From a virus: a stretch of 64,000 nucleotides of DNA. This document shows positions 1-64,000 of the stretch, piece after piece. The DNA lies in IMG/VR virus record IMGVR_UViG_3300037322_000275, positions 29,082 through 93,081 of that record, one strand, 5' to 3'. Within the stretch, counting starts at the first letter, position 1; every line of letters begins with the position of its first letter. A program made the translations under genes and the position numbers. The notes beneath the pieces are model-generated. The model saw nothing but the letters and a program-made list of their open reading frames with translations. It searched no databases and was not told where the DNA came from.

Positions 1-3000
1 ACATCCTGAGATTTTAAGAATGGCGGAGGAACTTAATGTTTCTCCTGCTGTTTTAGGAGCTAAAGTAGGTGTGTGGCAAGAAAAAAATAATGTAGAAGAT
101 AGATTTCCTACAAGTGAAGAAGTGTTAGCTTATAATGAAGTAAACATGTCTTTAAAAGCTGTAGATATATTGTTATCCGATAAAGCTAAACAAGTATTTG
201 ATAAAGGCAAAAAATCCAATTGGGATTTAAATAAAACATTAACAGAACTTCAAATACCTAAAGATCAAAAACAATTAATATTAGATAGCGGTAAAACGAC
301 AATTGATAATATTGTTACAGATTTATTAGCTAATTATAGCTATACAGTAGAAATAAATACTGCTAAATACTATAATAGGAATAATGAAAATAATTCATCT
401 TTTTCTGTTGAAGAAGATATTGGAATGGAAGGTCAATCTTTTGGATGGACAATTGTAAGCAATGGAGAACTTGGCAACGTAAGCGGTTTAACAGATAATT
501 CATTTAAAACCAAAGAAGAAGCAGAAGCGTATTTAAAATCAACAAAGAAAGAATCGTTGTTAAACACTAAACATTATTCTAATCTTACAGTTCCAGGTGG
601 TACTAACTATACAGAAAATGAAATAGCTACACCTGCAATTACTCCTAGTATTAAAGGTCATGCTCGATTTGCTACAGATAATGGTATAGGTTGGTTTAGA
701 AGTGATGATAAAGCACGTATTGAAGAAGTAAGAATAGGAAAAGCTTTTGATAAAGGTTATTTAACTGAAGAAGAAAAAGAAGAATACTTTGCGGAAGGTA
801 ACAGTCAAAGAGATTTAAATGAAATGTTAAAAACACATAAAGGGATTGAAACTTCTAAAGCACAAACAGGTATCACTAAAACAAGACGTATTCTTGAAGT
901 ACAATCTGATTTATTTCAAAAAGGTAGGGATAAAAAAAGTATAGTTAAACCTAAATATAATAATATAGGTGTTAGAGAAGATGAGATTAATCATAATAAT
1001 AAGACTTATATATTATTACCTCAGGGTTATTTTGAAGATTCTGATGATAATTTAGTTATAAGTTCAAAATTAAATGATACTAATTCGTCGGATATCCAAT
1101 TAGTTAGAGCTAAGGAAAATAATTATCTTACTATTGATGATAACTTGTATGAAATATTAGAAAGTAAATCTTTACAAGTTAAAGATAGAAATAATGCAGA
1201 AAATGAAATTAAACCTCAAAACCAATTCTTACAACTTCTAAACAAGGACAATAATTGGGTTAACTTCTTTATAAAATCTATCATACAAAATAGTGCTAAA
1301 AAAGGTTATGAAAAAGTGTTATTTCCTAGTGGTGATACAGCAGCTAAAATAGAAGGACATGAAACTGTACAAGGGTTTATAGATACTAAAGAAGCTAGAA
1401 TCAGGATTTTAAAAGAATCTCCATCTATATATTATAGATTTTTAGATAAAGATGGTTTTACTGAAACTCAGTATTTAAATATTAAATATGCAGAAGAATA
1501 TAAAAAAAATCATAATAAAAATTGGAAAGTAATTGATTTAACTAAAGAAAATAATATAAAAATAGCTCAATTAGAAAAAGAAATAGAAGATGCTAAAGCA
1601 GGTAAACTTAAAATATCCAGTGTAGCTAAATTTTATGAAGAAACTGTATTTAATGTATTAAAAAAACAAGGGTATAATCCTGTAAGAATTACTGATGAAT
1701 ATGGTAACAGTTGGTATAAAGTAAATATTGAAAGCAAAAGAGACAACTCTATGATATTTATGAATAGAGCTAAACTCAAGACTCTTGAAGGTTCTAAAGA
1801 AAATAAATTAGATTGGACAGACAGTACAGAACAATTAACAACAGTTAAAGAAGAATTTGTAGATTATAGCAAAGAAAATGCATATGTATTGTTTGCTAAT
1901 AAACAGGGTAAAATTACAGCTGACGAAGTTTTGGATAATATCTTAAATAATTTTTCAGATTTTTCTGAAATTGGTTTAGAATTTATTCAGAAAGCTAAAA
2001 ATTTAATTAGTAAATCTGGAGTTAAAATTCAGTTTGTTAACGAAAGTGTGTTTAGTGATAAAGACGTAATTATGGACTTTGATGCAAGTAGTAACACAAT
2101 ACGTATCTCTAGAACTAGATTGTCTGAATTTGATACACAAACAGTTGTCAGTACTTTTTTACATGAACTTGCACATAGTCAAACAGCTGAAGCATTGTTA
2201 AATCCTGTAACTTTTGAACAACAAGAATTTAAGTTACTTATTGATAAAATGTTTTTAAAATACAAAACTCAATCTAACAACAGTGGAAGTTATGGTTTTA
2301 AAAATACAATGGAATTTGTTGCTGAACTATACTCTAATCCTGAATTTAGAAAAGAAGTTGAAGCTTTAGATAAAAGTTTTTGGAATAAATTTATTGATGC
2401 TGTACGCAGATTATTTGGTTTTAAAAAGAATAATGAATATACAAAACTAATAAACGAAATTACTGAAAAAGTAGAATCCGATCAATCTGAATTTAAAGGT
2501 ATTAGAAATCAAGTTATTTTTGAAAAAAGAACTACCTCTAGAAACAAAGCTCAAACTATTGAAGACAAATTACAAAAGACTTTAAATAAAGCTAAAGACA
2601 ATTTAGACAATCTTTTAAATCAAAGTAAAGCCTACAAACGTAAGAATGAAGAAAAAGGAAAAGCTTTTGAAAAACACATACAGGAATTGATTGATGAAAT
2701 TGAAAAAGTTAGTTTAATTGATCAATGGAAAGGTGTTTCTATATATGTAAAATCAATGCTTAATACAATTAATCAATTAAACGATAGATTAGACAAAGAA
2801 GATTTTACTAAAGAAAATGGTTTAGAATTGATAGATTCATTTAGAACATACATGTCTACATACGATTTAGTAGAAGATGTTAAAGATTTAGTTACTAGTT
2901 TAACTAATGAAAAAATTGACGAAGTAGGTTTAGAAGAAATCAGTCAGTTAAAAGCAATTTTGAAAGACACTGTTGGTGGACATGCTATTTTAGAAAGTCG

Positions 3001-5632
3001 TTTTAATTCTAAACTTTCTGTAATATTAAAAACTACAATAAATAACATCAGATATTTACCTGAAATTGAAGACGATTGGAGAAAAAAGTTAGCTGTTGAA
3101 TACGCTAAACAAGGTATTACAGGTATCAGTAAGACAGAATGGGTTGCTCAACAAATGAATAATGCATACAAAGACGAAATACAAGAAGATCTAGATAACT
3201 ATGTAGATAACTTGTTAACAGGTGTTGGTACAGACATTTCTGCTGCCTCTGCTTTAATTTTAGATGGTATTAATAATAATTCCAGACTTGTTAGTATTGT
3301 AATGAATTTTATCACTCAAGCCAGAAATAAAATTATTGAACAAACTACTGAAGGAGATATTAAAGAAAACAAACTGTTTACTGCATTAACTAATGAAAAA
3401 GGAAAAAATGCTTCTACTAAAAAACTTTATGGAAACATTTATGACCAGGATTCTGCAGGTAACACAACTCTTAAAGGTGAATATTCAATCAAGTTTAAAG
3501 AAAAGTTTGATCTCTTAAGAAATAAAGTAAGTAGTACTTTAGAAGAACGTGGTAGATCGTCTAAAGAATTTAAAGCCGTATTAGTTGAATATCGTAAATG
3601 GTTAAAAGAAAATACAGTTTACAAAAATAAAAAAAGAACACCTGTTGCTAAATGGAAAAATGACCTGTCTAAATTAACTAAAGTTGAAAAAGAAATTTTG
3701 GATTACTTTATTGAAACAACTAAATTAGTTGATGAACAAACCTATGGCATACAGTCTTTAATTGTAGATGTTAAAGGTGCAACATTTTATACATTACCCG
3801 CAGTAACTAAAAGTGATTTAGAAAGAGTTGTAGACGGTAACGCAAAAGGTTTAATTAAAGATAAGTTAAAAGACATTGGTTCAATTAGACCTGACGATAT
3901 TGGTTACGATAAAAAGAATTTAAACAGTAAAGGTGAAATTGTTAGATATCAAAGAGTTCATTACAGAGGTAAATTATCTTCAGATCAACAGTCTTTAGAT
4001 TTATTTACAGTTAATCGTTTAAACCGAGTTAATGGTCTAAATTACAAAGAAAAAAATGCAATTGTATTACAAGTTGAAGCAATTAAGTTAATTGCTAAAA
4101 ACAAAGAATACTTTCTTAAAAATCCAGGTGGTAAAAACATACACAATATGTATTCTACTAGAGAAAAGGAAGGAACTCAACGAGGTAATAAATCTAACGA
4201 GTTTAAAATGATCGACAATATGATTGAAAAAAATATATACGACATTTTACACATTACTTATGGTAATGTAGGACCTATAGATTTAAATAAGGCAATTAGT
4301 ATCACTAACGGTTGGGTTGCATCAGTAGGTCTGTCTTTAAATGCTTTTTCTGCAGGGGCTAACATTTTAAATGGACAAGCTCAGATATTTTTAGAAAGAA
4401 TTGCAGGTAACCATTTAACTAAAGGTTCTGTTACTAAAGCACATAAAATGTATACTTCTGATTTAGGTGGTATAATGAAGGATTTTGGTAATCCAATTAA
4501 AACTTCGTTTGTTAATCAAGTAAATCAAATGTTTGATACTTTTGGTGGGTTTAGTGTAAAGCAACAAGAATTTATCAAAAACACAATTGCTAAAACTGTA
4601 ATTAATTCAGAAACACTGCAATTTATGCATGAAGGTGGTGAACACTATCTTCAATCAATAATGGTTATGGCAACACTAGAATCAATTAAGGTAATGGATT
4701 CTAACAATAACTACATTGGCAAAGACGGTAATGTGACAACTAAAGATAAAGCTGCTTCTGTTTTAGATATGTTATCTAAAGATAGTACAGGTTTATTGAA
4801 ATTAAGTGATAAAGTTGTTTATTCAGACAGAAATTTAAATTCTAAAATAAATGAAGGTGGTAAAGAGCAATTATTACTCTTTGTAAAAAAGAAACTCTTT
4901 GATACGATGGGTAATTATGATTCTAATTTACAACCCGAACTTTACAGACACTGGTATGGTAAGTTAGTAATGTTGTTTAGACGTTATTTAATACCACAGT
5001 TGGTAACTAGATTTAGAGGTGTTTCTACAGCTTTTGTTTCTGAAGAAAATTTAGAAGATGGAGATATTCATTTTAATGACGCATTAAGAACAACTGAAGA
5101 AGGTTCATACGTTAGTGCTTTAAGATTTTTAAGACATGGTATATATCCTGCATTAAGAAAGTTAAAATTTGACTTACTCAGTACTAATTGGAATGAACTA
5201 GATGATGACAAAAAAGCAGGAATAAAGAAAACAGTTGTTGAACTAGCATTGACTTCTGCACTTTTACCATTAATAGGTTTATTAGCTGCAGGTGCAGCAG
5301 GTGATGACGACGACAAAGAATGGTTATTTACAATTGCATTTTTAGCAAGAAGATTAGAATCTGAATTATCACAATTTAGAGATCCTAGAGAAGCAACAAA
5401 AATTACTAAATCACCAATTCCTTCGTTGAGAGTAATAGAACAAACTTTAGATATACTGGATTATTTATTACCTTGGAATATTACGGAAGTAAATGATACT
5501 TATCAATCTGGTAAAAATAAAGGTGAACTCAAAATCAAAGTTAAAGCTATCAAATTAATACCTATAATAAGTAAACTAGAAATAACTTCTGAAGAACTTT
5601 ATAAAGGTCTTGAATCAAAGTACGGAAAATAA
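1..5632 (+). CDS. Giant virion polyprotein with zinc-metallopeptidase motif (5' end outside window)
   Basis: The frame is open to the left edge of the window, so the first methionine at base 20 is probably internal and at least 1,870 residues are visible. Residues 715-719 (counted from base 20) read HELAH, the HExxH zinc-protease signature. Long lysine/glutamate-rich helical stretches follow. Near the C-terminus a hydrophobic segment (LALTSALLPLIGLLAAGAAG) precedes an acidic DDDD run. Giant multi-domain proteins of this type occur in crAss-like phages and are thought to be carried in the virion and ejected with the DNA. The peptidase could process itself or host proteins, but that is inference. 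The gene converges on the minus-strand block at the 5.65 kb hairpin. I saw no RNA-polymerase DxDGD motif in the visible part. Confidence 0.85.
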   Translation, partial: HPEILRMAEELNVSPAVLGAKVGVWQEKNNVEDRFPTSEEVLAYNEVNMSLKAVDILLSDKAKQVFDKGKKSNWDLNKTLTELQIPKDQKQLILDSGKTTIDNIVTDLLANYSYTVEINTAKYYNRNNENNSSFSVEEDIGMEGQSFGWTIVSNGELGNVSGLTDNSFKTKEEAEAYLKSTKKESLLNTKHYSNLTVPGGTNYTENEIATPAITPSIKGHARFATDNGIGWFRSDDKARIEEVRIGKAFDKGYLTEEEKEEYFAEGNSQRDLNEMLKTHKGIETSKAQTGITKTRRILEVQSDLFQKGRDKKSIVKPKYNNIGVREDEINHNNKTYILLPQGYFEDSDDNLVISSKLNDTNSSDIQLVRAKENNYLTIDDNLYEILESKSLQVKDRNNAENEIKPQNQFLQLLNKDNNWVNFFIKSIIQNSAKKGYEKVLFPSGDTAAKIEGHETVQGFIDTKEARIRILKESPSIYYRFLDKDGFTETQYLNIKYAEEYKKNHNKNWKVIDLTKENNIKIAQLEKEIEDAKAGKLKISSVAKFYEETVFNVLKKQGYNPVRITDEYGNSWYKVNIESKRDNSMIFMNRAKLKTLEGSKENKLDWTDSTEQLTTVKEEFVDYSKENAYVLFANKQGKITADEVLDNILNNFSDFSEIGLEFIQKAKNLISKSGVKIQFVNESVFSDKDVIMDFDASSNTIRISRTRLSEFDTQTVVSTFLHELAHSQTAEALLNPVTFEQQEFKLLIDKMFLKYKTQSNNSGSYGFKNTMEFVAELYSNPEFRKEVEALDKSFWNKFIDAVRRLFGFKKNNEYTKLINEITEKVESDQSEFKGIRNQVIFEKRTTSRNKAQTIEDKLQKTLNKAKDNLDNLLNQSKAYKRKNEEKGKAFEKHIQELIDEIEKVSLIDQWKGVSIYVKSMLNTINQLNDRLDKEDFTKENGLELIDSFRTYMSTYDLVEDVKDLVTSLTNEKIDEVGLEEISQLKAILKDTVGGHAILESRFNSKLSVILKTTINNIRYLPEIEDDWRKKLAVEYAKQGITGISKTEWVAQQMNNAYKDEIQEDLDNYVDNLLTGVGTDISAASALILDGINNNSRLVSIVMNFITQARNKIIEQTTEGDIKENKLFTALTNEKGKNASTKKLYGNIYDQDSAGNTTLKGEYSIKFKEKFDLLRNKVSSTLEERGRSSKEFKAVLVEYRKWLKENTVYKNKKRTPVAKWKNDLSKLTKVEKEILDYFIETTKLVDEQTYGIQSLIVDVKGATFYTLPAVTKSDLERVVDGNAKGLIKDKLKDIGSIRPDDIGYDKKNLNSKGEIVRYQRVHYRGKLSSDQQSLDLFTVNRLNRVNGLNYKEKNAIVLQVEAIKLIAKNKEYFLKNPGGKNIHNMYSTREKEGTQRGNKSNEFKMIDNMIEKNIYDILHITYGNVGPIDLNKAISITNGWVASVGLSLNAFSAGANILNGQAQIFLERIAGNHLTKGSVTKAHKMYTSDLGGIMKDFGNPIKTSFVNQVNQMFDTFGGFSVKQQEFIKNTIAKTVINSETLQFMHEGGEHYLQSIMVMATLESIKVMDSNNNYIGKDGNVTTKDKAASVLDMLSKDSTGLLKLSDKVVYSDRNLNSKINEGGKEQLLLFVKKKLFDTMGNYDSNLQPELYRHWYGKLVMLFRRYLIPQLVTRFRGVSTAFVSEENLEDGDIHFNDALRTTEEGSYVSALRFLRHGIYPALRKLKFDLLSTNWNELDDDKKAGIKKTVVELALTSALLPLIGLLAAGAAGDDDDKEWLFTIAFLARRLESELSQFRDPREATKITKSPIPSLRVIEQTLDILDYLLPWNITEVNDTYQSGKNKGELKIKVKAIKLIPIISKLEITSEELYKGLESKYGK

Positions 5633-5646
5633 AGGGTCTAAAAAAA

Positions 5647-5678
5647 AGCCACAGTAACCAATTAAGGTCGCTGTGGCT
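5647..5678. terminator. Hairpin terminator between convergent blocks
   Basis: AGCCACAG (5647-5654) pairs perfectly with CTGTGGCT (5671-5678). On the minus strand the stem is followed by a run of T (A-run at 5641-5647 on the plus strand), which makes a strong terminator for leftward transcription after thyA. In the plus direction the tail is weaker (CTTTCTGCATTT). It sits exactly between the two convergent genes. Confidence 0.85.
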
Positions 5679-5691
5679 TTCTGCATTTAAT

Positions 5692-6777
5692 TTACATAGG
5701 TGCTAGCATCTCAGCTTTAATTGCTGGATATGATTCATAATCTTTTAATTTAAACATATCTATTCTCAATTCTTTAAAATATTCATCTAGAGTTAAAATT
5801 TTCATATTTACAGCATTTGTTGCTATGTCAAATTCAGGATGAAATTCTAATTTACATTTATTATGTTTATTGACATCTTTATTAAGTTGTTCTTTAATAG
5901 CTTCTATATGTGAATCATAAATATGAACATTAGATAAATCACCAATTAATTCACTAGGAACCATATTAGTTAATTTACCAATTACATTAGCTAATAAACC
6001 GTATGATGCAATGTTAAATGGTAACCCAAGAAATGTATCAACACTACGCTGATGCCATTTTAAATCAAATGTATACTTAATATCGGTATCTGCTTCTTTT
6101 CCCCAATTTCCTGAGTTGTGAATTCCACTTTTAGAAGAGTTATTAATTTGATATCTTTTTATGTAGTTTAAAGGTCTAGGAATAATCTCAAAAGCCCAAT
6201 GACAAGGCGGTAAAGCCATTTCATCTAATTCAGCAGGATTCCAAGCTGTAACTATATGTCTACGAGACATTGGTTTATCTTTAAGATTCTGAATTAAACT
6301 AGATATTTGGTCTAACTTAATAGGTAACCATGTTATATTGTTATATAGTATTGGTGCTGACCAACTTTTCCATTGAGCACCATATACGCTGCCTAAATTA
6401 CCAAATTTTATTTTGTCTAAATGTTTAACATTATTGTTTTTAATATATTCTATAAATTCTTCTATATTATATACAGGATTATCAGAAGTTTTTAAATACC
6501 AATTATAAGCATCTTTATCCCAAATATGAATATTATTATCTACAAGATATTTAATATTAGTATTACCTTTTAAAAACCAAATTAATTCACCTACAATTCC
6601 TTTCCAGTACAATTTTTTAGTAGTAATAGCTGGAAACCCGTCAGTTTGTAAATTATGCCTAAATTCGTAAGAACTTACTTGTTTGCACATTACATTTCTA
6701 CTTTCGTCTTTATAATCATAACCCTCCTCAAGAATTTTCTCAAGGAGTGTATGATATGTGTAGTCTATTCTAGCCAT
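5692..6777 (-). CDS. thyA: Thymidylate synthase
   Basis: The enzyme converts dUMP to dTMP with methylene-tetrahydrofolate. The active-site motif LPPCH is present (Cys192), followed by RSVDTFLGLPFNIASY, the dUMP-binding signature including the conserved Asn. The N-terminal GELIWFLKGNTNIKYL and the IWD motif also match ThyA. At 361 residues it is longer than the roughly 264 of E. coli ThyA, with extra sequence between the N-terminal domain and the catalytic Cys. This is common in phage forms. Its start overlaps the end of the upstream gene by 8 bases, so the two are co-transcribed. It is the last gene of the leftward block. Confidence 0.95.
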   Translation of the reverse strand: MARIDYTYHTLLEKILEEGYDYKDESRNVMCKQVSSYEFRHNLQTDGFPAITTKKLYWKGIVGELIWFLKGNTNIKYLVDNNIHIWDKDAYNWYLKTSDNPVYNIEEFIEYIKNNNVKHLDKIKFGNLGSVYGAQWKSWSAPILYNNITWLPIKLDQISSLIQNLKDKPMSRRHIVTAWNPAELDEMALPPCHWAFEIIPRPLNYIKRYQINNSSKSGIHNSGNWGKEADTDIKYTFDLKWHQRSVDTFLGLPFNIASYGLLANVIGKLTNMVPSELIGDLSNVHIYDSHIEAIKEQLNKDVNKHNKCKLEFHPEFDIATNAVNMKILTLDEYFKELRIDMFKLKDYESYPAIKAEMLAPM

Positions 6778-7162
6778 TATCTTTATCTACTTCTAAAAAT
6801 TTATTGCCTGACCAATATTCTTGATGTTTTTCTTCTTCACTATAAACTTCAATTTTATCAATAATACTAGCCATTTTTAATATTAAATAAATAACATTAT
6901 CTCCAAACTTTTCATTTAATACTGCTATTGTAGGTAATTTATTTTCAACCAAATCATTAGTTATATCGGCAATAGATATTTCATGTTTTAATAGAAAACC
7001 ATCTAATACTTTTTCTCTAATTAATCCACTACGTTGTGAACCAATATCAAAATTATGAAAAGGATTATTGTTTCTACGGTATTCTTTACCTTTTACAACT
7101 AAAGTTTCTCTAATCCCATTTAAAAAGATATCAATTACTTCTTCAAATCTGTTTTCTGTCAT
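6770..7162 (-). CDS. Conserved phage protein of the DUF1599-like nucleotide-metabolism type
   Basis: A 130-residue helical protein. The segment KGKEYRRNNNPFHNFD resembles the KxxEYxxxxDRLHNF signature of small phage proteins often found beside nucleotide enzymes (nucleotide modification-associated/DUF1599-like). The following residues are helical and acidic. The position directly upstream of thyA, with an 8-base overlap, supports a role in the dNTP pool. The assignment rests on one motif, so the precise activity is unknown. Confidence 0.7.
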   Translation of the reverse strand: MTENRFEEVIDIFLNGIRETLVVKGKEYRRNNNPFHNFDIGSQRSGLIREKVLDGFLLKHEISIADITNDLVENKLPTIAVLNEKFGDNVIYLILKMASIIDKIEVYSEEEKHQEYWSGNKFLEVDKDNG

Positions 7163-7308
7163 TTTATTGTTTTTAAAATATCACACTTTCTGTAAGTAGT
7201 TATGTCAAATGTAACCCCAGATTGTGAATTATTACATCTTGTTTTATGAATTAACTTTCCATTTCTGTAAATGTAAGACTCGTTATCTATTATTTTAGAC
7301 CACATCAT
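7159..7308 (-). CDS. Small unknown protein (49 aa)
   Basis: The frame reads MMWSKIIDNESYIYRNGKLI and ends in TGA, overlapping the next ATG as ATGA. Its start overlaps the end of the metallophosphoesterase gene by about 14 bases; a second ATG lies at 7305. Tight coupling on both sides is the main evidence that it is real. Two cysteines (TRCNN, RKCD) are present. No family was recognised. Confidence 0.65.
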   Translation of the reverse strand: MMWSKIIDNESYIYRNGKLIHKTRCNNSQSGVTFDITTYRKCDILKTIK

Positions 7309-7987
7309 AATCAATAATATTACCATTACTAGTTAACTGATTAAGTTTACCGTGTGTAATGACAGAACCATTGCTATATAAGATGTTGTGTTCTGCTAAT
7401 TTCAAAATTCCTGCATTTACAATATCTTCACTACTGTGAATGTGTCCAAATAAACACATTTTTGGTTGAACTCTTATTACATTGTTTTTTAGGGCTCTGT
7501 CACCATTTTGATCTAACCTGTGTGTTTTATCATAAGAAAGATCTAATATTCCTTTAGGTGGTCCGTGAACAACTAATATGTCTGTTTCAACAGGTATTTG
7601 TTTCCAGATATTATCCATCTTAAATCTACTTTTTTGAAAGTGCCAGTCACCATAACTTGGTGTATATGGAGAACCATAAAAGTTGATACCCTCAATCTGA
7701 AGAAATTCATCTTGAAGATATATAATGTTTTCTGTTTGACAAATTGTTCTAAAATCTTCTGTATATCTTGAAACATATGTATCATGATTTCCTGCTACTA
7801 ATATTTTTGTTGGAATTGGTAAGCCTGAATACCATCTTATAAAAGAAGCGGTTTCAGTTTCATTTCTATACAGATCTTTATAGTTAGTAAAATCACCTGA
7901 ATGAATGACAATGTCTATGTTTTCAGGAATAACCAACAGATCGTGATATCCATGTGTATCACTAATGTGCCATATTTTCTTAATCAT
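7295..7987 (-). CDS. Calcineurin-like metallophosphoesterase
   Basis: The five blocks of the dinuclear-metal phosphoesterase fold are in order: DTH (D10, H12), HSGDF, AGNHD, LVVHGPP and FGHIH. At 230 residues it is a single catalytic domain. Such phage enzymes hydrolyse phosphomonoesters or diesters of nucleotides or nucleic acids; the substrate cannot be told here. The start ATG overlaps the TAA of the MazG-like gene upstream by one base, in an operon of nucleotide-metabolism genes. Confidence 0.9.
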   Translation of the reverse strand: MIKKIWHISDTHGYHDLLVIPENIDIVIHSGDFTNYKDLYRNETETASFIRWYSGLPIPTKILVAGNHDTYVSRYTEDFRTICQTENIIYLQDEFLQIEGINFYGSPYTPSYGDWHFQKSRFKMDNIWKQIPVETDILVVHGPPKGILDLSYDKTHRLDQNGDRALKNNVIRVQPKMCLFGHIHSSEDIVNAGILKLAEHNILYSNGSVITHGKLNQLTSNGNIIDYDVV

Positions 7988-8268
7988 ATTTTTCCAGGAT
8001 ATTCTTTGTTTTTTAAATAAGTTTTAAATTTATTTATTTTAAAAACAACACGTTCTTTAATTGATTTTTTGTTAAAAAGTTTTTCAAGAATTTTTATTCT
8101 TATTTTAACATCTCCAATTTCATCAATAATTTCTTTAATTTCTACTCTATCAGGTTTGTTGATATATTGTGTTAGAACTAATGATAATTCTTGAAGTTCT
8201 TCAGAAGCTTTCAAGAGATTATAATTATAATCATTTGATTTAGCTAATTTTTTTATTGTTTTATTCAT
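7984..8268 (-). CDS. MazG-like NTP pyrophosphohydrolase
   Basis: About 94 residues, all helical. The segment KASEELQELSLVLTQ followed later by EIIDEIGDVKIRI matches the EExxE...ExxD metal-binding pattern of all-alpha NTP pyrophosphatases (MazG/HisE superfamily). I chose the ATG at 8268, which overlaps the helicase stop by 8 bases; an in-frame codon at 8298 would add ten residues. It likely cleans non-canonical NTPs or resets nucleotide pools, including alarmones. Confidence 0.75.
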   Translation of the reverse strand: MNKTIKKLAKSNDYNYNLLKASEELQELSLVLTQYINKPDRVEIKEIIDEIGDVKIRIKILEKLFNKKSIKERVVFKINKFKTYLKNKEYPGKI

Positions 8269-9496
8269 CACTTTCTGTGTTTTTTGTGTATTTGACAATA
8301 CAATCTTTTAAGTCAATACAATCTATAATGTTATATTCATTAAAGTTTTCAATAGCTTTATTCAACCATTTTTCTTCTTGAGTATTTTTTGTTTTAAATA
8401 TAAAAACACTACCTACTTTATCTCCGTTTAATCTTGCTCGTCCTAGCATTTGAATAAATTTACCCTCTACACTGTAATAAGAATGTAAGATAACGTTGTC
8501 TAAATCGCTTAAATTTGCTCCCTGCTGTAACTTCTTAAAGCTACCAATAACTTTTATTTTGTTCTTGTCAAAGTTGCTTCTAATGAGCTCGTTTGCGTCT
8601 TTACTATTTCTAGATGAAACAGTATTTTTAGTTATTTTTAACAGTGAATCAATACTATTAGCAAAAACAATAGACTTGCCATTAATTACATTTAATAATA
8701 ATTTAACAGCTTTATTTTTAGATTCTAGAGTGTATAAAAGACTTTTTCTTTTGTTTGAAGATACCAATATTTTTAGGTTTTTTATTTTTTCAAACTCAAA
8801 AAAATCTTCATTTTCCTTTGGTTCTGAAAAAAGCAATCTTTTGAATTGATTGTCCCAATATTCGTAAGCTTTTTCTTCTGTCTGTAAAAAAGGTTTAAAT
8901 TTACTCCCTGCTTTAACTGTTTTTTCAACTTTTTCAAGTTCGTGATTAACGATGTAAAGATTAAGTTTCCTACTTGTGTTATTTATTTGTCCTTGATTTA
9001 CCGTGTATACAAAACAAGTTGGTGCAAAAGCATCTAAAAGATTACCTTTAGTTACTACTTTGTCATCGATTGTATACTCAATATCTCTATTAATTGTTGC
9101 AGACAATCCTAAAATAGCATCGTATGTATTGTTTAAATAAAATTGAGAATACACAGGAGTTAAGGAATCGTGAATTTCATCTGCAATAACTAAACCAAAG
9201 GATTTATCTTTCCATTTACAAACAGTTTGATAACATTGAAATTGTAAGTGATAATCTTGTAAAACATTTCTGTCAAACATTTCGTTGTATTTAACAATAT
9301 CTTTAATTAAGTCTGTTTGACGGTCTACTTGTTCTGCTAAAAATAAGTGTGTTTTACCATCATTTTTAGGCATTGTGTATAATGCATGCAAACTACAAAA
9401 AGTTTTACCTAATCCTGTAATTAAGTTTAGTGTTCCTTTTTTGTCAGATTCTAACCATTTTTCAACAGCTTTTTCTTGAATTTCATCTCTTGTCAT
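8261..9496 (-). CDS. Superfamily 2 helicase / DEAD-like ATPase
   Basis: SF2 motifs in order: Walker A TGLGKT (residues 27-32), DEIH box (ADEIHD), motif III LSAT, and motif VI QMLGRARLNG. About 411 residues from the chosen ATG at 9496. A start at 9532 would add MKVPELLFLFKN, but that extension runs into a hairpin, so the inner start is preferred. It is probably a DNA helicase or translocase in replication or recombination, as in other crAss-like phages. It overlaps the downstream MazG-like gene. Confidence 0.9.
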   Translation of the reverse strand: MTRDEIQEKAVEKWLESDKKGTLNLITGLGKTFCSLHALYTMPKNDGKTHLFLAEQVDRQTDLIKDIVKYNEMFDRNVLQDYHLQFQCYQTVCKWKDKSFGLVIADEIHDSLTPVYSQFYLNNTYDAILGLSATINRDIEYTIDDKVVTKGNLLDAFAPTCFVYTVNQGQINNTSRKLNLYIVNHELEKVEKTVKAGSKFKPFLQTEEKAYEYWDNQFKRLLFSEPKENEDFFEFEKIKNLKILVSSNKRKSLLYTLESKNKAVKLLLNVINGKSIVFANSIDSLLKITKNTVSSRNSKDANELIRSNFDKNKIKVIGSFKKLQQGANLSDLDNVILHSYYSVEGKFIQMLGRARLNGDKVGSVFIFKTKNTQEEKWLNKAIENFNEYNIIDCIDLKDCIVKYTKNTESDE

Positions 9497-9519
9497 ATTT
9501 TTAAATAAAAACAATAGCT

Positions 9520-9547
9520 CGGGTACTTTCAAGCATCAATACCCGAT
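9520..9547 (-). terminator. Hairpin upstream of the SF2 helicase (terminator/attenuator-like)
   Basis: TCGGGTA (9520-9526) pairs with TACCCGA (9541-9547), 7 bp. On the minus strand it is followed by AGCTATTGTTTTTATTT. It could end the upstream transcript or attenuate entry into the helicase gene. The spacer 9548-9704 holds no convincing gene. It does contain an ATG-less frame with a CNCG motif, which may be a remnant. Confidence 0.5.
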
Positions 9548-9704
9548 ATAATAAGCTACACTACTGTTTATTAAAAAAGACACCTACAGCTTCACTATAC
9601 ATTTCACCGCAATTACAAATCGCAGTATAGTATTTTGGGTCTTTTAAGGTTTCTGAGTGTCTTTAATTTTGTGCTACTGTAAACCTTTTTTCACACTTTG
9701 TCTA

Positions 9705-9926
9705 TTACTTTTTTTTAATTCTAGCTTGAGCTTCTTTAAGACCTCTACTAAAAGAATCAGACGCGTTTTGATCTTTATTTGCGTCTTTCATTAACTTTTG
9801 AGACATTTCAAAATCTTTACTTTGATAAGCTGCTTGCTGTTTACTTGAAGCTTCATAGGCGAGAGAATCTCTTTTTTTTTCAGCTTCTTCTCTAGTAAAA
9901 AGTTTTTTCTTTTTTGGTTGTTCCAT
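9705..9926 (-). CDS. Small charged protein (73 aa), unknown
   Basis: Starts MEQPKKKKLFTREEAEKKRD and ends ARIKKK. It is highly charged, lysine/glutamate/alanine-rich and probably one long helix. It has its own phage-type promoter at 9957-9988. No family was recognised. The dedicated promoter suggests early, strong expression. Confidence 0.7.
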   Translation of the reverse strand: MEQPKKKKLFTREEAEKKRDSLAYEASSKQQAAYQSKDFEMSQKLMKDANKDQNASDSFSRGLKEAQARIKKK

Positions 9927-9956
9927 ATATATAATTATTAATTAATATTTAACATT

Positions 9957-9988
9957 GCAAGAGTGTAAATCCAGCATTTTTTTCCTAA
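9957..9988 (-). promoter_or_regulatory. Phage promoter, minus strand (TTAGGA-N18-ACTCTTGC)
   Basis: Read on the minus strand: TTAGGA (9988-9983), exactly 18 bases, then ACTCTTGC (9964-9957). It fits the promoter pattern seen seven more times in the window and lies about 30 bases before the start of the 73-residue gene. Confidence 0.65.
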
Positions 9989-10004
9989 ATAACTGTAAGT
10001 TATA

Positions 10005-10559
10005 TTATTCATTGTTTTTTGCAATTAACTTGCACATATTTATAAAATATTCGTTATTATAAATTCTTTTCATCATATTTATATCCTTATGAACCCACTG
10101 TACATTATTTTCAGTATAACCAAGAGAAGAATCTATTCTATCTAAAGAGGCTGTATAAGATTTGTCGGAATTTATTATTGGAAATTTTATTTCCATACCA
10201 CTTAATTTGCATTTTTTGTTTTGAGATAAAAATAAATTCCATGCAAATTCCTTTGTAATTAAAAGATCTACAGAAGATCTTCTTCCTTTTTCTCCAGTTG
10301 CACTTCTTACAATGTGATGGTTCCAAAAACTTCCAGATATTTCTCCAATACCAGACCAATTATTTGATTGGTTTCCTTTTTTGTTAGCACAACCGCAAGA
10401 TATTGTAGATCCTTGTCTTAAATGCGTTAAAAGAACATTAGTTTTATTTCCACATTCACAATGACAAACATACCTGTAATGACCGTTTCTTGTTTTGGAA
10501 TGTTCTTCAATTACTGTTAACTTATTATACACTTGACTAATAGGATTTATCTTTTTCAT
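10005..10559 (-). CDS. HNH homing endonuclease with N-terminal zinc-binding module
   Basis: 184 residues. The N-terminal half carries CHCECGN and SCGCAN cysteine pairs, typical of the DNA-binding module of free-standing phage HNH nucleases. The C-terminal half has CKLSGM followed by ASLDRIDSSLGYTENNVQWV, the HNH core of that family. It has its own promoter (10578-10609) and lies alone between the 73-residue gene and the RNR gene, which fits a mobile gene inserted next to an RNR, a favourite neighbourhood for homing endonucleases. Confidence 0.85.
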   Translation of the reverse strand: MKKINPISQVYNKLTVIEEHSKTRNGHYRYVCHCECGNKTNVLLTHLRQGSTISCGCANKKGNQSNNWSGIGEISGSFWNHHIVRSATGEKGRRSSVDLLITKEFAWNLFLSQNKKCKLSGMEIKFPIINSDKSYTASLDRIDSSLGYTENNVQWVHKDINMMKRIYNNEYFINMCKLIAKNNE

Positions 10560-10577
10560 ATATTATATATTTAACTT

Positions 10578-10609
10578 ACAATATACAAAAAAGATTTCAC
10601 AAATCCTAA
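10578..10609 (-). promoter_or_regulatory. Phage promoter, minus strand (TTAGGA-N18-TATATTGT)
   Basis: Minus-strand TTAGGA (10609-10604), 18 bases, TATATTGT (10585-10578), just upstream of the HNH endonuclease. It is identical in architecture to the other copies. Confidence 0.75.
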
Positions 10610-10644
10610 TTATTTCACATTTATTTTATATGTTACTAGTGTTA

Positions 10645-12507
10645 TTAAATTTCACAACCATTTGGTCCTCCACAAGCTAAGTTATCTGCAAGTACAGTGT
10701 TGTCTTCAATTTCTACAACTTTAGTTAAATCAACATCTTTCAATGTTTTCATCATATTGTCGTATACTTCTTTAGTACAATCTTCAAATGGAGTTTGTTT
10801 ATACGTACCACCATTGTAAGGTAATACAGATAAACCATTATAGTAATCTTTATTTACCCACATCCATTCTCCTACAATTTTCCATTCATCAGGTCTAACA
10901 GATACTGTACATGATACATTATGAGTGTTTTGACCTTTTAAATGACCATTTTTAACCCATTCTTTAGAAATTAATTTTACTCTTTCTAATGAATCAATTG
11001 TAGATTCATATCTTGTTATTGCACCTACAGGAGCTTTCTGAGGAACTGTTATAACAGCTGTTGTTTGAGGACTAAAGTATTCATCTTCAACTAATTCTGG
11101 GTGATTCAAACTTAAATATTGATAAATACTCTCGTTCTTTGCAACCCTCATTCTTCTTAAATAATAATCATTATGCCAAGCATGAATACCTGAAGACGAA
11201 CCTACAACTAAAGATGTAGTTCCTGCAGGTTTTACAGCAGTTGTTCTTGTAGCTTGATTAATATTTAGTTCTAATGCAAGTGCTTTGTTTTGTTCAATAA
11301 CAATTTCAGTAGCTTCTTTATAATTTAGTGTTAAATTATATTCTGAAGCAATACCTGTCATTGACACACCTAATAAAGCATCTTTTTCTGTATTTTTTCT
11401 CCATATATCACGAAGATAATGAAAATCTGTATACGAAGCTTGTAAGGTAGCTATAAAAGAAGCTGCCTGAGCTCTACTGTTTAAGTCTTCTTGAGATTCA
11501 ATATTTGACATATTAATTTCTACAAGATTACAGAATTGATTTGGTCTAAGTGCAATTTCACAACAAGGGTTTGTTCCCCAGTCTTTATCATTAGTTAGAT
11601 AAATTCCTGGTTCACCACTACCTGATGCTTCAATTCTTTCCCAGACCTTATCAAATGTTTTTTTGTCAATTTTATGACGTAGCAACGTAACAGAATTATT
11701 TGAACGACCTCTTTGTGGATTGTTTTCCCACCAATTACCAGCTTTACAATTTAACATTGCATCACTATCTAGATCAAACAAACTAATCATTGCAGCTCTA
11801 CGAATTCCACCTGCTAATACTGCATCTGCAATATGACACTGAATGTCATGACACTGAATATCTGTTAACCTTGTTCCTGTTTCTTTTTCTCTAAGTATTG
11901 CTTCAATTTTAACTAAAGCAATTCTTAAAGGTTCAGGTCCTGGTGCTTTACCACCTGCTGTTACAAGTACTGCGCCCTTAGGTCTAATATCTGATAAATC
12001 AAAGTTTACATGTTGTCTTATACCACCTGTATAAGATTTAAACAACATTTTTATTGCATCTGCCCAACCAATAATACTATCCTGAACAACATATCTTTTA
12101 TTTTTTTGATAATCAGGCAATCTTATCTCTGGTAATTTTTCTATATGATGATTTTGGACACTATATCCCACACCTGTACCACCCAATAGCAAAAACATCG
12201 TTTCACTGAAACTGTGAATGCTATCAACTGGTAAAAAAGCACAATTATAGATTCTTGCATTGTTTAATTCTATTGCTCTACCACCAAACTGCAATGAACG
12301 CATTGAAGGTAGTACCTTTTTTGTTATTACATATTCTTTATAAATTTTTTCAATATTTGATTTAAGTTTTGGATATTTTTTAATATGCATCTTCATGTTT
12401 CTATCTACTAATTCTTCCCAAGTTTCCCTCCTTTCTTTGTGAGGTAAAAACTTTGCGTATTTTGTGTAAATAGTAATTTCTGACAGTATTTTTTTATCTA
12501 ATTCCAA
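10645..12507 (-). CDS. nrdJ: Adenosylcobalamin-dependent (class II) ribonucleotide reductase
   Basis: 620 residues. It reduces ribonucleoside triphosphates or diphosphates to deoxy forms by a B12-generated thiyl radical. Key features: Cys89 in IYNCAF; NPCCE (Cys315/Cys316, Glu317) and Cys326 in FCNL, the radical and general-acid site; the VKPAGTTS motif; and a redox cysteine pair at the extreme C-terminus (Cys612, Cys618 in CGGPNGC), as in RTPR enzymes. No R2 subunit or glycyl-radical activase was seen nearby, consistent with class II. The phage therefore depends on host cobalamin. Confidence 0.93.
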   Translation of the reverse strand: MELDKKILSEITIYTKYAKFLPHKERRETWEELVDRNMKMHIKKYPKLKSNIEKIYKEYVITKKVLPSMRSLQFGGRAIELNNARIYNCAFLPVDSIHSFSETMFLLLGGTGVGYSVQNHHIEKLPEIRLPDYQKNKRYVVQDSIIGWADAIKMLFKSYTGGIRQHVNFDLSDIRPKGAVLVTAGGKAPGPEPLRIALVKIEAILREKETGTRLTDIQCHDIQCHIADAVLAGGIRRAAMISLFDLDSDAMLNCKAGNWWENNPQRGRSNNSVTLLRHKIDKKTFDKVWERIEASGSGEPGIYLTNDKDWGTNPCCEIALRPNQFCNLVEINMSNIESQEDLNSRAQAASFIATLQASYTDFHYLRDIWRKNTEKDALLGVSMTGIASEYNLTLNYKEATEIVIEQNKALALELNINQATRTTAVKPAGTTSLVVGSSSGIHAWHNDYYLRRMRVAKNESIYQYLSLNHPELVEDEYFSPQTTAVITVPQKAPVGAITRYESTIDSLERVKLISKEWVKNGHLKGQNTHNVSCTVSVRPDEWKIVGEWMWVNKDYYNGLSVLPYNGGTYKQTPFEDCTKEVYDNMMKTLKDVDLTKVVEIEDNTVLADNLACGGPNGCEI

Positions 12508-12525
12508 ATATTTTGTTTTAATTTA

Positions 12526-13083
12526 TTATTTTGTGACAACATAGTCACTTTCTCTAAACGTTTCATTTTTGAGTTCTATAAACTCTCCTAATTCTTGATC
12601 TACATTAAGTTTAACTCCTAATCCTAGTTCTATTTCTTTTTTGAGTTTTTCTTCTTTGTATAAAATTTGTTTTAACTTGACTAAAAATTTAATACCTAAC
12701 GGATTGCCAGAATATACTTGTCCCCAAAATCTTAAAATCAGTTGTTTTGCATCTGTTTTAAATTCTGAGTATTTACTGTTTTTTAAACAGTAATATTCAT
12801 GCAAGTATTCTTCTGGAAATTTAAATATATAGAGAACTTTATTTCCTAAATCTATGTTTTTTACAAACAGCTCGTTATTTGTGAGCTTGTTTTCATAATG
12901 TGTAAACTTAGGATCTTTAAAGTTAAATTCATATAGTAAACAAAAACAATCTAAATGCTTGCTTTTTTCAACAAACATATAGGTGTTAATTAAAGACGAC
13001 ATGAATTTTATATCTAAATCTAAAACTTCCGACATCAAAGGTAATAGATACGACTTTGATTTAGTGTATTTTTTTTTATTCAT
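12526..13083 (-). CDS. Conserved unknown protein (185 aa)
   Basis: Mixed helical protein beginning MNKKKYTKSKSY, without signal or membrane segments. Its ATG overlaps the TAA of the PD-(D/E)XK nuclease, so it is translated from the same message and may work with that nuclease. No family was recognised. Confidence 0.75.
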   Translation of the reverse strand: MNKKKYTKSKSYLLPLMSEVLDLDIKFMSSLINTYMFVEKSKHLDCFCLLYEFNFKDPKFTHYENKLTNNELFVKNIDLGNKVLYIFKFPEEYLHEYYCLKNSKYSEFKTDAKQLILRFWGQVYSGNPLGIKFLVKLKQILYKEEKLKKEIELGLGVKLNVDQELGEFIELKNETFRESDYVVTK

Positions 13084-14120
13084 TAATTTACTTCTATAAA
13101 ATCATCATTTAACATTAGGTTTCCATTACTTTGATAAACTTCTTGACTAAAGTCGTAAAGTTTATTTTTCCAATGATAATAAATTAAGTCAAGATTTTCA
13201 TCAAGTCCTTTATATTTATAACCCGCCTTAGTTGTAAAACCATTAATTGCCGCATTATGCCATTTATCACCTATTTCAAATACGTGAGGAACTTTTTCAC
13301 CTCTACCTATGAATATAAATTTAAATGGTGCAAGTTGGTAATTAATTAAATCTAACTTTCTACAAATACTATCAAATGCTTTAACATATACTGCTTCTTG
13401 AAAATAGTAACAATATTTTATAAAACTTTTGGTAAATTCGTCAGCTCTTGAAGATCCTGTCTTAATGTCTTCCATATAAACAATTTTATTTGAATGATCT
13501 ATTGACATTTTGTCAATGATTCCTCTTAATGTAAAATTCTTGTATTCATATGTAAACGTGTATTGATAGTGATTTTCAAAAGTATTGTTGAACAAATGCG
13601 TTGTGTGTTTGTGATTCAGTAATAAACTTACACATTCTTGAGCATCATCATTTTCCCTTTGAGTAACTACAACTTTATCTCTGATTTCAGATTTTATTTT
13701 AACATAATTCCAAAATTCTGGTAAATCAAATTTCTTAATTAAAGTTTCATCTAGTTTGATGTTACTCCAAAAAGCATTATGTTTTACAATCTTTAGAATT
13801 GTTTCTTTATCTGGTACAGTGTCATAGTTTTCTAAAACAATATCACATAACGAACCTAATGTTGCTGTTGGCTTGTTATCATCATAGATAACATATGTTT
13901 CTTTAAAAACATTATTTCCTGTAACTCTATCTACTAATAGATCATCACATAGTGAACCAAACCTTAATCCATTTCCATCTGGATTAGATGGTCTAATTAA
14001 AGCCTTAGGTCCATTTCTATCAAAATCACTAATTCGTGAATAAGAGAGCTTTAAATCAATTTGCTCTTCTTTATTGAGTAATTGACTTAATTTGTTTTCT
14101 TCTGTATTTTCTATTTCCAT
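13083..14120 (-). CDS. PD-(D/E)XK (RecB/Cas4-like) nuclease
   Basis: 345 residues. The core reads FTLRGIIDKMSID ... IVYMEDIKTGS, giving the D...(E/D)xK catalytic pattern. It is followed by QEAVYVKAF, equivalent to the Q-x-x-x-Y motif of RecB-type nucleases. Opening SYSRISDF also matches the N-terminal motif of PDDEXK_1 proteins. A nuclease of this type is widespread in crAss-like phages and probably acts in recombination or end processing. Overlaps both neighbours. Confidence 0.85.
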   Translation of the reverse strand: MEIENTEENKLSQLLNKEEQIDLKLSYSRISDFDRNGPKALIRPSNPDGNGLRFGSLCDDLLVDRVTGNNVFKETYVIYDDNKPTATLGSLCDIVLENYDTVPDKETILKIVKHNAFWSNIKLDETLIKKFDLPEFWNYVKIKSEIRDKVVVTQRENDDAQECVSLLLNHKHTTHLFNNTFENHYQYTFTYEYKNFTLRGIIDKMSIDHSNKIVYMEDIKTGSSRADEFTKSFIKYCYYFQEAVYVKAFDSICRKLDLINYQLAPFKFIFIGRGEKVPHVFEIGDKWHNAAINGFTTKAGYKYKGLDENLDLIYYHWKNKLYDFSQEVYQSNGNLMLNDDFIEVN

Positions 14121-14373
14121 TTATTACAATTAGTTCAATTACAATGTCCATTAAACTATCTATTTTTTTGTACTGAACTATAGATGTACCATTGTCATAT
14201 AGAAACTCTTCTTTTTCTAAACTATTTTCAAATTTTTCATTAATATAATCTAAAAACAAACGAGCTTCATTGTATTTATTATTAATAATATTACCAATAA
14301 ATCTAATGTACTCTTTTTCAGTAAATATAAAAATTGATAACTCTTTAATTCTTTGTAATTGTTTTTTTTTCAT
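14071..14373 (-). CDS. Small unknown protein (100 aa)
   Basis: Lysine- and isoleucine-rich, predicted helical, with MKKKQLQRIKELSI at the N-terminus and a basic C-terminus. It overlaps the nuclease gene start by 50 bases and follows the RusA-like gene by two bases. The position suggests an accessory role in recombination; no family was recognised. Confidence 0.65.
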   Translation of the reverse strand: MKKKQLQRIKELSIFIFTEKEYIRFIGNIINNKYNEARLFLDYINEKFENSLEKEEFLYDNGTSIVQYKKIDSLMDIVIELIVINGNRKYRRKQIKSITQ

Positions 14374-14375
14374 TT

Positions 14376-14816
14376 TTAATTTATTTTAATCCAGACTCCT
14401 GGATTTTCTTTATCAATACTATATGCATTATTTTCTATTTTTAAAGCATAAGGTAAAACACAATCCATATTATCATCATCAATAATATTATGTGCTGTAA
14501 GTAAATCTAAAATAATTTGAACAATATTATGAAAATCAATTTTTCTTCTGCTATCTCTAACAAAATGAAAACCTATTTCTAGAGGTAACACTTTTCCTTT
14601 GATGTTTTTTTCAAACTGTGTTCTCAATTGTTCAATTAAGTTAGGTCTATTTACGTAACCCTTTACTTCTTGTTTACTTGAAGAATACGATTGTATTCCT
14701 AATTTTGTAATGTAAGCTTTAGAAGTCTTAGACATAAAACTCCCACGACTTGTGTTTATTCTGCTATTTTTTGAAGATGGTACATTAAAAGGTATCCATA
14801 TTAAGTTGTCATTCAT
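14376..14816 (-). CDS. RusA-family Holliday-junction resolvase
   Basis: 146 residues. It begins with the family's PFNVPSSKNSR motif. Acidic catalytic residues appear in SRRKIDFHNIVQIILDLL followed by NIIDDDNM, matching the D...D spacing of RusA. It probably cleaves four-way junctions before packaging. It is the first gene after the promoter at 14840-14871. Confidence 0.88.
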   Translation of the reverse strand: MNDNLIWIPFNVPSSKNSRINTSRGSFMSKTSKAYITKLGIQSYSSSKQEVKGYVNRPNLIEQLRTQFEKNIKGKVLPLEIGFHFVRDSRRKIDFHNIVQIILDLLTAHNIIDDDNMDCVLPYALKIENNAYSIDKENPGVWIKIN

Positions 14817-14839
14817 ACTGATTATTATTATATTTCTAC

Positions 14840-14871
14840 AAATATAATCAATATAAATGACAATTCCTAAT
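14840..14871 (-). promoter_or_regulatory. Phage promoter, minus strand (TTAGGA-N18-TATATTTG)
   Basis: Minus-strand TTAGGA (14871-14866), 18 bases, TATATTTG (14847-14840), followed by TAGAAA. The predicted start is about 15-20 bases before the rusA-like ATG, giving a short A-rich leader. Best-scoring copy on the minus strand. Confidence 0.8.
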
Positions 14872-14885
14872 ATTTAATGACTTAA

Positions 14886-15572
14886 TTACCAGATAATTTC
14901 TCTAATACCGTCAGATCTTAATATACTGTTTACTTGATTAAAAATATTGTTTGTATTACAAAGTTCTTTTTCAGTATTTTCAAAAACATAGTGTTTCTTA
15001 TTGTCAATGTACTTTTTAAAATGTTCATTACCTTGTTCTAAAAACAAAAATACAATGTTTTCTTTTTCTTCATTAATTGTGTATATAAACTGTCTTACAA
15101 AGTTTTTCCAATATTCAGAATGATCTTCACCAAATTTCCATGTTAAAGAAGTATTTAGCATTAGAACACCTTGGTTAGCCCACCATTTCATAGTATTGTC
15201 AAATTCCTGTGTGTCTTCATAAACTGTATCATTTACACAATTTATGATTTTTTTGTTTATGTCAGGAATTATTTGATTTAAATGTACATCAGAAACACCA
15301 TAAGCTAAACCGTTTGTTAAATATGTAGGTCTTAAACCAAAACATACAACTTTTAGTTTATCAAAAGGAGTTTTTCTAAAACAATTAAACAACTCTTCTT
15401 TCTTTGGATACACATTAACATGATTTTTGTAATATTCATCTATAAAGACAGCAAGATTATTCATATAAGAAGTACAAAGAAGATTTTTAGACAACGGTTT
15501 TGCCCAATCTTTCAGCAGTACACTGTAATTTGATTTAAATACAGAAGTTTCTAATTTGTGTTCTATTTCCAT
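14886..15572 (-). CDS. Uracil-DNA glycosylase homologue with altered active site
   Basis: 228 residues. The family-1 UDG scaffold is recognisable: VVCFGLRPTYLTNGLAYG aligns with the water-activating and uracil-binding loops, GVLMLNTSLT (135-144) with the LLLNxxLT strand, and FLFLEQGNEHFKKYI with the WG...AQ region. The catalytic loop GQDPYH is replaced by GLRPTY (79-84), losing the general-base Asp. The HPSPLS DNA-intercalation loop is replaced by ENTEKE (198-203). The protein is therefore probably not a working glycosylase. It may bind DNA or uracil, or act as a structural cofactor. UDG-like genes are common in crAss-like phages. Confidence 0.8.
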   Translation of the reverse strand: MEIEHKLETSVFKSNYSVLLKDWAKPLSKNLLCTSYMNNLAVFIDEYYKNHVNVYPKKEELFNCFRKTPFDKLKVVCFGLRPTYLTNGLAYGVSDVHLNQIIPDINKKIINCVNDTVYEDTQEFDNTMKWWANQGVLMLNTSLTWKFGEDHSEYWKNFVRQFIYTINEEKENIVFLFLEQGNEHFKKYIDNKKHYVFENTEKELCNTNNIFNQVNSILRSDGIREIIW

Positions 15573-15580
15573 AATTAATA

Positions 15581-17419
15581 TTAAATTGTTTCAGAGTCTA
15601 AAGCTAGTGGAGAATCAACAAAAAGTGATGCTGCTTGATCTGAAAAACCCATAGAAACTAAAGAAGTTTTTCTGGATTTTTGAGATTTCGCACTACTTTG
15701 TATGTAGGACGTGAACTCATCACTTTCTAATGGTTCATTAGTATTTAAAGATTGTTTAGGATCATAAATACCTGTAAAAAAGTTATTATCTTTTTTACGA
15801 ACTTCTGTAGGTGTTTCATATCCTGTAGATTTTTCATAATTTAAACCTATAAATCCAATATAATCAGAACCCTTTGAAGAAATATAATTTGAATAATCTG
15901 TTTTAGAATAAAAATCTTTAGAGTCTTTCCAATTAATAAGTCCTCCATTTTTTATTTTTGATTCATCACCAAGGACAAGTCCATGTTTGTTTTGTGATTC
16001 TGTGGAAATTCTTCTGTTCTGCAAGTATTTAAAAAGTGATTTTCTTAAATAACTTTTTGCAATACCATTAGACAAAGAAATATCTATAATTGAAAATATA
16101 CCTTTTCTTCCGTCAAAAAAGTTTTTATCTTCTAAAATCTGATTTTGATATTTTTTTACAAAATTAACTAGAATAGAATTTAACAAAATAAAACTTATAA
16201 TTTTGTCTATATCATATGTTGGTGTATGAATTCTAAATTCAATTGTTGTTTTGTTTCCAAAAATTAAAGGAATCAAGTTGTGTATGTGATATCTTGTATG
16301 CACATTCCATTTTTGAGAACCTTGTGGATCTCTTGGATGAACAGATACATTATCTAAGTTACAACCTACCTCATTAAAACTTTGACCTTCTGACAAATAT
16401 TGATATAAAACATTAAAGTTTTGATCAATGTTTGTTGGCGTAATTTGAGTATCTAATTTAGAAACTAAAGAATACGCAGGATAAGGTGCAGAATAGTTCT
16501 TGTTTTTTAAACCAAAGTTATACTTTTTGTAGATTGGAAAATAAGAAAACATTTCATCTTGTATTTCACAAGTAAACTTAAAAAATGCAAGAATAAATTC
16601 CTTTGTTCTTGGTATGTTTCCTAAATGTAAATGTAAGGAACAAGTGTCATCAAATGTTGTTTTTTCATTTAAGATTTCTAATTGGTCAACAACTGTTTGA
16701 AGACCTTTTTCACCTCTTAATGGAATTGTAACATATTCAATACCTGAAATAGAACCATCTCTTAAGGGAATTAGTCCTACTCTATCTGTAATTCTTTTAG
16801 GTATAAATCCTTTAACTGTCTCAAATTCTAAACCAAAACTTAAATCTTCTAAAACATTTCCATATTTTTTGATATCTTCTGAAATAACACCATCATACAA
16901 GTTGTTATAAATCTCTGAATAATGAGAAATAAGACCCTTTGAGTCATAAGGTAAACTTGTCTTATATTCAGATCTTGGTGTTGAAATTCTTCCAAATTCT
17001 CTTGCTTGTAATCTAGAAATGTGGTAGAAGTTACCATCTGCAAGTCTTTCTCTATAGAAATTATTGTTTTTTAAGGAATCCGCATCAAACAGTAATTTTT
17101 GTTCTCCGTTTTCTAACGTTATCACAGATAGTGTTTCTTCTTGTTTAAAGTAACCTTCAACTAAAGAACCGTCTTCATTCACACAAACAATACCTTTTGT
17201 TAAGTGAGGTGTTAAAACGTCGTAACTGTTGATTGTAAAGTTATAGACAATAGAATCAACACCTAAAATTCGATACTTGTTTTTTACTAAATAACAATCT
17301 CCTGAATTTTCAATTAATGGGTCTCCTACTTTGTAGTAGTTTCCATTAATAAGTCTACAGTCTTGTGCTAATTCAGTATTTCCTAGAGGTGTAATCACTC
17401 TCTTTTGTTTATCTTTCAT
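15581..17419 (-). CDS. Amidoligase (COOH-NH2 ligase) family protein
   Basis: About 612 residues from the ATG at 17419; an in-frame start at 17497 would overlap the upstream gene. After about 190 residues of unknown sequence the domain begins with FGLEFETVKG, then LRDGSISGIEYVTIPLRG and CSLHLHLGN (near residue 261). These acidic and histidine motifs are those of the glutamine-synthetase-like amidoligase superfamily, which joins carboxyl and amino groups with ATP. A serine/lysine-rich tail follows. It is the last of nine amide-metabolism genes in a row. Confidence 0.8.
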   Translation of the reverse strand: MKDKQKRVITPLGNTELAQDCRLINGNYYKVGDPLIENSGDCYLVKNKYRILGVDSIVYNFTINSYDVLTPHLTKGIVCVNEDGSLVEGYFKQEETLSVITLENGEQKLLFDADSLKNNNFYRERLADGNFYHISRLQAREFGRISTPRSEYKTSLPYDSKGLISHYSEIYNNLYDGVISEDIKKYGNVLEDLSFGLEFETVKGFIPKRITDRVGLIPLRDGSISGIEYVTIPLRGEKGLQTVVDQLEILNEKTTFDDTCSLHLHLGNIPRTKEFILAFFKFTCEIQDEMFSYFPIYKKYNFGLKNKNYSAPYPAYSLVSKLDTQITPTNIDQNFNVLYQYLSEGQSFNEVGCNLDNVSVHPRDPQGSQKWNVHTRYHIHNLIPLIFGNKTTIEFRIHTPTYDIDKIISFILLNSILVNFVKKYQNQILEDKNFFDGRKGIFSIIDISLSNGIAKSYLRKSLFKYLQNRRISTESQNKHGLVLGDESKIKNGGLINWKDSKDFYSKTDYSNYISSKGSDYIGFIGLNYEKSTGYETPTEVRKKDNNFFTGIYDPKQSLNTNEPLESDEFTSYIQSSAKSQKSRKTSLVSMGFSDQAASLFVDSPLALDSETI

Positions 17420-17439
17420 ACTTTTTAGTAAGTTTTTTA

Positions 17440-19470
17440 TTATTTTAATATAAGTGACGAAATACAATCTACAATTTGTTCTAGTATAACTATACATTCT
17501 TGTGCTTTTTCGTTTTCTCGGTAATCTTGTAAAGACTTCTTTAAATCTATTATTTCTTGAATAGGCTCTGTTAGAGATTCTCCAATTAATTCCAGTATAA
17601 AGTCATCCGTTTCTTTATTATTGTTAATCTCAGTACTTCCTGAGTCATGTAAACTTTTTAGGAAAGCTTCATCGTTTTGAGCAAGAACTTCTTTCTTTTC
17701 TATTTCATTTTCTTTAACAGTAATTGTTTCTTCAATTGTCAAAATGTTATTTATTGCTTTTTTTATTATAGGATTTTCTTTAGCAAAACTAATTGGAAGT
17801 TGAATCACACTTGCTTCTTTCTTTATAAAAGGAAATTTAACATCTTCTCTGATTACAATTTTGGTAAGTATACCTTTTTCAATAGAATATATTTTTTCAC
17901 CACCTAAATAACAAACACCACCATTTAATGTGTTTGCAGGTTCACCATTAAACAAGATTTTAGATTCTGCACTTGTCTTGTCATTACCTTTGGTAATGTT
18001 AATAACAGGATGTTTTGAAACATAAGAAAGTTCTCTAAAACTTAAATACTCACCAGCTTTTAAAATTGCTTTTTTGTGATGCATTACAGAATAATCAATT
18101 GCAGATTTCATCATAACACCTTCAACAAAATAAAAATATGCAGGATTCTTAGATCCATTTTTGTAAGGAATAAAGTCTGTACTTTCTGTTTTTACAGCAT
18201 TAAATGAGTTTTTTTCTGCATTAAAGAATAAACCTTTGTACCATTCAATTTCTTTATCTGCATTAGATATTGTTTGAGAAATGTGTTTAAAACCAAAGTT
18301 TTTAATGTAAGTGTAAATTCCATTTATACTGTGTCCATTTGAATAGTATCTAAATTTATTAAAGTAAATACGTGAACCATAATCTGAAGTATCTTTTATT
18401 GTTTTTTCGTTGTGAATATTCAAGTCATTTTCAGATCTTAAAGAAGGAAAGTTTTGAACGTATTCGTTTCTTTTGTTTGCTCTAGCATTGTTGTAATTAA
18501 CAGAATCATTGTAACCATCGTTATCATAAAATCTTTCATCACAATGACTGAAGTTTTGATTTAAATTTGTAGGTGCCTTATAATTAGCATACGTTTGATT
18601 TTGTGTTATTTTTTCTCTACTAATTTTCCAAGTCTGTGCTTCTTTAAAATTACCATCAGTAACACAATAAACAACATTGTTTTCAATCTGAAATGAATTT
18701 TTATCATCAGCACCAATTGCTTGTAAACTATCTAAAAGTGAAGAAACAAACATGTTGTTTTTAGACTTTAAATAAACACACAAAGGTCTTTCTAGCTCTA
18801 CTTTAGAATGCATGTAATCGTATTCCTTTGAAGCACCTGAAAATAAGTAAATTTTATTAGGTGCTGCAGTATAAGACCACACTAATGCTGCAGTTCCAAC
18901 GTAGTCACTTAACACTCTAAAGTTTTGTTCTTTGTAAAGAATTTCAAGTAATACTTCACTATCTATTTTATCTCTTGTACTAACAGGAGTGCTGTAGTTG
19001 TCTATTTCCTTTAACTCTATATTATACTTTTCAGCAAGTTCTTTATGATTCTTTAAAGTTCCATTATGTACACCTACAAATGCATATCCTCTATTGTGTT
19101 CCAGTTCACCAAAACCAAAGGGATGTGCATTATTTAAAGATATCGCATGTCCTGCACTTGCTTGTCTTGTATGACCTATAATGGTTGGAAAGTGTTTAGG
19201 TTTTAAATTTCTGTTTTTTATAAAATCTGTATAAAGTTTATCTTGGTTTACACCATGATGTATTTCACCATCAAAAGTCACACCACATGAATTTTTACCT
19301 CGTTCTACATTATATATTCCTAGAATATTGAATTCAGAAGTAGATATTGAACTTGGCAATTTTGTTGCTTGTGCAAAAATTCCACAGTTTAACGTTAAAT
19401 GTCTTGTTTTTGAAAACAAGTTTATCAAGATTTGTAAGAATGCAAATATTATTATTCCAAGTATTATCAT
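17440..19470 (-). CDS. Class II glutamine amidotransferase with N-terminal hydrophobic segment
   Basis: 676 residues. NCGIFA places the N-terminal-nucleophile cysteine at position 29, followed by GHTRQAS, HPFGFG and VHNGTL, the GATase II glutaminase signatures. Most relatives start MCG. Here the only ATG adds about 28 residues dominated by a membrane-type helix (MIILGIIIFAFLQILINLF), so activity should need cleavage before Cys29. This would resemble a propeptide or a membrane-released enzyme. Residues from about 240 on are not recognised and may hold the acceptor domain. It should supply ammonia from glutamine to a neighbouring ligase. Confidence 0.82.
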   Translation of the reverse strand: MIILGIIIFAFLQILINLFSKTRHLTLNCGIFAQATKLPSSISTSEFNILGIYNVERGKNSCGVTFDGEIHHGVNQDKLYTDFIKNRNLKPKHFPTIIGHTRQASAGHAISLNNAHPFGFGELEHNRGYAFVGVHNGTLKNHKELAEKYNIELKEIDNYSTPVSTRDKIDSEVLLEILYKEQNFRVLSDYVGTAALVWSYTAAPNKIYLFSGASKEYDYMHSKVELERPLCVYLKSKNNMFVSSLLDSLQAIGADDKNSFQIENNVVYCVTDGNFKEAQTWKISREKITQNQTYANYKAPTNLNQNFSHCDERFYDNDGYNDSVNYNNARANKRNEYVQNFPSLRSENDLNIHNEKTIKDTSDYGSRIYFNKFRYYSNGHSINGIYTYIKNFGFKHISQTISNADKEIEWYKGLFFNAEKNSFNAVKTESTDFIPYKNGSKNPAYFYFVEGVMMKSAIDYSVMHHKKAILKAGEYLSFRELSYVSKHPVINITKGNDKTSAESKILFNGEPANTLNGGVCYLGGEKIYSIEKGILTKIVIREDVKFPFIKKEASVIQLPISFAKENPIIKKAINNILTIEETITVKENEIEKKEVLAQNDEAFLKSLHDSGSTEINNNKETDDFILELIGESLTEPIQEIIDLKKSLQDYRENEKAQECIVILEQIVDCISSLILK

Positions 19471-19492
19471 TGTTTTTTATTTTTATTTATTT

Positions 19493-20293
19493 TTATACTA
19501 ATTCTGCAACTTTTGAAAGAGAAATTAAACTCAATAATTTAGTAGCTAACTCTCTATTGTTTGTGTTAATAGCTTCTACAATTTGATCTGCATACTGACT
19601 AGCAATATCTTTTACTTTACCTGAATTAACTAATTCAATAGCTTCTAACGTAGAGTAATAAGCCCACGTAAGTAATTCATCATTTACAATCCAGAAGTTA
19701 CTTAAAACACGGTATTCAACACCAAAGTTTGTAAATCTAAAACAACCTGCTTTACCATACATTTCTTTTCTTCTGACATCACTATCTAAAAGAACAGATT
19801 GTAAACCTAAAACAATATCCATTGCTTTAATAAGTTCTTCTTGAACTTCCTCTGTAGGATCATCCCAACCTATTGCAATATGTCCACCTGCACTTCTTAA
19901 ATTTAAAGAAGCATCTCCTGCGGGATTAACACTGTATGACCAAACATCAAAGTCAGGCTCACAACCAATTGCTTTTGCTTGATCTGAATCAAGTTGTTTG
20001 TCAGAAAGTATTGCAGATGCTGAAAAGTTTAGTTTACAGCCAATACCTGTAACAAATACATCTAAATAATCTTTTACAAAATTATGTTCTTTAATCCATT
20101 GTTGTAGACTATTACAAGGTGGAATATTATATTCTATTAAAACATTGTCTTCCTGTACTGCATGACCGAGATTTGTAATTTTACGAGGTTTATATTTTGT
20201 ACCACCAATCAATCCTACAGAAGAGATAATTTCTCCATCTTTTTCTAAAAACATTTCTGGATCAGAACCTAAAGTTATATTTTTTATTTTCAT
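19493..20293 (-). CDS. COOH-NH2 ligase, type 2 (phiEco32-like)
   Basis: 266 residues. LGSDPEMFLEKDG, LGHAVQEDNVLIEYN, SAGGHIAIGWDD and FGVEYRVLSNFW match the GxDPE...ExN...GGHxH...EYR pattern of the phage COOH-NH2 ligase family (PF14395-type), a glutamine-synthetase-fold ATP-dependent ligase. It probably forms an amide or isopeptide bond between an acid and an amine. It is eight bases downstream of a class I amidotransferase gene. The substrate is unknown. Confidence 0.85.
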   Translation of the reverse strand: MKIKNITLGSDPEMFLEKDGEIISSVGLIGGTKYKPRKITNLGHAVQEDNVLIEYNIPPCNSLQQWIKEHNFVKDYLDVFVTGIGCKLNFSASAILSDKQLDSDQAKAIGCEPDFDVWSYSVNPAGDASLNLRSAGGHIAIGWDDPTEEVQEELIKAMDIVLGLQSVLLDSDVRRKEMYGKAGCFRFTNFGVEYRVLSNFWIVNDELLTWAYYSTLEAIELVNSGKVKDIASQYADQIVEAINTNNRELATKLLSLISLSKVAELV

Positions 20294-20300
20294 TTTTGAG

Positions 20301-21158
20301 TTACTTTTTATTAATTAAATATTCTTTTACTAAAGATAAACACATATCTTTTGTTTTTTGAGGACAGTTAGGATATTCAGGGTGACCTTGAATACATAAT
20401 GCTTTTGTATTAGGATAATATACAATTTCACATTCTAAAAAATCTGCAGATCTCTTTATTTCTTCATCATTTCCATTTAGATATGTTGAACTGTTAAAAT
20501 ACTTAGAATGAGCAATAATTTTGTAGTTTAATTGTGACATTTCAAAGGGAAACATCATTTGATGATGTGTTGAAGTTATTTCATAACTCTTTCCTTTTTG
20601 GTCTTCTATTTCATGGTTTCTACCGTGACCTGTAACGTGTTGGATCAACTTACCACCAGAATAAACTGTTAAAAATTGAGAACCTCTACATATTCCTAGT
20701 TTTGGTACGTTATAGTAATTATTCAATATTGATTCTTCAAGATTATCTCTTGTTTTGTTACAACTTGTATATTTACCTTTATTTTCACCATAAATTTCAG
20801 TAGAAACATCTTCACCACCTGTAAACAAAACTAAATCTACTTTTTCTGAATTTATCTCACCATGTTTTAGAACTGTAATGTCAAAACATTCAGACAACCA
20901 TTTTATTTCTTCTTCTGCAGAATTGTTGTTTGCAACTAAAATGTTTAAAGCTATCTTTTTTTTATCTACAGGATTTTCATGTTCTTCATCAAAACCGTTT
21001 TCCACAATATATTGTGCTTTTTCTTTATGCCCAATACCAGGAATTTTTTCATAATCTTGTGCAGAAATACTATGATTAATGTAATTTGCAATTTGTTCTT
21101 TATCGTTTTGAAATGCTTCCTTTATAGAGCAAAGAAACATTTTTAAATTATCTTCCAT
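20301..21158 (-). CDS. Class I glutamine amidotransferase / gamma-glutamyl hydrolase-like (C26)
   Basis: 285 residues. Nucleophile Cys157 lies in LGICRGSQFL, and His259/Glu261 lie in IQGHPEYP, forming the triad. FTGGEDV is the oxyanion-side glycine motif. About 90 N-terminal residues (helical, with IPGIGHKEKA) are extra relative to a minimal domain. It may hydrolyse gamma-glutamyl bonds or supply ammonia. It sits between the type 2 ligase and a 120-residue unknown gene. Confidence 0.85.
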   Translation of the reverse strand: MEDNLKMFLCSIKEAFQNDKEQIANYINHSISAQDYEKIPGIGHKEKAQYIVENGFDEEHENPVDKKKIALNILVANNNSAEEEIKWLSECFDITVLKHGEINSEKVDLVLFTGGEDVSTEIYGENKGKYTSCNKTRDNLEESILNNYYNVPKLGICRGSQFLTVYSGGKLIQHVTGHGRNHEIEDQKGKSYEITSTHHQMMFPFEMSQLNYKIIAHSKYFNSSTYLNGNDEEIKRSADFLECEIVYYPNTKALCIQGHPEYPNCPQKTKDMCLSLVKEYLINKK

Positions 21159-21159
21159 T

Positions 21160-21522
21160 TTATCTTTTATTTTTTATTATACACATTACTCTTTTACTTC
21201 TGTTTGTACTTATATATGCTTGTTTCAACAAAAAATCATTCTTATCAAAACAGTTTTCAATAGTTTCCAGATATTTTTGACAAAATTCAATTACAAAATT
21301 TCTGTTTTTACCAATAACTTTAGTTATTTCTCTAAATTGTTCAAGTATTTTTTCTCTGTCTTCTAAACTAAACAAAGTTTCAATTCTACCTATTGTACAG
21401 TGTTGACAGTTGTAAAAAGGAGATTCACTAACTAACAAAGCACCATATTTATTTGAGTTCCATGTTCTTGGAAAGGTAGCATTTATTAAAATAAAGTCTT
21501 CTTGTTTAATAACATTATCCAT
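21160..21522 (-). CDS. Unknown protein (120 aa) in the amidoligase block
   Basis: Begins MDNVIKQEDFILINATFPRT and contains YNCQHCTIGRI, a CxxC pair, followed by helical sequence. It overlaps the ATP-grasp gene by 8 bases and follows the C26 gene by one base, so it is a committed member of this operon. No family was recognised; a small acceptor or regulatory partner is possible. Confidence 0.7.
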   Translation of the reverse strand: MDNVIKQEDFILINATFPRTWNSNKYGALLVSESPFYNCQHCTIGRIETLFSLEDREKILEQFREITKVIGKNRNFVIEFCQKYLETIENCFDKNDFLLKQAYISTNRSKRVMCIIKNKR

Positions 21523-22363
21523 TTATTTTACGTTTAATAATTTTAGGAATTTCTTCAATATATTTTTTAGCACATACAGACAATTCTCCACTACCATTAT
21601 CCATAGATGAAGCACTATTACATTCTAGTAATATAAAATCTTGATATTCTCTTTTATCACCATTTTTATCTATAGGTGATTGAACTTTTACATCAAAAGA
21701 AAGTAAATCAGCACCTATTGCTACTAAGGCATTTACACAATTTGCAACAATATCATCCCAACTATTTGGTTTGTAAAATTCAACAGAATCTTCTAAAAAC
21801 CACACACAAATATCATCGTGTCTTCTCCACTTTTGGTCTTCAGGTACATCTTTTTTTAATGCTTTTCTACAAGTGTAAAAACAACCATCTTCTGTGATGT
21901 GTAATCTGAATTCGTGACCATAGTTAAAAAACTTTTCAAAGATGTAATTATTTACATTTTTACCAGTTTTCCACTGTTGAAATTCTTCTATAGATTTAAT
22001 TAATGTGTTACCTCTACCTTTAGAACCAAAGTGAGATTTTGCAACAATTGGAAATTCTGGAAGATTGTTTTCTTCAGCTGTTAAGTCACTTCCAGAAAGC
22101 CACATTGCTGTCTTAATACCTGCTTCTGTAAACTTCTTTTTCATCAGTAATTTAGAAGCTGAATTCTTAATTGATTCAACCGTGTTAATTTCTACACGGT
22201 TACCTCCATTTGCTATTGTGTCTCCACATTCTGTTGACGAGCCAAGTCTTATTACAGAACGAACTGAAGACAATTCAATATTTTTTGATTTCAATCTAAG
22301 ACAATCGTGTGAAGGATGTCTTGACAAGACTAATGGTCTAAATAAAGTGAGTTTCTTTTTCAA
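21515..22363 (-). CDS. ATP-grasp ligase (RimK/amide-ligase type)
   Basis: 282 residues. FPIVAKSHFGSKGRGNTLIKS supplies the ATP-binding lysine and glycine loop, EFRLHITEDG the central strand, and DVKVQS ... FILLECNSASSM the Mg-binding acidic/Asn motif (ExN) of ATP-grasp enzymes. It probably activates a carboxylate as acyl-phosphate and joins it to an amine or amino acid. It sits one base from a second C26-type gene. Confidence 0.85.
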   Translation of the reverse strand: MKKKLTLFRPLVLSRHPSHDCLRLKSKNIELSSVRSVIRLGSSTECGDTIANGGNRVEINTVESIKNSASKLLMKKKFTEAGIKTAMWLSGSDLTAEENNLPEFPIVAKSHFGSKGRGNTLIKSIEEFQQWKTGKNVNNYIFEKFFNYGHEFRLHITEDGCFYTCRKALKKDVPEDQKWRRHDDICVWFLEDSVEFYKPNSWDDIVANCVNALVAIGADLLSFDVKVQSPIDKNGDKREYQDFILLECNSASSMDNGSGELSVCAKKYIEEIPKIIKRKING

Positions 22364-22364
22364 T

Positions 22365-23054
22365 TTAGTTGTTTTTTAAAGTTAAAAGATAGTGGATACA
22401 GGTTACTGAAAATTTGTCATAAATTTCCTCAACGTGCCACTGTGTTGTGATTGCAGGGTAATTTGGTAAATAGGATAAAGCTTCAATTTCTTGAGTATAT
22501 TCTTTTACTTTAACATCTTTTGGTGCATAATAACCAAGTACAACAGCATTTTCAGGAACTGAAGCAACTGTTTGATGGTGAATACTGTTTACACTAAAAG
22601 TTTGATTTGATAATTCAGGTATTTCAAACACATTGTTTGTGCAATGTATTTTGTGAACAAGATCTTTCCTAGAAGAAGTATTTTGTTCGTGATGCATATC
22701 TTGTTTTATTTTAGCACCAAAATATACAGCTAATGATTGATGACCTCGACAAGTTCCCCAAATTGGGGTTCTTTGTGCAATGTACTTTGGTAAAAGAACT
22801 TGATCAAATCTTTCTCTGTACATACATGGTGCACCAGTACTAAAGTTAATGTCTTCACCTGGTTCCAAGTATCTCCACGGTGCAACATCTGGACCACCTG
22901 GCAATACCAACAAATCTAAATCTCTGACTTCTTTATCAAATGGAGTTATCAATATAACTTCACCAAAGTAACTAAAGAAATTTACATAAGGTAATGTAAT
23001 TCCAAAACTATTTCCACCTGTTAATACGTGTCCTACGATTCCTATTTTTTTCAT
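22365..23054 (-). CDS. Second class I amidotransferase / gamma-glutamyl hydrolase-like protein
   Basis: 229 residues. LPGGPDVAP, then Cys102 in GTCRGHQSLAVYFG, SIHHQT, and His207/Glu209 in QWHVEE give the C26/class I GATase triad. It is shorter than and distinct from the first copy (no long N-terminal extension). It probably removes gamma-glutamyl groups or generates ammonia for the adjacent ATP-grasp ligase. Confidence 0.87.
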   Translation of the reverse strand: MKKIGIVGHVLTGGNSFGITLPYVNFFSYFGEVILITPFDKEVRDLDLLVLPGGPDVAPWRYLEPGEDINFSTGAPCMYRERFDQVLLPKYIAQRTPIWGTCRGHQSLAVYFGAKIKQDMHHEQNTSSRKDLVHKIHCTNNVFEIPELSNQTFSVNSIHHQTVASVPENAVVLGYYAPKDVKVKEYTQEIEALSYLPNYPAITTQWHVEEIYDKFSVTCIHYLLTLKNN

Positions 23055-23070
23055 CTTTTTTGTATTTTTA

Positions 23071-23241
23071 TTATTTTTTATTTATAATTTTATCTTGCTC
23101 TGTTAAAGAAATACCACTAAGTTTATTAGACAGTAACCCACACGTTACACACCAAGTTACACCAAATTCATTATCTCTTAATTTGTGTTTACCTTTATCA
23201 CATTGAGATCTTCGTAACCAGTATATTTCTCTTGTTAGCAT
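23071..23241 (-). CDS. Small zinc-finger-like protein (56 aa)
   Basis: Begins MLTREIYWLRRSQCDKG and contains C14, H19 and a WCVTCG pair (C31, C34), a plausible single zinc site. It fills an otherwise empty 250-base gap and its ATG follows an A/T-rich leader. No family was recognised. Confidence 0.7.
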   Translation of the reverse strand: MLTREIYWLRRSQCDKGKHKLRDNEFGVTWCVTCGLLSNKLSGISLTEQDKIINKK

Positions 23242-23303
23242 ATTTTTATTATTTTTAATTGTATTGTACAGCTTTACCTTATTTCTGTAGAATGTTGTCT
23301 TTA

Positions 23304-23792
23304 TTAGTCAAATAAAGTACATTTTTTATTTTCCCACCAGAACAACAACATTCCTTCGTTTTTTTTGTTAAATTTTTCTACGTAATACTCAGGAGTAAAT
23401 ATGGCATCATCTTGAACGTATAAAGAAGCAAATGTAAAGTTTGTAACACTAAAATCTACAAGAGTATCGTATAACGTCTTAAAATTTCTGCCTCTAAGTA
23501 CACCACTATCAATAAAAATGTAATGTGTATCTTTTTGTAAATCAAAGACAAAATCTTTACAATAACTTGGATATTCTTTTTCAAAAGGAGTATTGGGAAA
23601 GGGTATATCAAAATTAATCATTGTTAAAGGATTATCAAAATATGCATGAATTACTTGTTGCGAAATAATAGACGAATAATCTGGACTACAATTTACAACT
23701 ATTGTATTTCTAGTTACTATAGGTTTTAGCCACTCTATTAATTCTTTAATATCTCTTTTTTCTTTTTTTTGATTTATTTTAAAGTATTTCAT
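23304..23792 (-). CDS. Phosphoribosyltransferase-like protein
   Basis: 162 residues. YIFIDSGVLRGRNFKTLYDTL resembles the PRPP-binding loop of type I phosphoribosyltransferases (VDDvxxTGxT), and IVVNCSPDYSSIISQQVI resembles the preceding Rossmann element. The acidic pair is reduced to a single Asp and TG becomes RG, so it is divergent and may use another substrate or be inactive. It lies in the amidoligase operon, upstream of the amide enzymes. Confidence 0.5.
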   Translation of the reverse strand: MKYFKINQKKEKRDIKELIEWLKPIVTRNTIVVNCSPDYSSIISQQVIHAYFDNPLTMINFDIPFPNTPFEKEYPSYCKDFVFDLQKDTHYIFIDSGVLRGRNFKTLYDTLVDFSVTNFTFASLYVQDDAIFTPEYYVEKFNKKNEGMLLFWWENKKCTLFD

Positions 23793-23804
23793 AGTTTTAG
23801 TTAT

Positions 23805-24209
23805 TTAATTATTACTAAGACTTCGGTATCGTGTTTTCAAATCTCTAAATTCTTTCCAATCTCCAGATTCTACTAATTGAGACGCGGGTATTTCATCTAC
23901 ATATACATAAGTAGATGCTTCACCATAAGGTGTGTTAATTTTAATTTTGTCATAAAATGTGGCAGGTCTATCTTGAGAATAACCTTCTAGACCATCTATT
24001 CGTGAAGCTTCTAAAGCATCTACTTCATAGACTTCCATAACTACAGGTGTTGTACCTTCCTGTTTTAATCCTGGATAGCCTCCTAAAGAATATAAGGAAT
24101 ACTCAGGTTCTGTTGTGAAGGTTCCTAAGAATTTAGCATGTGTTAAATAATGATCATTTCCCATGTCTTTTCTAAGTGAGCCATAAACACTAACTAATCT
24201 TTTTGTCAT
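23805..24209 (-). CDS. Gamma-glutamylcyclotransferase-like (AIG2/GGCT) protein
   Basis: 134 residues, a complete single domain. VYGSLRKDMGN (Tyr9-Arg13) is the YGSLR substrate loop, and RIDGLEGYS carries the expected catalytic Glu. TPYGEASTYVYV is the C-terminal strand. GGCT enzymes release the gamma-glutamyl group of gamma-glutamylamines as 5-oxoproline, so this could trim or recycle products of the neighbouring ligases. Confidence 0.87.
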   Translation of the reverse strand: MTKRLVSVYGSLRKDMGNDHYLTHAKFLGTFTTEPEYSLYSLGGYPGLKQEGTTPVVMEVYEVDALEASRIDGLEGYSQDRPATFYDKIKINTPYGEASTYVYVDEIPASQLVESGDWKEFRDLKTRYRSLSNN

Positions 24210-24220
24210 TTTTTTTATAT

Positions 24221-24823
24221 TTAAGTTGTTATATTCTTTTTTGAAAGTATATCTGTGTAATGTTCACCAAGAGTTGTTTTTTTTTCAGTAATTGTCTGTA
24301 AAAAATCAACCCAATCGCCATCTCTAACTAAAACGTCAGACTTAGTAATTGTACCTTCCCAAAAATAAATAAAAATTTCACCAAAAGGTGATCCTACACA
24401 GTGTCTTGTAAAGTAGTTGGTTTCAGGAAATATGTTACCTTCATCAAATCCATTAAATAAATCTAAAGTTTCTAGAACACTTTGTGTAACTGAAAATACT
24501 TCAACTAAAATAGAATGATCACCTTTAACTAAAGCTGAAATCATATCTATATCAATTTTATACAACGAATATTCAGGTTCTGTGTAATAAGAACCTACAA
24601 AAAGAGTATCCATTCCTTTTCTTGAAATGTCTCGGTGTTCAACAGTTGATTTTCTATAGTCACCATAGAAACCTACTAAAAATCTTTTTTCCATGTTATT
24701 ATTTGTTGGTTGTTTTAATTGTCTTTTTTCTTCTCTTTTTTTAAGTCTATTTTGTGTTTTGGCTTTCGCCATTTCACTGTACTTTTCTTTGTTTTTAGTT
24801 TTTGCTCTTTTACTTCTTCCCAT
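24221..24823 (-). CDS. Divergent GGCT-like protein with basic N-terminal tail
   Basis: About 200 residues from the ATG at 24823, two bases after the primase stop. Residues 1-43 are a basic tail (MGRSKRAKTKNKEKY...KKREEKRQLK). Then MEKRFLVGFYGDYRK begins a GGCT-like fold in which YGSLR has become YGDYR. SYYTEPEYSLYKID mirrors the paralogue's TFTTEPEYSLYSLG. It appears to be a duplicated, diverged copy of the downstream gene; the tail may bind nucleic acid or a partner. Loss of the canonical loop suggests altered or no catalysis. Confidence 0.7.
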   Translation of the reverse strand: MGRSKRAKTKNKEKYSEMAKAKTQNRLKKREEKRQLKQPTNNNMEKRFLVGFYGDYRKSTVEHRDISRKGMDTLFVGSYYTEPEYSLYKIDIDMISALVKGDHSILVEVFSVTQSVLETLDLFNGFDEGNIFPETNYFTRHCVGSPFGEIFIYFWEGTITKSDVLVRDGDWVDFLQTITEKKTTLGEHYTDILSKKNITT

Positions 24824-24824
24824 T

Positions 24825-25859
24825 TTAAAAAGGTAATAATGTTTCGTATAATAATATTTGTTTTGCTGCATCTTTACCAAAGTTTTTTACTAGATCTGAA
24901 GGATCTTTTGACTGATATGTTGTTGGAATAAAACAATCAACAAGTCCAAAATCTTTAGAAATTTTATCTGCAAACTTTCTTCCCCAGTTAATTTCGGCAT
25001 CAAAATCATTGTCATATAGTAATGAAATATCTTTAAAACGATCTTTCAACTGATCAAAAACATGTCTTTTTGGTAAAATGTTTTCACATTGTAATGCTAC
25101 AGAAGGTAATCCTAATAAACTATCGATAACCATAACATCTTTTAATGACTTAGTAATTACTAAATCTGCTCCTTGTTGTGGAAGTTGTTCCCAACCTTGC
25201 CATACAGAACTGTCATGATTAGTTATCCATTTAAATTTTTCATTAAAAGGTTGATATATTTTGTATGTTTCAACTTTGTCTTTAATTTCTATAAAAACGT
25301 AGGCATGCTTATCTGCAAGATATGGTGTGTCATTTATAAAAAAGTAATCTATTGCTTCTACTCTATATTTTTCAAGAGTTTTTTTACTTATTTCAAAACT
25401 TTCCCAAAATAAAACATCATGTACTTGCCACTTGCGATTTCTTTTTTGAATCTTGTAACTTACTGACTTTGCAATTAAATCTGTTCTATTTAGTTTAGAA
25501 AAATTGTTGTTTAAAAGTTTTGTTTTTTCCATTTTTTTTAGAACAAAAAATTCTTCTAACTCAAAATCTACACCAATTTTACTCAATGCTTCCCAATAAG
25601 TTAAACTGAATTTCATTTGTACAAACTTTACAAAGTCTCCACCACCTAATTTAAAGTCGTTAAAACACACTTCATTTCCTTCTCCAATAAAGAAACCAAA
25701 AGAAGGAGTTCCTTCATTTCTAAAAGGAGAAATATTTGGTTTACCACCAATACTAATATCAAAATCAACATATTTTCTGTATATATCAATATCTTGATAA
25801 TGTTGTAATATTCCTTTTTTGGAAATCATTTCCTTTTCTACATTTAAATCTATTTTCAT
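24825..25859 (-). CDS. DnaG-like primase (TOPRIM)
   Basis: 344 residues. The N-terminal part has the CHC2 layout (ISPFRNEGTPSFGFF ... VCFNDFKLGGGDFVKFVQ), but most zinc-ligand Cys/His are replaced. The TOPRIM core is seen as VITKSLKDVMVID and LLYDNDFDAEINWG, giving the acidic metal site. DPSDLVKNFG near the C-terminus is typical of phage primases. It would prime DNA synthesis with the DnaB-like helicase at 28.6 kb. Confidence 0.85.
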   Translation of the reverse strand: MKIDLNVEKEMISKKGILQHYQDIDIYRKYVDFDISIGGKPNISPFRNEGTPSFGFFIGEGNEVCFNDFKLGGGDFVKFVQMKFSLTYWEALSKIGVDFELEEFFVLKKMEKTKLLNNNFSKLNRTDLIAKSVSYKIQKRNRKWQVHDVLFWESFEISKKTLEKYRVEAIDYFFINDTPYLADKHAYVFIEIKDKVETYKIYQPFNEKFKWITNHDSSVWQGWEQLPQQGADLVITKSLKDVMVIDSLLGLPSVALQCENILPKRHVFDQLKDRFKDISLLYDNDFDAEINWGRKFADKISKDFGLVDCFIPTTYQSKDPSDLVKNFGKDAAKQILLYETLLPF

Positions 25860-25900
25860 ATTAAACTTTTCATAATTTATTTAACTTTAGTTAATATTGA

Positions 25901-25992
25901 TGTCGAGACAGGATTCGAACCTGTACGAGAATAAACCATTCCTTTTATTTCTCTATCTGTTAATTAGCGTCTACCAATTCCGCCACTCGACA
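25901..25992 (-). tRNA. tRNA-Leu-like gene with abnormal anticodon arm
   Basis: The 92-base element has a perfect 7-bp acceptor stem (TGTCGAG/CTCGACA), a leucine-type D arm (GCGGAATTGGTAGACGC), a perfect T arm (ACAGG-TTCGAAT-CCTGT) and a long variable hairpin (GAGAAATAAA...TTTATTCTC). Between the D and variable arms only about 13 bases remain (TAATTAACAGATA). They form at best a 3-bp CTA/TAG stem around a 9-base loop. TTAA in that loop would fit a Leu TAA anticodon, but the usual 5-bp stem is absent. No CCA is encoded. Confidence 0.7.
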
Positions 25993-26030
25993 ACCATTAT
26001 AGATTATTTACTAATCTACAATATTATAGA

Positions 26031-26600
26031 TTATCCCCAAGGATCATCACTTTTTTTAGCACTATTTCCATCAGAGTCAGGAAGTGGTGCATCTGCAACA
26101 GGTCTTTCCATAATATCTGTGGCAGAACTTTTTAATCTACTGAATTCTACATTTGTAGGTTCAATAAAATTAAAAGTTCTTAATCCTAGATATTTAGCCA
26201 GTTTTTGTTGACCTACATAACCGTAGGTTACAAACACATTAACTTTTACACCTTCACAGTTGTCTTTAATAATTTTAAATAAACTATTTACAGCTTCACT
26301 GTAACTGTTAACTATAGGATACACAAAATCTGCAGGTAAAACTGCTTTTGCAATTGACTTAATTCTTTGAATTGTTTGTGTCTGACGTTTTTCATCATCT
26401 GACTCATCAAAGTAAAAGCCCTGATTGATAGGTGTACCACCTGAATTATCTGTTACAATTAACTTGTAAGGTGGGTTTTTGTCTGGCTCGTCAGCTTTAC
26501 GTTTTTCTATGCTAACTAAAACATTTTCTACTTTTCCAGCAGATCCATTGTTGAATACTGAGATTGCAGTATTATCGTAATCATTTAAATTAAAGCTCAT
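26031..26600 (-). CDS. Probable single-stranded DNA-binding protein
   Basis: 189 residues. It has a beta-rich N-terminal half and an acidic, flexible C-terminus ending DSDGNSAKKSDDPWG, similar in character to the acidic tip by which SSB proteins recruit partners. It lies between the primase and the Sak4-like ATPase, where crAss-like phages carry their SSB. The assignment is from position and tail rather than a diagnostic motif. Confidence 0.6.
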   Translation of the reverse strand: MSFNLNDYDNTAISVFNNGSAGKVENVLVSIEKRKADEPDKNPPYKLIVTDNSGGTPINQGFYFDESDDEKRQTQTIQRIKSIAKAVLPADFVYPIVNSYSEAVNSLFKIIKDNCEGVKVNVFVTYGYVGQQKLAKYLGLRTFNFIEPTNVEFSRLKSSATDIMERPVADAPLPDSDGNSAKKSDDPWG

Positions 26601-26671
26601 ATATTATATTTTTATTTATTTGGCGTGTATGTATTACTTTTTATAGAAGTATAACTATTGTTTATTTATTT

Positions 26672-27433
26672 TTAAATAAAAATTTGTGACCAGTCAATTG
26701 TTAGTTTACCAGAATCATCTGATTCAATTAATGTGATCTTTTTATTTTTTAAATGCTCACTACGTGAACCACAAATTAAAGAGTCTGAAGGTGTAAAGTT
26801 AACGATTGTTTTGTTTTCATCTCGATATAAATATCCAATCGCATCTACTTGAGAACATAAGATTGACGCGGATTTACCTATTAAATCGAGACCTCTTTCA
26901 GTCATTTCTTTTCCTTCTTTTTCTACAAATTTATCTTTTAAATGTCCTAAAATAATTAGTGTTTCAAAACAATTTTCTAATTCTTCTAAAACCATCCATA
27001 AAGCTTTTCTAGTGTATTGATAACCTGCTCCATTTGGGAGTTGAGTAACATCATCACCAATCCAATTACGACCTTGAGCTGTTTGAGTGTACAACTTATT
27101 TGCGACTACTAAAACCATATCTTCAAGTGCTGTAACAGTATCGATTGCACCGTATTTGTAGACATAACTACCTTTTTCTTTGTTTGCTTCTTGTATTTTA
27201 TTAATTACTTCTTTTAGAATGGAAATAGGTGCTTTATCGCTTTCTTTAGCTAATTTTAGAACGTCAATTTTCATTGCTTCTACAAAATTTGCACCTCCTT
27301 CTAAGTCTATCAATAAGCAATTTTCTAAAGAACTTAAAGCTTGCGTTTTTCCAACTTTAGGTTTACTAAATAAAATCAATTTTTTTGGATTAATTCTATC
27401 TATCTTTCCTTTTTTACTTGGTAATTCAATCAT
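26672..27433 (-). CDS. RecA-like ATPase (Sak4/AAA_24 type)
   Basis: 253 residues. Walker A is FSKPKVGKTQ, followed by CLLIDLEGG (acidic motif) and IDTVTALED (Walker B-like). LIILGHLKDK carries the sensor. This is the short RecA-core ATPase used by phages for single-strand annealing and recombination (Sak4). It is next to the SSB-like gene, its expected partner. Confidence 0.85.
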   Translation of the reverse strand: MIELPSKKGKIDRINPKKLILFSKPKVGKTQALSSLENCLLIDLEGGANFVEAMKIDVLKLAKESDKAPISILKEVINKIQEANKEKGSYVYKYGAIDTVTALEDMVLVVANKLYTQTAQGRNWIGDDVTQLPNGAGYQYTRKALWMVLEELENCFETLIILGHLKDKFVEKEGKEMTERGLDLIGKSASILCSQVDAIGYLYRDENKTIVNFTPSDSLICGSRSEHLKNKKITLIESDDSGKLTIDWSQIFI

Positions 27434-27504
27434 TTTTTATCTTCCGACCTACCATATACCTCTAATTAATTGTTAATAACTAATTTGTATATTTTTGTAA
27501 ATTT

Positions 27505-27978
27505 TTAAATATTTTTCATTTGTAAATCTAATTTAGGAAACAGATCTGCAATATTATAATCTGCAAAACAACTAGACCTTCCATACCGACATAGTGATCT
27601 CAAATTTGATTTTCTTATGTTTCCACAATAACCAATACTAAGATATACTCCATCTTTGTTTTTTTCCTTTTCCACATTTAATAAATGTGTAATTGATTCT
27701 TGTATTGTAATTTCTGGAAAATAGTTTTTTGATAGCTTAAAGAAATCATCAAAACTACGGTACTTATAATCGTTTTGTGTTTCACAATGTACCTGATTGT
27801 CTCTGTAAAAAGTACTTTTTTGTTCTCTTGGTAATATTCCTCTTAATCCAAGTCCAAAAAGATTTCTAAAAATATCATCTAATGAATCAATAATAACATC
27901 TTCTCTAAATTTTATTTTTCTTACTTTTGAAAAATATATTTCAACATCTTCAATTGTTTTTACATTTCGTTTTATCAT
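27505..27978 (-). CDS. Lineage-specific paralogue family, member 1
   Basis: 157 residues. The central stretch HCETQNDYKYRSFDDFFKL, then YFPEITIQESITHLL, matches three other proteins in this window (29741-30250, 30875-31282, 35711-36160). The shared core is C-x(2-6)-K-Y/F-R-S-F/I, then about 15 residues, then a helix of V/I-x-x-L-L type. No known family was recognised. Its TAA overlaps no gene; the upstream neighbour ends at its ATG. Confidence 0.75.
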   Translation of the reverse strand: MIKRNVKTIEDVEIYFSKVRKIKFREDVIIDSLDDIFRNLFGLGLRGILPREQKSTFYRDNQVHCETQNDYKYRSFDDFFKLSKNYFPEITIQESITHLLNVEKEKNKDGVYLSIGYCGNIRKSNLRSLCRYGRSSCFADYNIADLFPKLDLQMKNI

Positions 27979-28535
27979 TATTTTTTATTAAAGAAATTAT
28001 GAATTGGTGAGTATTTTTCTTCACTAAATTTAAAATTTTCTAGTTCTTCTGTTGTTCGTAACTTTAAATCACTTTTTTCATTATTTCTGAGGTCATGATT
28101 TGTATTGTTTACAGTAAAAAAAACTTCGTTATAACTTTCCATAAGACTTAACAAAAAATCTTCACTATCTTTTTTATCTGTAAAACTTTTAAGAAATTTA
28201 ACAGTTAATCTGTGATTTGAGTGACCTTGTTCAAAAAGAAACCTAAATAAAGTAGTAAAGATTTTCAACATATAAAAATCTTTAAAATTGCTAACTTTAA
28301 TGTGATCTTCTGTACACCATTCAATAATACATTTGAAAATCTTTTCTAACATTAAGATGTATTCTTTTGTATACGCTAATGTTTCTTTTCTTAAGAAATA
28401 CTTTAATTCTAAAGCACAATCTTTATCAAAGTCTGTTTTTTGAATTCTAGAGTAACACATTGCAGACGATTCTAGACAATTTATAGAACCATATTTAAAA
28501 TAAACATAGTTTTCAGAAAAACTATGATCTTTCAT
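27978..28535 (-). CDS. Unknown protein (185 aa) beside the DnaB-like helicase
   Basis: Helical, rich in Phe, Lys and Glu, with several cysteines (INCLESSAMCYSR, WCTED). It follows the replicative helicase by 18 bases and abuts a member of the paralogue family. A helicase loader or replication accessory is conceivable from position only. Confidence 0.7.
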   Translation of the reverse strand: MKDHSFSENYVYFKYGSINCLESSAMCYSRIQKTDFDKDCALELKYFLRKETLAYTKEYILMLEKIFKCIIEWCTEDHIKVSNFKDFYMLKIFTTLFRFLFEQGHSNHRLTVKFLKSFTDKKDSEDFLLSLMESYNEVFFTVNNTNHDLRNNEKSDLKLRTTEELENFKFSEEKYSPIHNFFNKK

Positions 28536-28553
28536 TTGTTTTTTTTCTCATTT

Positions 28554-29660
28554 TTATTTGTTTTTTATAAATTTGTATACTTTTTCCATTTTTTCAGTGT
28601 TTTTTGAGTCAGGTAATTCTGAAAAAAAGTTAACTGCGCCATCAAAATATAATGGACAAACATTACCTGCACCACCGTCACGACTACCCATGATTTCTAA
28701 AAATCTAATATTGTCTTTTAATTGTTTAATATCGTATCCAAAGTATTCAGGAATTTCATGACGATAAGGACTAAATAAACCAAGCATGACATTTGCATCT
28801 CTACCTGTAAGTTTATTATCACCTAGACCATCCATTGTGGGTTTAAGACGATTTGCCTTTTTGTTTTCAATACCTTCCTGTGCAGAACTCTGCTGTTGTA
28901 TAACTACAGGTATATAATTAAATCTGTTTCTAAGCTTAATTAAATAGTCTGAAGATAATACTGAAATACTTTGATGAAGATTCATTTGTTCACCATTTCT
29001 TTTTTCTGTTGAAATAAGTGAAATGTGGTCAATAACAATCATTACATATTCATCAGGATCGTTTGCTTCATAATAGTCCTCAATAGTTGTTGTTTTACCT
29101 TTAATTTCAATGTCACGGTAATGTAATTTACCATTAGCTAGAGCATATTCTCTAACTAGGTTGTACATACCAAAACCATTTCTAATATCATCTACAAACT
29201 CTACAACTTCTTCAATTTTGTCAAAGTATTCTTTATATTTTGAAAGAATTTGTAAAACTTCTTCTGAAAGAACCTTTTTTGAATTTGTAGATTTTAAATC
29301 TGTTGGTGAAATTCTAATTCCTTCTTTAACATACAGAATATTTGCAAAACAAGATAACATTTTTTCTTCCTTAGACATTTCAAGACTAAAGTAAAAAACT
29401 TTTAATCTTATGTTAAGACCATTATCTAGTATTTGTTGTACTGTATTATAAAGAAATAACCAGTCTGTGATTTGTGTTTTACCAACCTTCTGGTTTGCTG
29501 AAATTAGGTAATACTTACCTTGTTCTATTCCTGGTGAACTGTTTTCAAATCGAGGCAATCCCCATGGAATACAGTTCACTTTACCATCTAATATTCTTTC
29601 TCTCTTTTGTTTTATATTACTATAAACTCTTGAAAATAAACTATCATTTTCTTTTTTCAT
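28554..29660 (-). CDS. DnaB-family replicative helicase
   Basis: 368 residues. Walker A is ISANQKVGKTQ, the FSLEMSKEEK motif follows, Walker B is VIVIDHISLI, and VVIQQQSS gives the H3-type Gln motif. It is shorter than bacterial DnaB (about 470) because the N-terminal primase-interaction domain is missing, as usual in phages. It should unwind the fork together with the primase at 24.8 kb and PolB at 33.7 kb. Confidence 0.9.
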   Translation of the reverse strand: MKKENDSLFSRVYSNIKQKRERILDGKVNCIPWGLPRFENSSPGIEQGKYYLISANQKVGKTQITDWLFLYNTVQQILDNGLNIRLKVFYFSLEMSKEEKMLSCFANILYVKEGIRISPTDLKSTNSKKVLSEEVLQILSKYKEYFDKIEEVVEFVDDIRNGFGMYNLVREYALANGKLHYRDIEIKGKTTTIEDYYEANDPDEYVMIVIDHISLISTEKRNGEQMNLHQSISVLSSDYLIKLRNRFNYIPVVIQQQSSAQEGIENKKANRLKPTMDGLGDNKLTGRDANVMLGLFSPYRHEIPEYFGYDIKQLKDNIRFLEIMGSRDGGAGNVCPLYFDGAVNFFSELPDSKNTEKMEKVYKFIKNK

Positions 29661-29740
29661 TAATTTTATTAGTGTTTACTAATAATCTCTTTGATTTTTG
29701 TTTATTTGTATAGTTTTTAATAATTATTAAGATTACTAAA

Positions 29741-30250
29741 TTATTTGTTCATCAATTCTAGAATGTTATTCATTGAATAATGTCTATCTCCTTTTTCTTG
29801 CAATCTGTTTTCACTTGAAGAATAATTTATTACAAAATTTTTGTCAATAGACCAGCAGTTATCACTAGAATGCAAGACCCAACCACCTGCTTTACCACAA
29901 AACAAAAAACCATATCTCATGTTGTGATATGCGTTGAAACGAGTTTCTGAAATAATTTGTTTCAAATATCCTGCAACATCTTTATCTGTAGCGTCAAAGT
30001 ATGTCTTACAGATGTTTACTATATCAAAGAAAGAACGCACTTGGCAACTGCATTGGAGATTCGAAAATTCCTTGTTGTAATACGTTTGTGGCACACCATA
30101 AAAAGAATTATATTTTGTTTTTTTTAAAAGCATGCTTCTTAAAAATAAATCTAAAGTTGTGAGACGAATACCGTTTGATCTAATATCTAGTTCAGAAAGA
30201 TATAATTTTTCAAAGGGAATCTCTTTTTTCTCTACTTGTACATCATCCAT
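29741..30250 (-). CDS. Lineage-specific paralogue family, member 2
   Basis: 169 residues. Carries the family core NLQCSCQVRSFFDIVNIC with downstream DVAGYLKQII, and ends RHYSMNNILELMN, matching the YS-x-x-x-hydrophobic tail of the other members. It overlaps the upstream gene by 19 bases. Function unknown. Confidence 0.75.
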   Translation of the reverse strand: MDDVQVEKKEIPFEKLYLSELDIRSNGIRLTTLDLFLRSMLLKKTKYNSFYGVPQTYYNKEFSNLQCSCQVRSFFDIVNICKTYFDATDKDVAGYLKQIISETRFNAYHNMRYGFLFCGKAGGWVLHSSDNCWSIDKNFVINYSSSENRLQEKGDRHYSMNNILELMNK

Positions 30251-30834
30251 AACTTAATATTGTTTTCACTGTTGGGATTAATTATTGTTTGTGATACAAT
30301 GTCTGAAATTTCATCTAAAGCAGGTAATATATCTTCATCAAAATCTACATTTGTTGAAAACAGAGCTATTGCACACTTTTGTTGACTAACTGAATATTTT
30401 ATTACCTTTTTGAAAATACTTCTTTTTAGTTCAATACGATCACTATCAACAGTTGGTACTTCTTCTTCAATACTTGAAATTAAATCATTAATTCCCTGAA
30501 ATTCAATAATGCCACAGGAAATAGTTGATTCTGATGCAGAAAGAAAACACAATTCTAGCTCTACAAATTCTCCATCATTATCTGTAAAAGCAGAACCATC
30601 TTCTGAAATACTTGCAATTACTTGAGCTTCTGTTAAAGATATAACTACATTTGACTCTTCTTCTAGTGTAATATTATTCTGAACTTCTTCAAAAAAATCT
30701 TTAGAATATCTAACAAGTTTTAAAGAATCATTTTGTAAAAAATAATAATTACCTTCTGTTTTAACTAAGTTATATTCTTTATCTAAAGTTATCTTGTAAG
30801 GTCCTTCATTAATACATTTAATTTTTTTGTCCAT
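30232..30834 (-). CDS. Unknown conserved phage protein (200 aa)
   Basis: The N-terminal part (NEGPYKITLDKEYNLVKTEG) looks like a small beta domain. An acidic middle includes ASESTISCGIIEFQGINDLI. It overlaps the downstream paralogue-family gene. No family was recognised. Confidence 0.75.
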   Translation of the reverse strand: MDKKIKCINEGPYKITLDKEYNLVKTEGNYYFLQNDSLKLVRYSKDFFEEVQNNITLEEESNVVISLTEAQVIASISEDGSAFTDNDGEFVELELCFLSASESTISCGIIEFQGINDLISSIEEEVPTVDSDRIELKRSIFKKVIKYSVSQQKCAIALFSTNVDFDEDILPALDEISDIVSQTIINPNSENNIKLWMMYK

Positions 30835-30874
30835 TTTTTTTTAGTTTTATTGTTTTTTAAATATTTAAAGAAAA

Positions 30875-31282
30875 CTATAATTCTTCATTCATTGTATAGA
30901 AATTTTCTAAACTATAGTTATCTACACCTTTTTTAGTATAAAAATGCTTTATGCTATAGTCACTGATCCACTGTGCACTCTTGTTTAATGCATACTTTAC
31001 AACAACTTTGTTTACTTCTGTGCAATACACTAAAATAACAAATGAAGACTCCTTCATTATTGTGTGTATGATTTTTACAACAGCTTTTAAGCTAGTATTT
31101 TCAAATCTAGATAAAACAATAGAATGCAATTCAGTAATACTTCTAAATTTACCGCTGTCACACTGTAATTTTGTACATTCTTTATCGTGATAAGATTTAT
31201 AACTTACACCTCTAAGAAAAAATCTTATCAGCTGTGTTCTTGTTCTTGTTTTAGGAACGTCTAATTCTTTAACGTAAATCAT
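30875..31282 (-). CDS. Lineage-specific paralogue family, member 3
   Basis: 135 residues. The core KLQCDSGKFRSITELHSIVL aligns with member 4 (LQCEEGKYRSFDEVFEII) over its whole length. LKAVVKIIHTI follows, and the tail DNYSLENFYTM is the family's Y-S motif. Overlaps the upstream gene by 4 bases. Function unknown. Confidence 0.75.
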   Translation of the reverse strand: MIYVKELDVPKTRTRTQLIRFFLRGVSYKSYHDKECTKLQCDSGKFRSITELHSIVLSRFENTSLKAVVKIIHTIMKESSFVILVYCTEVNKVVVKYALNKSAQWISDYSIKHFYTKKGVDNYSLENFYTMNEEL

Positions 31283-31689
31283 TTTTCATTTTTGATTATT
31301 TTTATTAATTCTTTAAGACATCTTAGTTCTGCTTCTTCGTAGATTTCATCTGTTCTGTAAGGGAATATATCTACAATTAATCCTTTACTAATAGTATCAG
31401 GGATTGTTCTACCATGTGATATGTAAACAGTTTTACCATCACTTAGCGTTTTTGATGTTATAGAAACATTTATATTATACTTTTTTCTAAACCATCTAAA
31501 AGCTTGTTGATAAAGAGGTACTGGAAATTTCATCCAATTTAATTTTTTTTCAACTTTACAAGTATGGATAACTAATTGATCTTCTTGAAAATCTTTATTA
31601 GCAAAACTATATAAAGCTAAACAATACTCATCAAATCCTAATTCTTTTAAAGCTAATGCTTCTTCATAAGGAATAAATTCTTTTTCCAT
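31279..31689 (-). CDS. Conserved phage protein with EEALALKELGFDE motif (136 aa)
   Basis: EFIPYEEALALKELGFDEYC followed by PLYQQAFRWFRKKY and a C-terminal YEEAELRCLKELI is an arrangement I have seen in many Bacteroidota phage and prophage proteins of unknown function. There is no catalytic motif. Coupled by 4-base overlap to the next gene. Confidence 0.8.
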   Translation of the reverse strand: MEKEFIPYEEALALKELGFDEYCLALYSFANKDFQEDQLVIHTCKVEKKLNWMKFPVPLYQQAFRWFRKKYNINVSITSKTLSDGKTVYISHGRTIPDTISKGLIVDIFPYRTDEIYEEAELRCLKELIKIIKNEK

Positions 31690-31726
31690 AATTATTTATA
31701 ATTTTATAAACATTTTTCATCTTTAT

Positions 31727-32332
31727 CTATTTAAGTGTTGTTGTCCAGTCTTCACTTGAAAAAGAAGATTCATCTATAAAGTTAGATAGTCTACTAGTTT
31801 CGTGTTTACCATCTTTTTTATATATAAAGTAATCAGCTTGCTGAAGATATTGGTAATTATCTAACGAATCAATGTATACTTTCGCAGCGTTTAAAACATC
31901 GTCTTTTGAATAAGAAGGATTGCTAAAAAACCATCTAGAAAGTTTATCATAACAACTGTCATGACTACCCATACTACCAATTTTTAATCCTTTCCATAAA
32001 CTACGATATTCTTCCGTAAATCCAGACAAACCATTTTTAACTTCTCTTGTAGATTTCTTAACAACCTTTTTTTCTTTTGTTGTATTTAAACCTTCTATTT
32101 CTAAATAATCTATTAATAAATTACCTTTTTCTCTAATAATTAATATTTCTTCATTGTTTTCTAATATTATTTTTATAAAGTTTTTATTTTGTAATTCTTT
32201 TTTAACACTATCTACAACTGAATAACCTACAAGAGGATACTTAATTGTAAGTAATGTCAGAAACTCAACTAATGAAATATTAGAATTATCTAGAAAATTA
32301 AAATCTAAAATTAATGCTAATTTGTTTTTCAC
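31727..32332 (-). CDS. Conserved phage protein, replication-region type (201 aa)
   Basis: The C-terminal half (YRSLWKGLKIGSMGS, then FFSNPSYSKDDVLNAAKVYI, and YLQQADYFIYKK ... SRLSNFID) forms a helical module typical of small phage replication or regulatory proteins. The N-terminal half is beta/alpha and variable. No enzymatic motif was seen; a DNA- or complex-binding role is possible. Confidence 0.75.
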   Translation of the reverse strand: MKNKLALILDFNFLDNSNISLVEFLTLLTIKYPLVGYSVVDSVKKELQNKNFIKIILENNEEILIIREKGNLLIDYLEIEGLNTTKEKKVVKKSTREVKNGLSGFTEEYRSLWKGLKIGSMGSHDSCYDKLSRWFFSNPSYSKDDVLNAAKVYIDSLDNYQYLQQADYFIYKKDGKHETSRLSNFIDESSFSSEDWTTTLK

Positions 32333-32352
32333 TTGTTTCTAGTTTACTAAAA

Positions 32353-32643
32353 TTATTTTTCTTCAGTTATAATAATACTACTTGGCGTAAGATTTCTAAT
32401 ACCATTTGTAGTGTTGTACACCTGTATTGTATTATTGGTTTTTTCAATAATTTTTGAAGGTGTAAGTTCTTTGATACCATTTGTTGTATTGTATACATTT
32501 GTGGTATTGCCGTTTGTTTGTATTACTTGTGACGGTGTTAAACTTCTAATACCGTTTTCTGTTTTATAAACTTCTGTTGTTTTTTGCTGAGCATTCACGT
32601 TACAAAACGTAAATAATACAATCAGCAATAATATTTCTTTCAT
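32353..32643 (-). CDS. Secreted repeat protein (signal peptide plus three 25-aa repeats)
   Basis: About 96 residues from the ATG at 32643, two bases from the upstream stop. MKEILLLIVLFTFCNVNA-QQ is a clear Sec signal peptide with a cleavable ANA-like site. The mature part is three tandem 25-residue repeats, each with VY(K/N)T(E/T)NGI(R/K)xLTPSxII. The repeats occupy 32356-32580. A phage protein exported to the periplasm or surface is unusual and may alter the envelope. The DNA repeats have diverged, so this is not recent slippage. Confidence 0.8.
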   Translation of the reverse strand: MKEILLLIVLFTFCNVNAQQKTTEVYKTENGIRSLTPSQVIQTNGNTTNVYNTTNGIKELTPSKIIEKTNNTIQVYNTTNGIRNLTPSSIIITEEK

Positions 32644-32644
32644 T

Positions 32645-32734
32645 TTATTTTTTTTTACGAAGAAACCACGCAATGGCGATTATCAATAACAGGTAACCAA
32701 ATACCATGTCAAAGCCATAAATTGTTTCTTCCAT
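32645..32734 (-). CDS. Single-pass membrane peptide (29 aa)
   Basis: Reads MEETIYGFDMVFGYLLLIIA then IAWFLRKKK: one transmembrane helix with a positive C-terminal tail. TAATG overlap with the upstream zinc-ribbon gene, and two bases to the secreted repeat protein, argue strongly that it is translated. Function unknown. Confidence 0.7.
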   Translation of the reverse strand: MEETIYGFDMVFGYLLLIIAIAWFLRKKK

Positions 32735-32925
32735 TATAATTCATTTTCAAATTCAAAATCATCTTCATTCATTGAAAAAAGATAATCACTTTCCAGTTCA
32801 CTTGTAACAACTCCTTCAGCTTTACATAAAGTACAGTCTTGATACTCAAATCCTTTTTTACCATTTGCTTTAGGTTGCATAATTTCTTTAGCACCTAAAC
32901 ACTTTGGACATCTTTTATTTTTCAT
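32734..32925 (-). CDS. Small zinc-ribbon protein (63 aa)
   Basis: CPKCLGAKEI and CTLCKAEGVV form a CxxCxG pair as in half of a DnaJ-type zinc finger, followed by an acidic tail (SMNEDDFEFENEL). It overlaps the upstream gene by 11 bases. Probably an adaptor or chaperone-like peptide. Confidence 0.75.
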   Translation of the reverse strand: MKNKRCPKCLGAKEIMQPKANGKKGFEYQDCTLCKAEGVVTSELESDYLFSMNEDDFEFENEL

Positions 32926-33178
32926 AGTTAATTCTTTCTTTTAACATTGATGCGGCTAAAACATATGATCTTTTTGCTAAAGTTTCATGATTTTTTATCA
33001 TTTCAACTCCTGCAGAAGAACCATGACAAGTTGACAACAATCCTTGCATTGCGGAATTTGCAAAATAATCCAGCAAAGTCATTCCTTTCTGAATATCATA
33101 TATTACGTTTTTTTCTTGTACTACAGTTTTATTAACGTCTAATTCAAAACTTGGAAATGCATTAATATTGTTTTTCAT
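32915..33178 (-). CDS. Conserved small phage protein (87 aa)
   Basis: QKGMTLLDYFANSAMQGLL followed by AKRSYVLAASML matches a widespread small helical phage/prophage protein of unknown function (the GMTLRDYFA...AMQGL type). Overlaps both neighbours. Confidence 0.8.
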   Translation of the reverse strand: MKNNINAFPSFELDVNKTVVQEKNVIYDIQKGMTLLDYFANSAMQGLLSTCHGSSAGVEMIKNHETLAKRSYVLAASMLKERINYEK

Positions 33179-33371
33179 AATATTTTATTTTATTTGATTC
33201 TAATATCCAATTTTCATTGTTAATTTCTAAATAATCCATGATTTGAAATATAGAAACTTCCATGTCTAAATCTAATTTAATATGTTCCGAAATTAATATA
33301 GGATTAGTAACACTGTGTTCTTCCATAACTAAATCTATTGCAAAAACATATTCTGGTTGATTAATTGTCAT
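33162..33371 (-). CDS. Unknown small protein (69 aa)
   Basis: Begins MTINQPEYVFAIDLV; alpha/beta. The ATG at 33371 lies inside the end of the upstream gene (11-base overlap); an upstream TTG is less likely. No family was recognised. Confidence 0.65.
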   Translation of the reverse strand: MTINQPEYVFAIDLVMEEHSVTNPILISEHIKLDLDMEVSIFQIMDYLEINNENWILESNKIKYYEKQY

Positions 33372-33627
33372 TTTCAATTATTTTATCAATTCTATAAACT
33401 GAATTTAATGTTTCAAATGTGTTTTCATCAATAATTTTAGTTACTGGTGACGTTGATATACCTCGAAGATGAGGTTTACTATAATGAACTGGAGCTAAAT
33501 TAAATCTTTTACCAACAATAGGTGGTTTGGTAAAAATACCTTCATAGTGATCTTCTAAATCTCCATATCCTGTTTTACCATGAACAGGTTTATCAACAGA
33601 TCCTAATTTTTTAATTTTGTACTTCAT
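33361..33627 (-). CDS. Unknown small beta-rich protein (88 aa)
   Basis: KPPIVGKRFNLAP and STSPVTKIIDENTFETLNSV form a compact beta protein seen in other Bacteroidota phages without known function. It is located just after PolB in the transcript. Confidence 0.75.
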   Translation of the reverse strand: MKYKIKKLGSVDKPVHGKTGYGDLEDHYEGIFTKPPIVGKRFNLAPVHYSKPHLRGISTSPVTKIIDENTFETLNSVYRIDKIIENDN

Positions 33628-33649
33628 AATTATTTAAGTTTATTAATTA

Positions 33650-35668
33650 TTAAAATAATTTTAATTGATTAAAGTTATTTATCTCATCAATTATTCTCTG
33701 TGTTTTACTAATGTAGTAAGAATAATTAACGTTGTATTCATTAAAAGGTTTCTCTTCATAGTTGTTAAACAATATGACACCTTCACCTACATTTACATGC
33801 ATCATTGTAGCATCTCCATAAATTAAAAGATCGATACTTTTTATTAATTGATCTTCACTTAAAGGTTTCCAATTAGGGTAATCTTCTCTATTGTGTTTAG
33901 AAATTAATTCATTTGTTAATCTATCTCGATCTGTTTCAGAATAAACTTTTGATTTCTTTTGTTTAAACAAATATAGACCTTTTTTACTAAAATAATATCT
34001 ATTCAATTGTTGTTGAACTTTTCCACTATGAAATACAGCAAAATCTTTACCTATTTTATTAGATTTACAATAATCATAGATATGTAGTTTGTATTTTTCA
34101 GGATTACTAATAAACTCACCTGGTGAAATATTATTAATATAATAGTTGTGTAAAGCTTTTGATATTACTAACTCGTCTGTTGAATCACCTAAAGGAATTT
34201 CTTTCTGACCTTTTTCATTAAAATCTAATTTAAAGAAACCTTTACGTTTGACATCACCAGATTTAGTTTTACATATATAGTTATTTACATTTTTATATAT
34301 GATTTTATCGTAATGTTCATGTTCTAGATCTAATTGAAATTTATTACAAACCATATTAAGAATATCTTTATACTGTTGAATCTGATGTTTTGGAACAATC
34401 ACTTCAATACCGTCAGTATTTGCTGAAACAACTTGCCAGTTATTAATTAAACATGATTCAATACATTTAGTAAGAATTAATTGACCAATTAGTCTCATTC
34501 GCATTGCACCTTCAGGAAAGTATAACCAACCATGTTCCATATCCAGTAAACCTGATGTTGAATTAAGAATTAACTTAAAGAATGTGTCTTTTTGTTTTTC
34601 TTTTGCTTTTTTAGCAATAATTCTTTCATCTTTTACTTGAATATATTTGTTTAGAACTTCAGGAAATCTAATACATTTATAATTTATTATTAAATTAGGA
34701 TATAAAGAAGCTACATCAGAAGTTAAAACATCATAATCATCATTACCTTGATATTGTTCATTTTCATTTATAGAATGTAAACCACCAACACCATAGGTTA
34801 ATCGTATAGAAGTGTTATTGTAATTAACTAACAGTTCTCTACTGAATTTATCTTTTGACTTTAATATGTCATTCCACAATTCTTTAAATATAGGAAGTTT
34901 AAATTCAGGATCAAAACCTTTTAACACATCGTTAAGATACATGTCACCTTTCTCAAATCTTTGATTTCTTACATAAAAAGGTTTTTTATGTGTAATTCTA
35001 CAATAATCTAAAAGTAATGCTTCAGAAGCAATCTTAGTAGCATCCATAGACCAACAGTCAATACCATACTCTTTAACAATGTTTGCACGAAGTTTGATGT
35101 CATCCTGCATTTTAATAGTAAGTAATTCAAGAATACCTAAATCATGTGTGTAATTATAATAACGTAACTTTGGTAACTGATCTATTGTTAAGACAGAGTC
35201 GTGTCTATAAGGTAATTCTTGAACAACAGGATAACCTAGTTGAATACCTAAAGACTTTAAACTGATTTTTTTGGATATTCTTAACATCTTAGACCAATAC
35301 GCAAATAAATCAATATCAATCCACTTTGTCTTTAAATATTTAACTTTTTTAATTTCGTCATCTTGATAATTTTCACCATAAATTATTTTATCTGAAAAAT
35401 ATTTCAAACTTGAAGTTACATTTGCCCAATTTAAATCTTGATACTTGCTGTAATTTAACAACAAATATTTAATAACTTGATTGTCGTAATGTATACCATT
35501 AAAACTAATTAAAAAACCTTCATAATCTAAAAACCAATTGTAAATTTCTTTTAATTCATTTCTTTCTTCACTAATTTCGTAAAAAACAATTTCTTTTGTG
35601 TCAAGGTTTTTAATTCCAACACAAAAGAAGTTGTGAAAACATTCGATATCATATAATTCTTTTTTCAT
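33650..35668 (-). CDS. Family B DNA polymerase
   Basis: 672 residues with proofreading and polymerase domains. Exo I is DIE (residues 7-9), Exo II FNGIHYDNQ, Exo III YNYTHDLG. Polymerase motif A is SDVASLYPNLI, motif B KLILNSTSG, and motif C SANTDGIEV, where the usual DTD is NTD. A short PolB (about 670 aa) of this type occurs in one branch of crAss-like phages, others having PolA. It is the replicative polymerase. Confidence 0.93.
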   Translation of the reverse strand: MKKELYDIECFHNFFCVGIKNLDTKEIVFYEISEERNELKEIYNWFLDYEGFLISFNGIHYDNQVIKYLLLNYSKYQDLNWANVTSSLKYFSDKIIYGENYQDDEIKKVKYLKTKWIDIDLFAYWSKMLRISKKISLKSLGIQLGYPVVQELPYRHDSVLTIDQLPKLRYYNYTHDLGILELLTIKMQDDIKLRANIVKEYGIDCWSMDATKIASEALLLDYCRITHKKPFYVRNQRFEKGDMYLNDVLKGFDPEFKLPIFKELWNDILKSKDKFSRELLVNYNNTSIRLTYGVGGLHSINENEQYQGNDDYDVLTSDVASLYPNLIINYKCIRFPEVLNKYIQVKDERIIAKKAKEKQKDTFFKLILNSTSGLLDMEHGWLYFPEGAMRMRLIGQLILTKCIESCLINNWQVVSANTDGIEVIVPKHQIQQYKDILNMVCNKFQLDLEHEHYDKIIYKNVNNYICKTKSGDVKRKGFFKLDFNEKGQKEIPLGDSTDELVISKALHNYYINNISPGEFISNPEKYKLHIYDYCKSNKIGKDFAVFHSGKVQQQLNRYYFSKKGLYLFKQKKSKVYSETDRDRLTNELISKHNREDYPNWKPLSEDQLIKSIDLLIYGDATMMHVNVGEGVILFNNYEEKPFNEYNVNYSYYISKTQRIIDEINNFNQLKLF

Positions 35669-35710
35669 TTAATTGTTTTAGATGAGTCATATCTTTAAAA
35701 CAAACAAGAA

Positions 35711-36160
35711 TTAATTAACTGTCTGAAGATCGTTAATTTTTTTACTATTTTTTTCTTTAACCATTTTAAACAAAGTAAACCATGAATATTTTGAATTACC
35801 TTTTTCTGTACTTACCTCAGTTGAAGCATAATTATTGTAAAGCATTACACTTCTTGAAATATCACCACAAAACATTGTATATAAATTTTTTGAAACACCA
35901 GTTTTTATACATTTAGGTTTTAAATTAATTAATTCATTCATTAATTCAACAACTGTTGTTTCAGGGTAATAAGTTGTAATGATTTCAAACACTTCGTCAA
36001 AAGATCTATATTTTCCTTCTTCACATTGTAACTCAAGAAAATCTGAATCTGTATACGAAGAAAGACTTGTTAGATATCCTCTTCTAAATGTAGACGAAAA
36101 CAAAAGTGTTAAAAATTGCTTTATTGTTTCCTGTTTTTCGATTTTTACATATAATGCCAT
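35711..36160 (-). CDS. Lineage-specific paralogue family, member 4
   Basis: 149 residues. It has the clearest family core: LQCEEGKYRSFDEVFEIITT, then YYPETTVVELMNELI, and the tail SKYSWFTLFKM. Directly follows the 313-residue gene with a one-base overlap. Function unknown. Confidence 0.75.
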   Translation of the reverse strand: MALYVKIEKQETIKQFLTLLFSSTFRRGYLTSLSSYTDSDFLELQCEEGKYRSFDEVFEIITTYYPETTVVELMNELINLKPKCIKTGVSKNLYTMFCGDISRSVMLYNNYASTEVSTEKGNSKYSWFTLFKMVKEKNSKKINDLQTVN

Positions 36161-37101
36161 TATTTGTTAATTTTAGTTTTTACTAATTGTTTTAAAGATT
36201 CTGTAATAGTTTTATAATTGGAATTGTTAATATTTAAACAATTTTTAATAATATCATTTAAACTTAAACAAGGTTTGTTTATTAATATATATTCTTCAGC
36301 CTTTTTTTTAGTAAAAAAAGTTAAAAGTTTACAATCTCTATAGTAACTACTGGCTGTTTGTTCACAAATATTGGTTTTATCTTTATCATTAAATGGTGTT
36401 ACTAAAACATAAAATTTATCACTTTCAAAAATATCAATACCCTCTTCTGTTGTAAATAATGGTTTTTTAACTTTAATCTCAACAGGATATGATCTTCTAG
36501 CTTTCTCTAGTAAAGATTTTTCTTCAACTACTTTAGTTTCAATAAAATGTTCAATTTTATCAATACCAATACCGTAAAGTATATGTAATTCTGTAATAGC
36601 ACAAACGTTATTTAAATCATTTGTATATCTAAATGCTAGTATTCTAGATTTAATACCTCTATTAATACCATTAAAAGGCGTTACTGAGTCACCAACATGA
36701 AATTGATTACCTTCATTGTTTTGAACTTCAAGAATTACTGCTTTGTCATAGATTGTTTTACGATCACTTACTTTTATTACTTTGAACCAAGGTAATGGTT
36801 TAATTTCTTTAGTTTTTTTTACAAATGATTTCATAGCTTCACTATATTCTACATATTTATCTAATTTGATACAGGTTTCTAACCAATGTTTTTTTTCAGC
36901 TTTAGCTTTTCTAAAAACATAAGAATCTCTATTGAAATCACCATATTTAAATAGTTTTTTAAAACTTCCATTTTGATACACATTAAAACAGTTTTTAATG
37001 TCCTTTTCTAACTTAAATATATAAACAAGAGAATTACTTTCTGCAGTGTAAATTTCATCTTCAATTAAGTCTTTTTTTTCTATAATTTTCATAATTTTCA
37101 T
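36160..37101 (-). CDS. Unknown conserved phage protein (313 aa)
   Basis: Contains VGDSVTPFNGINRGIKSRIL, a possible small beta-barrel, and PLFTTEEGIDIFESDKFYVL followed by TFFTKKKAEEYILINKPCLS, a module shared by many Bacteroidota phage proteins. Two nearby ATGs (37101, 37092). No enzyme motif was seen. Confidence 0.75.
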   Translation of the reverse strand: MKIMKIIEKKDLIEDEIYTAESNSLVYIFKLEKDIKNCFNVYQNGSFKKLFKYGDFNRDSYVFRKAKAEKKHWLETCIKLDKYVEYSEAMKSFVKKTKEIKPLPWFKVIKVSDRKTIYDKAVILEVQNNEGNQFHVGDSVTPFNGINRGIKSRILAFRYTNDLNNVCAITELHILYGIGIDKIEHFIETKVVEEKSLLEKARRSYPVEIKVKKPLFTTEEGIDIFESDKFYVLVTPFNDKDKTNICEQTASSYYRDCKLLTFFTKKKAEEYILINKPCLSLNDIIKNCLNINNSNYKTITESLKQLVKTKINK

Positions 37102-37273
37102 AATTTTTATTAATTAGTTATTGTTTTTTTTTATTCACAATATAGCTGTTAAAATAAATTGGCTACTAATACATATCTGATTTCGCAGTTACATATTTTC
37201 ACCAATTTAAAACTAACTAAAACATCTTTAAAATAAATTAAAGACTTAAACCAAAATTATGAAATTTAGTTTG

Positions 37274-37332
37274 TGGACGATTGGGGAATCGAACTCCTGT
37301 TTTCAAATCTGTCACCTAACAGACTACCGCCC
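37274..37332 (-). tRNA. Short tRNA-like element lacking an anticodon arm
   Basis: Acceptor GGGCGGT pairs with ATCGTCC (7 of 7, two G-U). AG and a TCTG-TTAGGTGA-CAGA arm follow, then only TTTGAAAAC, then a T arm with canonical loop TTCGATT but a weak stem (AGGAG/CCCCA). Total 59 bases, about 14 too short for a cloverleaf. It is either a degenerate tRNA or a tRNA-like structure that is not used in decoding. Confidence 0.5.
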
Positions 37333-37339
37333 TTTTAAT

Positions 37340-37570
37340 TTATAACCAACGAGGTGGTTTTTCTGGAAACCCTGGCAGTTTAAATTTAATATAATACAGC
37401 CAAACCACTATAGATGGTAATATAGTTATACTGAAAAATAAATTAAGTCTTACATCTTCCCATGACCAAATGTTTTCATATCCAGTGCTAGAAATTACTA
37501 ATTTTTTGTTTAAATAATAACAAATAATTACAATTGCTAAATATATTAGTATTCCGATAAATGTTTCCAT
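37340..37570 (-). CDS. Two-pass membrane protein (76 aa)
   Basis: METFIGILIYLAIVIICYYL and LNLFFSITILPSIVVWLYY are two transmembrane helices, followed by a proline-rich tail. It is one of a run of tiny membrane proteins near the start of the leftward block. Unknown function; an effect on the host envelope is plausible. Confidence 0.7.
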   Translation of the reverse strand: METFIGILIYLAIVIICYYLNKKLVISSTGYENIWSWEDVRLNLFFSITILPSIVVWLYYIKFKLPGFPEKPPRWL

Positions 37571-37581
37571 AATTTTTAGTT

Positions 37582-37671
37582 TTAGTTATTTTTTAATGCA
37601 TTTTGAAGATCAACTTTGTTAAATAAATGAACAAACACAATTTCACCATTAGAGAACAATAATTTTATCAT
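37582..37671 (-). CDS. Possible small protein (29 aa)
   Basis: MIKLLFSNGEIVFVHLFNKV then DLQNALKNN. It fills the gap between two genes and has an A-rich leader typical here. Support is limited to length and position. Confidence 0.4.
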   Translation of the reverse strand: MIKLLFSNGEIVFVHLFNKVDLQNALKNN

Positions 37672-37685
37672 TTTGTTTTTGATTT

Positions 37686-37940
37686 TTAGTTTTTATTCAA
37701 CGATAACCACTTTTTAAATTCATCAAAACAGTTCAATGATATTAAATGTGCGTTATCAATATAGGGTTTACTAGAACCCTTGTAATTTTTAGAATTAGAT
37801 TTAGCAAAATGTTTTTTCCATTCACTTGTTTCTGCAAATCTTAAGAACAAGACATTTAAATCTTTTTCTCTTATTTCTAAATGTTTTGATATATAGTTTT
37901 TTACACCATATAAAGATCGTAATTTATCTACAATACTCAT
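37686..37940 (-). CDS. Unknown small protein (84 aa)
   Basis: Helical and basic (MSIVDKLRSLYGVKNYISK ... FKKWLSLNKN). No family was recognised. A stem-loop lies just upstream at 37972-37991. Confidence 0.65.
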   Translation of the reverse strand: MSIVDKLRSLYGVKNYISKHLEIREKDLNVLFLRFAETSEWKKHFAKSNSKNYKGSSKPYIDNAHLISLNCFDEFKKWLSLNKN

Positions 37941-37971
37941 GACATACAGTTTTTAATTATTTAGGTTTAAA

Positions 37972-37991
37972 GGAGTAAAGTTAATTACTCC
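37972..37991. terminator. Perfect 7-bp hairpin, possible terminator
   Basis: GGAGTAA (37972-37978), 6-base loop, TTACTCC (37985-37991). On the minus strand it is followed by TTTAAACC, on the plus strand by a short T-run further away. The 37941-38304 spacer has no gene; it holds this hairpin and the tRNA-like element at 38053-38120. Confidence 0.4.
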
Positions 37992-38052
37992 TCAACCTGT
38001 TTTTACATATACCGTCCATTTGATTAAGCTACGGTAAAAGAGCTGACGAAAA

Positions 38053-38120
38053 GATGAAGACAGGATTCAAACCTGTGTTTCTACTGGTTGTAGAGTTCTT
38101 AAACGCTAGAGGACATCATC
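38053..38120 (-). tRNA. tRNA-like element with non-canonical anticodon loop
   Basis: Acceptor GATGATG pairs with CTTCATC (one mismatch) and the pairing extends three more bases outside (38050-38123). T arm ACAGG-TTTGAAT-CCTGT has a perfect stem but T for the invariant C56. A TCT/AGA D arm and a CTCTA/TAGAA anticodon stem enclose loop CAACCAG, which lacks U33. It is a full cloverleaf shape of 68 bases, but not a normal decoding tRNA. Confidence 0.5.
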
Positions 38121-38304
38121 TTTAAAATATTTTCAGTGGAAAACTTATTATCTGAAATTTCTTCGAGAGCTTTTGCTCAAGTCCCAATATTTTATTCTAA
38201 ACAATAAATCTAATTTACTATACATTTCTGATTAAATTTATTGGTTAATAATTTTCTTTAATTTAGTTCTTTAAATTCTTTATATAAGTAATCAATTGGA
38301 TTAT

Positions 38305-38640
38305 TTAACTGAGTTTTGTTTTGCTTAATTCATTAAACATTTTCATTCCAATATGTTTTGTTTCAATCTTTTTGATTTTAACAGGGATAGTCCAAGTCGC
38401 AGACTTATCATCAAATCTAAAGTTGTTTAAAACAAAATTCCAGTACAATTGCCAAAGATAAGTAAAATGTGGTCTAGTTAAATAGCCACTTTTGTTGTAC
38501 TTGTTTTTGATGCTACTGAATTCATTTTGTTGCACAAGACGTAATTGTTTAAATATCCCTACTGATTCAACAGCCCTTAACATTGACGTAACCTTAATTC
38601 CTTGGTATCCTTCTTTTTGTAATTTTGTAATTGTTGTCAT
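38305..38640 (-). CDS. Unknown protein (111 aa)
   Basis: Basic, helical (MTTITKLQKEGYQGIKVTSM ... RPHFTYLWQLYWNFVLNNFR). May bind nucleic acid. The upstream gene overlaps its start by 47 bases. No family was recognised. Confidence 0.65.
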   Translation of the reverse strand: MTTITKLQKEGYQGIKVTSMLRAVESVGIFKQLRLVQQNEFSSIKNKYNKSGYLTRPHFTYLWQLYWNFVLNNFRFDDKSATWTIPVKIKKIETKHIGMKMFNELSKTKLS

Positions 38641-38890
38641 AATTTTTTTCGTTATTTATCACACTGTTGATGTGACTAGTTAAATAAAGTTTATTTTTTT
38701 CACGAATTAGTGATGGACGCTCTGCATTTTCTATACAGAATCCATCACTTTTGTTATTAGAAACATTCATGTCATTAATTAAACTAAGGTTATTAGGTTT
38801 TACCTTTTTTTTAGTATTGGTTGATAATGAAACAAACAATACAATAAGTAAGAAACAAATGATTCCACTTATAAGTATTATTGATTCCAC
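38594..38890 (-). CDS. Single-pass membrane protein (98 aa)
   Basis: GTG start overlapping the upstream TAG (TAGTG), which implies coupled translation. One N-terminal helix (IILISGIICFLLIVLFVSL) is followed by a polar cytoplasmic tail. Function unknown. Confidence 0.65.
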   Translation of the reverse strand: MESIILISGIICFLLIVLFVSLSTNTKKKVKPNNLSLINDMNVSNNKSDGFCIENAERPSLIREKNKLYLTSHINSVINNEKNYDNNYKITKRRIPRN

Positions 38891-39279
38891 TAGCTTGCAA
38901 TATCTATAGATACATTGTATCTGATTTTCATTTTAGTGTTTTTAAACTTGTCAACAACCATTGCTTGAAATTGTGATTTCTGGTTTTTAAAAGCACCATT
39001 GTTTTCTTTTCTAAAATCTTTGTAATCTTTTTTAGCATTGTACTTTTCAATTTTACTAAATTCAGATACGTTTTCAACCTTTTCAGGGCTTTCAATAGAT
39101 TCTAAACTAAAGCTAGTTGCTTTTTTGTCGTAAGCTGTAGTTTCAAAAAGATTGTTTAATTGATTTACAGATACTCTACGACCTTTTGAGTCAAACAAAC
39201 ATTCTTTGTTGATTGGTTGTAAAATTCTAGTACCGTCTTCAAAGTTGTAAGTTACTGTTGTAATTTCTTGATTGTTCAT
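38890..39279 (-). CDS. Unknown soluble protein (129 aa)
   Basis: Begins MNNQEITTVTYNFEDGTRIL; beta-rich start, then charged helical sequence with KKDYKDFRKENNGAF. No signal or membrane segment. Upstream of, and coupled to, the membrane protein. Confidence 0.7.
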   Translation of the reverse strand: MNNQEITTVTYNFEDGTRILQPINKECLFDSKGRRVSVNQLNNLFETTAYDKKATSFSLESIESPEKVENVSEFSKIEKYNAKKDYKDFRKENNGAFKNQKSQFQAMVVDKFKNTKMKIRYNVSIDIAS

Positions 39280-39321
39280 AATTTTAATGTTTAAGTTAGT
39301 TAATTTTAAGTTTTTATTTTG

Positions 39322-39819
39322 TTATAACATGTATTGTATTTTAAATCCTGCATTTTGTCGGTATCCTGGATCACCTCCTGTAAATTTAAAGTCTTCTCTG
39401 TAATCATTAGATAATCTAATACCTATGTTAAATTTTGTTGATGGTATATTCCATAGTATATTTAGTTCTTGACCAAACAAGGGATAAATAATATCTGCTC
39501 GTTTAATAAATCCACCACGTATTCCTATTGTATATCTCATTTGTTTAAAATAACCACTAGTAAAGCTTAAACCTACACCACCTGCTAAATCTATATAACC
39601 ACCTTCTAATGCTGGAAGTATTTGTGAAGCAACTTTTACATAACCAAAGTTTTCTTCATATTCAAATTCAAATATTAAATTTGGTGATCTCTTTTCCAAT
39701 GTTGGTTTAGGTTCAACTGTAACAGAAACGTTAGTTCCTGAAGTTTCACTAAATCTAAATCCTTGTGCATATACTGATATATTAATCAATAACAATGCAA
39801 TTAATAATTTTGTTTTCAT
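39322..39819 (-). CDS. Secreted outer-membrane beta-barrel-like protein
   Basis: 165 residues. MKTKLLIALLLINISVYAQG is a clear Sec signal peptide with an AQ cleavage site typical of Bacteroidota. The rest alternates aromatic/hydrophobic strands with glycine turns and ends GFKIQYML, like the C-terminal strand of outer-membrane barrels. A phage-encoded barrel could block receptors (superinfection exclusion) or change permeability; that is inference. Confidence 0.75.
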   Translation of the reverse strand: MKTKLLIALLLINISVYAQGFRFSETSGTNVSVTVEPKPTLEKRSPNLIFEFEYEENFGYVKVASQILPALEGGYIDLAGGVGLSFTSGYFKQMRYTIGIRGGFIKRADIIYPLFGQELNILWNIPSTKFNIGIRLSNDYREDFKFTGGDPGYRQNAGFKIQYML

Positions 39820-39876
39820 TTTTGTTTATTTTTGATTAATTTTGTTTTGGATGTAGTAAAAGATAATTAAAAAAAT

Positions 39877-39972
39877 AAACACATTATAAGATTTACTCAA
39901 GATATAATTGATTGGCTATATCTCTTTCAAAGATGTATTGAATTGTTTAAAATTCAAACTCATAATGTGTTT
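39877..39972 (-). ncRNA. Candidate structured RNA / three-way junction in spacer
   Basis: The outer stem pairs 39877-39890 (AAACACATTATAAG) with 39959-39972 (13 of 14). Inside are hairpins AGATATA/TATATCT (39900-39906 with 39917-39923) and TTGAATT/AATTCAA (39938-39944 with 39951-39957). It lies about 58 bases upstream of the barrel-like gene's ATG on the minus strand, so it could be a leader structure, terminator or small RNA. AT-rich sequence makes chance pairing easier; the strand is inferred. Confidence 0.4.
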
Positions 39973-39990
39973 TTAAAATATTGTATATAT

Positions 39991-40191
39991 TTAAAGAACG
40001 TCACATTTTAAAGTGTTTTGTCTCACTATTCCAAAAACTCTTTGCCCAAATTTCAGTGAGGTAAGTTCTTTCGTTGACACATTGCAATGTGGAAAGATTT
40101 TAGACTTACATTTACAACAAACACAACTGCTGATACAGTTTTCTAATGTGTATACAGCACGCCATATACATTCATTATTGTTTGTCTTCAA
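39991..40191 (-). CDS. Doubtful cysteine-rich small protein (66 aa)
   Basis: Opens with a TTG codon and contains CISSCVCCKCKSKIFPHC, an unusually dense cysteine cluster that could bind zinc. An opposite-strand frame also exists. The spacer 39820-40212 has no other gene. Kept as a possibility because cysteine spacing is regular and the frame spans the gap. Confidence 0.35.
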   Translation of the reverse strand: MKTNNNECIWRAVYTLENCISSCVCCKCKSKIFPHCNVSTKELTSLKFGQRVFGIVRQNTLKCDVL

Positions 40192-40212
40192 TCAAATAGT
40201 TTAATTATATTG

Positions 40213-40416
40213 TTAATTTCTTTTTCTCGAACCTACTATAATACAGTAGATAAGATTAATGTTTGCAAGTACTCCAATTAATGGAAAACTCGGCAATTCT
40301 TTAGGACCAAAGTTAAGTCCTAGTACAAATGTAAACACCACTATTACTAGTGATATAATGAACCATGTTTCCCAGACAGTTTGTTTGCTGTCTGAGTAAG
40401 TTTTAGTTGCTTCCAT
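40213..40416 (-). CDS. Two-pass membrane protein (67 aa)
   Basis: MEATKTYSDSKQTVWETW leads into two helices (FIISLVIVVFTFVLGL and LIGVLANINLIYCIIVG) and a basic end (SRKRN). Three bases from the next membrane-protein gene. Function unknown. Confidence 0.7.
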   Translation of the reverse strand: MEATKTYSDSKQTVWETWFIISLVIVVFTFVLGLNFGPKELPSFPLIGVLANINLIYCIIVGSRKRN

Positions 40417-40419
40417 AAT

Positions 40420-40617
40420 TTATTCGTCTTTAGATGCTTCGTTAATAATCATTATTGCAAAACAAACACTCGTACATATTCCAAGAAATTGACATATCCA
40501 ATGAAATATTGTGTAAGTTTCAAATTCAAAAGCTGTACCTAAAGTACAAAGCCCTTCAAGTGCTATCAATAGCAATAAACTTAAAGATATTGCAAATACA
40601 TATTTTATTGTTTTCAT
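40420..40617 (-). CDS. Two-pass membrane protein (65 aa)
   Basis: Helices YVFAISLSLLLLIALEGL and WICQFLGICTSVCFAIMII with a short polar loop. The first could be read as a signal sequence but lacks a good cleavage site. Part of the early membrane-protein string. Confidence 0.7.
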   Translation of the reverse strand: MKTIKYVFAISLSLLLLIALEGLCTLGTAFEFETYTIFHWICQFLGICTSVCFAIMIINEASKDE

Positions 40618-40628
40618 AATTTTTTGTT

Positions 40629-40799
40629 TTAGATGTTATTTTTTCCGTAGTTATATATTCTCGATATTAATAAACTGAAAAATAGAGATATAGATATATT
40701 ATATATCCAGTCAATATTATCACTTAGTTTACAATCAATAATTGTATACATACTCATGTAAAAAAGAAACAACCATGCAATTGTTTTAAATTCCTTCAT
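40629..40799 (-). CDS. Small membrane protein (56 aa)
   Basis: Begins MKEFKTIAWLFLFYMSMYTI and has a second hydrophobic run (WIYNISISLFFSLLISRIY). Two membrane helices are likely. The ATG is preceded by the 20-base leader shared with the 94-residue gene upstream. Confidence 0.65.
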   Translation of the reverse strand: MKEFKTIAWLFLFYMSMYTIIDCKLSDNIDWIYNISISLFFSLLISRIYNYGKNNI

Positions 40800-40816
40800 A
40801 ATATTGTTTGTTTTAG
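40797..40816 (-). repeat. Conserved translation leader, copy 1
   Basis: The 20 bases CATAATATTGTTTGTTTTAG (plus strand, includes the start codon) are identical to 41106-41125. On the minus strand this reads CTAAAACAAACAATATTATG, an A-rich, SD-free leader ending in ATG. Confidence 0.75.
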
Positions 40817-40823
40817 CTAGTAT

Positions 40824-41108
40824 TTATTTCCAATTATTATCATCATTATTATAAGAATTATGATTAGAAATTAATTTATTTACTTCATTATTACTTGTAA
40901 TTAAAATATTTTCTCTAATTTCAGCAGTAATTTCAAATGGACTATTAATTGAGCTTTGTTCAATTGAATCCACATACAGTTGATCTACTTTAGCTACTGC
41001 TAATTCGTAGCTGTCATACACATTGATCAAAACCTCATGTCTATGTGACATATAATGTTCTGGAGTATCATTATCTATTGTAATCGAATAAACACTATAT
41101 AATTTCAT
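40824..41108 (-). CDS. Unknown protein (94 aa)
   Basis: MKLYSVYSITIDNDTPEHYM start, then a helix (YDSYELAVAKVDQLYVDSI). It looks like a small ferredoxin-like alpha/beta protein. Preceded by the 20-base leader. No family was recognised. Confidence 0.7.
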   Translation of the reverse strand: MKLYSVYSITIDNDTPEHYMSHRHEVLINVYDSYELAVAKVDQLYVDSIEQSSINSPFEITAEIRENILITSNNEVNKLISNHNSYNNDDNNWK

Positions 41109-41125
41109 AATATTGTTTGTTTTAG
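41106..41125 (-). repeat. Conserved translation leader, copy 2
   Basis: Identical 20 bases to 40797-40816, including the start codon of the 94-residue gene. Confidence 0.75.
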
Positions 41126-41293
41126 TTGTTAGTTAGTTTATTAAAATACTCTTAACTATTATTGAGTATACACATCATTTAAATAGAACCAAATACTTAG
41201 GACATAACCTTTAGTATTAACAAAGGGCTGATGAGTTAAAATTATATGTAGATAGTGGTTAAAATGTAACCATTATTTGTAGATTGTTGGTGA
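41126..41293. other. Gene-free spacer with a hairpin
   Basis: No coding frame was found. TGGTTA (41256-41261) pairs with TAACCA (41267-41272) around a 5-base loop. Otherwise AT-rich sequence without a recognised signal. Confidence 0.4.
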
Positions 41294-41377
41294 TTATGTA
41301 TTAAAATTTGTATAATCGTCGTTATTAATGACAGCAATTATTACAATAAATACAGAAATTATAATGATATAAATCAT
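41294..41377 (-). CDS. Tiny membrane peptide (27 aa)
   Basis: MIYIIIISVFIVIIAVINND then DYTNFNT: one strongly hydrophobic helix with a polar C-terminus. Too short for certainty, but similar in style to the 29- and 36-residue peptides in the same strand. Confidence 0.45.
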   Translation of the reverse strand: MIYIIIISVFIVIIAVINNDDYTNFNT

Positions 41378-41520
41378 GTGAATTGTTATTAAATGTTAGT
41401 GTAAAAGCTATAGATTATTAACAGTGTGTATTAGTTTAGTCAGCGATAAAGTGTGATATTGTGGGATTGAGGTTATACAAGCCTTAACAAACCCAGTCAT
41501 ACTGCGACTTAACAGAGGTT
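41378..41520. other. Spacer with a strong hairpin
   Basis: Around 41471-41502, TTGAGG and CCTTAA pair (one G-U) inside flanking GGG/CCC. No gene was seen. Could be part of a leader or a small RNA. Confidence 0.35.
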
Positions 41521-41631
41521 CTACTGTGTTTTATCTTTATAATAATCACGTATTACAGAGATTACAATCGCAACAACCACAATGAACCCACCTACTATTG
41601 TATTTATTAAAGTGTCTTGAATTAAGTCCAT
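41521..41631 (-). CDS. Single-pass membrane peptide (36 aa)
   Basis: MDLIQDTLINTIVGGFIVVV then AIVISVIRDYYKDKTQ: one helix with an acidic start and a charged tail, like small phage membrane effectors. The ATG follows an A-rich leader. Confidence 0.6.
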   Translation of the reverse strand: MDLIQDTLINTIVGGFIVVVAIVISVIRDYYKDKTQ

Positions 41632-41664
41632 AATATTGGTGATTTATTAATGTATATATATTAA

Positions 41665-41797
41665 GGTATAAAATATACCACCTAAATGAATAATTTGAGA
41701 GAGACAAAGTAGTTAGTCAATTCAAATTAAAACACATTTACGAAGTTAGTGTTATTAGGTGGTCTATTTATAATGTGATCTATTGAGTCTATTTATA
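41665..41797. repeat. Palindrome, inverted and direct repeats in early spacer
   Basis: GGTATA-AAA-TATACC (41665-41679) is a perfect hairpin. ACCACCTAA (41677-41685) pairs with TTAGGTGGT (41755-41763). GTCTATTTATA occurs twice as a direct repeat (41762-41772, 41787-41797), with TCTATT again at 41779. Together these could be binding sites for a regulator or replication initiator. No gene lies in 41632-41869. Confidence 0.5.
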
Positions 41798-41828
41798 CTG
41801 GGATACAAAAGTAACTTCCAGAGTCTAG

Positions 41829-41855
41829 TGTGTAAAAAAAGAAATAACCTCCGAA
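41829..41855 (-). terminator. Terminator after first leftward gene
   Basis: On the minus strand AGCCTC-TTCG-GAGGTT (41855-41840) forms a hairpin with the extra-stable UUCG loop, followed by ATTTCTTTTTTT. It separates the 107-residue first gene from the rest of the leftward block. Confidence 0.75.
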
Positions 41856-41869
41856 GAGGCTATCTAGGT

Positions 41870-42193
41870 TTATGCGTCTGCTTCAACTCCGTCTTCAACA
41901 GTCTCACGCTTAAGTTTACCTGCACCTAAGTCTTTACGTAATTGTAAGAACTCAAGAACACCAACTTTAGTGATAACAGTTGTTTGCACGTTATCAGGAT
42001 ACTCTGGATCTGTGTGGTTATCACATAGATAAAGAGCATTTTCTTCAAAGTTTCCACGTTTAAACATGGTACCATTGATAATAGACCCTTTAGCAACACC
42101 TGCAACGATGTCACCGATGAATGGCATGTGATCATTGTGATCTGCTTTGAAAATGTCTGTGTTAGACGTCTGTGTAAATTTAGCTATGAACAT
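41870..42193 (-). CDS. First leftward gene, unknown protein (107 aa)
   Basis: Starts MFIAKFTQTSNTDIFKADHN at the ATG 42193 (an upstream GTG at 42226 is less likely). GDIVAGVAKGSIINGTMFKRG suggests a small beta domain, and the C-terminus is acidic. It has its own terminator and stands alone at the divergent origin of both transcription blocks. It has more G/C and less A/T-biased wording than its neighbours, which suggests strong expression or foreign origin. No family was recognised. Confidence 0.7.
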   Translation of the reverse strand: MFIAKFTQTSNTDIFKADHNDHMPFIGDIVAGVAKGSIINGTMFKRGNFEENALYLCDNHTDPEYPDNVQTTVITKVGVLEFLQLRKDLGAGKLKRETVEDGVEADA

Positions 42194-42208
42194 AATACGA
42201 TATTTTAT

Positions 42209-42235
42209 GAATTGTGGTCGAGTCACGACATCAAC
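42209..42235. promoter_or_regulatory. Inverted repeat in the divergent control region
   Basis: GTCG-AGTCA-CGAC (about 42218-42230) is a short inverted repeat between the divergent first genes, in front of the leftward ATG. It may be an operator. I could not identify a TTAGGA-type promoter for the leftward gene. Confidence 0.3.
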
Positions 42236-42373
42236 AATTCTGGTTATGACAAATACTCCGACGAGTACCTCCCAAAATTTGAAAAGAGTGGGGTGAGTTT
42301 TAGGTTATAAAGCGCTTTCAGTCAATATAAAATTTCAAAAATAAAAAAAAAATAAAAAAAATTACCACTTTTG

Positions 42374-42405
42374 TTAGGATATGTGGAATTAATTTTGTAT
42401 CTTGC
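42374..42405 (+). promoter_or_regulatory. Phage promoter, plus strand (TTAGGA-N18-TATCTTGC)
   Basis: TTAGGA 42374-42379, 18 bases, TATCTTGC 42398-42405. The predicted start is near 42411, about nine bases before the HNH gene's ATG. Confidence 0.75.
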
Positions 42406-42419
42406 ATAAAATTAAAATT

Positions 42420-42794
42420 ATGGATAATTGGTATATTAATAATAAAGAACGACAAAACAAAAAGTCTGTAGAATACATGAAGTTAAAAAGACAAACTGAT
42501 CCTTTATACAAAATGAAGTGTAATTTAAGAAGAAGAATTAGAAATTTAAAGTTAACAGATAAACCTTCAACTTTAGATATATTAGGGACTGATTATAAAA
42601 CAATATTTGATCATATTGCAAGTAAGTTTTTAAACACAATGAGTTGGGATAACTATGGACAATGGCATATAGATCATATAACACCGTTGTCAAGTGGGAA
42701 AACTGATATTGATAAAATAAAACTAAGTCATTATACTAATCTACAACCTTTATGGGCTAAAGATAATTTAAGTAAAGGTTGTAGTATTACATAA
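42420..42794 (+). CDS. HNH endonuclease (124 aa)
   Basis: Starts MDNWYINNKERQNKKSVEYM at the ATG 42420; an upstream TTG at 42402 would lie in the promoter. WHIDHITPLSSGKTD, then LSHYTNLQPLWAKDNLSKG, is the HNH core of phage endonucleases. The N-terminal part is basic and probably DNA-binding. It is a standalone gene with its own promoter, the first of the rightward block. Confidence 0.85.
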   Translation: MDNWYINNKERQNKKSVEYMKLKRQTDPLYKMKCNLRRRIRNLKLTDKPSTLDILGTDYKTIFDHIASKFLNTMSWDNYGQWHIDHITPLSSGKTDIDKIKLSHYTNLQPLWAKDNLSKGCSIT

Positions 42795-42839
42795 AAGCTA
42801 TTAATAATCTACTTAAAACTGAAAATAAACCATAAATAA

Positions 42840-42871
42840 TTAGGAATTCTTAATTAAATGTTGTATCTTTG
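42840..42871 (+). promoter_or_regulatory. Phage promoter, plus strand (TTAGGA-N18-TATCTTTG)
   Basis: TTAGGA 42840-42845, 18 bases, TATCTTTG 42864-42871. No start codon follows for over 300 bases; a structured RNA follows instead. Confidence 0.8.
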
Positions 42872-42876
42872 TAGCT

Positions 42877-42975
42877 CAATAAAATATCTTACTTTGAAAG
42901 ATGCTCTGCTGGATACCATAAATTTGCTCCAGTATCAAAGGGTTAAGTAAGAATCTGGAATCCAATCGTTCCCAA
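42877..42975 (+). ncRNA. Candidate structured non-coding RNA
   Basis: Directly downstream of a strong promoter. Nested stems: TCTTAC (42887-42892) with GTAAGA (42947-42952); TTTGA (42893-42897) with TCAAA (42935-42939); CTGGA (42909-42913) with TCCAG (42928-42932). GGAA/TTCC follows near 42958-42975. No coding frame exists in 42795-43188. The 3' end is not certain. A further hairpin ATATAG/CTATAT lies near 43118-43135. The RNA may instead be the leader of the T5orf172-type gene at 43189. Confidence 0.55.
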
Positions 42976-43188
42976 TAATTCAAGTATGTAAATTGATTTA
43001 ATAAATAGTGTCACGAACTAAAAATGCTTTAAATAGTAGTTAAATCTTGGATAATGCACTGTTTACATTACAAGAAGAAGTTAAAATATGACGGTTTATG
43101 CAATACACATCAGTTTGCATATAGGGATTTCTATATCTAGTTGTTAAATTAGATATTAAATATTTAATTAATTAAATTATTATATATA

Positions 43189-43731
43189 ATGGTGTATTTT
43201 ATATCAGATGGTATCTATACTAAAATAGGTAAAAGTAAAACTCCTTTAACTAGGATTAAAGATTTACAAACAAGTAATGCAAATAAATTATTCTTTACAC
43301 ATTTATTTGATGTTCAAGATAAATATGAAAAAACATTACATAAATTATTTAAAAATTTTAAAACAGAATCAAATAATGAATGGTTTAATTTAAAAGACGT
43401 TAATATTGAACATATATTAAAAGGAAATTTATTTAGCATTCCTCAATTTTTAGATATTAAATTAGCAACTTTTAAAGCTTCTCAATTTAATACAAAAGAA
43501 CTAAAAGTTTTTAAACAAAATCAAAAAGTTTTAAGTTTAGAAACTTATGAAAAAAGTAAAGTTAAAAAAATAATAGAAGATGTTAAAGATTGTTTAAAAA
43601 ATAAAAAAAAAACAAGAATATCTTACTATAAATATATTGTTGATTATGGGTTTACAAAAGAACAAATTTCTTTTTTTATAAAATCAGCTCAATTAAACAA
43701 ATTAGTTGCAAAACATAATAATAATATTTAA
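43189..43731 (+). CDS. T5orf172/MUG113-type GIY-YIG-like nuclease
   Basis: 180 residues. VYFISDGIYTKIGKS, then RIKDLQTSNANKLFF and HKLFKNFKTESNNEWFNL, matches the T5orf172 (MUG113) domain, a GIY-YIG relative common in phages. The C-terminal third is basic and helical, probably DNA-binding. It is followed by a strong terminator. Possibly a homing-type or anti-host nuclease. Confidence 0.8.
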   Translation: MVYFISDGIYTKIGKSKTPLTRIKDLQTSNANKLFFTHLFDVQDKYEKTLHKLFKNFKTESNNEWFNLKDVNIEHILKGNLFSIPQFLDIKLATFKASQFNTKELKVFKQNQKVLSLETYEKSKVKKIIEDVKDCLKNKKKTRISYYKYIVDYGFTKEQISFFIKSAQLNKLVAKHNNNI

Positions 43732-43756
43732 TTATGGTTATGGGAATCTTATATTT

Positions 43757-43789
43757 AGACCTTTTACTTATGTATTAGGTCTTTTTTTT
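43757..43789 (+). terminator. Rho-independent terminator
   Basis: AGACCT (43757-43762) pairs with AGGTCT (43777-43782), followed by eight T. It ends the T5orf172 unit just before the next promoter. Confidence 0.88.
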
Positions 43790-43817
43790 GCTTTATTTTA
43801 AAATAAATCACTTTTTA

Positions 43818-43849
43818 TTAGGATATGTCAAATATATGTTGTACCTTTG
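43818..43849 (+). promoter_or_regulatory. Phage promoter, plus strand (TTAGGA-N18-TACCTTTG)
   Basis: TTAGGA 43818-43823, 18 bases, TACCTTTG 43842-43849. The predicted start is about 27 bases before the ATG at 43882. It probably drives the whole rightward run of small genes to phoH and beyond. Confidence 0.82.
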
Positions 43850-43881
43850 TATAAGAAATAAAGTAAATGAAAAACATATAA

Positions 43882-44067
43882 ATGAAACAACCTAAATTTA
43901 ACATAGGAGATAGAGTATATCATAATACTCCTGATTCAGAAGAAGGTCTTATAATGGATATATTGTATTCGTTAAGATATAGAGAATATGTTTACACTAT
44001 AGTTGTTGGGTTTGAACATAATTATGAATGTTTAGAAGATGAACTAACAGACGAAAAAGTATTTTAA
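43882..44067 (+). CDS. Small beta-barrel-like protein (61 aa)
   Basis: KFNIGDRVYHNTPDSEEGLI is a KOW/SH3-like opening; the end is acidic. First gene after the promoter at 43.82 kb. Probably a small binding protein; function unknown. Confidence 0.7.
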   Translation: MKQPKFNIGDRVYHNTPDSEEGLIMDILYSLRYREYVYTIVVGFEHNYECLEDELTDEKVF

Positions 44068-44068
44068 T

Positions 44069-44215
44069 ATGAATGAAGAAGAAAGAATATATTACAATGA
44101 TGAATGGAATGCTAAAGATTTAAAGTTTCCAAAAGTTACTAAAGAAATAAGAAATGATGAATTTTATAATAAGTACTGTAACAAAAAAATAAATGATAAT
44201 AGACATACAAAATAA
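44069..44215 (+). CDS. Unknown small acidic/basic protein (48 aa)
   Basis: MNEEERIYYNDEWNAKDLKF start, stop TAA at 44213. One base after the preceding stop codon and overlapping the next ATG by 23 bases, which supports translation. No family was recognised. Confidence 0.6.
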   Translation: MNEEERIYYNDEWNAKDLKFPKVTKEIRNDEFYNKYCNKKINDNRHTK

Positions 44216-44471
44216 ACACGACGAAATAGAACAAGAAATTATAGATAACCAAAAAAGTATATTTAGTCTTTATAACTACTATACAAAGAAATGGAAAGGT
44301 GATAGACTAAATGATATTAACGTAGGTCTATTTTTAAATGATTCACAACAACCTACAGTACAAATCTTTGTTAGAAATAAAACAGGTTATATTAAATCAC
44401 ATGTTATATTTAATAAAGTAGGGGATTCAATAATAGACACTAACATTATAAATTATAAACTTAATGATTAA
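44193..44471 (+). CDS. Unknown small protein (92 aa)
   Basis: MIIDIQNKHDEIEQEIIDNQ, a coiled-coil-like start, then a beta segment (TVQIFVRNKTGYIKSHVIF). Overlaps both neighbours. No family was recognised. Confidence 0.65.
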   Translation: MIIDIQNKHDEIEQEIIDNQKSIFSLYNYYTKKWKGDRLNDINVGLFLNDSQQPTVQIFVRNKTGYIKSHVIFNKVGDSIIDTNIINYKLND

Positions 44472-44670
44472 AGCTGAATCTAAAGAACAAGATAGAATTA
44501 ACAGTATTAAAAAAGCAAGTGAGCATTTTGATCAAAAATCAATTAATCCTAAAGAATTAGAATATTGGAAGAATATATTTCCAACTAAAACAGATAAAGA
44601 ATTAGAAGTTTACAGAGTAAAGTGGAGTAATGAAAATCCTAAATATTTAAAGTTTAAAAATATAAAATAA
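44464..44670 (+). CDS. Unknown small protein (68 aa)
   Basis: MIKAESKEQDRINSIKKASE, helical and lysine-rich. Overlaps neighbours by a few bases. No family was recognised. Confidence 0.65.
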   Translation: MIKAESKEQDRINSIKKASEHFDQKSINPKELEYWKNIFPTKTDKELEVYRVKWSNENPKYLKFKNIK

Positions 44671-44921
44671 TGTCAACATATACAAAAAACGGAGCAAGAC
44701 AAGTTAAACTCCAACAGAAAGTAAAAATTAAAAAACAAGTAAAAGAATTTTATACTAGAGTAGAACAGATAAACGAAATTTCAAAATATTTAGTTACATT
44801 AGAAGATAAAGTAACTGAAGACAACATTGATGCTATTGTTTCTGAATTAATAGGTAGAGAATTAGATAGTCTTGAAAAAACAATGATATTAAGTAAATTA
44901 AACAGTTTAAATGAAACATAA
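44670..44921 (+). CDS. Unknown small basic protein (83 aa)
   Basis: Basic first half (MSTYTKNGARQVKLQQKVKI) then an acidic helix. Its ATG overlaps the TAA of the gene before it by one base (TAATG). May bind nucleic acid. Confidence 0.65.
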   Translation: MSTYTKNGARQVKLQQKVKIKKQVKEFYTRVEQINEISKYLVTLEDKVTEDNIDAIVSELIGRELDSLEKTMILSKLNSLNET

Positions 44922-45195
44922 GATAACACTCAGCAATATTTATAATTATCTAGAGGGAAATTCTCAACTAATACTAGAAAATCTAAATATACAACCTCAA
45001 CATTTAAAAGAACAAATCGCATACAGAAGATTAATATGTAAAGATGACTGTATGAAGACAGGAAAATGTATTAAATGTGGTTGTGAGTTTTATGGTAGAA
45101 CTTCTACTAAAGAAAGCTGTAACAGTGATAGATTTGGAGAACTTGTTAATAAAACAGAATGGGATAAATTTAAAGAAATAAATAAAATTGAATAA
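44911..45195 (+). CDS. Cysteine-rich conserved phage protein (94 aa)
   Basis: CKDDCMKTGKCIKCGCEFYG, then RTSTKESC, is a five- to six-cysteine zinc-binding motif found in many Bacteroidota phages. The N-terminal half is helical. Function unknown. Confidence 0.75.
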   Translation: MKHKITLSNIYNYLEGNSQLILENLNIQPQHLKEQIAYRRLICKDDCMKTGKCIKCGCEFYGRTSTKESCNSDRFGELVNKTEWDKFKEINKIE

Positions 45196-45388
45196 TACAT
45201 ATACAACAATAGAAAAAGATTTAAAAGTTGCTTTAGATCAAGTAGATAATTTTAAAACTAAAATGGAATTGTTTTCAAGTAAATATCCCAGTTTTAAATA
45301 TAATGTAGTAATAAATAAAAAAGATGAAGACTGGATTACAGAATTAAACATATATAACAATGAAGAAAAACAAACTCAAACATCTTAA
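45188..45388 (+). CDS. Unknown small protein (66 aa), TTG start
   Basis: Opens with TTG inside the end of the preceding gene; coiled-coil-like (IEKDLKVALDQVDNFKTKME). Overlaps the next gene by 29 bases. The start is uncertain. Confidence 0.55.
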   Translation: MNNTYTTIEKDLKVALDQVDNFKTKMELFSSKYPSFKYNVVINKKDEDWITELNIYNNEEKQTQTS

Positions 45389-45674
45389 AAGCCTATACAA
45401 GCATGTAGAGTATTATAATAAACTTGGACCTTTTCCAACATATGATACTTCTTGGGTAAACGATATTAAAAACATAATTAAAGAAATGGAACAAGACAAT
45501 AAAAAAGACTACGATGCAGAACCAGTTGTAGCATGTAAATACTGTAAAAGTTTACACATTATTACAGATGAAGATGTAAATAATGTATGTATGAGATGTG
45601 GGTCAGTTAATGAAATTAAAGAATTTGAAAATATTTATAAATATAATGACTTTGTAAATGACAAAAATACCTAA
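45360..45674 (+). CDS. Zinc-ribbon protein (104 aa)
   Basis: CKYCKSLHIITDE, then VCMRCGS, forms a TFIIB-like CxxC...CxxC ribbon after a helical N-terminus. Probably binds nucleic acid or a transcription factor. Overlaps the phoH gene by 17 bases. Confidence 0.75.
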   Translation: MKKNKLKHLKSLYKHVEYYNKLGPFPTYDTSWVNDIKNIIKEMEQDNKKDYDAEPVVACKYCKSLHIITDEDVNNVCMRCGSVNEIKEFENIYKYNDFVNDKNT

Positions 45675-46317
45675 TACAGAAAAAAGAGGATTGAGAACAG
45701 AGCCCAAATTAAATGTAGATTTAAACGAAGAGCAAAAAGAGTTTGTTGAGTTGTTTTATCAATATGACGTAAACTTTCTTTTAGGAGATTTTGGTTCAGG
45801 TAAATCTTTAGCTGCTGTACACACTGCAATTAAAGCTTTTAGAAAAAAGCAGTTTGATAACATATGGATTACAAGACCTATGATAAAAAATAGTTTAGCT
45901 GCTTTACCTGGAACATTAGAAGAGAAAATGGCACCATATACATACCCTATAATTCAAAACTTAGAAGTATGTCAAGGTAAACCAACAACTGAAAAGATGT
46001 TAAAAGATGGTTTAATTAAAGTAATGCCTATTGAAGTAGCTAAAGGAATTACATTTATTAAATCTGTAGTTATTGTTGATGAATTTCAAGATATGGAATA
46101 CGGTGACTTTAGAACAATACTTACCAGATTAGGTAAAGACAGTAAAATGATTTTTTGTGGTTCACTAGAACAAGTAGATAAACAAATTAACAAGAACAGT
46201 TGTATTTACAAAATACTAAAACTAAAAGATAGTAATTTAGTAGGCTACAAAACATTAAAATCTAATCACAGAAATTCAGTGCTAGTAGACATTATTAAAT
46301 ATTTAGAAGATGGGTAG
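45658..46317 (+). CDS. phoH: PhoH-like ATPase
   Basis: 219 residues. Walker A is GDFGSGKS, Walker B VIVDEFQDM, plus GSLEQVDK and a C-terminal LKSNHRN, as in the PhoH/UvrD-like family. Phage PhoH proteins are widespread and may act as helicases or RNA-processing ATPases. The stop is TAG, evidence that this phage does not read TAG as sense. Confidence 0.9.
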   Translation: MTKIPNTEKRGLRTEPKLNVDLNEEQKEFVELFYQYDVNFLLGDFGSGKSLAAVHTAIKAFRKKQFDNIWITRPMIKNSLAALPGTLEEKMAPYTYPIIQNLEVCQGKPTTEKMLKDGLIKVMPIEVAKGITFIKSVVIVDEFQDMEYGDFRTILTRLGKDSKMIFCGSLEQVDKQINKNSCIYKILKLKDSNLVGYKTLKSNHRNSVLVDIIKYLEDG

Positions 46318-46471
46318 TATAAGAAATATTAAAATTATTATGGATATGTTTAGAGATTGGGATAACGATTGGAAAAGTTTTGATTTAGGTTTTAGTAAAA
46401 AACCAATCAGTGCTCAAAAATTTATGGCATTAATTTCTAGACATTATAAAATAAAAAGTAAAAAAAAATGA
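46310..46471 (+). CDS. Unknown small basic protein (53 aa)
   Basis: MGSIRNIKIIMDMFRDWDND, then a basic tail (SRHYKIKSKKK). Starts inside the end of phoH and ends over the next ATG (ATGA). Tight overlaps support it. Confidence 0.65.
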   Translation: MGSIRNIKIIMDMFRDWDNDWKSFDLGFSKKPISAQKFMALISRHYKIKSKKK

Positions 46472-46851
46472 ATAATATAAAAAGTGCTACACTAAATGTT
46501 AAATTAAAGAATTTCTTTTTTAGGTATGTTGAATTCTTAAAACCTTTTCACAACTTAACAAATCAAGAACAAAAAGTAGTAGCTTTATTTTTATATTATC
46601 ACTATAAGTTAGGTAAAGAAATAACAAATAATAAAGTACTATGGAAAGAAGTCTTTGATTACGACACAAGAAGATTGATTATTGAAGAAGTGGGAATGCA
46701 AGATAGTGTGTTACAAAATATATTAACTTCTCTTAGAAAAAAGAAAGTAATTATTGACAAACAGATATCTAAAAATTATATTCCCGATTTATTAGATGAT
46801 CCTAAGTCTTTTGTTATAACTTTTAACTTCAATATTAATTATGAACAATAA
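46468..46851 (+). CDS. Winged-helix-like DNA-binding protein (127 aa)
   Basis: LTNQEQKVVALFLYYHYKLG, then DSVLQNILTSLRKKKVIID, resembles a helix-turn-helix with a wing. It could regulate the rightward genes or help initiate packaging. Inference from pattern only. Confidence 0.55.
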   Translation: MNNIKSATLNVKLKNFFFRYVEFLKPFHNLTNQEQKVVALFLYYHYKLGKEITNNKVLWKEVFDYDTRRLIIEEVGMQDSVLQNILTSLRKKKVIIDKQISKNYIPDLLDDPKSFVITFNFNINYEQ

Positions 46852-47149
46852 GATAGAAGATTTTAAGGTAAAAAGAATAATACATACAATAGGGTTAAAC
46901 AACAATTTAACTGACGAACAAATTAAAGAAATAATTGAATCTCAATTTAGATTTACTTATCAAGAAATAAAAAAGTTAAAATTAGAAGGATTATCTGATG
47001 AAGAAATGGATAATTTAAAAACGACGTTTTATTACAAATATATAGGTAAGCTATATACAGATAATAAAATAATAAAAGGTCATGAAAATAGACTTAATTA
47101 CTTAAACAATCAAATTAGAAAAAAGAATGGAAGAAAAGAAGAATCTTAG
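46841..47149 (+). CDS. Conserved phage protein (102 aa), unknown
   Basis: Helical; FRFTYQEIKKLKLEGLSDEE followed by TTFYYKYIGKLYTDN is a motif seen in other Bacteroidota phages. Overlaps the GroES-like gene by 23 bases. Function unknown. Confidence 0.7.
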   Translation: MNNKIEDFKVKRIIHTIGLNNNLTDEQIKEIIESQFRFTYQEIKKLKLEGLSDEEMDNLKTTFYYKYIGKLYTDNKIIKGHENRLNYLNNQIRKKNGRKEES

Positions 47150-47525
47150 TAGAGAAGAAATTTTAGAAATTATAAAAGTGTTTTCAGAAAAGCCAATGTT
47201 TGGAAAAGTGATTATCACGTTAAATTCAGAATATGATGAAGACGAAAATGAAGATGCTTTAGATTTTTCTAACAATGTCATGTCTGAATTTCAATATGTC
47301 ATTGCTGTTGGGGAAAACGTAAAACAAATTGAACCAGGAGACCTGGTTAGAGTAGATATTGAAAAAATGACAACTAAAGAAATAAATCCAAACAATTCGC
47401 ATGAAATGTTATCAAGTATTAAACTATCTCCTATTGTTTATGGAGATTATGTTTTTGCAATACTTGAAGACCGATTAATATTAACAAAATTTACTAACAC
47501 ACAAACACTACAGACAAATGAATAA
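47127..47525 (+). CDS. groS: GroES-like co-chaperonin
   Basis: 132 residues. KPMFGKVIITLN gives the first strand, a flexible acidic loop (residues 37-55) sits where the GroES mobile loop lies, and QYVIAVGENVKQIEPGDLVR matches the GroES GPG-type strand and VKVGDxV motif. IVYGDYVFAILEDRLIL is the C-terminal strand pair. Weak identity but the order of strands is right, and a GroEL homologue is 0.9 kb downstream. Probably makes a phage chaperonin cap, like T4 gp31. Confidence 0.7.
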   Translation: MEEKKNLSREEILEIIKVFSEKPMFGKVIITLNSEYDEDENEDALDFSNNVMSEFQYVIAVGENVKQIEPGDLVRVDIEKMTTKEINPNNSHEMLSSIKLSPIVYGDYVFAILEDRLILTKFTNTQTLQTNE

Positions 47526-47835
47526 ATTATACTCACAAATCACGTCACTAATTATTGTAACTGCTTTAGCTATTTCTTTTGCTTTTGGAATTGTTGATCT
47601 AGCAACTGTTGTTTCTGCATCTACTGCAATTCTAGGTATTATCTATGGTTTATATAAACAGTATGAAACAGACGCTATTGCTGCATCATTAGAAAGTAAA
47701 GAACTAGAAAATCTAGAACTAAAGTTTGAAATAGAAAATATTAATAGTTTAAAAACACCTTTAACATTTACTACAACGGATTCTGTTTTAGACAAAGTAA
47801 AGCGTACAAAGAAAGTACAAAAACCTAAACAATAA
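47518..47835 (+). CDS. Membrane protein with coiled coil (105 aa), holin-like
   Basis: Two helices (LIIVTALAISFAFGIVDLA and VVSASTAILGIIYGLY) then a charged coiled coil (SLESKELENLELKFEIENIN) and a basic tail. The layout is compatible with a holin or a virion-assembly membrane anchor, but no motif settles it. Confidence 0.65.
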   Translation: MNKLYSQITSLIIVTALAISFAFGIVDLATVVSASTAILGIIYGLYKQYETDAIAASLESKELENLELKFEIENINSLKTPLTFTTTDSVLDKVKRTKKVQKPKQ

Positions 47836-48401
47836 TGAATGGTTTTATATTAAAAGATGGAGTTCTCAGCGTTGAAGATCAATGCTGGGGACTTTCTCCA
47901 TTTAAAAAAATACTGAAAAGAGATAAAACTCGTAACAAAGATATGTCTTTAAAAGAAATGTTATTTGTGTATTATTATGCAGATATTAAATCAGATTATT
48001 TAATTATACCTGATTTAAAAGAAAGAACTAAAGAAATAATAAATGATGTTGAGTTACCTAGTGATTGGAAAATAGATAATGTTATGGAAGAAGCTATTAT
48101 TTTTTATGAAAATAGAAGTTTAACTGTCATTGGTAAACTATACAGAGATGCATTAACTTCTGTACATGAGATGAGTGAATATCTAAAGAAAACAGGAGAA
48201 CTGTTAAATGAACGTACTGCTAATGGTGGAACTGTTACAACACTGTCTATGATTGCAGGAACTCAAGAAAAATTACCAAAAATTATGCAGAATTTAAAGA
48301 TTGCAGAAAAAGAAGTGCTAAAAGAAAAAAGCGAACTGGAAGGAAAGATGAAGGGTAAACAAACTTTTGGAATGTTTGAAGAAGGATTAAATATTGATTA
48401 A
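47835..48401 (+). CDS. Unknown conserved protein (188 aa), possible small terminase
   Basis: Helical; MSLKEMLFVYYYADIKSDYL and a coiled-coil end (IAEKEVLKEKSELEG). It precedes chaperonin and large terminase genes, a usual place for a small terminase or packaging adaptor. No diagnostic motif was seen. Confidence 0.55.
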   Translation: MNGFILKDGVLSVEDQCWGLSPFKKILKRDKTRNKDMSLKEMLFVYYYADIKSDYLIIPDLKERTKEIINDVELPSDWKIDNVMEEAIIFYENRSLTVIGKLYRDALTSVHEMSEYLKKTGELLNERTANGGTVTTLSMIAGTQEKLPKIMQNLKIAEKEVLKEKSELEGKMKGKQTFGMFEEGLNID

Positions 48402-48402
48402 T

Positions 48403-49911
48403 ATGGAAGAAATATATTTTAATAAAGAAGGTAGAGATAAACTAATAGAAGGTGTTAATAAACTCAATCGAGCAGTGTCTTCTACTATGGGTCCAAATGG
48501 CAAAAATGTCATTATACCTGATAGAAAAACAGGAGAATATAGAGTTACTAAAGATGGGGTATCTGTAGCTAGAGAAATTTTTTTTAAAGATTCATTAGAA
48601 AACATTGGTGCACAATTAGCTAAACAAGCAGCTGAAAAAACTGTAGAAGATGCAGGTGATGGAACAACTACAGCTACTGTATTAACTACTGCTTTTGTTA
48701 ATAACCTTTGTTCTTTTGAATTTAAGGATATCAATACAGCTTTTAATGAAATAATACCTAAAGTTATAGAACAACTAAAACTAAACTCAAGAAAGCTAGA
48801 ACACAAAGATATTACACACGTAGCAAGTATTTCAGCCAATAATGATTTACAAATTGGAGAATTTATACAGAATGCTTTTAATCATTCAGATATTGTAAAG
48901 ATAGAAGAGAGTTCTAATACAGAAGATGTATTAGATACACTACCTGGAATATTACTTCCTGTGAGTTACTTTTCTAAACATTTTATTAACAACCCTTCTA
49001 AAGGAAGTTGTGAACTTACAAATGTCAATACATTAATTATAGATGGAAAGTTAGAGAAATTAGAAAACTTTAGATCAATACTAGAACTGACACAACAACC
49101 CAATAATTCACTATTAATTATTGTAGAAGATATACACGAACAAGCATTGAGAAAACTTGAAACTTTTGTTTTATCTCAACAATTACCAATATGTGTTATT
49201 AAATCACCAGGTTTTTCTAGACATCGTAAAGATTTACTAGAAGACCTTTCAATCTTTACAGGTAGTACATTGATTACAGATTTAACCAAAAGCTATAACA
49301 CAAACATTCTTGGTAAACTACAATCTTGTAAGATATCTAAAAACAGTAGTATCTTAGTTAAAAAAGAAGATATTGATGTATCTGAAAAATTAAATGTTTT
49401 AAAAACATTATTTAAAGATAAAGACCTTACTAGTTATGATAAAGATTTAATTAAACAAAGAATTGAATATTTAAAAGGTAAAGTGTCAATTATTAAAGTT
49501 GGTGGTAAAACAGAAACTGAAATGAAAGAAAGATATGACCGTTACGATGATGCAGTTAAAGCAGTAGCTTGTGCATTAGAGGAAGGTATTGTAGAAGGTG
49601 GTGGTATTGCTTTATTTAAAGTTCAATCTAAATGGTTAAACAATGAAAACAAAACAAATACGTCAAATTCAAATGAAGACATAAATAAATGTGTTTACAG
49701 ATGTTTACTTGAACCTGCTATTAAAATCTTAGAAAACAAAGTCAATACTACATATTCACTTACTTTTGATTTAGGAATAAGTATGTTTAAAGAAAATATC
49801 ATAGACCCACTTAAAGTTACAAGATGTGCATTATTGAATGCAGTAGCTGTAGCTAAAACAATCTTAAGCACAGAAGCAATTGTGTTAAACCAAAACGAAT
49901 GGATGAAATAG
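48403..49911 (+). CDS. groL: GroEL-like chaperonin
   Basis: 502 residues from the ATG 48403. STMGPNGKNVII and AGDGTTTATVL are the ATP-binding loops, the equatorial Asp is present in DRYDDAVKA (E. coli D398 equivalent), and VEGGGIALFKV is conserved. It is about 45 residues shorter than E. coli GroEL, mainly in the apical domain and the absent C-terminal GGM tail. The ATPase looks intact. It probably folds the phage capsid protein; it overlaps the terminase gene. Confidence 0.92.
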   Translation: MEEIYFNKEGRDKLIEGVNKLNRAVSSTMGPNGKNVIIPDRKTGEYRVTKDGVSVAREIFFKDSLENIGAQLAKQAAEKTVEDAGDGTTTATVLTTAFVNNLCSFEFKDINTAFNEIIPKVIEQLKLNSRKLEHKDITHVASISANNDLQIGEFIQNAFNHSDIVKIEESSNTEDVLDTLPGILLPVSYFSKHFINNPSKGSCELTNVNTLIIDGKLEKLENFRSILELTQQPNNSLLIIVEDIHEQALRKLETFVLSQQLPICVIKSPGFSRHRKDLLEDLSIFTGSTLITDLTKSYNTNILGKLQSCKISKNSSILVKKEDIDVSEKLNVLKTLFKDKDLTSYDKDLIKQRIEYLKGKVSIIKVGGKTETEMKERYDRYDDAVKAVACALEEGIVEGGGIALFKVQSKWLNNENKTNTSNSNEDINKCVYRCLLEPAIKILENKVNTTYSLTFDLGISMFKENIIDPLKVTRCALLNAVAVAKTILSTEAIVLNQNEWMK

Positions 49912-52163
49912 AAAACTTATATAAAATGAATTCTTATCAGACACCTTTAACTGAGGAGCTGAAAAAGAATCTACATCGAGAAGTTTGGTCTGAATTAGTA
50001 GACATGATTAATTCTATTACTTTTGTTAAAAATTTAATAGCTGTTGAAAATGTTCGAAGTTATGCCAAAGATCAAGTTAAATCTGTAGATTATAATGATG
50101 GTAGGATTGAAGTTAATTTAACAAATCCTCACATACTTAATGATATGGATTTTTTTAGAGAAAGAGCTCTTTTCTTTGAGAAACATAAAAAATACACACA
50201 CCTTACACCTAATCCAAATCCTAAATCAGATTATGGTTTATTTTGGAAAGAAGAACTTCGTAAATGGAAATATGGTTTAGTTAGACCTAGTGATGGCGAA
50301 TGGATTCCTGGAGAATTATATTTCTATTGGAACTATTCACCAATATGGTTAGTAGAAGAAGCAGGTACACAATCTGATGGAGCAAAATCTCAAGGAGAAC
50401 GTTTATACAAATTTGCAAAACCTTGGTTAGGTGACTATTTGTTTCACCATTATGTAGAACAAGCTAAACGTAGAGGTAAACATGGTAAAATGCTTAAATG
50501 TAGAGGTGTTGGTGCAAGTTTTAAAGCTGCATCGTGGAGTCCTCGTAATATGTATATATATCCAGGATCAGGTAATCCTAACTTTCACCTAGCATCAGAT
50601 AAAGGTTTCTTGTCTGGAGATAAAGGAATCTGGGGTAAAATTGTAGATTGTTTAGATTGGATTGCTGAAAACACACCTCTTCCTAGAATGAGAACTGTAG
50701 ATAGAGCAGGTAGTACATTAGAAATACAATTAGGATTTAAGGATGAATATGGTACTCGTTTAGGTTTATTATCTTCAGTACATGGTATATCATTGAAAGA
50801 TAATCCCGATAAAGCAAGGGGTATTCGTGGACCACTAATACATTATGAAGAAGACGGTCTTTTCAACAACTTAGAAAAAGCATGGAATGTAAATAGAAAA
50901 GCTGTTGAAGATGGTAATACAACATTTGGTTTTATGATTGCCATGGGAACAGGTGGTGTTGAAGGTGGTTCATTTGAAGGTTCAGAAAAATTGTTTTACA
51001 GTCCTGGAGCATATAATGTATATGGTATACCTAATGTTTTTGACAAAAATGCAAATGGTGAACAGTTATGTGGTTTCTTTTGGGGAGCATATATGAATCG
51101 TAAGAATTGCTATGATGAAAAAGTTGGTGAACCTGACATTATTAAAGCACTGATAGAAATTCTAAACGATAGACATCTTGTTAAATATAGTTCAATAGAT
51201 CCTTCTACAATTACTCAAAAGAAAGCAGAAGAATGTGTTACACCTCAAGATGCAGTTATGCGTACAGAAGGAACAGTGTTTCCTGTATCAGATTTAAAAG
51301 ATTATCTTGAAACAATAATGGTTAGAAAAGAATCTTTTTTAGCAGAACATTTTGTTAGTGAACTTGTAAGAACTGGTGAAGGTAAAGTAGAATGGAGATT
51401 AGCTAAAGATAGATTTCCATTACGTAGTTACGATAAAGATGAAGCAAACAGACAAGGTTGTTTAGAAATTTTTGAAATGCCTAAAACAAATGCAAACGGT
51501 GAAATTCCTTATGGTAGATATATATTTGGAATTGACCCTATTGATGCAGATACAGGACCTTCTTTATTTAGTATTATTGGTCTAGACACCTTTACAGACA
51601 GAATTATTTGTGAATATACAGGTAGACCAAAGTTAGCAGAAGAAGCGTATGAGATTGCATTAAGAACAATTGAGTTTTATAATGGTCAAGCAAACTATGA
51701 AAAAAACTTAAAAGGTCTATTTAGTTATTTTGACAAAAAAAACGCATTACACCGACTATGTGATACACCACAAATATTAAAAGACATGCAATTAGCAAAA
51801 GGTGGTGGTTATGGTAATAATTCAAAAGGTACTACCGCAAATAAAGAAGTAAACAAATGGGGTAGAAAATTACATGCTGATTGGATGAACACTCCTGTTT
51901 TAGGTGATGACACTGGAAAACTACGTTTGCACACAATACGAGGTCTTGCACATATTGACGAATGTATTAGGTGGAATTCAGATGGTAACTTTGATAGAGT
52001 GTCTGCCGCGGGAATGTTATTTATATTGAGAGAAGATGTTTATAGAATTACAAAATCTGCTATAGATAATCAAAACACGGCTTCTACAAACTTGAGTAAT
52101 GATACTTTCTTTAACAAGAACTACAACTCTAAAAAAGCTATTAAAAATCAACACATATTGTAA
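49899..52163 (+). CDS. terL: Large terminase subunit (DNA packaging motor)
   Basis: 754 residues. Walker A-like CRGVGASFKAA near residue 200, Walker B IHYEEDG near residue 314, and nuclease acid in FGIDPIDADTG near residue 543, all in family order. The long insertions are typical of crAss-like terminases. It pumps DNA into the prohead and cuts it. Overlaps GroEL by 13 bases and is followed by a promoter. Confidence 0.93.
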   Translation: MDEIENLYKMNSYQTPLTEELKKNLHREVWSELVDMINSITFVKNLIAVENVRSYAKDQVKSVDYNDGRIEVNLTNPHILNDMDFFRERALFFEKHKKYTHLTPNPNPKSDYGLFWKEELRKWKYGLVRPSDGEWIPGELYFYWNYSPIWLVEEAGTQSDGAKSQGERLYKFAKPWLGDYLFHHYVEQAKRRGKHGKMLKCRGVGASFKAASWSPRNMYIYPGSGNPNFHLASDKGFLSGDKGIWGKIVDCLDWIAENTPLPRMRTVDRAGSTLEIQLGFKDEYGTRLGLLSSVHGISLKDNPDKARGIRGPLIHYEEDGLFNNLEKAWNVNRKAVEDGNTTFGFMIAMGTGGVEGGSFEGSEKLFYSPGAYNVYGIPNVFDKNANGEQLCGFFWGAYMNRKNCYDEKVGEPDIIKALIEILNDRHLVKYSSIDPSTITQKKAEECVTPQDAVMRTEGTVFPVSDLKDYLETIMVRKESFLAEHFVSELVRTGEGKVEWRLAKDRFPLRSYDKDEANRQGCLEIFEMPKTNANGEIPYGRYIFGIDPIDADTGPSLFSIIGLDTFTDRIICEYTGRPKLAEEAYEIALRTIEFYNGQANYEKNLKGLFSYFDKKNALHRLCDTPQILKDMQLAKGGGYGNNSKGTTANKEVNKWGRKLHADWMNTPVLGDDTGKLRLHTIRGLAHIDECIRWNSDGNFDRVSAAGMLFILREDVYRITKSAIDNQNTASTNLSNDTFFNKNYNSKKAIKNQHIL

Positions 52164-52179
52164 GATAAAAGAAAAATCA

Positions 52180-52211
52180 CTTTGATTATTACTTTTTATT
52201 TTGTATATTGC
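52180..52211 (+). promoter_or_regulatory. Phage promoter, plus strand (CTTTGA-N18-TATATTGC)
   Basis: TTTGA at 52181-52185 with 18 bases to TATATTGC (52204-52211). Predicted start about 15-20 bases before the portal ATG. The -33 element here looks more like the host TTTG than TTAGGA. Confidence 0.7.
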
Positions 52212-52233
52212 AAAGTTAATAAAAAAAAACTAG

Positions 52234-54648
52234 ATGAACACGAAAATAAACACAATACCATTACCTCGTCAAAGACTTCCCTATTCTCAAAAAAATAAAG
52301 AATGGCGAAAAGATAATGTTGATTATTCTGATACACATTCGTATTACCATAATGAAGGAGTTCGTAAAGACTTAAAAAATAAAATCATAAATTTAAACCT
52401 ATATAACGGTATCTTAGATCAAGAAGATTTGTTAAAAGTAACAAACCCAAATCATTTAGATGCTTCATATGTTTATGATGAAATACCACACAATCCTATA
52501 ATTGTTCCTAAAATTGATTTATTAGTTGGTGAAGAAATTAAAAGAAGATTTGATTACTCAGTAATTGTAACTAATTCTGATGCAATTTCTTCAAAAGAAG
52601 AAGACAAAAAAAGAATACTCTTTGAAAAATTAACTTCAATAATTCAATCAAATTCAGATGAAGAACAAATAAAGTTAAAGATGTCAGAACTTGACAAGTA
52701 CATGAAATACACTTGGCAAGATCTTCGAGAGAAAATGGCTAATCAAATTTTAAAACATTATTATCAAGAACTTAATTTTGCAGAAAAATTTAATAAAGGA
52801 TTTAAAGATGCTTTAATTATGGCTGAAGAGATATATCTTTTAGATATAGATCACGGAGAACCTACAATGGAAAAACTAAATCCATTAAAAGTTAGAGCTG
52901 TAAGAAATGGTAATTCAGACAAAATTGAAGACTCTTCTTTAATTATTATTGAAGATCACAAGTCACCAAACTACCTTATAGATAAATACTATGATGAGTT
53001 AAAACCTGAAGAAATTGATTATCTTACAGAATACACAACAAGTGGAAAAAGTAATTATTCAGATGACCATAATAATCACACATTACTAAGAGATGGTCAA
53101 GAAGGACTCTTTGCTAGAAAAGATACATACAATACTTTATTTGGTATTGCAGAACTAAATGGTCATACTTTTAATTCAAACTATACAGACGATCAAGGTA
53201 ACATAAGAGAATTTATTGTTAGATGGAAATCATTACGTAAAGTTAAGAAAATTCAGTACTATGATGAATATGGTGAAACACAGTTTAGATTTGAATCTGA
53301 AGAATACAAAACAAACAAGACCTTAGGTGAAGAAGAAACTGCTTTTTGGATTAATGAATCCTGGGAAGGAGTTAAGTTAGGTAAAGATATTTATCTTAAA
53401 ATGAGACCTAGACAAGTTCAATACGTAAAAGCAAACAATCCTTCAAAAGGACATTTGGGAATAATTGGTCAAATATATAACACAAACCAAGGAAAAGCTG
53501 TATCTCTGGTAGATAGAACTAAAAATTTCCAGTACATGTATGATGCAATGTTTGACAGATTAAACAAAGCAATTGCTACAAATTATGGTAAAATATTAAA
53601 ACTAGATTTAGCAATGGTTCCTGCAAACTGGGAAATTGAAAAATGGATGCATTTTGCTGTAGTAAATAAGATTGCAGTAGTAGATTCATTTAAAGAAGGA
53701 CAACACGGAGCAGCAACAGGTAAATTATCTGGAAATCTTCAGAATCAAGGAGGTTCTGTAATGGACATGGAAACAGGTGCATATATACAACAACATATTC
53801 AGTTACTTGAGTTCATTAAAATAGAACTTGGTGAAATTGCAGGAGTTTCAAGACAACGTGAAGGTCAAGTTGCAAATAGAGAAACCGTTGGTGGTGTAGA
53901 ACGTTCTGTAAATCAAAGTTCACACATTACTGAATATTGGTTTATGTTACATGAATCATGTAAGATAAGAGTGTTAGAAGCTTTTCTTGAAACAGCTAAA
54001 GTTGCATTAAGAGATACTGAAAACAAAAAAGTTCAATATATATTAGATGATCAAACAATTGAGATTCTTAATATGGAAGGTGAAACGTTTTCAGAATCTG
54101 ATTATGGAATTCTTGTTACAAACACACCTAAAACAATGGAACTTGAAAATGCAATAAAACAATATGCACAAGCATTTATGCAGAATGGTGGATCAATGTC
54201 AACTATTATGGATATTTACTTTAGTCCTTCACTGATGGATATGCGACGTAAATTAGAAAATGCTGAAGAAGAAATTTCTAAAAGAAATGCGCAACAAGGT
54301 GAAGCACAAAACAAAATTGCAAAAGAAACACTTGATTATACAAAAGAACTAGAAAAGCAAAAACTAGAATTAGAAGATACCAAAAATCAGAGAGATAATG
54401 ATACTCGAAGATATGTTGCAGATATGAATGACAATTTTAGAAATTCAGGATCTCAAGATAATAACGATGATGGTGTAAATGATTATTTAGATATAAATAA
54501 ATTTAATTTAGATGTTGAAACAAAAAAGAATGAATATCTAGTTAAAATTAAAGCACTAGACAACGACATGAAAAAACATAAAGATGAAATGGAATCTAGA
54601 AAAGTAGATCAGTCAATTGCAAAGATCAATAAAAAGAAAACTACGTAA
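52234..54648 (+). CDS. Portal protein
   Basis: 804 residues, the size of crAss-like portals. IPHNPIIVPKIDLLVGEEIK, the long ARAKD-free stem region, and LLEFIKIELGEIAGVSRQRE followed by VGGVERSVNQSS are characteristic of portals of this group. It has a coiled-coil, charged C-terminal third. It forms the dodecameric DNA gate; the scaffold and capsid genes follow. Confidence 0.88.
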   Translation: MNTKINTIPLPRQRLPYSQKNKEWRKDNVDYSDTHSYYHNEGVRKDLKNKIINLNLYNGILDQEDLLKVTNPNHLDASYVYDEIPHNPIIVPKIDLLVGEEIKRRFDYSVIVTNSDAISSKEEDKKRILFEKLTSIIQSNSDEEQIKLKMSELDKYMKYTWQDLREKMANQILKHYYQELNFAEKFNKGFKDALIMAEEIYLLDIDHGEPTMEKLNPLKVRAVRNGNSDKIEDSSLIIIEDHKSPNYLIDKYYDELKPEEIDYLTEYTTSGKSNYSDDHNNHTLLRDGQEGLFARKDTYNTLFGIAELNGHTFNSNYTDDQGNIREFIVRWKSLRKVKKIQYYDEYGETQFRFESEEYKTNKTLGEEETAFWINESWEGVKLGKDIYLKMRPRQVQYVKANNPSKGHLGIIGQIYNTNQGKAVSLVDRTKNFQYMYDAMFDRLNKAIATNYGKILKLDLAMVPANWEIEKWMHFAVVNKIAVVDSFKEGQHGAATGKLSGNLQNQGGSVMDMETGAYIQQHIQLLEFIKIELGEIAGVSRQREGQVANRETVGGVERSVNQSSHITEYWFMLHESCKIRVLEAFLETAKVALRDTENKKVQYILDDQTIEILNMEGETFSESDYGILVTNTPKTMELENAIKQYAQAFMQNGGSMSTIMDIYFSPSLMDMRRKLENAEEEISKRNAQQGEAQNKIAKETLDYTKELEKQKLELEDTKNQRDNDTRRYVADMNDNFRNSGSQDNNDDGVNDYLDINKFNLDVETKKNEYLVKIKALDNDMKKHKDEMESRKVDQSIAKINKKKTT

Positions 54649-54693
54649 AAGCTATTAAAGACCTTTCAAATATTAAAAATATATTAATTAATA

Positions 54694-54725
54694 TTTGGAA
54701 TTTCTTTATTTTTACGTTATATTTG
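54694..54725 (+). promoter_or_regulatory. Phage promoter, plus strand (TTTGGA-N18-TATATTTG)
   Basis: TTTGGA 54694-54699, 18 bases, TATATTTG 54718-54725; about 30 bases before the scaffold ATG. A palindromic AATATT pair lies just before it. Confidence 0.78.
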
Positions 54726-54756
54726 TAAACTTGAAGAACCACATAACAAAATTAAA

Positions 54757-55827
54757 ATGGAAGATGATAATTTAACAATGGGTATTTTTGAAAAAGGTAT
54801 GGAATTAAATCTAAATACTTTTGAAAATTTTGACGATACCACAGATGATGATGAATTAATTACAGATGAGCCTGTAATAGAAAAAGATAACCAAGTCGAG
54901 GACGATAGTTCAGAGGAAGTAGACAAGGAAGATGTTGAAAATGAGGGTGATGATGAAGGTGGTGAATCTTCTTCCAACTTATATTCTTCTTTAGCCACTG
55001 TTGTTTACGAACAAGGTCTATTGCCCTCATTGAACATTGCAGAAACACCAATTAAATCTGTTGAAGACTTGGTAAATGCATTTAAAAAAGAACAAGAGTC
55101 ACAAGCACTAAAGCTTAATGAAGATTTTATTAACAATATTGATGTTAACAAGATTGCAGAAAGTAAAAGAGCTATACAGGACTTAAGTAATATAACTGAA
55201 GATTCACTACGTGATGATTTACAGTTAGCAAAAAGTATAATTAAAAGAGATTTAGAAAATCAAGGTTTAGATGCAAATAAAACATCTAGAATGCTAAAAA
55301 GATTAATTGATTTAGGTGATGACGCTCTTATAGAAGATTCACTAGAAAGTCTTGAAAGTTTAAAAGAATTTGAAAATCGTCAGATTGATATTGAAAAAAC
55401 AAATTATACTAAAAGAATTGAACAAGAAAAAGTTGAACAACAAAATCTAGAAAATAGTTTAAGAGAAACAATATATGATTCTAAAGAATTAATTAAAGGT
55501 TTAAAGTTAACTAAATCAATTCAAGATAAAGTTTATAAAAATATAACAGAAGTAATTGGTAAATCTCCTGAAGGTGAGTTTGAAAACAAATTCATGAAAG
55601 ACAGAAGAGAAAATCCACTTGAATTTGAAACTCGCATGCATATGTTTTATGAGTTGACAAATGGATTTAAAGATTTTACTAAGTTATCACGTCCTGCAAC
55701 ATCAAACGCTGTAAGAGATTTAGAAAAGATTGCAAGACAACAAAAAACCATTGATAATGGAACTCCTTTCTATATGCAAGATTCTAACAGCTACGATAAC
55801 ACAAGTGGACATGTTTTAAACATGTAA
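54757..55827 (+). CDS. Probable head scaffolding protein
   Basis: 356 residues. A strongly acidic N-terminus (DDTTDDDELITDEP...EDDSSEEVDKED) is followed by long helices and coiled coil (EKTNYTKRIEQEKVEQQ). Its place between portal and major capsid is the usual scaffold position. No protease motif was seen. Confidence 0.75.
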   Translation: MEDDNLTMGIFEKGMELNLNTFENFDDTTDDDELITDEPVIEKDNQVEDDSSEEVDKEDVENEGDDEGGESSSNLYSSLATVVYEQGLLPSLNIAETPIKSVEDLVNAFKKEQESQALKLNEDFINNIDVNKIAESKRAIQDLSNITEDSLRDDLQLAKSIIKRDLENQGLDANKTSRMLKRLIDLGDDALIEDSLESLESLKEFENRQIDIEKTNYTKRIEQEKVEQQNLENSLRETIYDSKELIKGLKLTKSIQDKVYKNITEVIGKSPEGEFENKFMKDRRENPLEFETRMHMFYELTNGFKDFTKLSRPATSNAVRDLEKIARQQKTIDNGTPFYMQDSNSYDNTSGHVLNM

Positions 55828-55920
55828 TAATCATTTACTATTTAGTAAACAATTATAAAATGATTTTGTAGTTACAGAAATCATTTTTAACATAACCGTA
55901 ACAAACTAAAAATAATATAT
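55828..55920 (+). promoter_or_regulatory. Structured leader of the capsid gene
   Basis: TTTACT-ATTT-AGTAAA (55835-55850) is nested within AATCATTT...AAATGATT, a two-layer hairpin directly before the capsid gene. It could be an attenuator, RNase site or stabilising 5' structure. Confidence 0.4.
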
Positions 55921-57432
55921 ATGTCAATAGGAAAATGGGTCATGACTAAAGGTCAGGCTTGGAGTGGTATCACTCTAAAAAATCACATTTCGCAATTGTT
56001 TGGTCAATCACCTCAATTGATTTCACCATTAACAACTGTTTTATTACAAAATTCTGGAATGAAAAATTTAGATACAACTCTATCTTTGTTTCCTGAAAAA
56101 GTACTTAACACTGCAGATGATTTTGTATGGAAAGTAGTTGGTAGTGACGAACGAAATATTCCTCTTGTTGAAGCTAGATATAATGGAGCTGTTGTAGATG
56201 TTAACACTGTAGGTGTTGGTGAAGCTAGAGCAACATTTGAATTAGTATTCGCTGAGAAATGGTTTACAAAAATGCACTTGATTGCAGGTCACAGACCAGA
56301 TGTTTACCAAATGAGAATTTTAGAAGACCCTTATGAAGATGGTCAAAATTATGTTTACACATGTGAAGTATTTGGTGGTCAAGAATCTTTAGCTGGTATT
56401 CCAGGTGATGAATTTTTACCAGGAAACAAATTCTCTATTGAAGGTGCTCCTGTTGAAGACGAATTGTCTATTCAAGGTGCAGGTATGGGATTCACTTCTC
56501 CATACTTAATGAGAAACTCTCTTACTTCAATCCGTATGGAACATAAAGTTTCTGGAGCAATGATTGACTGTAAAATTCAACCTGTATATTTTGCAGGAAT
56601 TGAAACAAGAGATCCTAACACTGGAAAAGTTCATAGTTCTACAACTTGGATGCAAGAAGTTTACTGGCAGTTTGAAAAGCAGTTATCTAGAATTAAATCT
56701 AGAACTATCATGTTTGGTAAAACAAACCGTGATGAAAATGGTCGTTTCTTAAATAAAGGTAATGCAAATGTTGAAATTAAAGCTGGTTCTGGAATCAGAG
56801 AACAAATGGAGGTTTCTAACACAACTACTTATAACCGATTTTCTATTCGTTTATTAGAAGATTTATTATCTGAATTATCAGAAGGTAAATTAGATTTTGA
56901 CCAAAGAAAATTCATGTTACGTACAGGTGAAAGAGGTGCTGCACAATTCCACAGAGCTGTAGCTGAAGTTGCTTCAGGATGGGCTGCGTTAGGATTTGAT
57001 AACACAAATCAGAATTCACTAAAGCAAGTACAATCTAAATTTCACGATAATGCATTTTCTGCAGGATTTCAGTTTACTGAATATAGAGCACCTAACAACA
57101 TTCACGTAATGTTAGAAGTAGATCCAATGTATGATGATAAAGTAAGAAACAAAGTATTACACCCAGACGGTGGTGTAGCTGAGTCTTACCGATATGACAT
57201 CCTTTACATTGGTTCAATGGAAGAGCCTAATATCCAGAAAGTAAAAGTTAAAGGTTCTGATGAATTACGTGGTTACCAAGCAGGTATTCGTAATCCTTTT
57301 ACAGGACGTAGAGGTGGTGAAATGCAAACAATGGAAGATTCTGCAACTATGACTGCACTTGTTGAAGGTGTTGGTTCATTAGTAAAAGATCCTTCTAGAA
57401 CTGCAACATTGAAACCAGCAATCATAGATTAA
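55921..57432 (+). CDS. Major capsid protein
   Basis: 503 residues, HK97-type by context and by its beta-rich pattern. The opening MSIGKWVMTKGQAWSGITLK and the internal NTTTYNRFSIRLLEDLLSEL and FRAxxN-like FTEYRAPNNIHVML segments resemble crAss-like capsid proteins. Codon use is enriched in GGT, CGT and other preferred triplets compared with neighbours, as expected for the most abundant protein. Followed immediately by a strong terminator. Confidence 0.92.
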   Translation: MSIGKWVMTKGQAWSGITLKNHISQLFGQSPQLISPLTTVLLQNSGMKNLDTTLSLFPEKVLNTADDFVWKVVGSDERNIPLVEARYNGAVVDVNTVGVGEARATFELVFAEKWFTKMHLIAGHRPDVYQMRILEDPYEDGQNYVYTCEVFGGQESLAGIPGDEFLPGNKFSIEGAPVEDELSIQGAGMGFTSPYLMRNSLTSIRMEHKVSGAMIDCKIQPVYFAGIETRDPNTGKVHSSTTWMQEVYWQFEKQLSRIKSRTIMFGKTNRDENGRFLNKGNANVEIKAGSGIREQMEVSNTTTYNRFSIRLLEDLLSELSEGKLDFDQRKFMLRTGERGAAQFHRAVAEVASGWAALGFDNTNQNSLKQVQSKFHDNAFSAGFQFTEYRAPNNIHVMLEVDPMYDDKVRNKVLHPDGGVAESYRYDILYIGSMEEPNIQKVKVKGSDELRGYQAGIRNPFTGRRGGEMQTMEDSATMTALVEGVGSLVKDPSRTATLKPAIID

Positions 57433-57453
57433 GCTTAAAATTAATAATAACAT

Positions 57454-57484
57454 AAGAGGGAATTAAACACTCCCTCTTTTTTTT
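57454..57484 (+). terminator. Rho-independent terminator after the capsid gene
   Basis: AAGAGGGA (57454-57461) pairs with TCCCTCTT (57471-57478) followed by a T-run to 57484. Confidence 0.9.
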
Positions 57485-57520
57485 AAAATCTTTCGGAAGA
57501 AGAAATAAAACTAAAGAAGA

Positions 57521-58381
57521 ATGGAAAAATCAAAAAGTACTTTTACACTACCTGATGAAGTAGTTATAGTAAAATTTATATCAAGACGTAGAGGAATGGC
57601 AGCTAATGTTGATTCTAATCACGTAATTTCAGGAGGAATGTTGTCTAATTCTGTAAAGAAATTTTCAGCACCATTACAACGAAATGGTTCAATTAAAAAT
57701 GTTTTAACAAAAGAAGAAAAAGAACATCTTGAAGAGTTGACAAGTTTAGATCTTTCTATATATAATACAAATTTCTGGAGAGACTTCAGAGTTACATTAC
57801 ATAAAGAAGATGCAAGTAATCGTTTTAACTTAAATAATGCAATAGATTATATCTCAGTTAAAATATTAGAAAGCTATTCTAAAGAAGATATTGCACTTAG
57901 TTGGGCAGATAGAAATAAAAATCAAACATATCAGTTTGCAATTACTCGTGAACATGAAGAAATGATGGAATCTAAAGGAAAATATGATTCTAAAAAAGAA
58001 GCATTTAAATTGTACGGTAAAATTGAAGATGACAAACAAAAATTAATAGGTATTCTTAAATTACTTACTAATAAACCAATATCTAAAGATTCTAAGTTAG
58101 AATGGATACAAAATAAAGTTGAAGAATATATCGATAACACACCTGCACAATTTGTTAATGTTGTTAACGATAAATCTTTTTATACTAAAATGTTAATTAA
58201 CGACGGTATTGACAAAGGTGTTATTATAAAAAATAGCAACAAGTATTCAACAGCTGATGGTTTAGAATTATGTAAAGTAGGAGAAATTGCAACATTTGAT
58301 AATGCCATTACTTTTTTAAATGATGTTAAGAATCAAGAAATTTTTACTTTAATAGAAGCTAAAATTAACAAAATTAAATAA
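57521..58381 (+). CDS. Probable virion structural protein (286 aa)
   Basis: The start MEKSKSTFTLPDEVVIVKFI and following FISRRRGMAANVDSNHVISG place it as a conserved post-capsid gene in this phage group, probably a capsid accessory or connector component. The C-terminal part is helical and zinc-free. Function inferred from order only. Confidence 0.65.
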   Translation: MEKSKSTFTLPDEVVIVKFISRRRGMAANVDSNHVISGGMLSNSVKKFSAPLQRNGSIKNVLTKEEKEHLEELTSLDLSIYNTNFWRDFRVTLHKEDASNRFNLNNAIDYISVKILESYSKEDIALSWADRNKNQTYQFAITREHEEMMESKGKYDSKKEAFKLYGKIEDDKQKLIGILKLLTNKPISKDSKLEWIQNKVEEYIDNTPAQFVNVVNDKSFYTKMLINDGIDKGVIIKNSNKYSTADGLELCKVGEIATFDNAITFLNDVKNQEIFTLIEAKINKIK

Positions 58382-58383
58382 AT

Positions 58384-59121
58384 ATGACTACTCAGGAATT
58401 TAATAATAAATTTGATATTTACTATAATAATATTGCAGGGCAATCTAATCCTAGTTTAGATGTATATGAAAAATCAGTATATTTAACTAAAGCACAATTA
58501 GAAATAGTTAAAAATTATTATGACCCTGATAGTAATAGAAAAAAAAGAGGATTTGAAGGATCTGAAAAAAGAAGAAATGATTTAAAACAACTAGTAAAAG
58601 ATTATAAAGTTTCAAGTTTTCAACAAAACAGTAATGGAATAAATACTATGTCAAGATTTTATGTAGTACCTTCTGAATTGTTTTTGATTGTAAATGAAAA
58701 ATTAAAAGTTATTTCTAATGATTGTGATAACAACAGAATTATAAACGTTACACCATTTACACATGATGAATACAATAGTCAAATAAATAATCCTTTTAAA
58801 AATCCAGATTCCAATAATGCATGGAGATTAAATATTTCCAACATTAATAATAACAAAGTTGTGGAAATACTTTCTGTATATTCTAGTGTAGAATATCAGT
58901 TAAGATATATCAAATATCCAAAACCAATTATTTTGGGAAATTTATCTGTAATTTATCCTTCAGAAAATTTAACAATTGACAATATTTCAACAACAACACA
59001 GTGTGAACTCGATGAATCAATACATGAAGAAATACTGGACAGAGCTGTCGAGTTAGCACTAAATGATTATCAACCTCAACAACTAGCATCTAAAATTCAA
59101 ATTGACGCTAGGAATGAATAA
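58384..59121 (+). CDS. Probable head-tail connector (ring) protein (245 aa)
   Basis: Helical N-terminus (MTTQEFNNKFDIYYNNIA, YEKSVYLTKAQLEIVKNYYD) then a beta domain; ends LDRAVELALNDYQP. This layout fits the connector downstream of capsid in crAss-like phages. Two bases after the preceding gene. Confidence 0.65.
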   Translation: MTTQEFNNKFDIYYNNIAGQSNPSLDVYEKSVYLTKAQLEIVKNYYDPDSNRKKRGFEGSEKRRNDLKQLVKDYKVSSFQQNSNGINTMSRFYVVPSELFLIVNEKLKVISNDCDNNRIINVTPFTHDEYNSQINNPFKNPDSNNAWRLNISNINNNKVVEILSVYSSVEYQLRYIKYPKPIILGNLSVIYPSENLTIDNISTTTQCELDESIHEEILDRAVELALNDYQPQQLASKIQIDARNE

Positions 59122-59181
59122 AGAAAATTCAAGTATTTTGAATTAATTAAATTAAGTATTAATAAATAAACAAATCAAATT

Positions 59182-60189
59182 ATGTTTGGACCAAATCAGG
59201 TAGGCGAACTTATGGTAGGTAATGCATCAGCAAGTCAAACGACTGTACCTACTTTTAGAGCATCCGCTACAGATAAACAATTAAAAGTTCTCTCTAAAGA
59301 TGGAACAGTTGCTACATTAGGTAAACCTTTTTATGTACTTCAAAAAGCAACAGGTATTCCTGGTGGTATTGAATTCTCAGATAAAATTGACCCTCGATCT
59401 ATCGACAGAATAACCGTTAAAGCTTATGCTCCTGAAATTTTTGGAGCTGTAAAAGTAGATGGTTTTGCTACGGCAGGCGCTATTGCACCAAAGAGAACTT
59501 ACGAAGTTGAAATTCGTGTAGAAAATCAATTGTCTGTAGAAAATTTTGAAATTCTTCAAGGTTACTATGTTACAGGTGAAGTTATTGGTTCTGATACTGC
59601 CACTACAGTTAGAGATGGCTTATTGTTATCATTAAACAAAAACCTTAAGCGAAGAGGTGACAAAGAATTTACTGCTGTTGCAGATGGTACAGGAATTTTA
59701 ATTACTGAAAAAGAACAAATAAACGTACCAGGTCGTATTGATGGACGTAAGCAATATTTTACAGTTAGAGGTAAAATTTTTGAAAACGTATCAACAAATG
59801 GTGCAGGTTCTAATCTTGGATTCTTAATAGCAACTCAAGTAGTTGTTCCTTTTCCAGGTAATGGTACAGGTAAGTATGCTACAAATTACGAATACTTTGT
59901 TAAAGGTATGAAATATGATGCAAACAGAGAATTTGGATATCCTGCAAATTTTGCAGATGTAACACCATATTATGCGTCTAAAGCAGGAATATATAATGTT
60001 GTTCAAATCAAATACTTTGCAACTCGTACAGAAACTTCTGTTGAAAGACAATATAAAGTTTTAACAATTATTGTAGAAAAAGGAACTAATACTTTAGCAA
60101 ACAACGCTTCAACAAACTCTATTCTTGCAGACATTAGAACTGCAGTTGGAACTTTAGCTGTAGTACCTGCTAATTTACCAGTAGTATAA
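59182..60189 (+). CDS. Abundant virion protein, head-accessory or tail type (335 aa)
   Basis: MFGPNQVGELMVGNASASQT, then a beta-rich body without helices (FYVLQKATGIPGGIEF, YEVEIRVENQLSVENFE). Codon use is unusually regular (GGT, CGT), like the capsid gene, suggesting high expression. A strong terminator follows. It is consistent with a tail-tube or capsid-decoration protein; not proven. Confidence 0.65.
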   Translation: MFGPNQVGELMVGNASASQTTVPTFRASATDKQLKVLSKDGTVATLGKPFYVLQKATGIPGGIEFSDKIDPRSIDRITVKAYAPEIFGAVKVDGFATAGAIAPKRTYEVEIRVENQLSVENFEILQGYYVTGEVIGSDTATTVRDGLLLSLNKNLKRRGDKEFTAVADGTGILITEKEQINVPGRIDGRKQYFTVRGKIFENVSTNGAGSNLGFLIATQVVVPFPGNGTGKYATNYEYFVKGMKYDANREFGYPANFADVTPYYASKAGIYNVVQIKYFATRTETSVERQYKVLTIIVEKGTNTLANNASTNSILADIRTAVGTLAVVPANLPVV

Positions 60190-60208
60190 TCAACAAATAA
60201 ATTAACCT

Positions 60209-60247
60209 AAAAGGAGTTAAGTGATATTCGCTCAACTCCTTTTTTTT
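60209..60247 (+). terminator. Rho-independent terminator
   Basis: AAAAGGAGTT (60209-60218) pairs with AACTCCTTTT (60234-60243), with an extendable inner stem and a T-run of eight. Ends the connector/structural unit. Confidence 0.9.
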
Positions 60248-60260
60248 ATCTTAAAACTAA

Positions 60261-60845
60261 ATGTCAATAATAATAAATAACTTTTCAATAATAAATGACG
60301 GACAATCTTTAGCTATAGATGTTGAAACAAACGTAGGGTTTAATATTTCACATATTAATTTATGGAAAATGGATAACTTTAAAGATTATTCTTTAGCTTA
60401 TAGTTTAGATTACAAACTAGAAGGAATAAATAACAAAGAAGTTTTTATAGTAACAAATGCTGAATTTGGGGTTAACGAATTTACAGATTTATATTTTATA
60501 GAAATAAACAGTACTTATGAAGAAGAACTAAATGTTGAATGTAGTTCTTGTCAAATTCCAGGACTAGGAATAACTTATAATTTAGGTAACTACTATCAAT
60601 GTTTGCTTTCTTACTTTCTAGAATCTAATATTGGTAATTGTACTAATTGTGGTAATGACTCAAGTATAAAAATAATAAACACAATTAATCTTTTACTTGA
60701 CATGGTTGAAAATGCAATTGAAATTGGTTATTATACACAAGCAATATTAATGATAAAGAAATTAAAAAAACTTTGTTTAATTAAAAATTGTAAAGGTTGT
60801 AAACCAATTAGCTGTAACTCTTGTAACAAATTTAAACAATACTAA
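60261..60845 (+). CDS. Cysteine-rich structural-region protein (194 aa)
   Basis: Beta-rich first half, then CSSCQIPG, CTNCGND, CKGCKPIS and CNSCNKFK: four CxxC pairs that could bind two zinc ions. A helix with INTINLLLDMVENAIEIGYY lies between. It precedes fibre genes. Function unknown; possibly a fibre- or tail-associated scaffold. Confidence 0.7.
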   Translation: MSIIINNFSIINDGQSLAIDVETNVGFNISHINLWKMDNFKDYSLAYSLDYKLEGINNKEVFIVTNAEFGVNEFTDLYFIEINSTYEEELNVECSSCQIPGLGITYNLGNYYQCLLSYFLESNIGNCTNCGNDSSIKIINTINLLLDMVENAIEIGYYTQAILMIKKLKKLCLIKNCKGCKPISCNSCNKFKQY

Positions 60846-60846
60846 A

Positions 60847-61503
60847 ATGTTAGACATAAATAATAAAGTACATATATCTGTAATTATTAAATCTCTTGAA
60901 AACATTTATAATTATTCAAAAATATACGGTGTATTAAATCCTGAAGATCTAAACTACTTAAACATTATTTACAAACTATTGAATTCCTGTCATCTTGATT
61001 TAACAATTGAACAAATACAAAAGTTAACTGGTATATACGAAAATATAAAAAATGTTTCTAAATTTATATGTCCTGAATTAATTTATCCAAAACATATTCA
61101 AACTAAAACTAAATTTGTTCAAGCAGAATCTGAAGATTGTAATGAATTTACAGTATCAAACAAAATATTTTATTGGGAAGATACAAGACTTGGTGGCTTG
61201 TTTACAATATCAACACTTAGTGAAGAAATAGTAATTCAAAATTACTTTGTTAATAAATTATACAAAACTAAGGAATTATTTAACACAGGAGTAAATATTA
61301 ACTATTTATTAAATAGTAAAAGAATTTATGCTGTCTCTGAAAGTAATACATTAAACTATCAAATATTTGATGTTTCAAATAATTTAAATTTAACTTCATT
61401 TTTTGACTTTCAAATAATTCCACAATTAAATATGACATTAATAATGTCTAATAAAGATTATGCTCCTGAGCAAGTAACAATACGAATTAAAAAAACAAAT
61501 TAA
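60847..61503 (+). CDS. Unknown protein in the fibre region (218 aa)
   Basis: Helical N-terminal half (VIIKSLENIYNYSKIYGVLN), beta-rich second half (FYWEDTRLGGLFTIS). No repeats or enzyme motif. One base from the preceding gene. Confidence 0.65.
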   Translation: MLDINNKVHISVIIKSLENIYNYSKIYGVLNPEDLNYLNIIYKLLNSCHLDLTIEQIQKLTGIYENIKNVSKFICPELIYPKHIQTKTKFVQAESEDCNEFTVSNKIFYWEDTRLGGLFTISTLSEEIVIQNYFVNKLYKTKELFNTGVNINYLLNSKRIYAVSESNTLNYQIFDVSNNLNLTSFFDFQIIPQLNMTLIMSNKDYAPEQVTIRIKKTN

Positions 61504-61893
61504 ATGATACAATGTAATGAAATTACTCAAAAAGTAAATGAACTTCTTATTGCTTTTTCAAATTGTAAAAAAATAAACAATGATGATTTAATAACTCTTG
61601 TTGAATTAGTTGCCGCAGTTAACACTTGTGCAAATGGAGGACCTAGTTACAACAATGAAATTACAGAATTGTACGAGCCTATTGTTGAACAAACTGTTAC
61701 TTATTTTCCAAATTCTTTTCATAGTTATTCTATAATGGTGTTAGAAGGTGGGATTAAACAAACTATAAATTTATCAGAAATAACATATCCAACAGGAACT
61801 GTTTTAAATACTGAATTTACAAACTTAAATCAAACAACAGTTACATTTAAAATTGTAGCAGGAAGTAAAGTTGTTGTTAAATATTTAATATAA
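61504..61893 (+). CDS. Unknown protein in the fibre region (129 aa)
   Basis: MIQCNEITQKVNELLIAFSN helix followed by a beta domain ending KIVAGSKVVVKYLI. It could be a fibre base or small receptor-binding module. No family was recognised. Confidence 0.65.
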   Translation: MIQCNEITQKVNELLIAFSNCKKINNDDLITLVELVAAVNTCANGGPSYNNEITELYEPIVEQTVTYFPNSFHSYSIMVLEGGIKQTINLSEITYPTGTVLNTEFTNLNQTTVTFKIVAGSKVVVKYLI

Positions 61894-61903
61894 AGGAATT
61901 AAA

Positions 61904-62905
61904 ATGGCAAAAATAAATAATGTATTAAATGTATCTCAATCTAGTTTAAATCAAGATAATACAGAACTCTTTAAGCTTGTAAGTATTGTAGGAAATATTG
62001 GTAACGTTTCAAAAAATGCTGTCTTAAACACAATCAACAACGTTTCTGGTTATACAATCACAGAAATACAATCTCTTTGGTTTAGAGTTCAATATGTAAG
62101 TATTGTAGGTGGTGTTAAAATTCTAAGTTCTACTGAACTTTACAAAATAGCAAATAAAGGTAAAGGTGTATATGGTCTTGGTGGTATTCAATTTGAAAGT
62201 ACAGATATTGAAATTGTATCTTCAAATGAAGTTTCAGTAACAGATTATTTAATAAATCCTTTAGTTCAGCAAATTGAGATTTCTGATTTAGAAGGTTTAA
62301 CAATTTCGGAATATGTAAATGCGTTTGTTCCAACTTATATAATTCAATCTCAAGAAATTGCACCTATTTTATTTATAACTCCTGAAGGAAGTTATCTGTT
62401 TCTTAATATAGGAGGCATTTATGGATTGACTGCGTCACAAACAACAGAAAGTGATTTTCAATTAATACCTAATTTTTCAAATCCAAATCAAAACAACATT
62501 AATAGATATATTGAAGTAACTCTTAGTGAAATAGGAATTGAAGACTTTGATGATGAATTAATTACACAACAAGCGTTATATGATTACATTCTTGAAAATC
62601 CTATTAATATTCAAGATATTGAATTATACAAATGGAAAATCACAGAAAATCCAGCACCTGATTTATTAGGATTTGGAATTTACTTAACTCCGTTAAATGA
62701 TGTTTGTGATTATGCTTCACCTATTACAGTAATAATTACAACTTTATATCACAATGGTGTAGAACTTTACCCTGTTGTTGGTGACTCTATATTTGAAGAT
62801 CCAGCAGGTACAATACTTGCAAATCTTAACGCACCATATAGATTACAAAGTGGAACAAACAAACAAATATCTGCAGGTAAAATAGTACCAGGATTTTGTC
62901 TTTAA
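61904..62905 (+). CDS. Probable fibre- or tail-associated structural protein (333 aa)
   Basis: Beta-rich with repeated short hydrophobic strands (LFKLVSIVGNIGNVSKN). The C-terminus ends GKIVPGFCL. Position between connector genes and the repeat fibre suggests a tail-tip or fibre-adaptor role. Confidence 0.65.
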   Translation: MAKINNVLNVSQSSLNQDNTELFKLVSIVGNIGNVSKNAVLNTINNVSGYTITEIQSLWFRVQYVSIVGGVKILSSTELYKIANKGKGVYGLGGIQFESTDIEIVSSNEVSVTDYLINPLVQQIEISDLEGLTISEYVNAFVPTYIIQSQEIAPILFITPEGSYLFLNIGGIYGLTASQTTESDFQLIPNFSNPNQNNINRYIEVTLSEIGIEDFDDELITQQALYDYILENPINIQDIELYKWKITENPAPDLLGFGIYLTPLNDVCDYASPITVIITTLYHNGVELYPVVGDSIFEDPAGTILANLNAPYRLQSGTNKQISAGKIVPGFCL

Positions 62906-62916
62906 AAAAAACAAAT

Positions 62917-64000
62917 ATGAAATATCAAATATGGGAACTTAAAGATTTTCAAAAGGGAAATACAAATGAAACAATTAAAGAAAACTTTGTATTACTTGTA
63001 AATGAAGCTAAACCTGATATTGAACTTCCTACACTTCAAAGCGTTCTAGACAATAATCACGACTTAATTGATGGAATAAACTCTCAAGGTAATAACGCTG
63101 GGCTTGGTAACACTGGATATGATATAAATGCATTTGGTTATCGCGCAGCAAAAGATAATTCAGGAGACGATGTAAATGCATTAGGGGATAGTTCAGCAAT
63201 AAATAATTCAGGGAGTAGAGTAAACGCAATAGGTAGTAGTTCTTCTAATAACAACACAGGTGATAGAGTCAATGCATTAGGTGGTAATTCTGCCAGTAAC
63301 AACACAGGGGATAATATAAATGCAATAGGTAATTATTCAGCATTTAATAACTCAGGGACTTCTGTAAATGCAATAGGTAACAGTTCAGCGCAGAATAACA
63401 CAGCATCTGATGTAAATGCAATAGGTAACGCTTCAGCATTTAATAACTCAGGAAATAATGTAAATGCTTTAGGTAACGCTTCAGCGCAAAATAACACTTT
63501 TAACAACGTTAATCTATTTGGTGATAATACACAAGCAGATGAAGATGGTCAAACAGTATTTGCTAAAACATTTGCAATTTTCGCAAGGTTATCCACATTA
63601 CTTTTAACAGAAACCAGAAAATACATATTACCAGATGAAAGCGGAACAATTGCTTTAGAATCCTACGTAGACGCAAACCAAAATGTAAAGTTATTAGGCA
63701 CAACTTTTTTTGCGGGAACAAAAAGCAATTTTAGCAACTTCGATTCTAATTTTTTTGGACAATTTGCTGGAAACGATGCAACAAATTCATCAGCAAGTAA
63801 TTTCTTTGGATCGTATGCTGGTAACGAAGCAACAGACGCAAACGATTCTAATTTCTTTGGGTCAAATGCTGGAAACAATGCAGCAAATGCGTCATATTCT
63901 AATTTCTTTGGAACTGGTGCTGGATCTGGAGCAACTAATGCAAGCAATTCTAATTTCTATGGGGCATATGCTGGAGATAATGCAACTAATGCATACAACT
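62917..64000 (+). CDS. Repeat-rich fibre protein (3' end outside window)
   Basis: Open to the right edge, at least 361 residues. MKYQIWELKDFQKGNTNETI is a short anchor domain. Residues from about 69 contain eight 16-residue repeats (consensus xVNA-I/L-G-N-x-S-A-x-NN-S/T-G-x), then a linker, then five 17-residue repeats (SNFFGxxAGNxATNAxx). Such short glycine/asparagine repeats form trimeric beta-helices like YadA-type heads and phage fibres. It probably contacts the host surface. Confidence 0.85.
   Translation, partial: MKYQIWELKDFQKGNTNETIKENFVLLVNEAKPDIELPTLQSVLDNNHDLIDGINSQGNNAGLGNTGYDINAFGYRAAKDNSGDDVNALGDSSAINNSGSRVNAIGSSSSNNNTGDRVNALGGNSASNNTGDNINAIGNYSAFNNSGTSVNAIGNSSAQNNTASDVNAIGNASAFNNSGNNVNALGNASAQNNTFNNVNLFGDNTQADEDGQTVFAKTFAIFARLSTLLLTETRKYILPDESGTIALESYVDANQNVKLLGTTFFAGTKSNFSNFDSNFFGQFAGNDATNSSASNFFGSYAGNEATDANDSNFFGSNAGNNAANASYSNFFGTGAGSGATNASNSNFYGAYAGDNATNAYN
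63121..63504 (+). repeat. Eight 48-bp (16-aa) coding repeats
   Basis: Consecutive units begin DINAFG, DVNALG, RVNAIG, RVNALG, NINAIG, SVNAIG, DVNAIG, NVNALG, each 48 bases; a ninth degenerate unit (NVNLFG) follows. Units share about half their bases, so they are old enough to have diverged but young enough to be in register. Confidence 0.88.
63745..63999 (+). repeat. Five 51-bp (17-aa) coding repeats, cut by the window end
   Basis: Units begin SNFFGQ, SNFFGS, SNFFGS, SNFFGT, SNFYGA at 51-base intervals, reaching 63999. The array probably continues beyond the window. Confidence 0.88.

Follow-up and report, generated by a model that had tools for sequence, protein, structure and literature searches.

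Lom of phage lambda is a phage-encoded small eight-stranded outer-membrane barrel. The protein analysed here shares this predicted architecture with Lom, Ail, and OmpX, the last two being among its fold matches, but it has mostly short loops, its phage has no known temperate lifestyle, and no Ail/Lom/OmpX family profile matched it in Pfam, PHROG, or NCBIfam. A second point of comparison is the N-terminal eight-stranded barrel of OmpA and OprF (1bxw, 4rlc). The interior of the OmpA barrel is a polar network, and our protein is predicted to have this polar interior in common with it, as well as the fold and the size, but has no detectable sequence relation. It ends with strand 8, and the C-terminal peptidoglycan domain of OmpA (PF00691) gave no Pfam match in it. 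A functional precedent is Llp of phage T5, an outer-membrane superinfection exclusion protein (PMC9586334). It is likewise a phage-made outer-membrane protein, and its exclusion role is the analogy we propose, but Llp is a lipoprotein on the periplasmic side that binds FhuA and has no barrel.

Flavobacterial phages have other outer-membrane barrels. A separate, OmpA-type barrel is common to phi14:2 (g002), phi17:2, phi4:1, Molly, and Colly, and in phi14:2 it is located in an early region comparable to that of our gene. We considered g002 as a homologue and rejected it, since the hhalign probability was 1.7 and g002 has the OmpA domain (PF00691). A search of phi14:2 for the family of our protein was empty. 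In phi17:2, the OmpA-type gene adjoins an SPFH/Band 7 gene (L038, 3098-4981), and in the Flavobacteriales contig L011, which carries a homologue of our gene, a coiled-coil lipoprotein that may be SPFH-like lies about 1.3 kb downstream of it; these neighbourhoods are possibly envelope-remodelling clusters. A library of viral structures returned 581 matches at E <= 10, 16 of them at E <= 0.001, and many of the matches were already named outer-membrane barrels. Together with the unrelated OmpA-type proteins of flavobacterial phages, these many predicted matches imply that barrels are not rare in phages, contrary to what the original prediction for this locus had assumed.

The gene lies on the minus strand at positions 39322..39819 of the window, a stretch of 64,000 nucleotides taken from a virus record of 93 kb, and is predicted to encode an outer-membrane barrel of 165 amino acids. 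The plus strand has stops throughout this interval, and the coordinates first proposed for the gene are exact for the ORF of the minus strand. An independent viral contig (L001) has a near-identical ORF (98% identity, with three amino-acid and seven nucleotide differences), and the comparison gave a dN of 0.008 and a dS of 0.038, values that are based on only these seven differences. Because a near-identical copy with dN below dS is present in an independent contig, we regard the ORF as real, and the few differences suggest that it is probably under purifying selection. Directly downstream of the gene, L001 has an extra ORF of 85 amino acids (6519-6776) that is missing from the window (39280-39321). 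Upstream, an AT-rich gap (39820..39990, minus strand) may hold a promoter of its own; the Bacteroidetes consensus promoter was not found in this gap, and the pattern occurs at chance level across the window.

The terminase, portal, major head, and GroEL-like genes of the virus record match PHROG families. The portal protein (52234..54648, plus strand) is 57% identical to that of Cellulophaga phage phi14:2, a cultured phage of the Crassvirales (Steigviridae). Judged from this crass-type portal, the terminase, and the major head protein, the genome is that of a Crassvirales phage of Flavobacteria-type bacteria. Our gene is part of a leftward, minus-strand run that ends downstream in the DNA polymerase (33650..35668, minus strand; phrog_1252, E 5.5e-105), which marks the early and replication side of the genome. 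The terminase large subunit (49899..52163, plus strand; phrog_6681, E 1.4e-93), the portal, and the major head gene are on the opposite strand, in a rightward late module. In phi14:2, transcription starts with the corresponding genes for early functions and replication, and it is the virion RNA polymerase that transcribes them (PMC10136315). By synteny with phi14:2 and with the DNA polymerase module, early expression of the barrel gene is probable.

Other genes around this region also attracted our attention. A second exported protein (32353-32640, minus strand), which starts with MKEILLLIVLFTFCNVNAQQ and has a Q-rule signal peptide, adjoins the DNA polymerase; it contains two VYxTxNGIxxLTPSxxI repeats and matched no family. 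Three adjacent genes upstream of the barrel gene (40213-40799, minus strand) encode small predicted membrane proteins, one of which was searched and had no family match. Just past the divergent region, a gene on the plus strand (43189-43731) encodes a protein with a T5orf172/MUG113 domain.

The protein begins with a Sec signal peptide, MKTKLLIALLLINISVYA (residues 1-18), which is followed by Gln19 (39763..39819, minus strand, with the +1 residue included). The predicted cleavage site lies between SVYA and Gln19, and this glutamine is kept in all 14 members of the family alignment. Such invariance is what the Bacteroidetes Q-rule predicts, in which a glutamine becomes the N-terminus after cleavage by signal peptidase I (PMC5837995), and it bears out the earlier assignment of the signal peptide to the Bacteroidota type. 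Q-rule proteins without an assigned function have been reported from Porphyromonas phages, where modification of the outer membrane was inferred too (PMC10367356).

AlphaFold, run on the window protein with an alignment of seven sequences, predicted a signal helix and eight strands (28-36, 47-55, 59-67, 75-87, 94-107, 110-124, 130-141, and 152-164 according to DSSP), with a pLDDT of 82 and a pTM of 0.70. The strands would form a barrel spanning residues 28-164 (39328..39738, minus strand). A run centred on the relative in L011 gave the same eight strands (pLDDT 82, pTM 0.73), drawing on the same seven sequences. When compared with solved structures using Foldseek, the model matched mostly eight-stranded transmembrane barrels, the top match being a designed barrel (6x9z, TMt 0.73) and others being OprF (4rlc), PagP, OmpA, OmpX, PagL, NspA, and Ail. 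The matches were modest (best E about 4e-4) and had sequence identities near 10%. The two faces of the strands alternate in character, as the original prediction of amphipathic strands implied: their mean difference was 1.76 compared with 0.77 in the shuffled mature sequence (p about 5e-5), a result that is not fully independent of the AlphaFold model because the strand limits were taken from it. The expected aromatic C-terminus was found in the family but less so in the protein itself. Phe or Trp is the last residue in 11 of the 14 members, whereas the window protein ends in KIQYML, with a terminal leucine and a tyrosine only at position -3.

When inward and outward faces were assigned by residue parity instead of coordinates, 15 charged strand residues pointed inward and one outward. 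The most conserved strand positions are also mostly inward (R95, R101, R107, E118, R135, D139, R141, E51, and glycines). A narrow barrel of eight strands with 15 charges inside is unlikely to be a pore, and the model suggests that it is probably a plugged, internally salt-bridged barrel and not a porin. The check proposed at the outset for the barrel, structure prediction, gave an eight-stranded barrel and not a soluble fold. With two eight-stranded models, the Foldseek matches, a charged interior, and a lipid-facing exterior, the predicted fold of an eight-stranded outer-membrane barrel is strongly supported.

No model of Pfam, PHROG, or NCBIfam matched the protein, nor did a sequence search of the PDB, and literature searches found no description of the family. 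Direct or profile-linked homologues were identified in four cultured phages: MaF61 of Flavobacterium (ORF35, XYH49338.1; 31% identity), Peternella_1 of Winogradskyella (gp20, QQV91556.1), and two phages of Tenacibaculum, JQ (QIG62289.1) and Gundel_1 (gp51, QQV91485.1). In annotated phage records, every homologue is labelled "hypothetical protein". The four resemble our protein in having a signal peptide with the invariant glutamine, a similar length, and a conserved core, but their identity is about 30% and the phages carrying them are otherwise unrelated. In the branch of JQ and Gundel_1, loops L1 and L2 are shorter than in the window protein. Further homologues occur in the viral contigs L007 and L008/L009, in the Flavobacteriales contig L011, and in the prophages L036/L040 (L036 is also virus IMGVR_UViG_2890863339) and L037. 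In the contig L007, the barrel gene is present as a tandem pair whose signal peptides are identical although the barrels have diverged, and a gene for another exported protein comes after the pair (6001-7768 in all). The last gene (7247-7768) was considered as a cargo of type IX secretion, a candidate that we rejected as it had no Pfam support.

The family is represented in five or more lineages, cultured phages or prophages, that are unrelated to one another. They are also found outside recognizable phages: L035 has a homologue among the housekeeping genes of a bacterial chromosome, and the surroundings of the homologue in L034 show no clear prophage, so the basic function of the barrel need not be specific to phages. 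The first alignment used to scan genomes was too diverse, and a smaller one led to one Flavobacteriales contig. When 400 genomes from the same bacterial family were searched with a profile, about six strong matches emerged; the weaker ones were left unused. A scan of viral contigs based on the JQ protein and a search of plasmids revealed no members. Few branches of the family tree were resolved, and we therefore claim no direction of transfer. The family is unnamed and uncatalogued, a new family of an already known sort of protein, the phage outer-membrane barrel. The export signal, the barrel fold, the phage context, and the existence of the family are all strongly supported by the computational evidence.

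Which function would such a protein have? The mechanism that we tentatively rank first is a remodelling of the outer membrane early in infection, most likely for superinfection exclusion. The protein would be exported by the Sec pathway of the host, cut by signal peptidase I before Gln19, and inserted in the outer membrane as a closed, eight-stranded, non-pore barrel during early or middle infection. There it may bind and mask an outer-membrane receptor, or displace it, and the surface of the infected cell, remodelled in this way, would keep further phages from adsorbing or injecting. Membrane insertion, receptor masking, and exclusion are all putative. Genome position and the wide distribution among phages make a block of re-infection plausible and the leading mechanism. 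The gene is away from structural and lysis genes, as are most homologues, which are usually near replication, regulatory, and other small early-type genes (MaF61, Peternella_1, Gundel_1, L036/L040, and L037). The precedent of T5 Llp, the parallel of the OmpA-type barrel in the comparable early region of phi14:2, the spread among unrelated phages, the export signal, and the barrel also count for exclusion. Against it count the chromosomal homologue L035, the homologue of JQ, which lies between terminase and portal and does not fit an early slot, and the lack of diversifying loops. Variability in loops L1, L2, and L4 is nothing out of the ordinary, and conservation is dominated by inward residues, so the barrel has no visible signature of an arms race.

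The best rival is that the protein, like OmpA, maintains the envelope, stabilising or supplementing the outer membrane through a slow infection with no role in exclusion. We hold this to be rather improbable. A filled, non-pore barrel with OmpA and OprF among its fold matches would suit such a role, as would the OmpA-type proteins of phi14:2, phi17:2, phi4:1, Molly, and Colly, that of phi17:2 being beside an SPFH/Band 7 gene. The latent period is longer in phi14:2 than in crAss001 (PMC10136315), and the homologue in L035 is an ordinary chromosomal gene. However, the family has no peptidoglycan-binding domain, and one small barrel seems of little help beside the abundant OmpA-like proteins of the host.

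As has been suggested for Lom of lambda and related proteins, our protein could be fitness cargo (a moron) that lends the infected cell or the lysogen a new trait at its surface, for instance adhesion or protection against external agents. Several carriers are prophages or Mu-like phages (L036/L040, L037, and Peternella_1), and the fold is common to barrels of the Lom/Ail type, Ail being among the Foldseek matches. Yet lysogeny is not to be expected of this crAss-like phage, genes for long-term fitness are of little gain to virulent phages, and the protein matches no Ail/Lom family. This role is less probable than envelope maintenance.

It is very unlikely that the barrel is a lysis factor, with a part in breaking open the outer membrane when the infection ends. 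Its predicted location and small size would fit, but its gene belongs to the leftward module, away from the endolysin of the virus record (G000:3974-4486; phrog_2649, E 3e-23), which is part of the rightward late module. This M15-type endolysin and nearby genes for membrane-anchored proteins form a separate, late-side cassette, and none of the sampled homologues has an annotated lysis gene as its neighbour. The probable lysis cassette spans positions 3316-5494 of L032 (G000:C1:1-15000), where the endolysin (3974-4486) has membrane-anchored neighbours. One of these (4892-5494) is a protein of 200 amino acids with an N-terminal anchor and the end GYLFKL, possibly a spanin (phrog_25644, of unknown function).

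Still less probable is an enzyme like PagP or PagL, which would act in the outer membrane on lipid A and hence change the receptors of phages. Both enzymes are among the fold matches, but their catalytic histidine has no counterpart here, as the window protein is free of histidine and the family conserves none. Least likely of all is a soluble or virion-associated beta protein. The outer-membrane location is a predicted one, and Foldseek also matched a soluble barrel, PsbO of photosystem II (TM 0.26-0.51, rmsd mostly above 7), but transmembrane barrels superpose better, the gene is not among structural genes, and the protein has a cleavable Q-rule signal peptide, a hydrophobic exterior, and a charged interior.

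Early remodelling of the surface thus remains our preferred reading. Its boldest extension is a doubtful one: a family dedicated to surface remodelling, exchanged among five or more unrelated lineages of Flavobacteriia phages, including Crassvirales, that excludes competitors via plugged barrels in the outer membrane. Phage outer-membrane barrels were already known as scattered predictions in databases, and what they lack is a function. The analysis adds a barrel family that a single group of bacteria meets in phages unrelated to each other, and it locates one member in what is probably the early module of a crAss-like phage. As MaF61, Peternella_1, Gundel_1, and JQ are cultured, the function of the barrel is directly testable in its carriers. 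If exclusion is true, the family would represent a mechanism based on barrels, distinct from that of the small lipoproteins, and would account in part for the control that these phages have over the surface of their host cells during infection.
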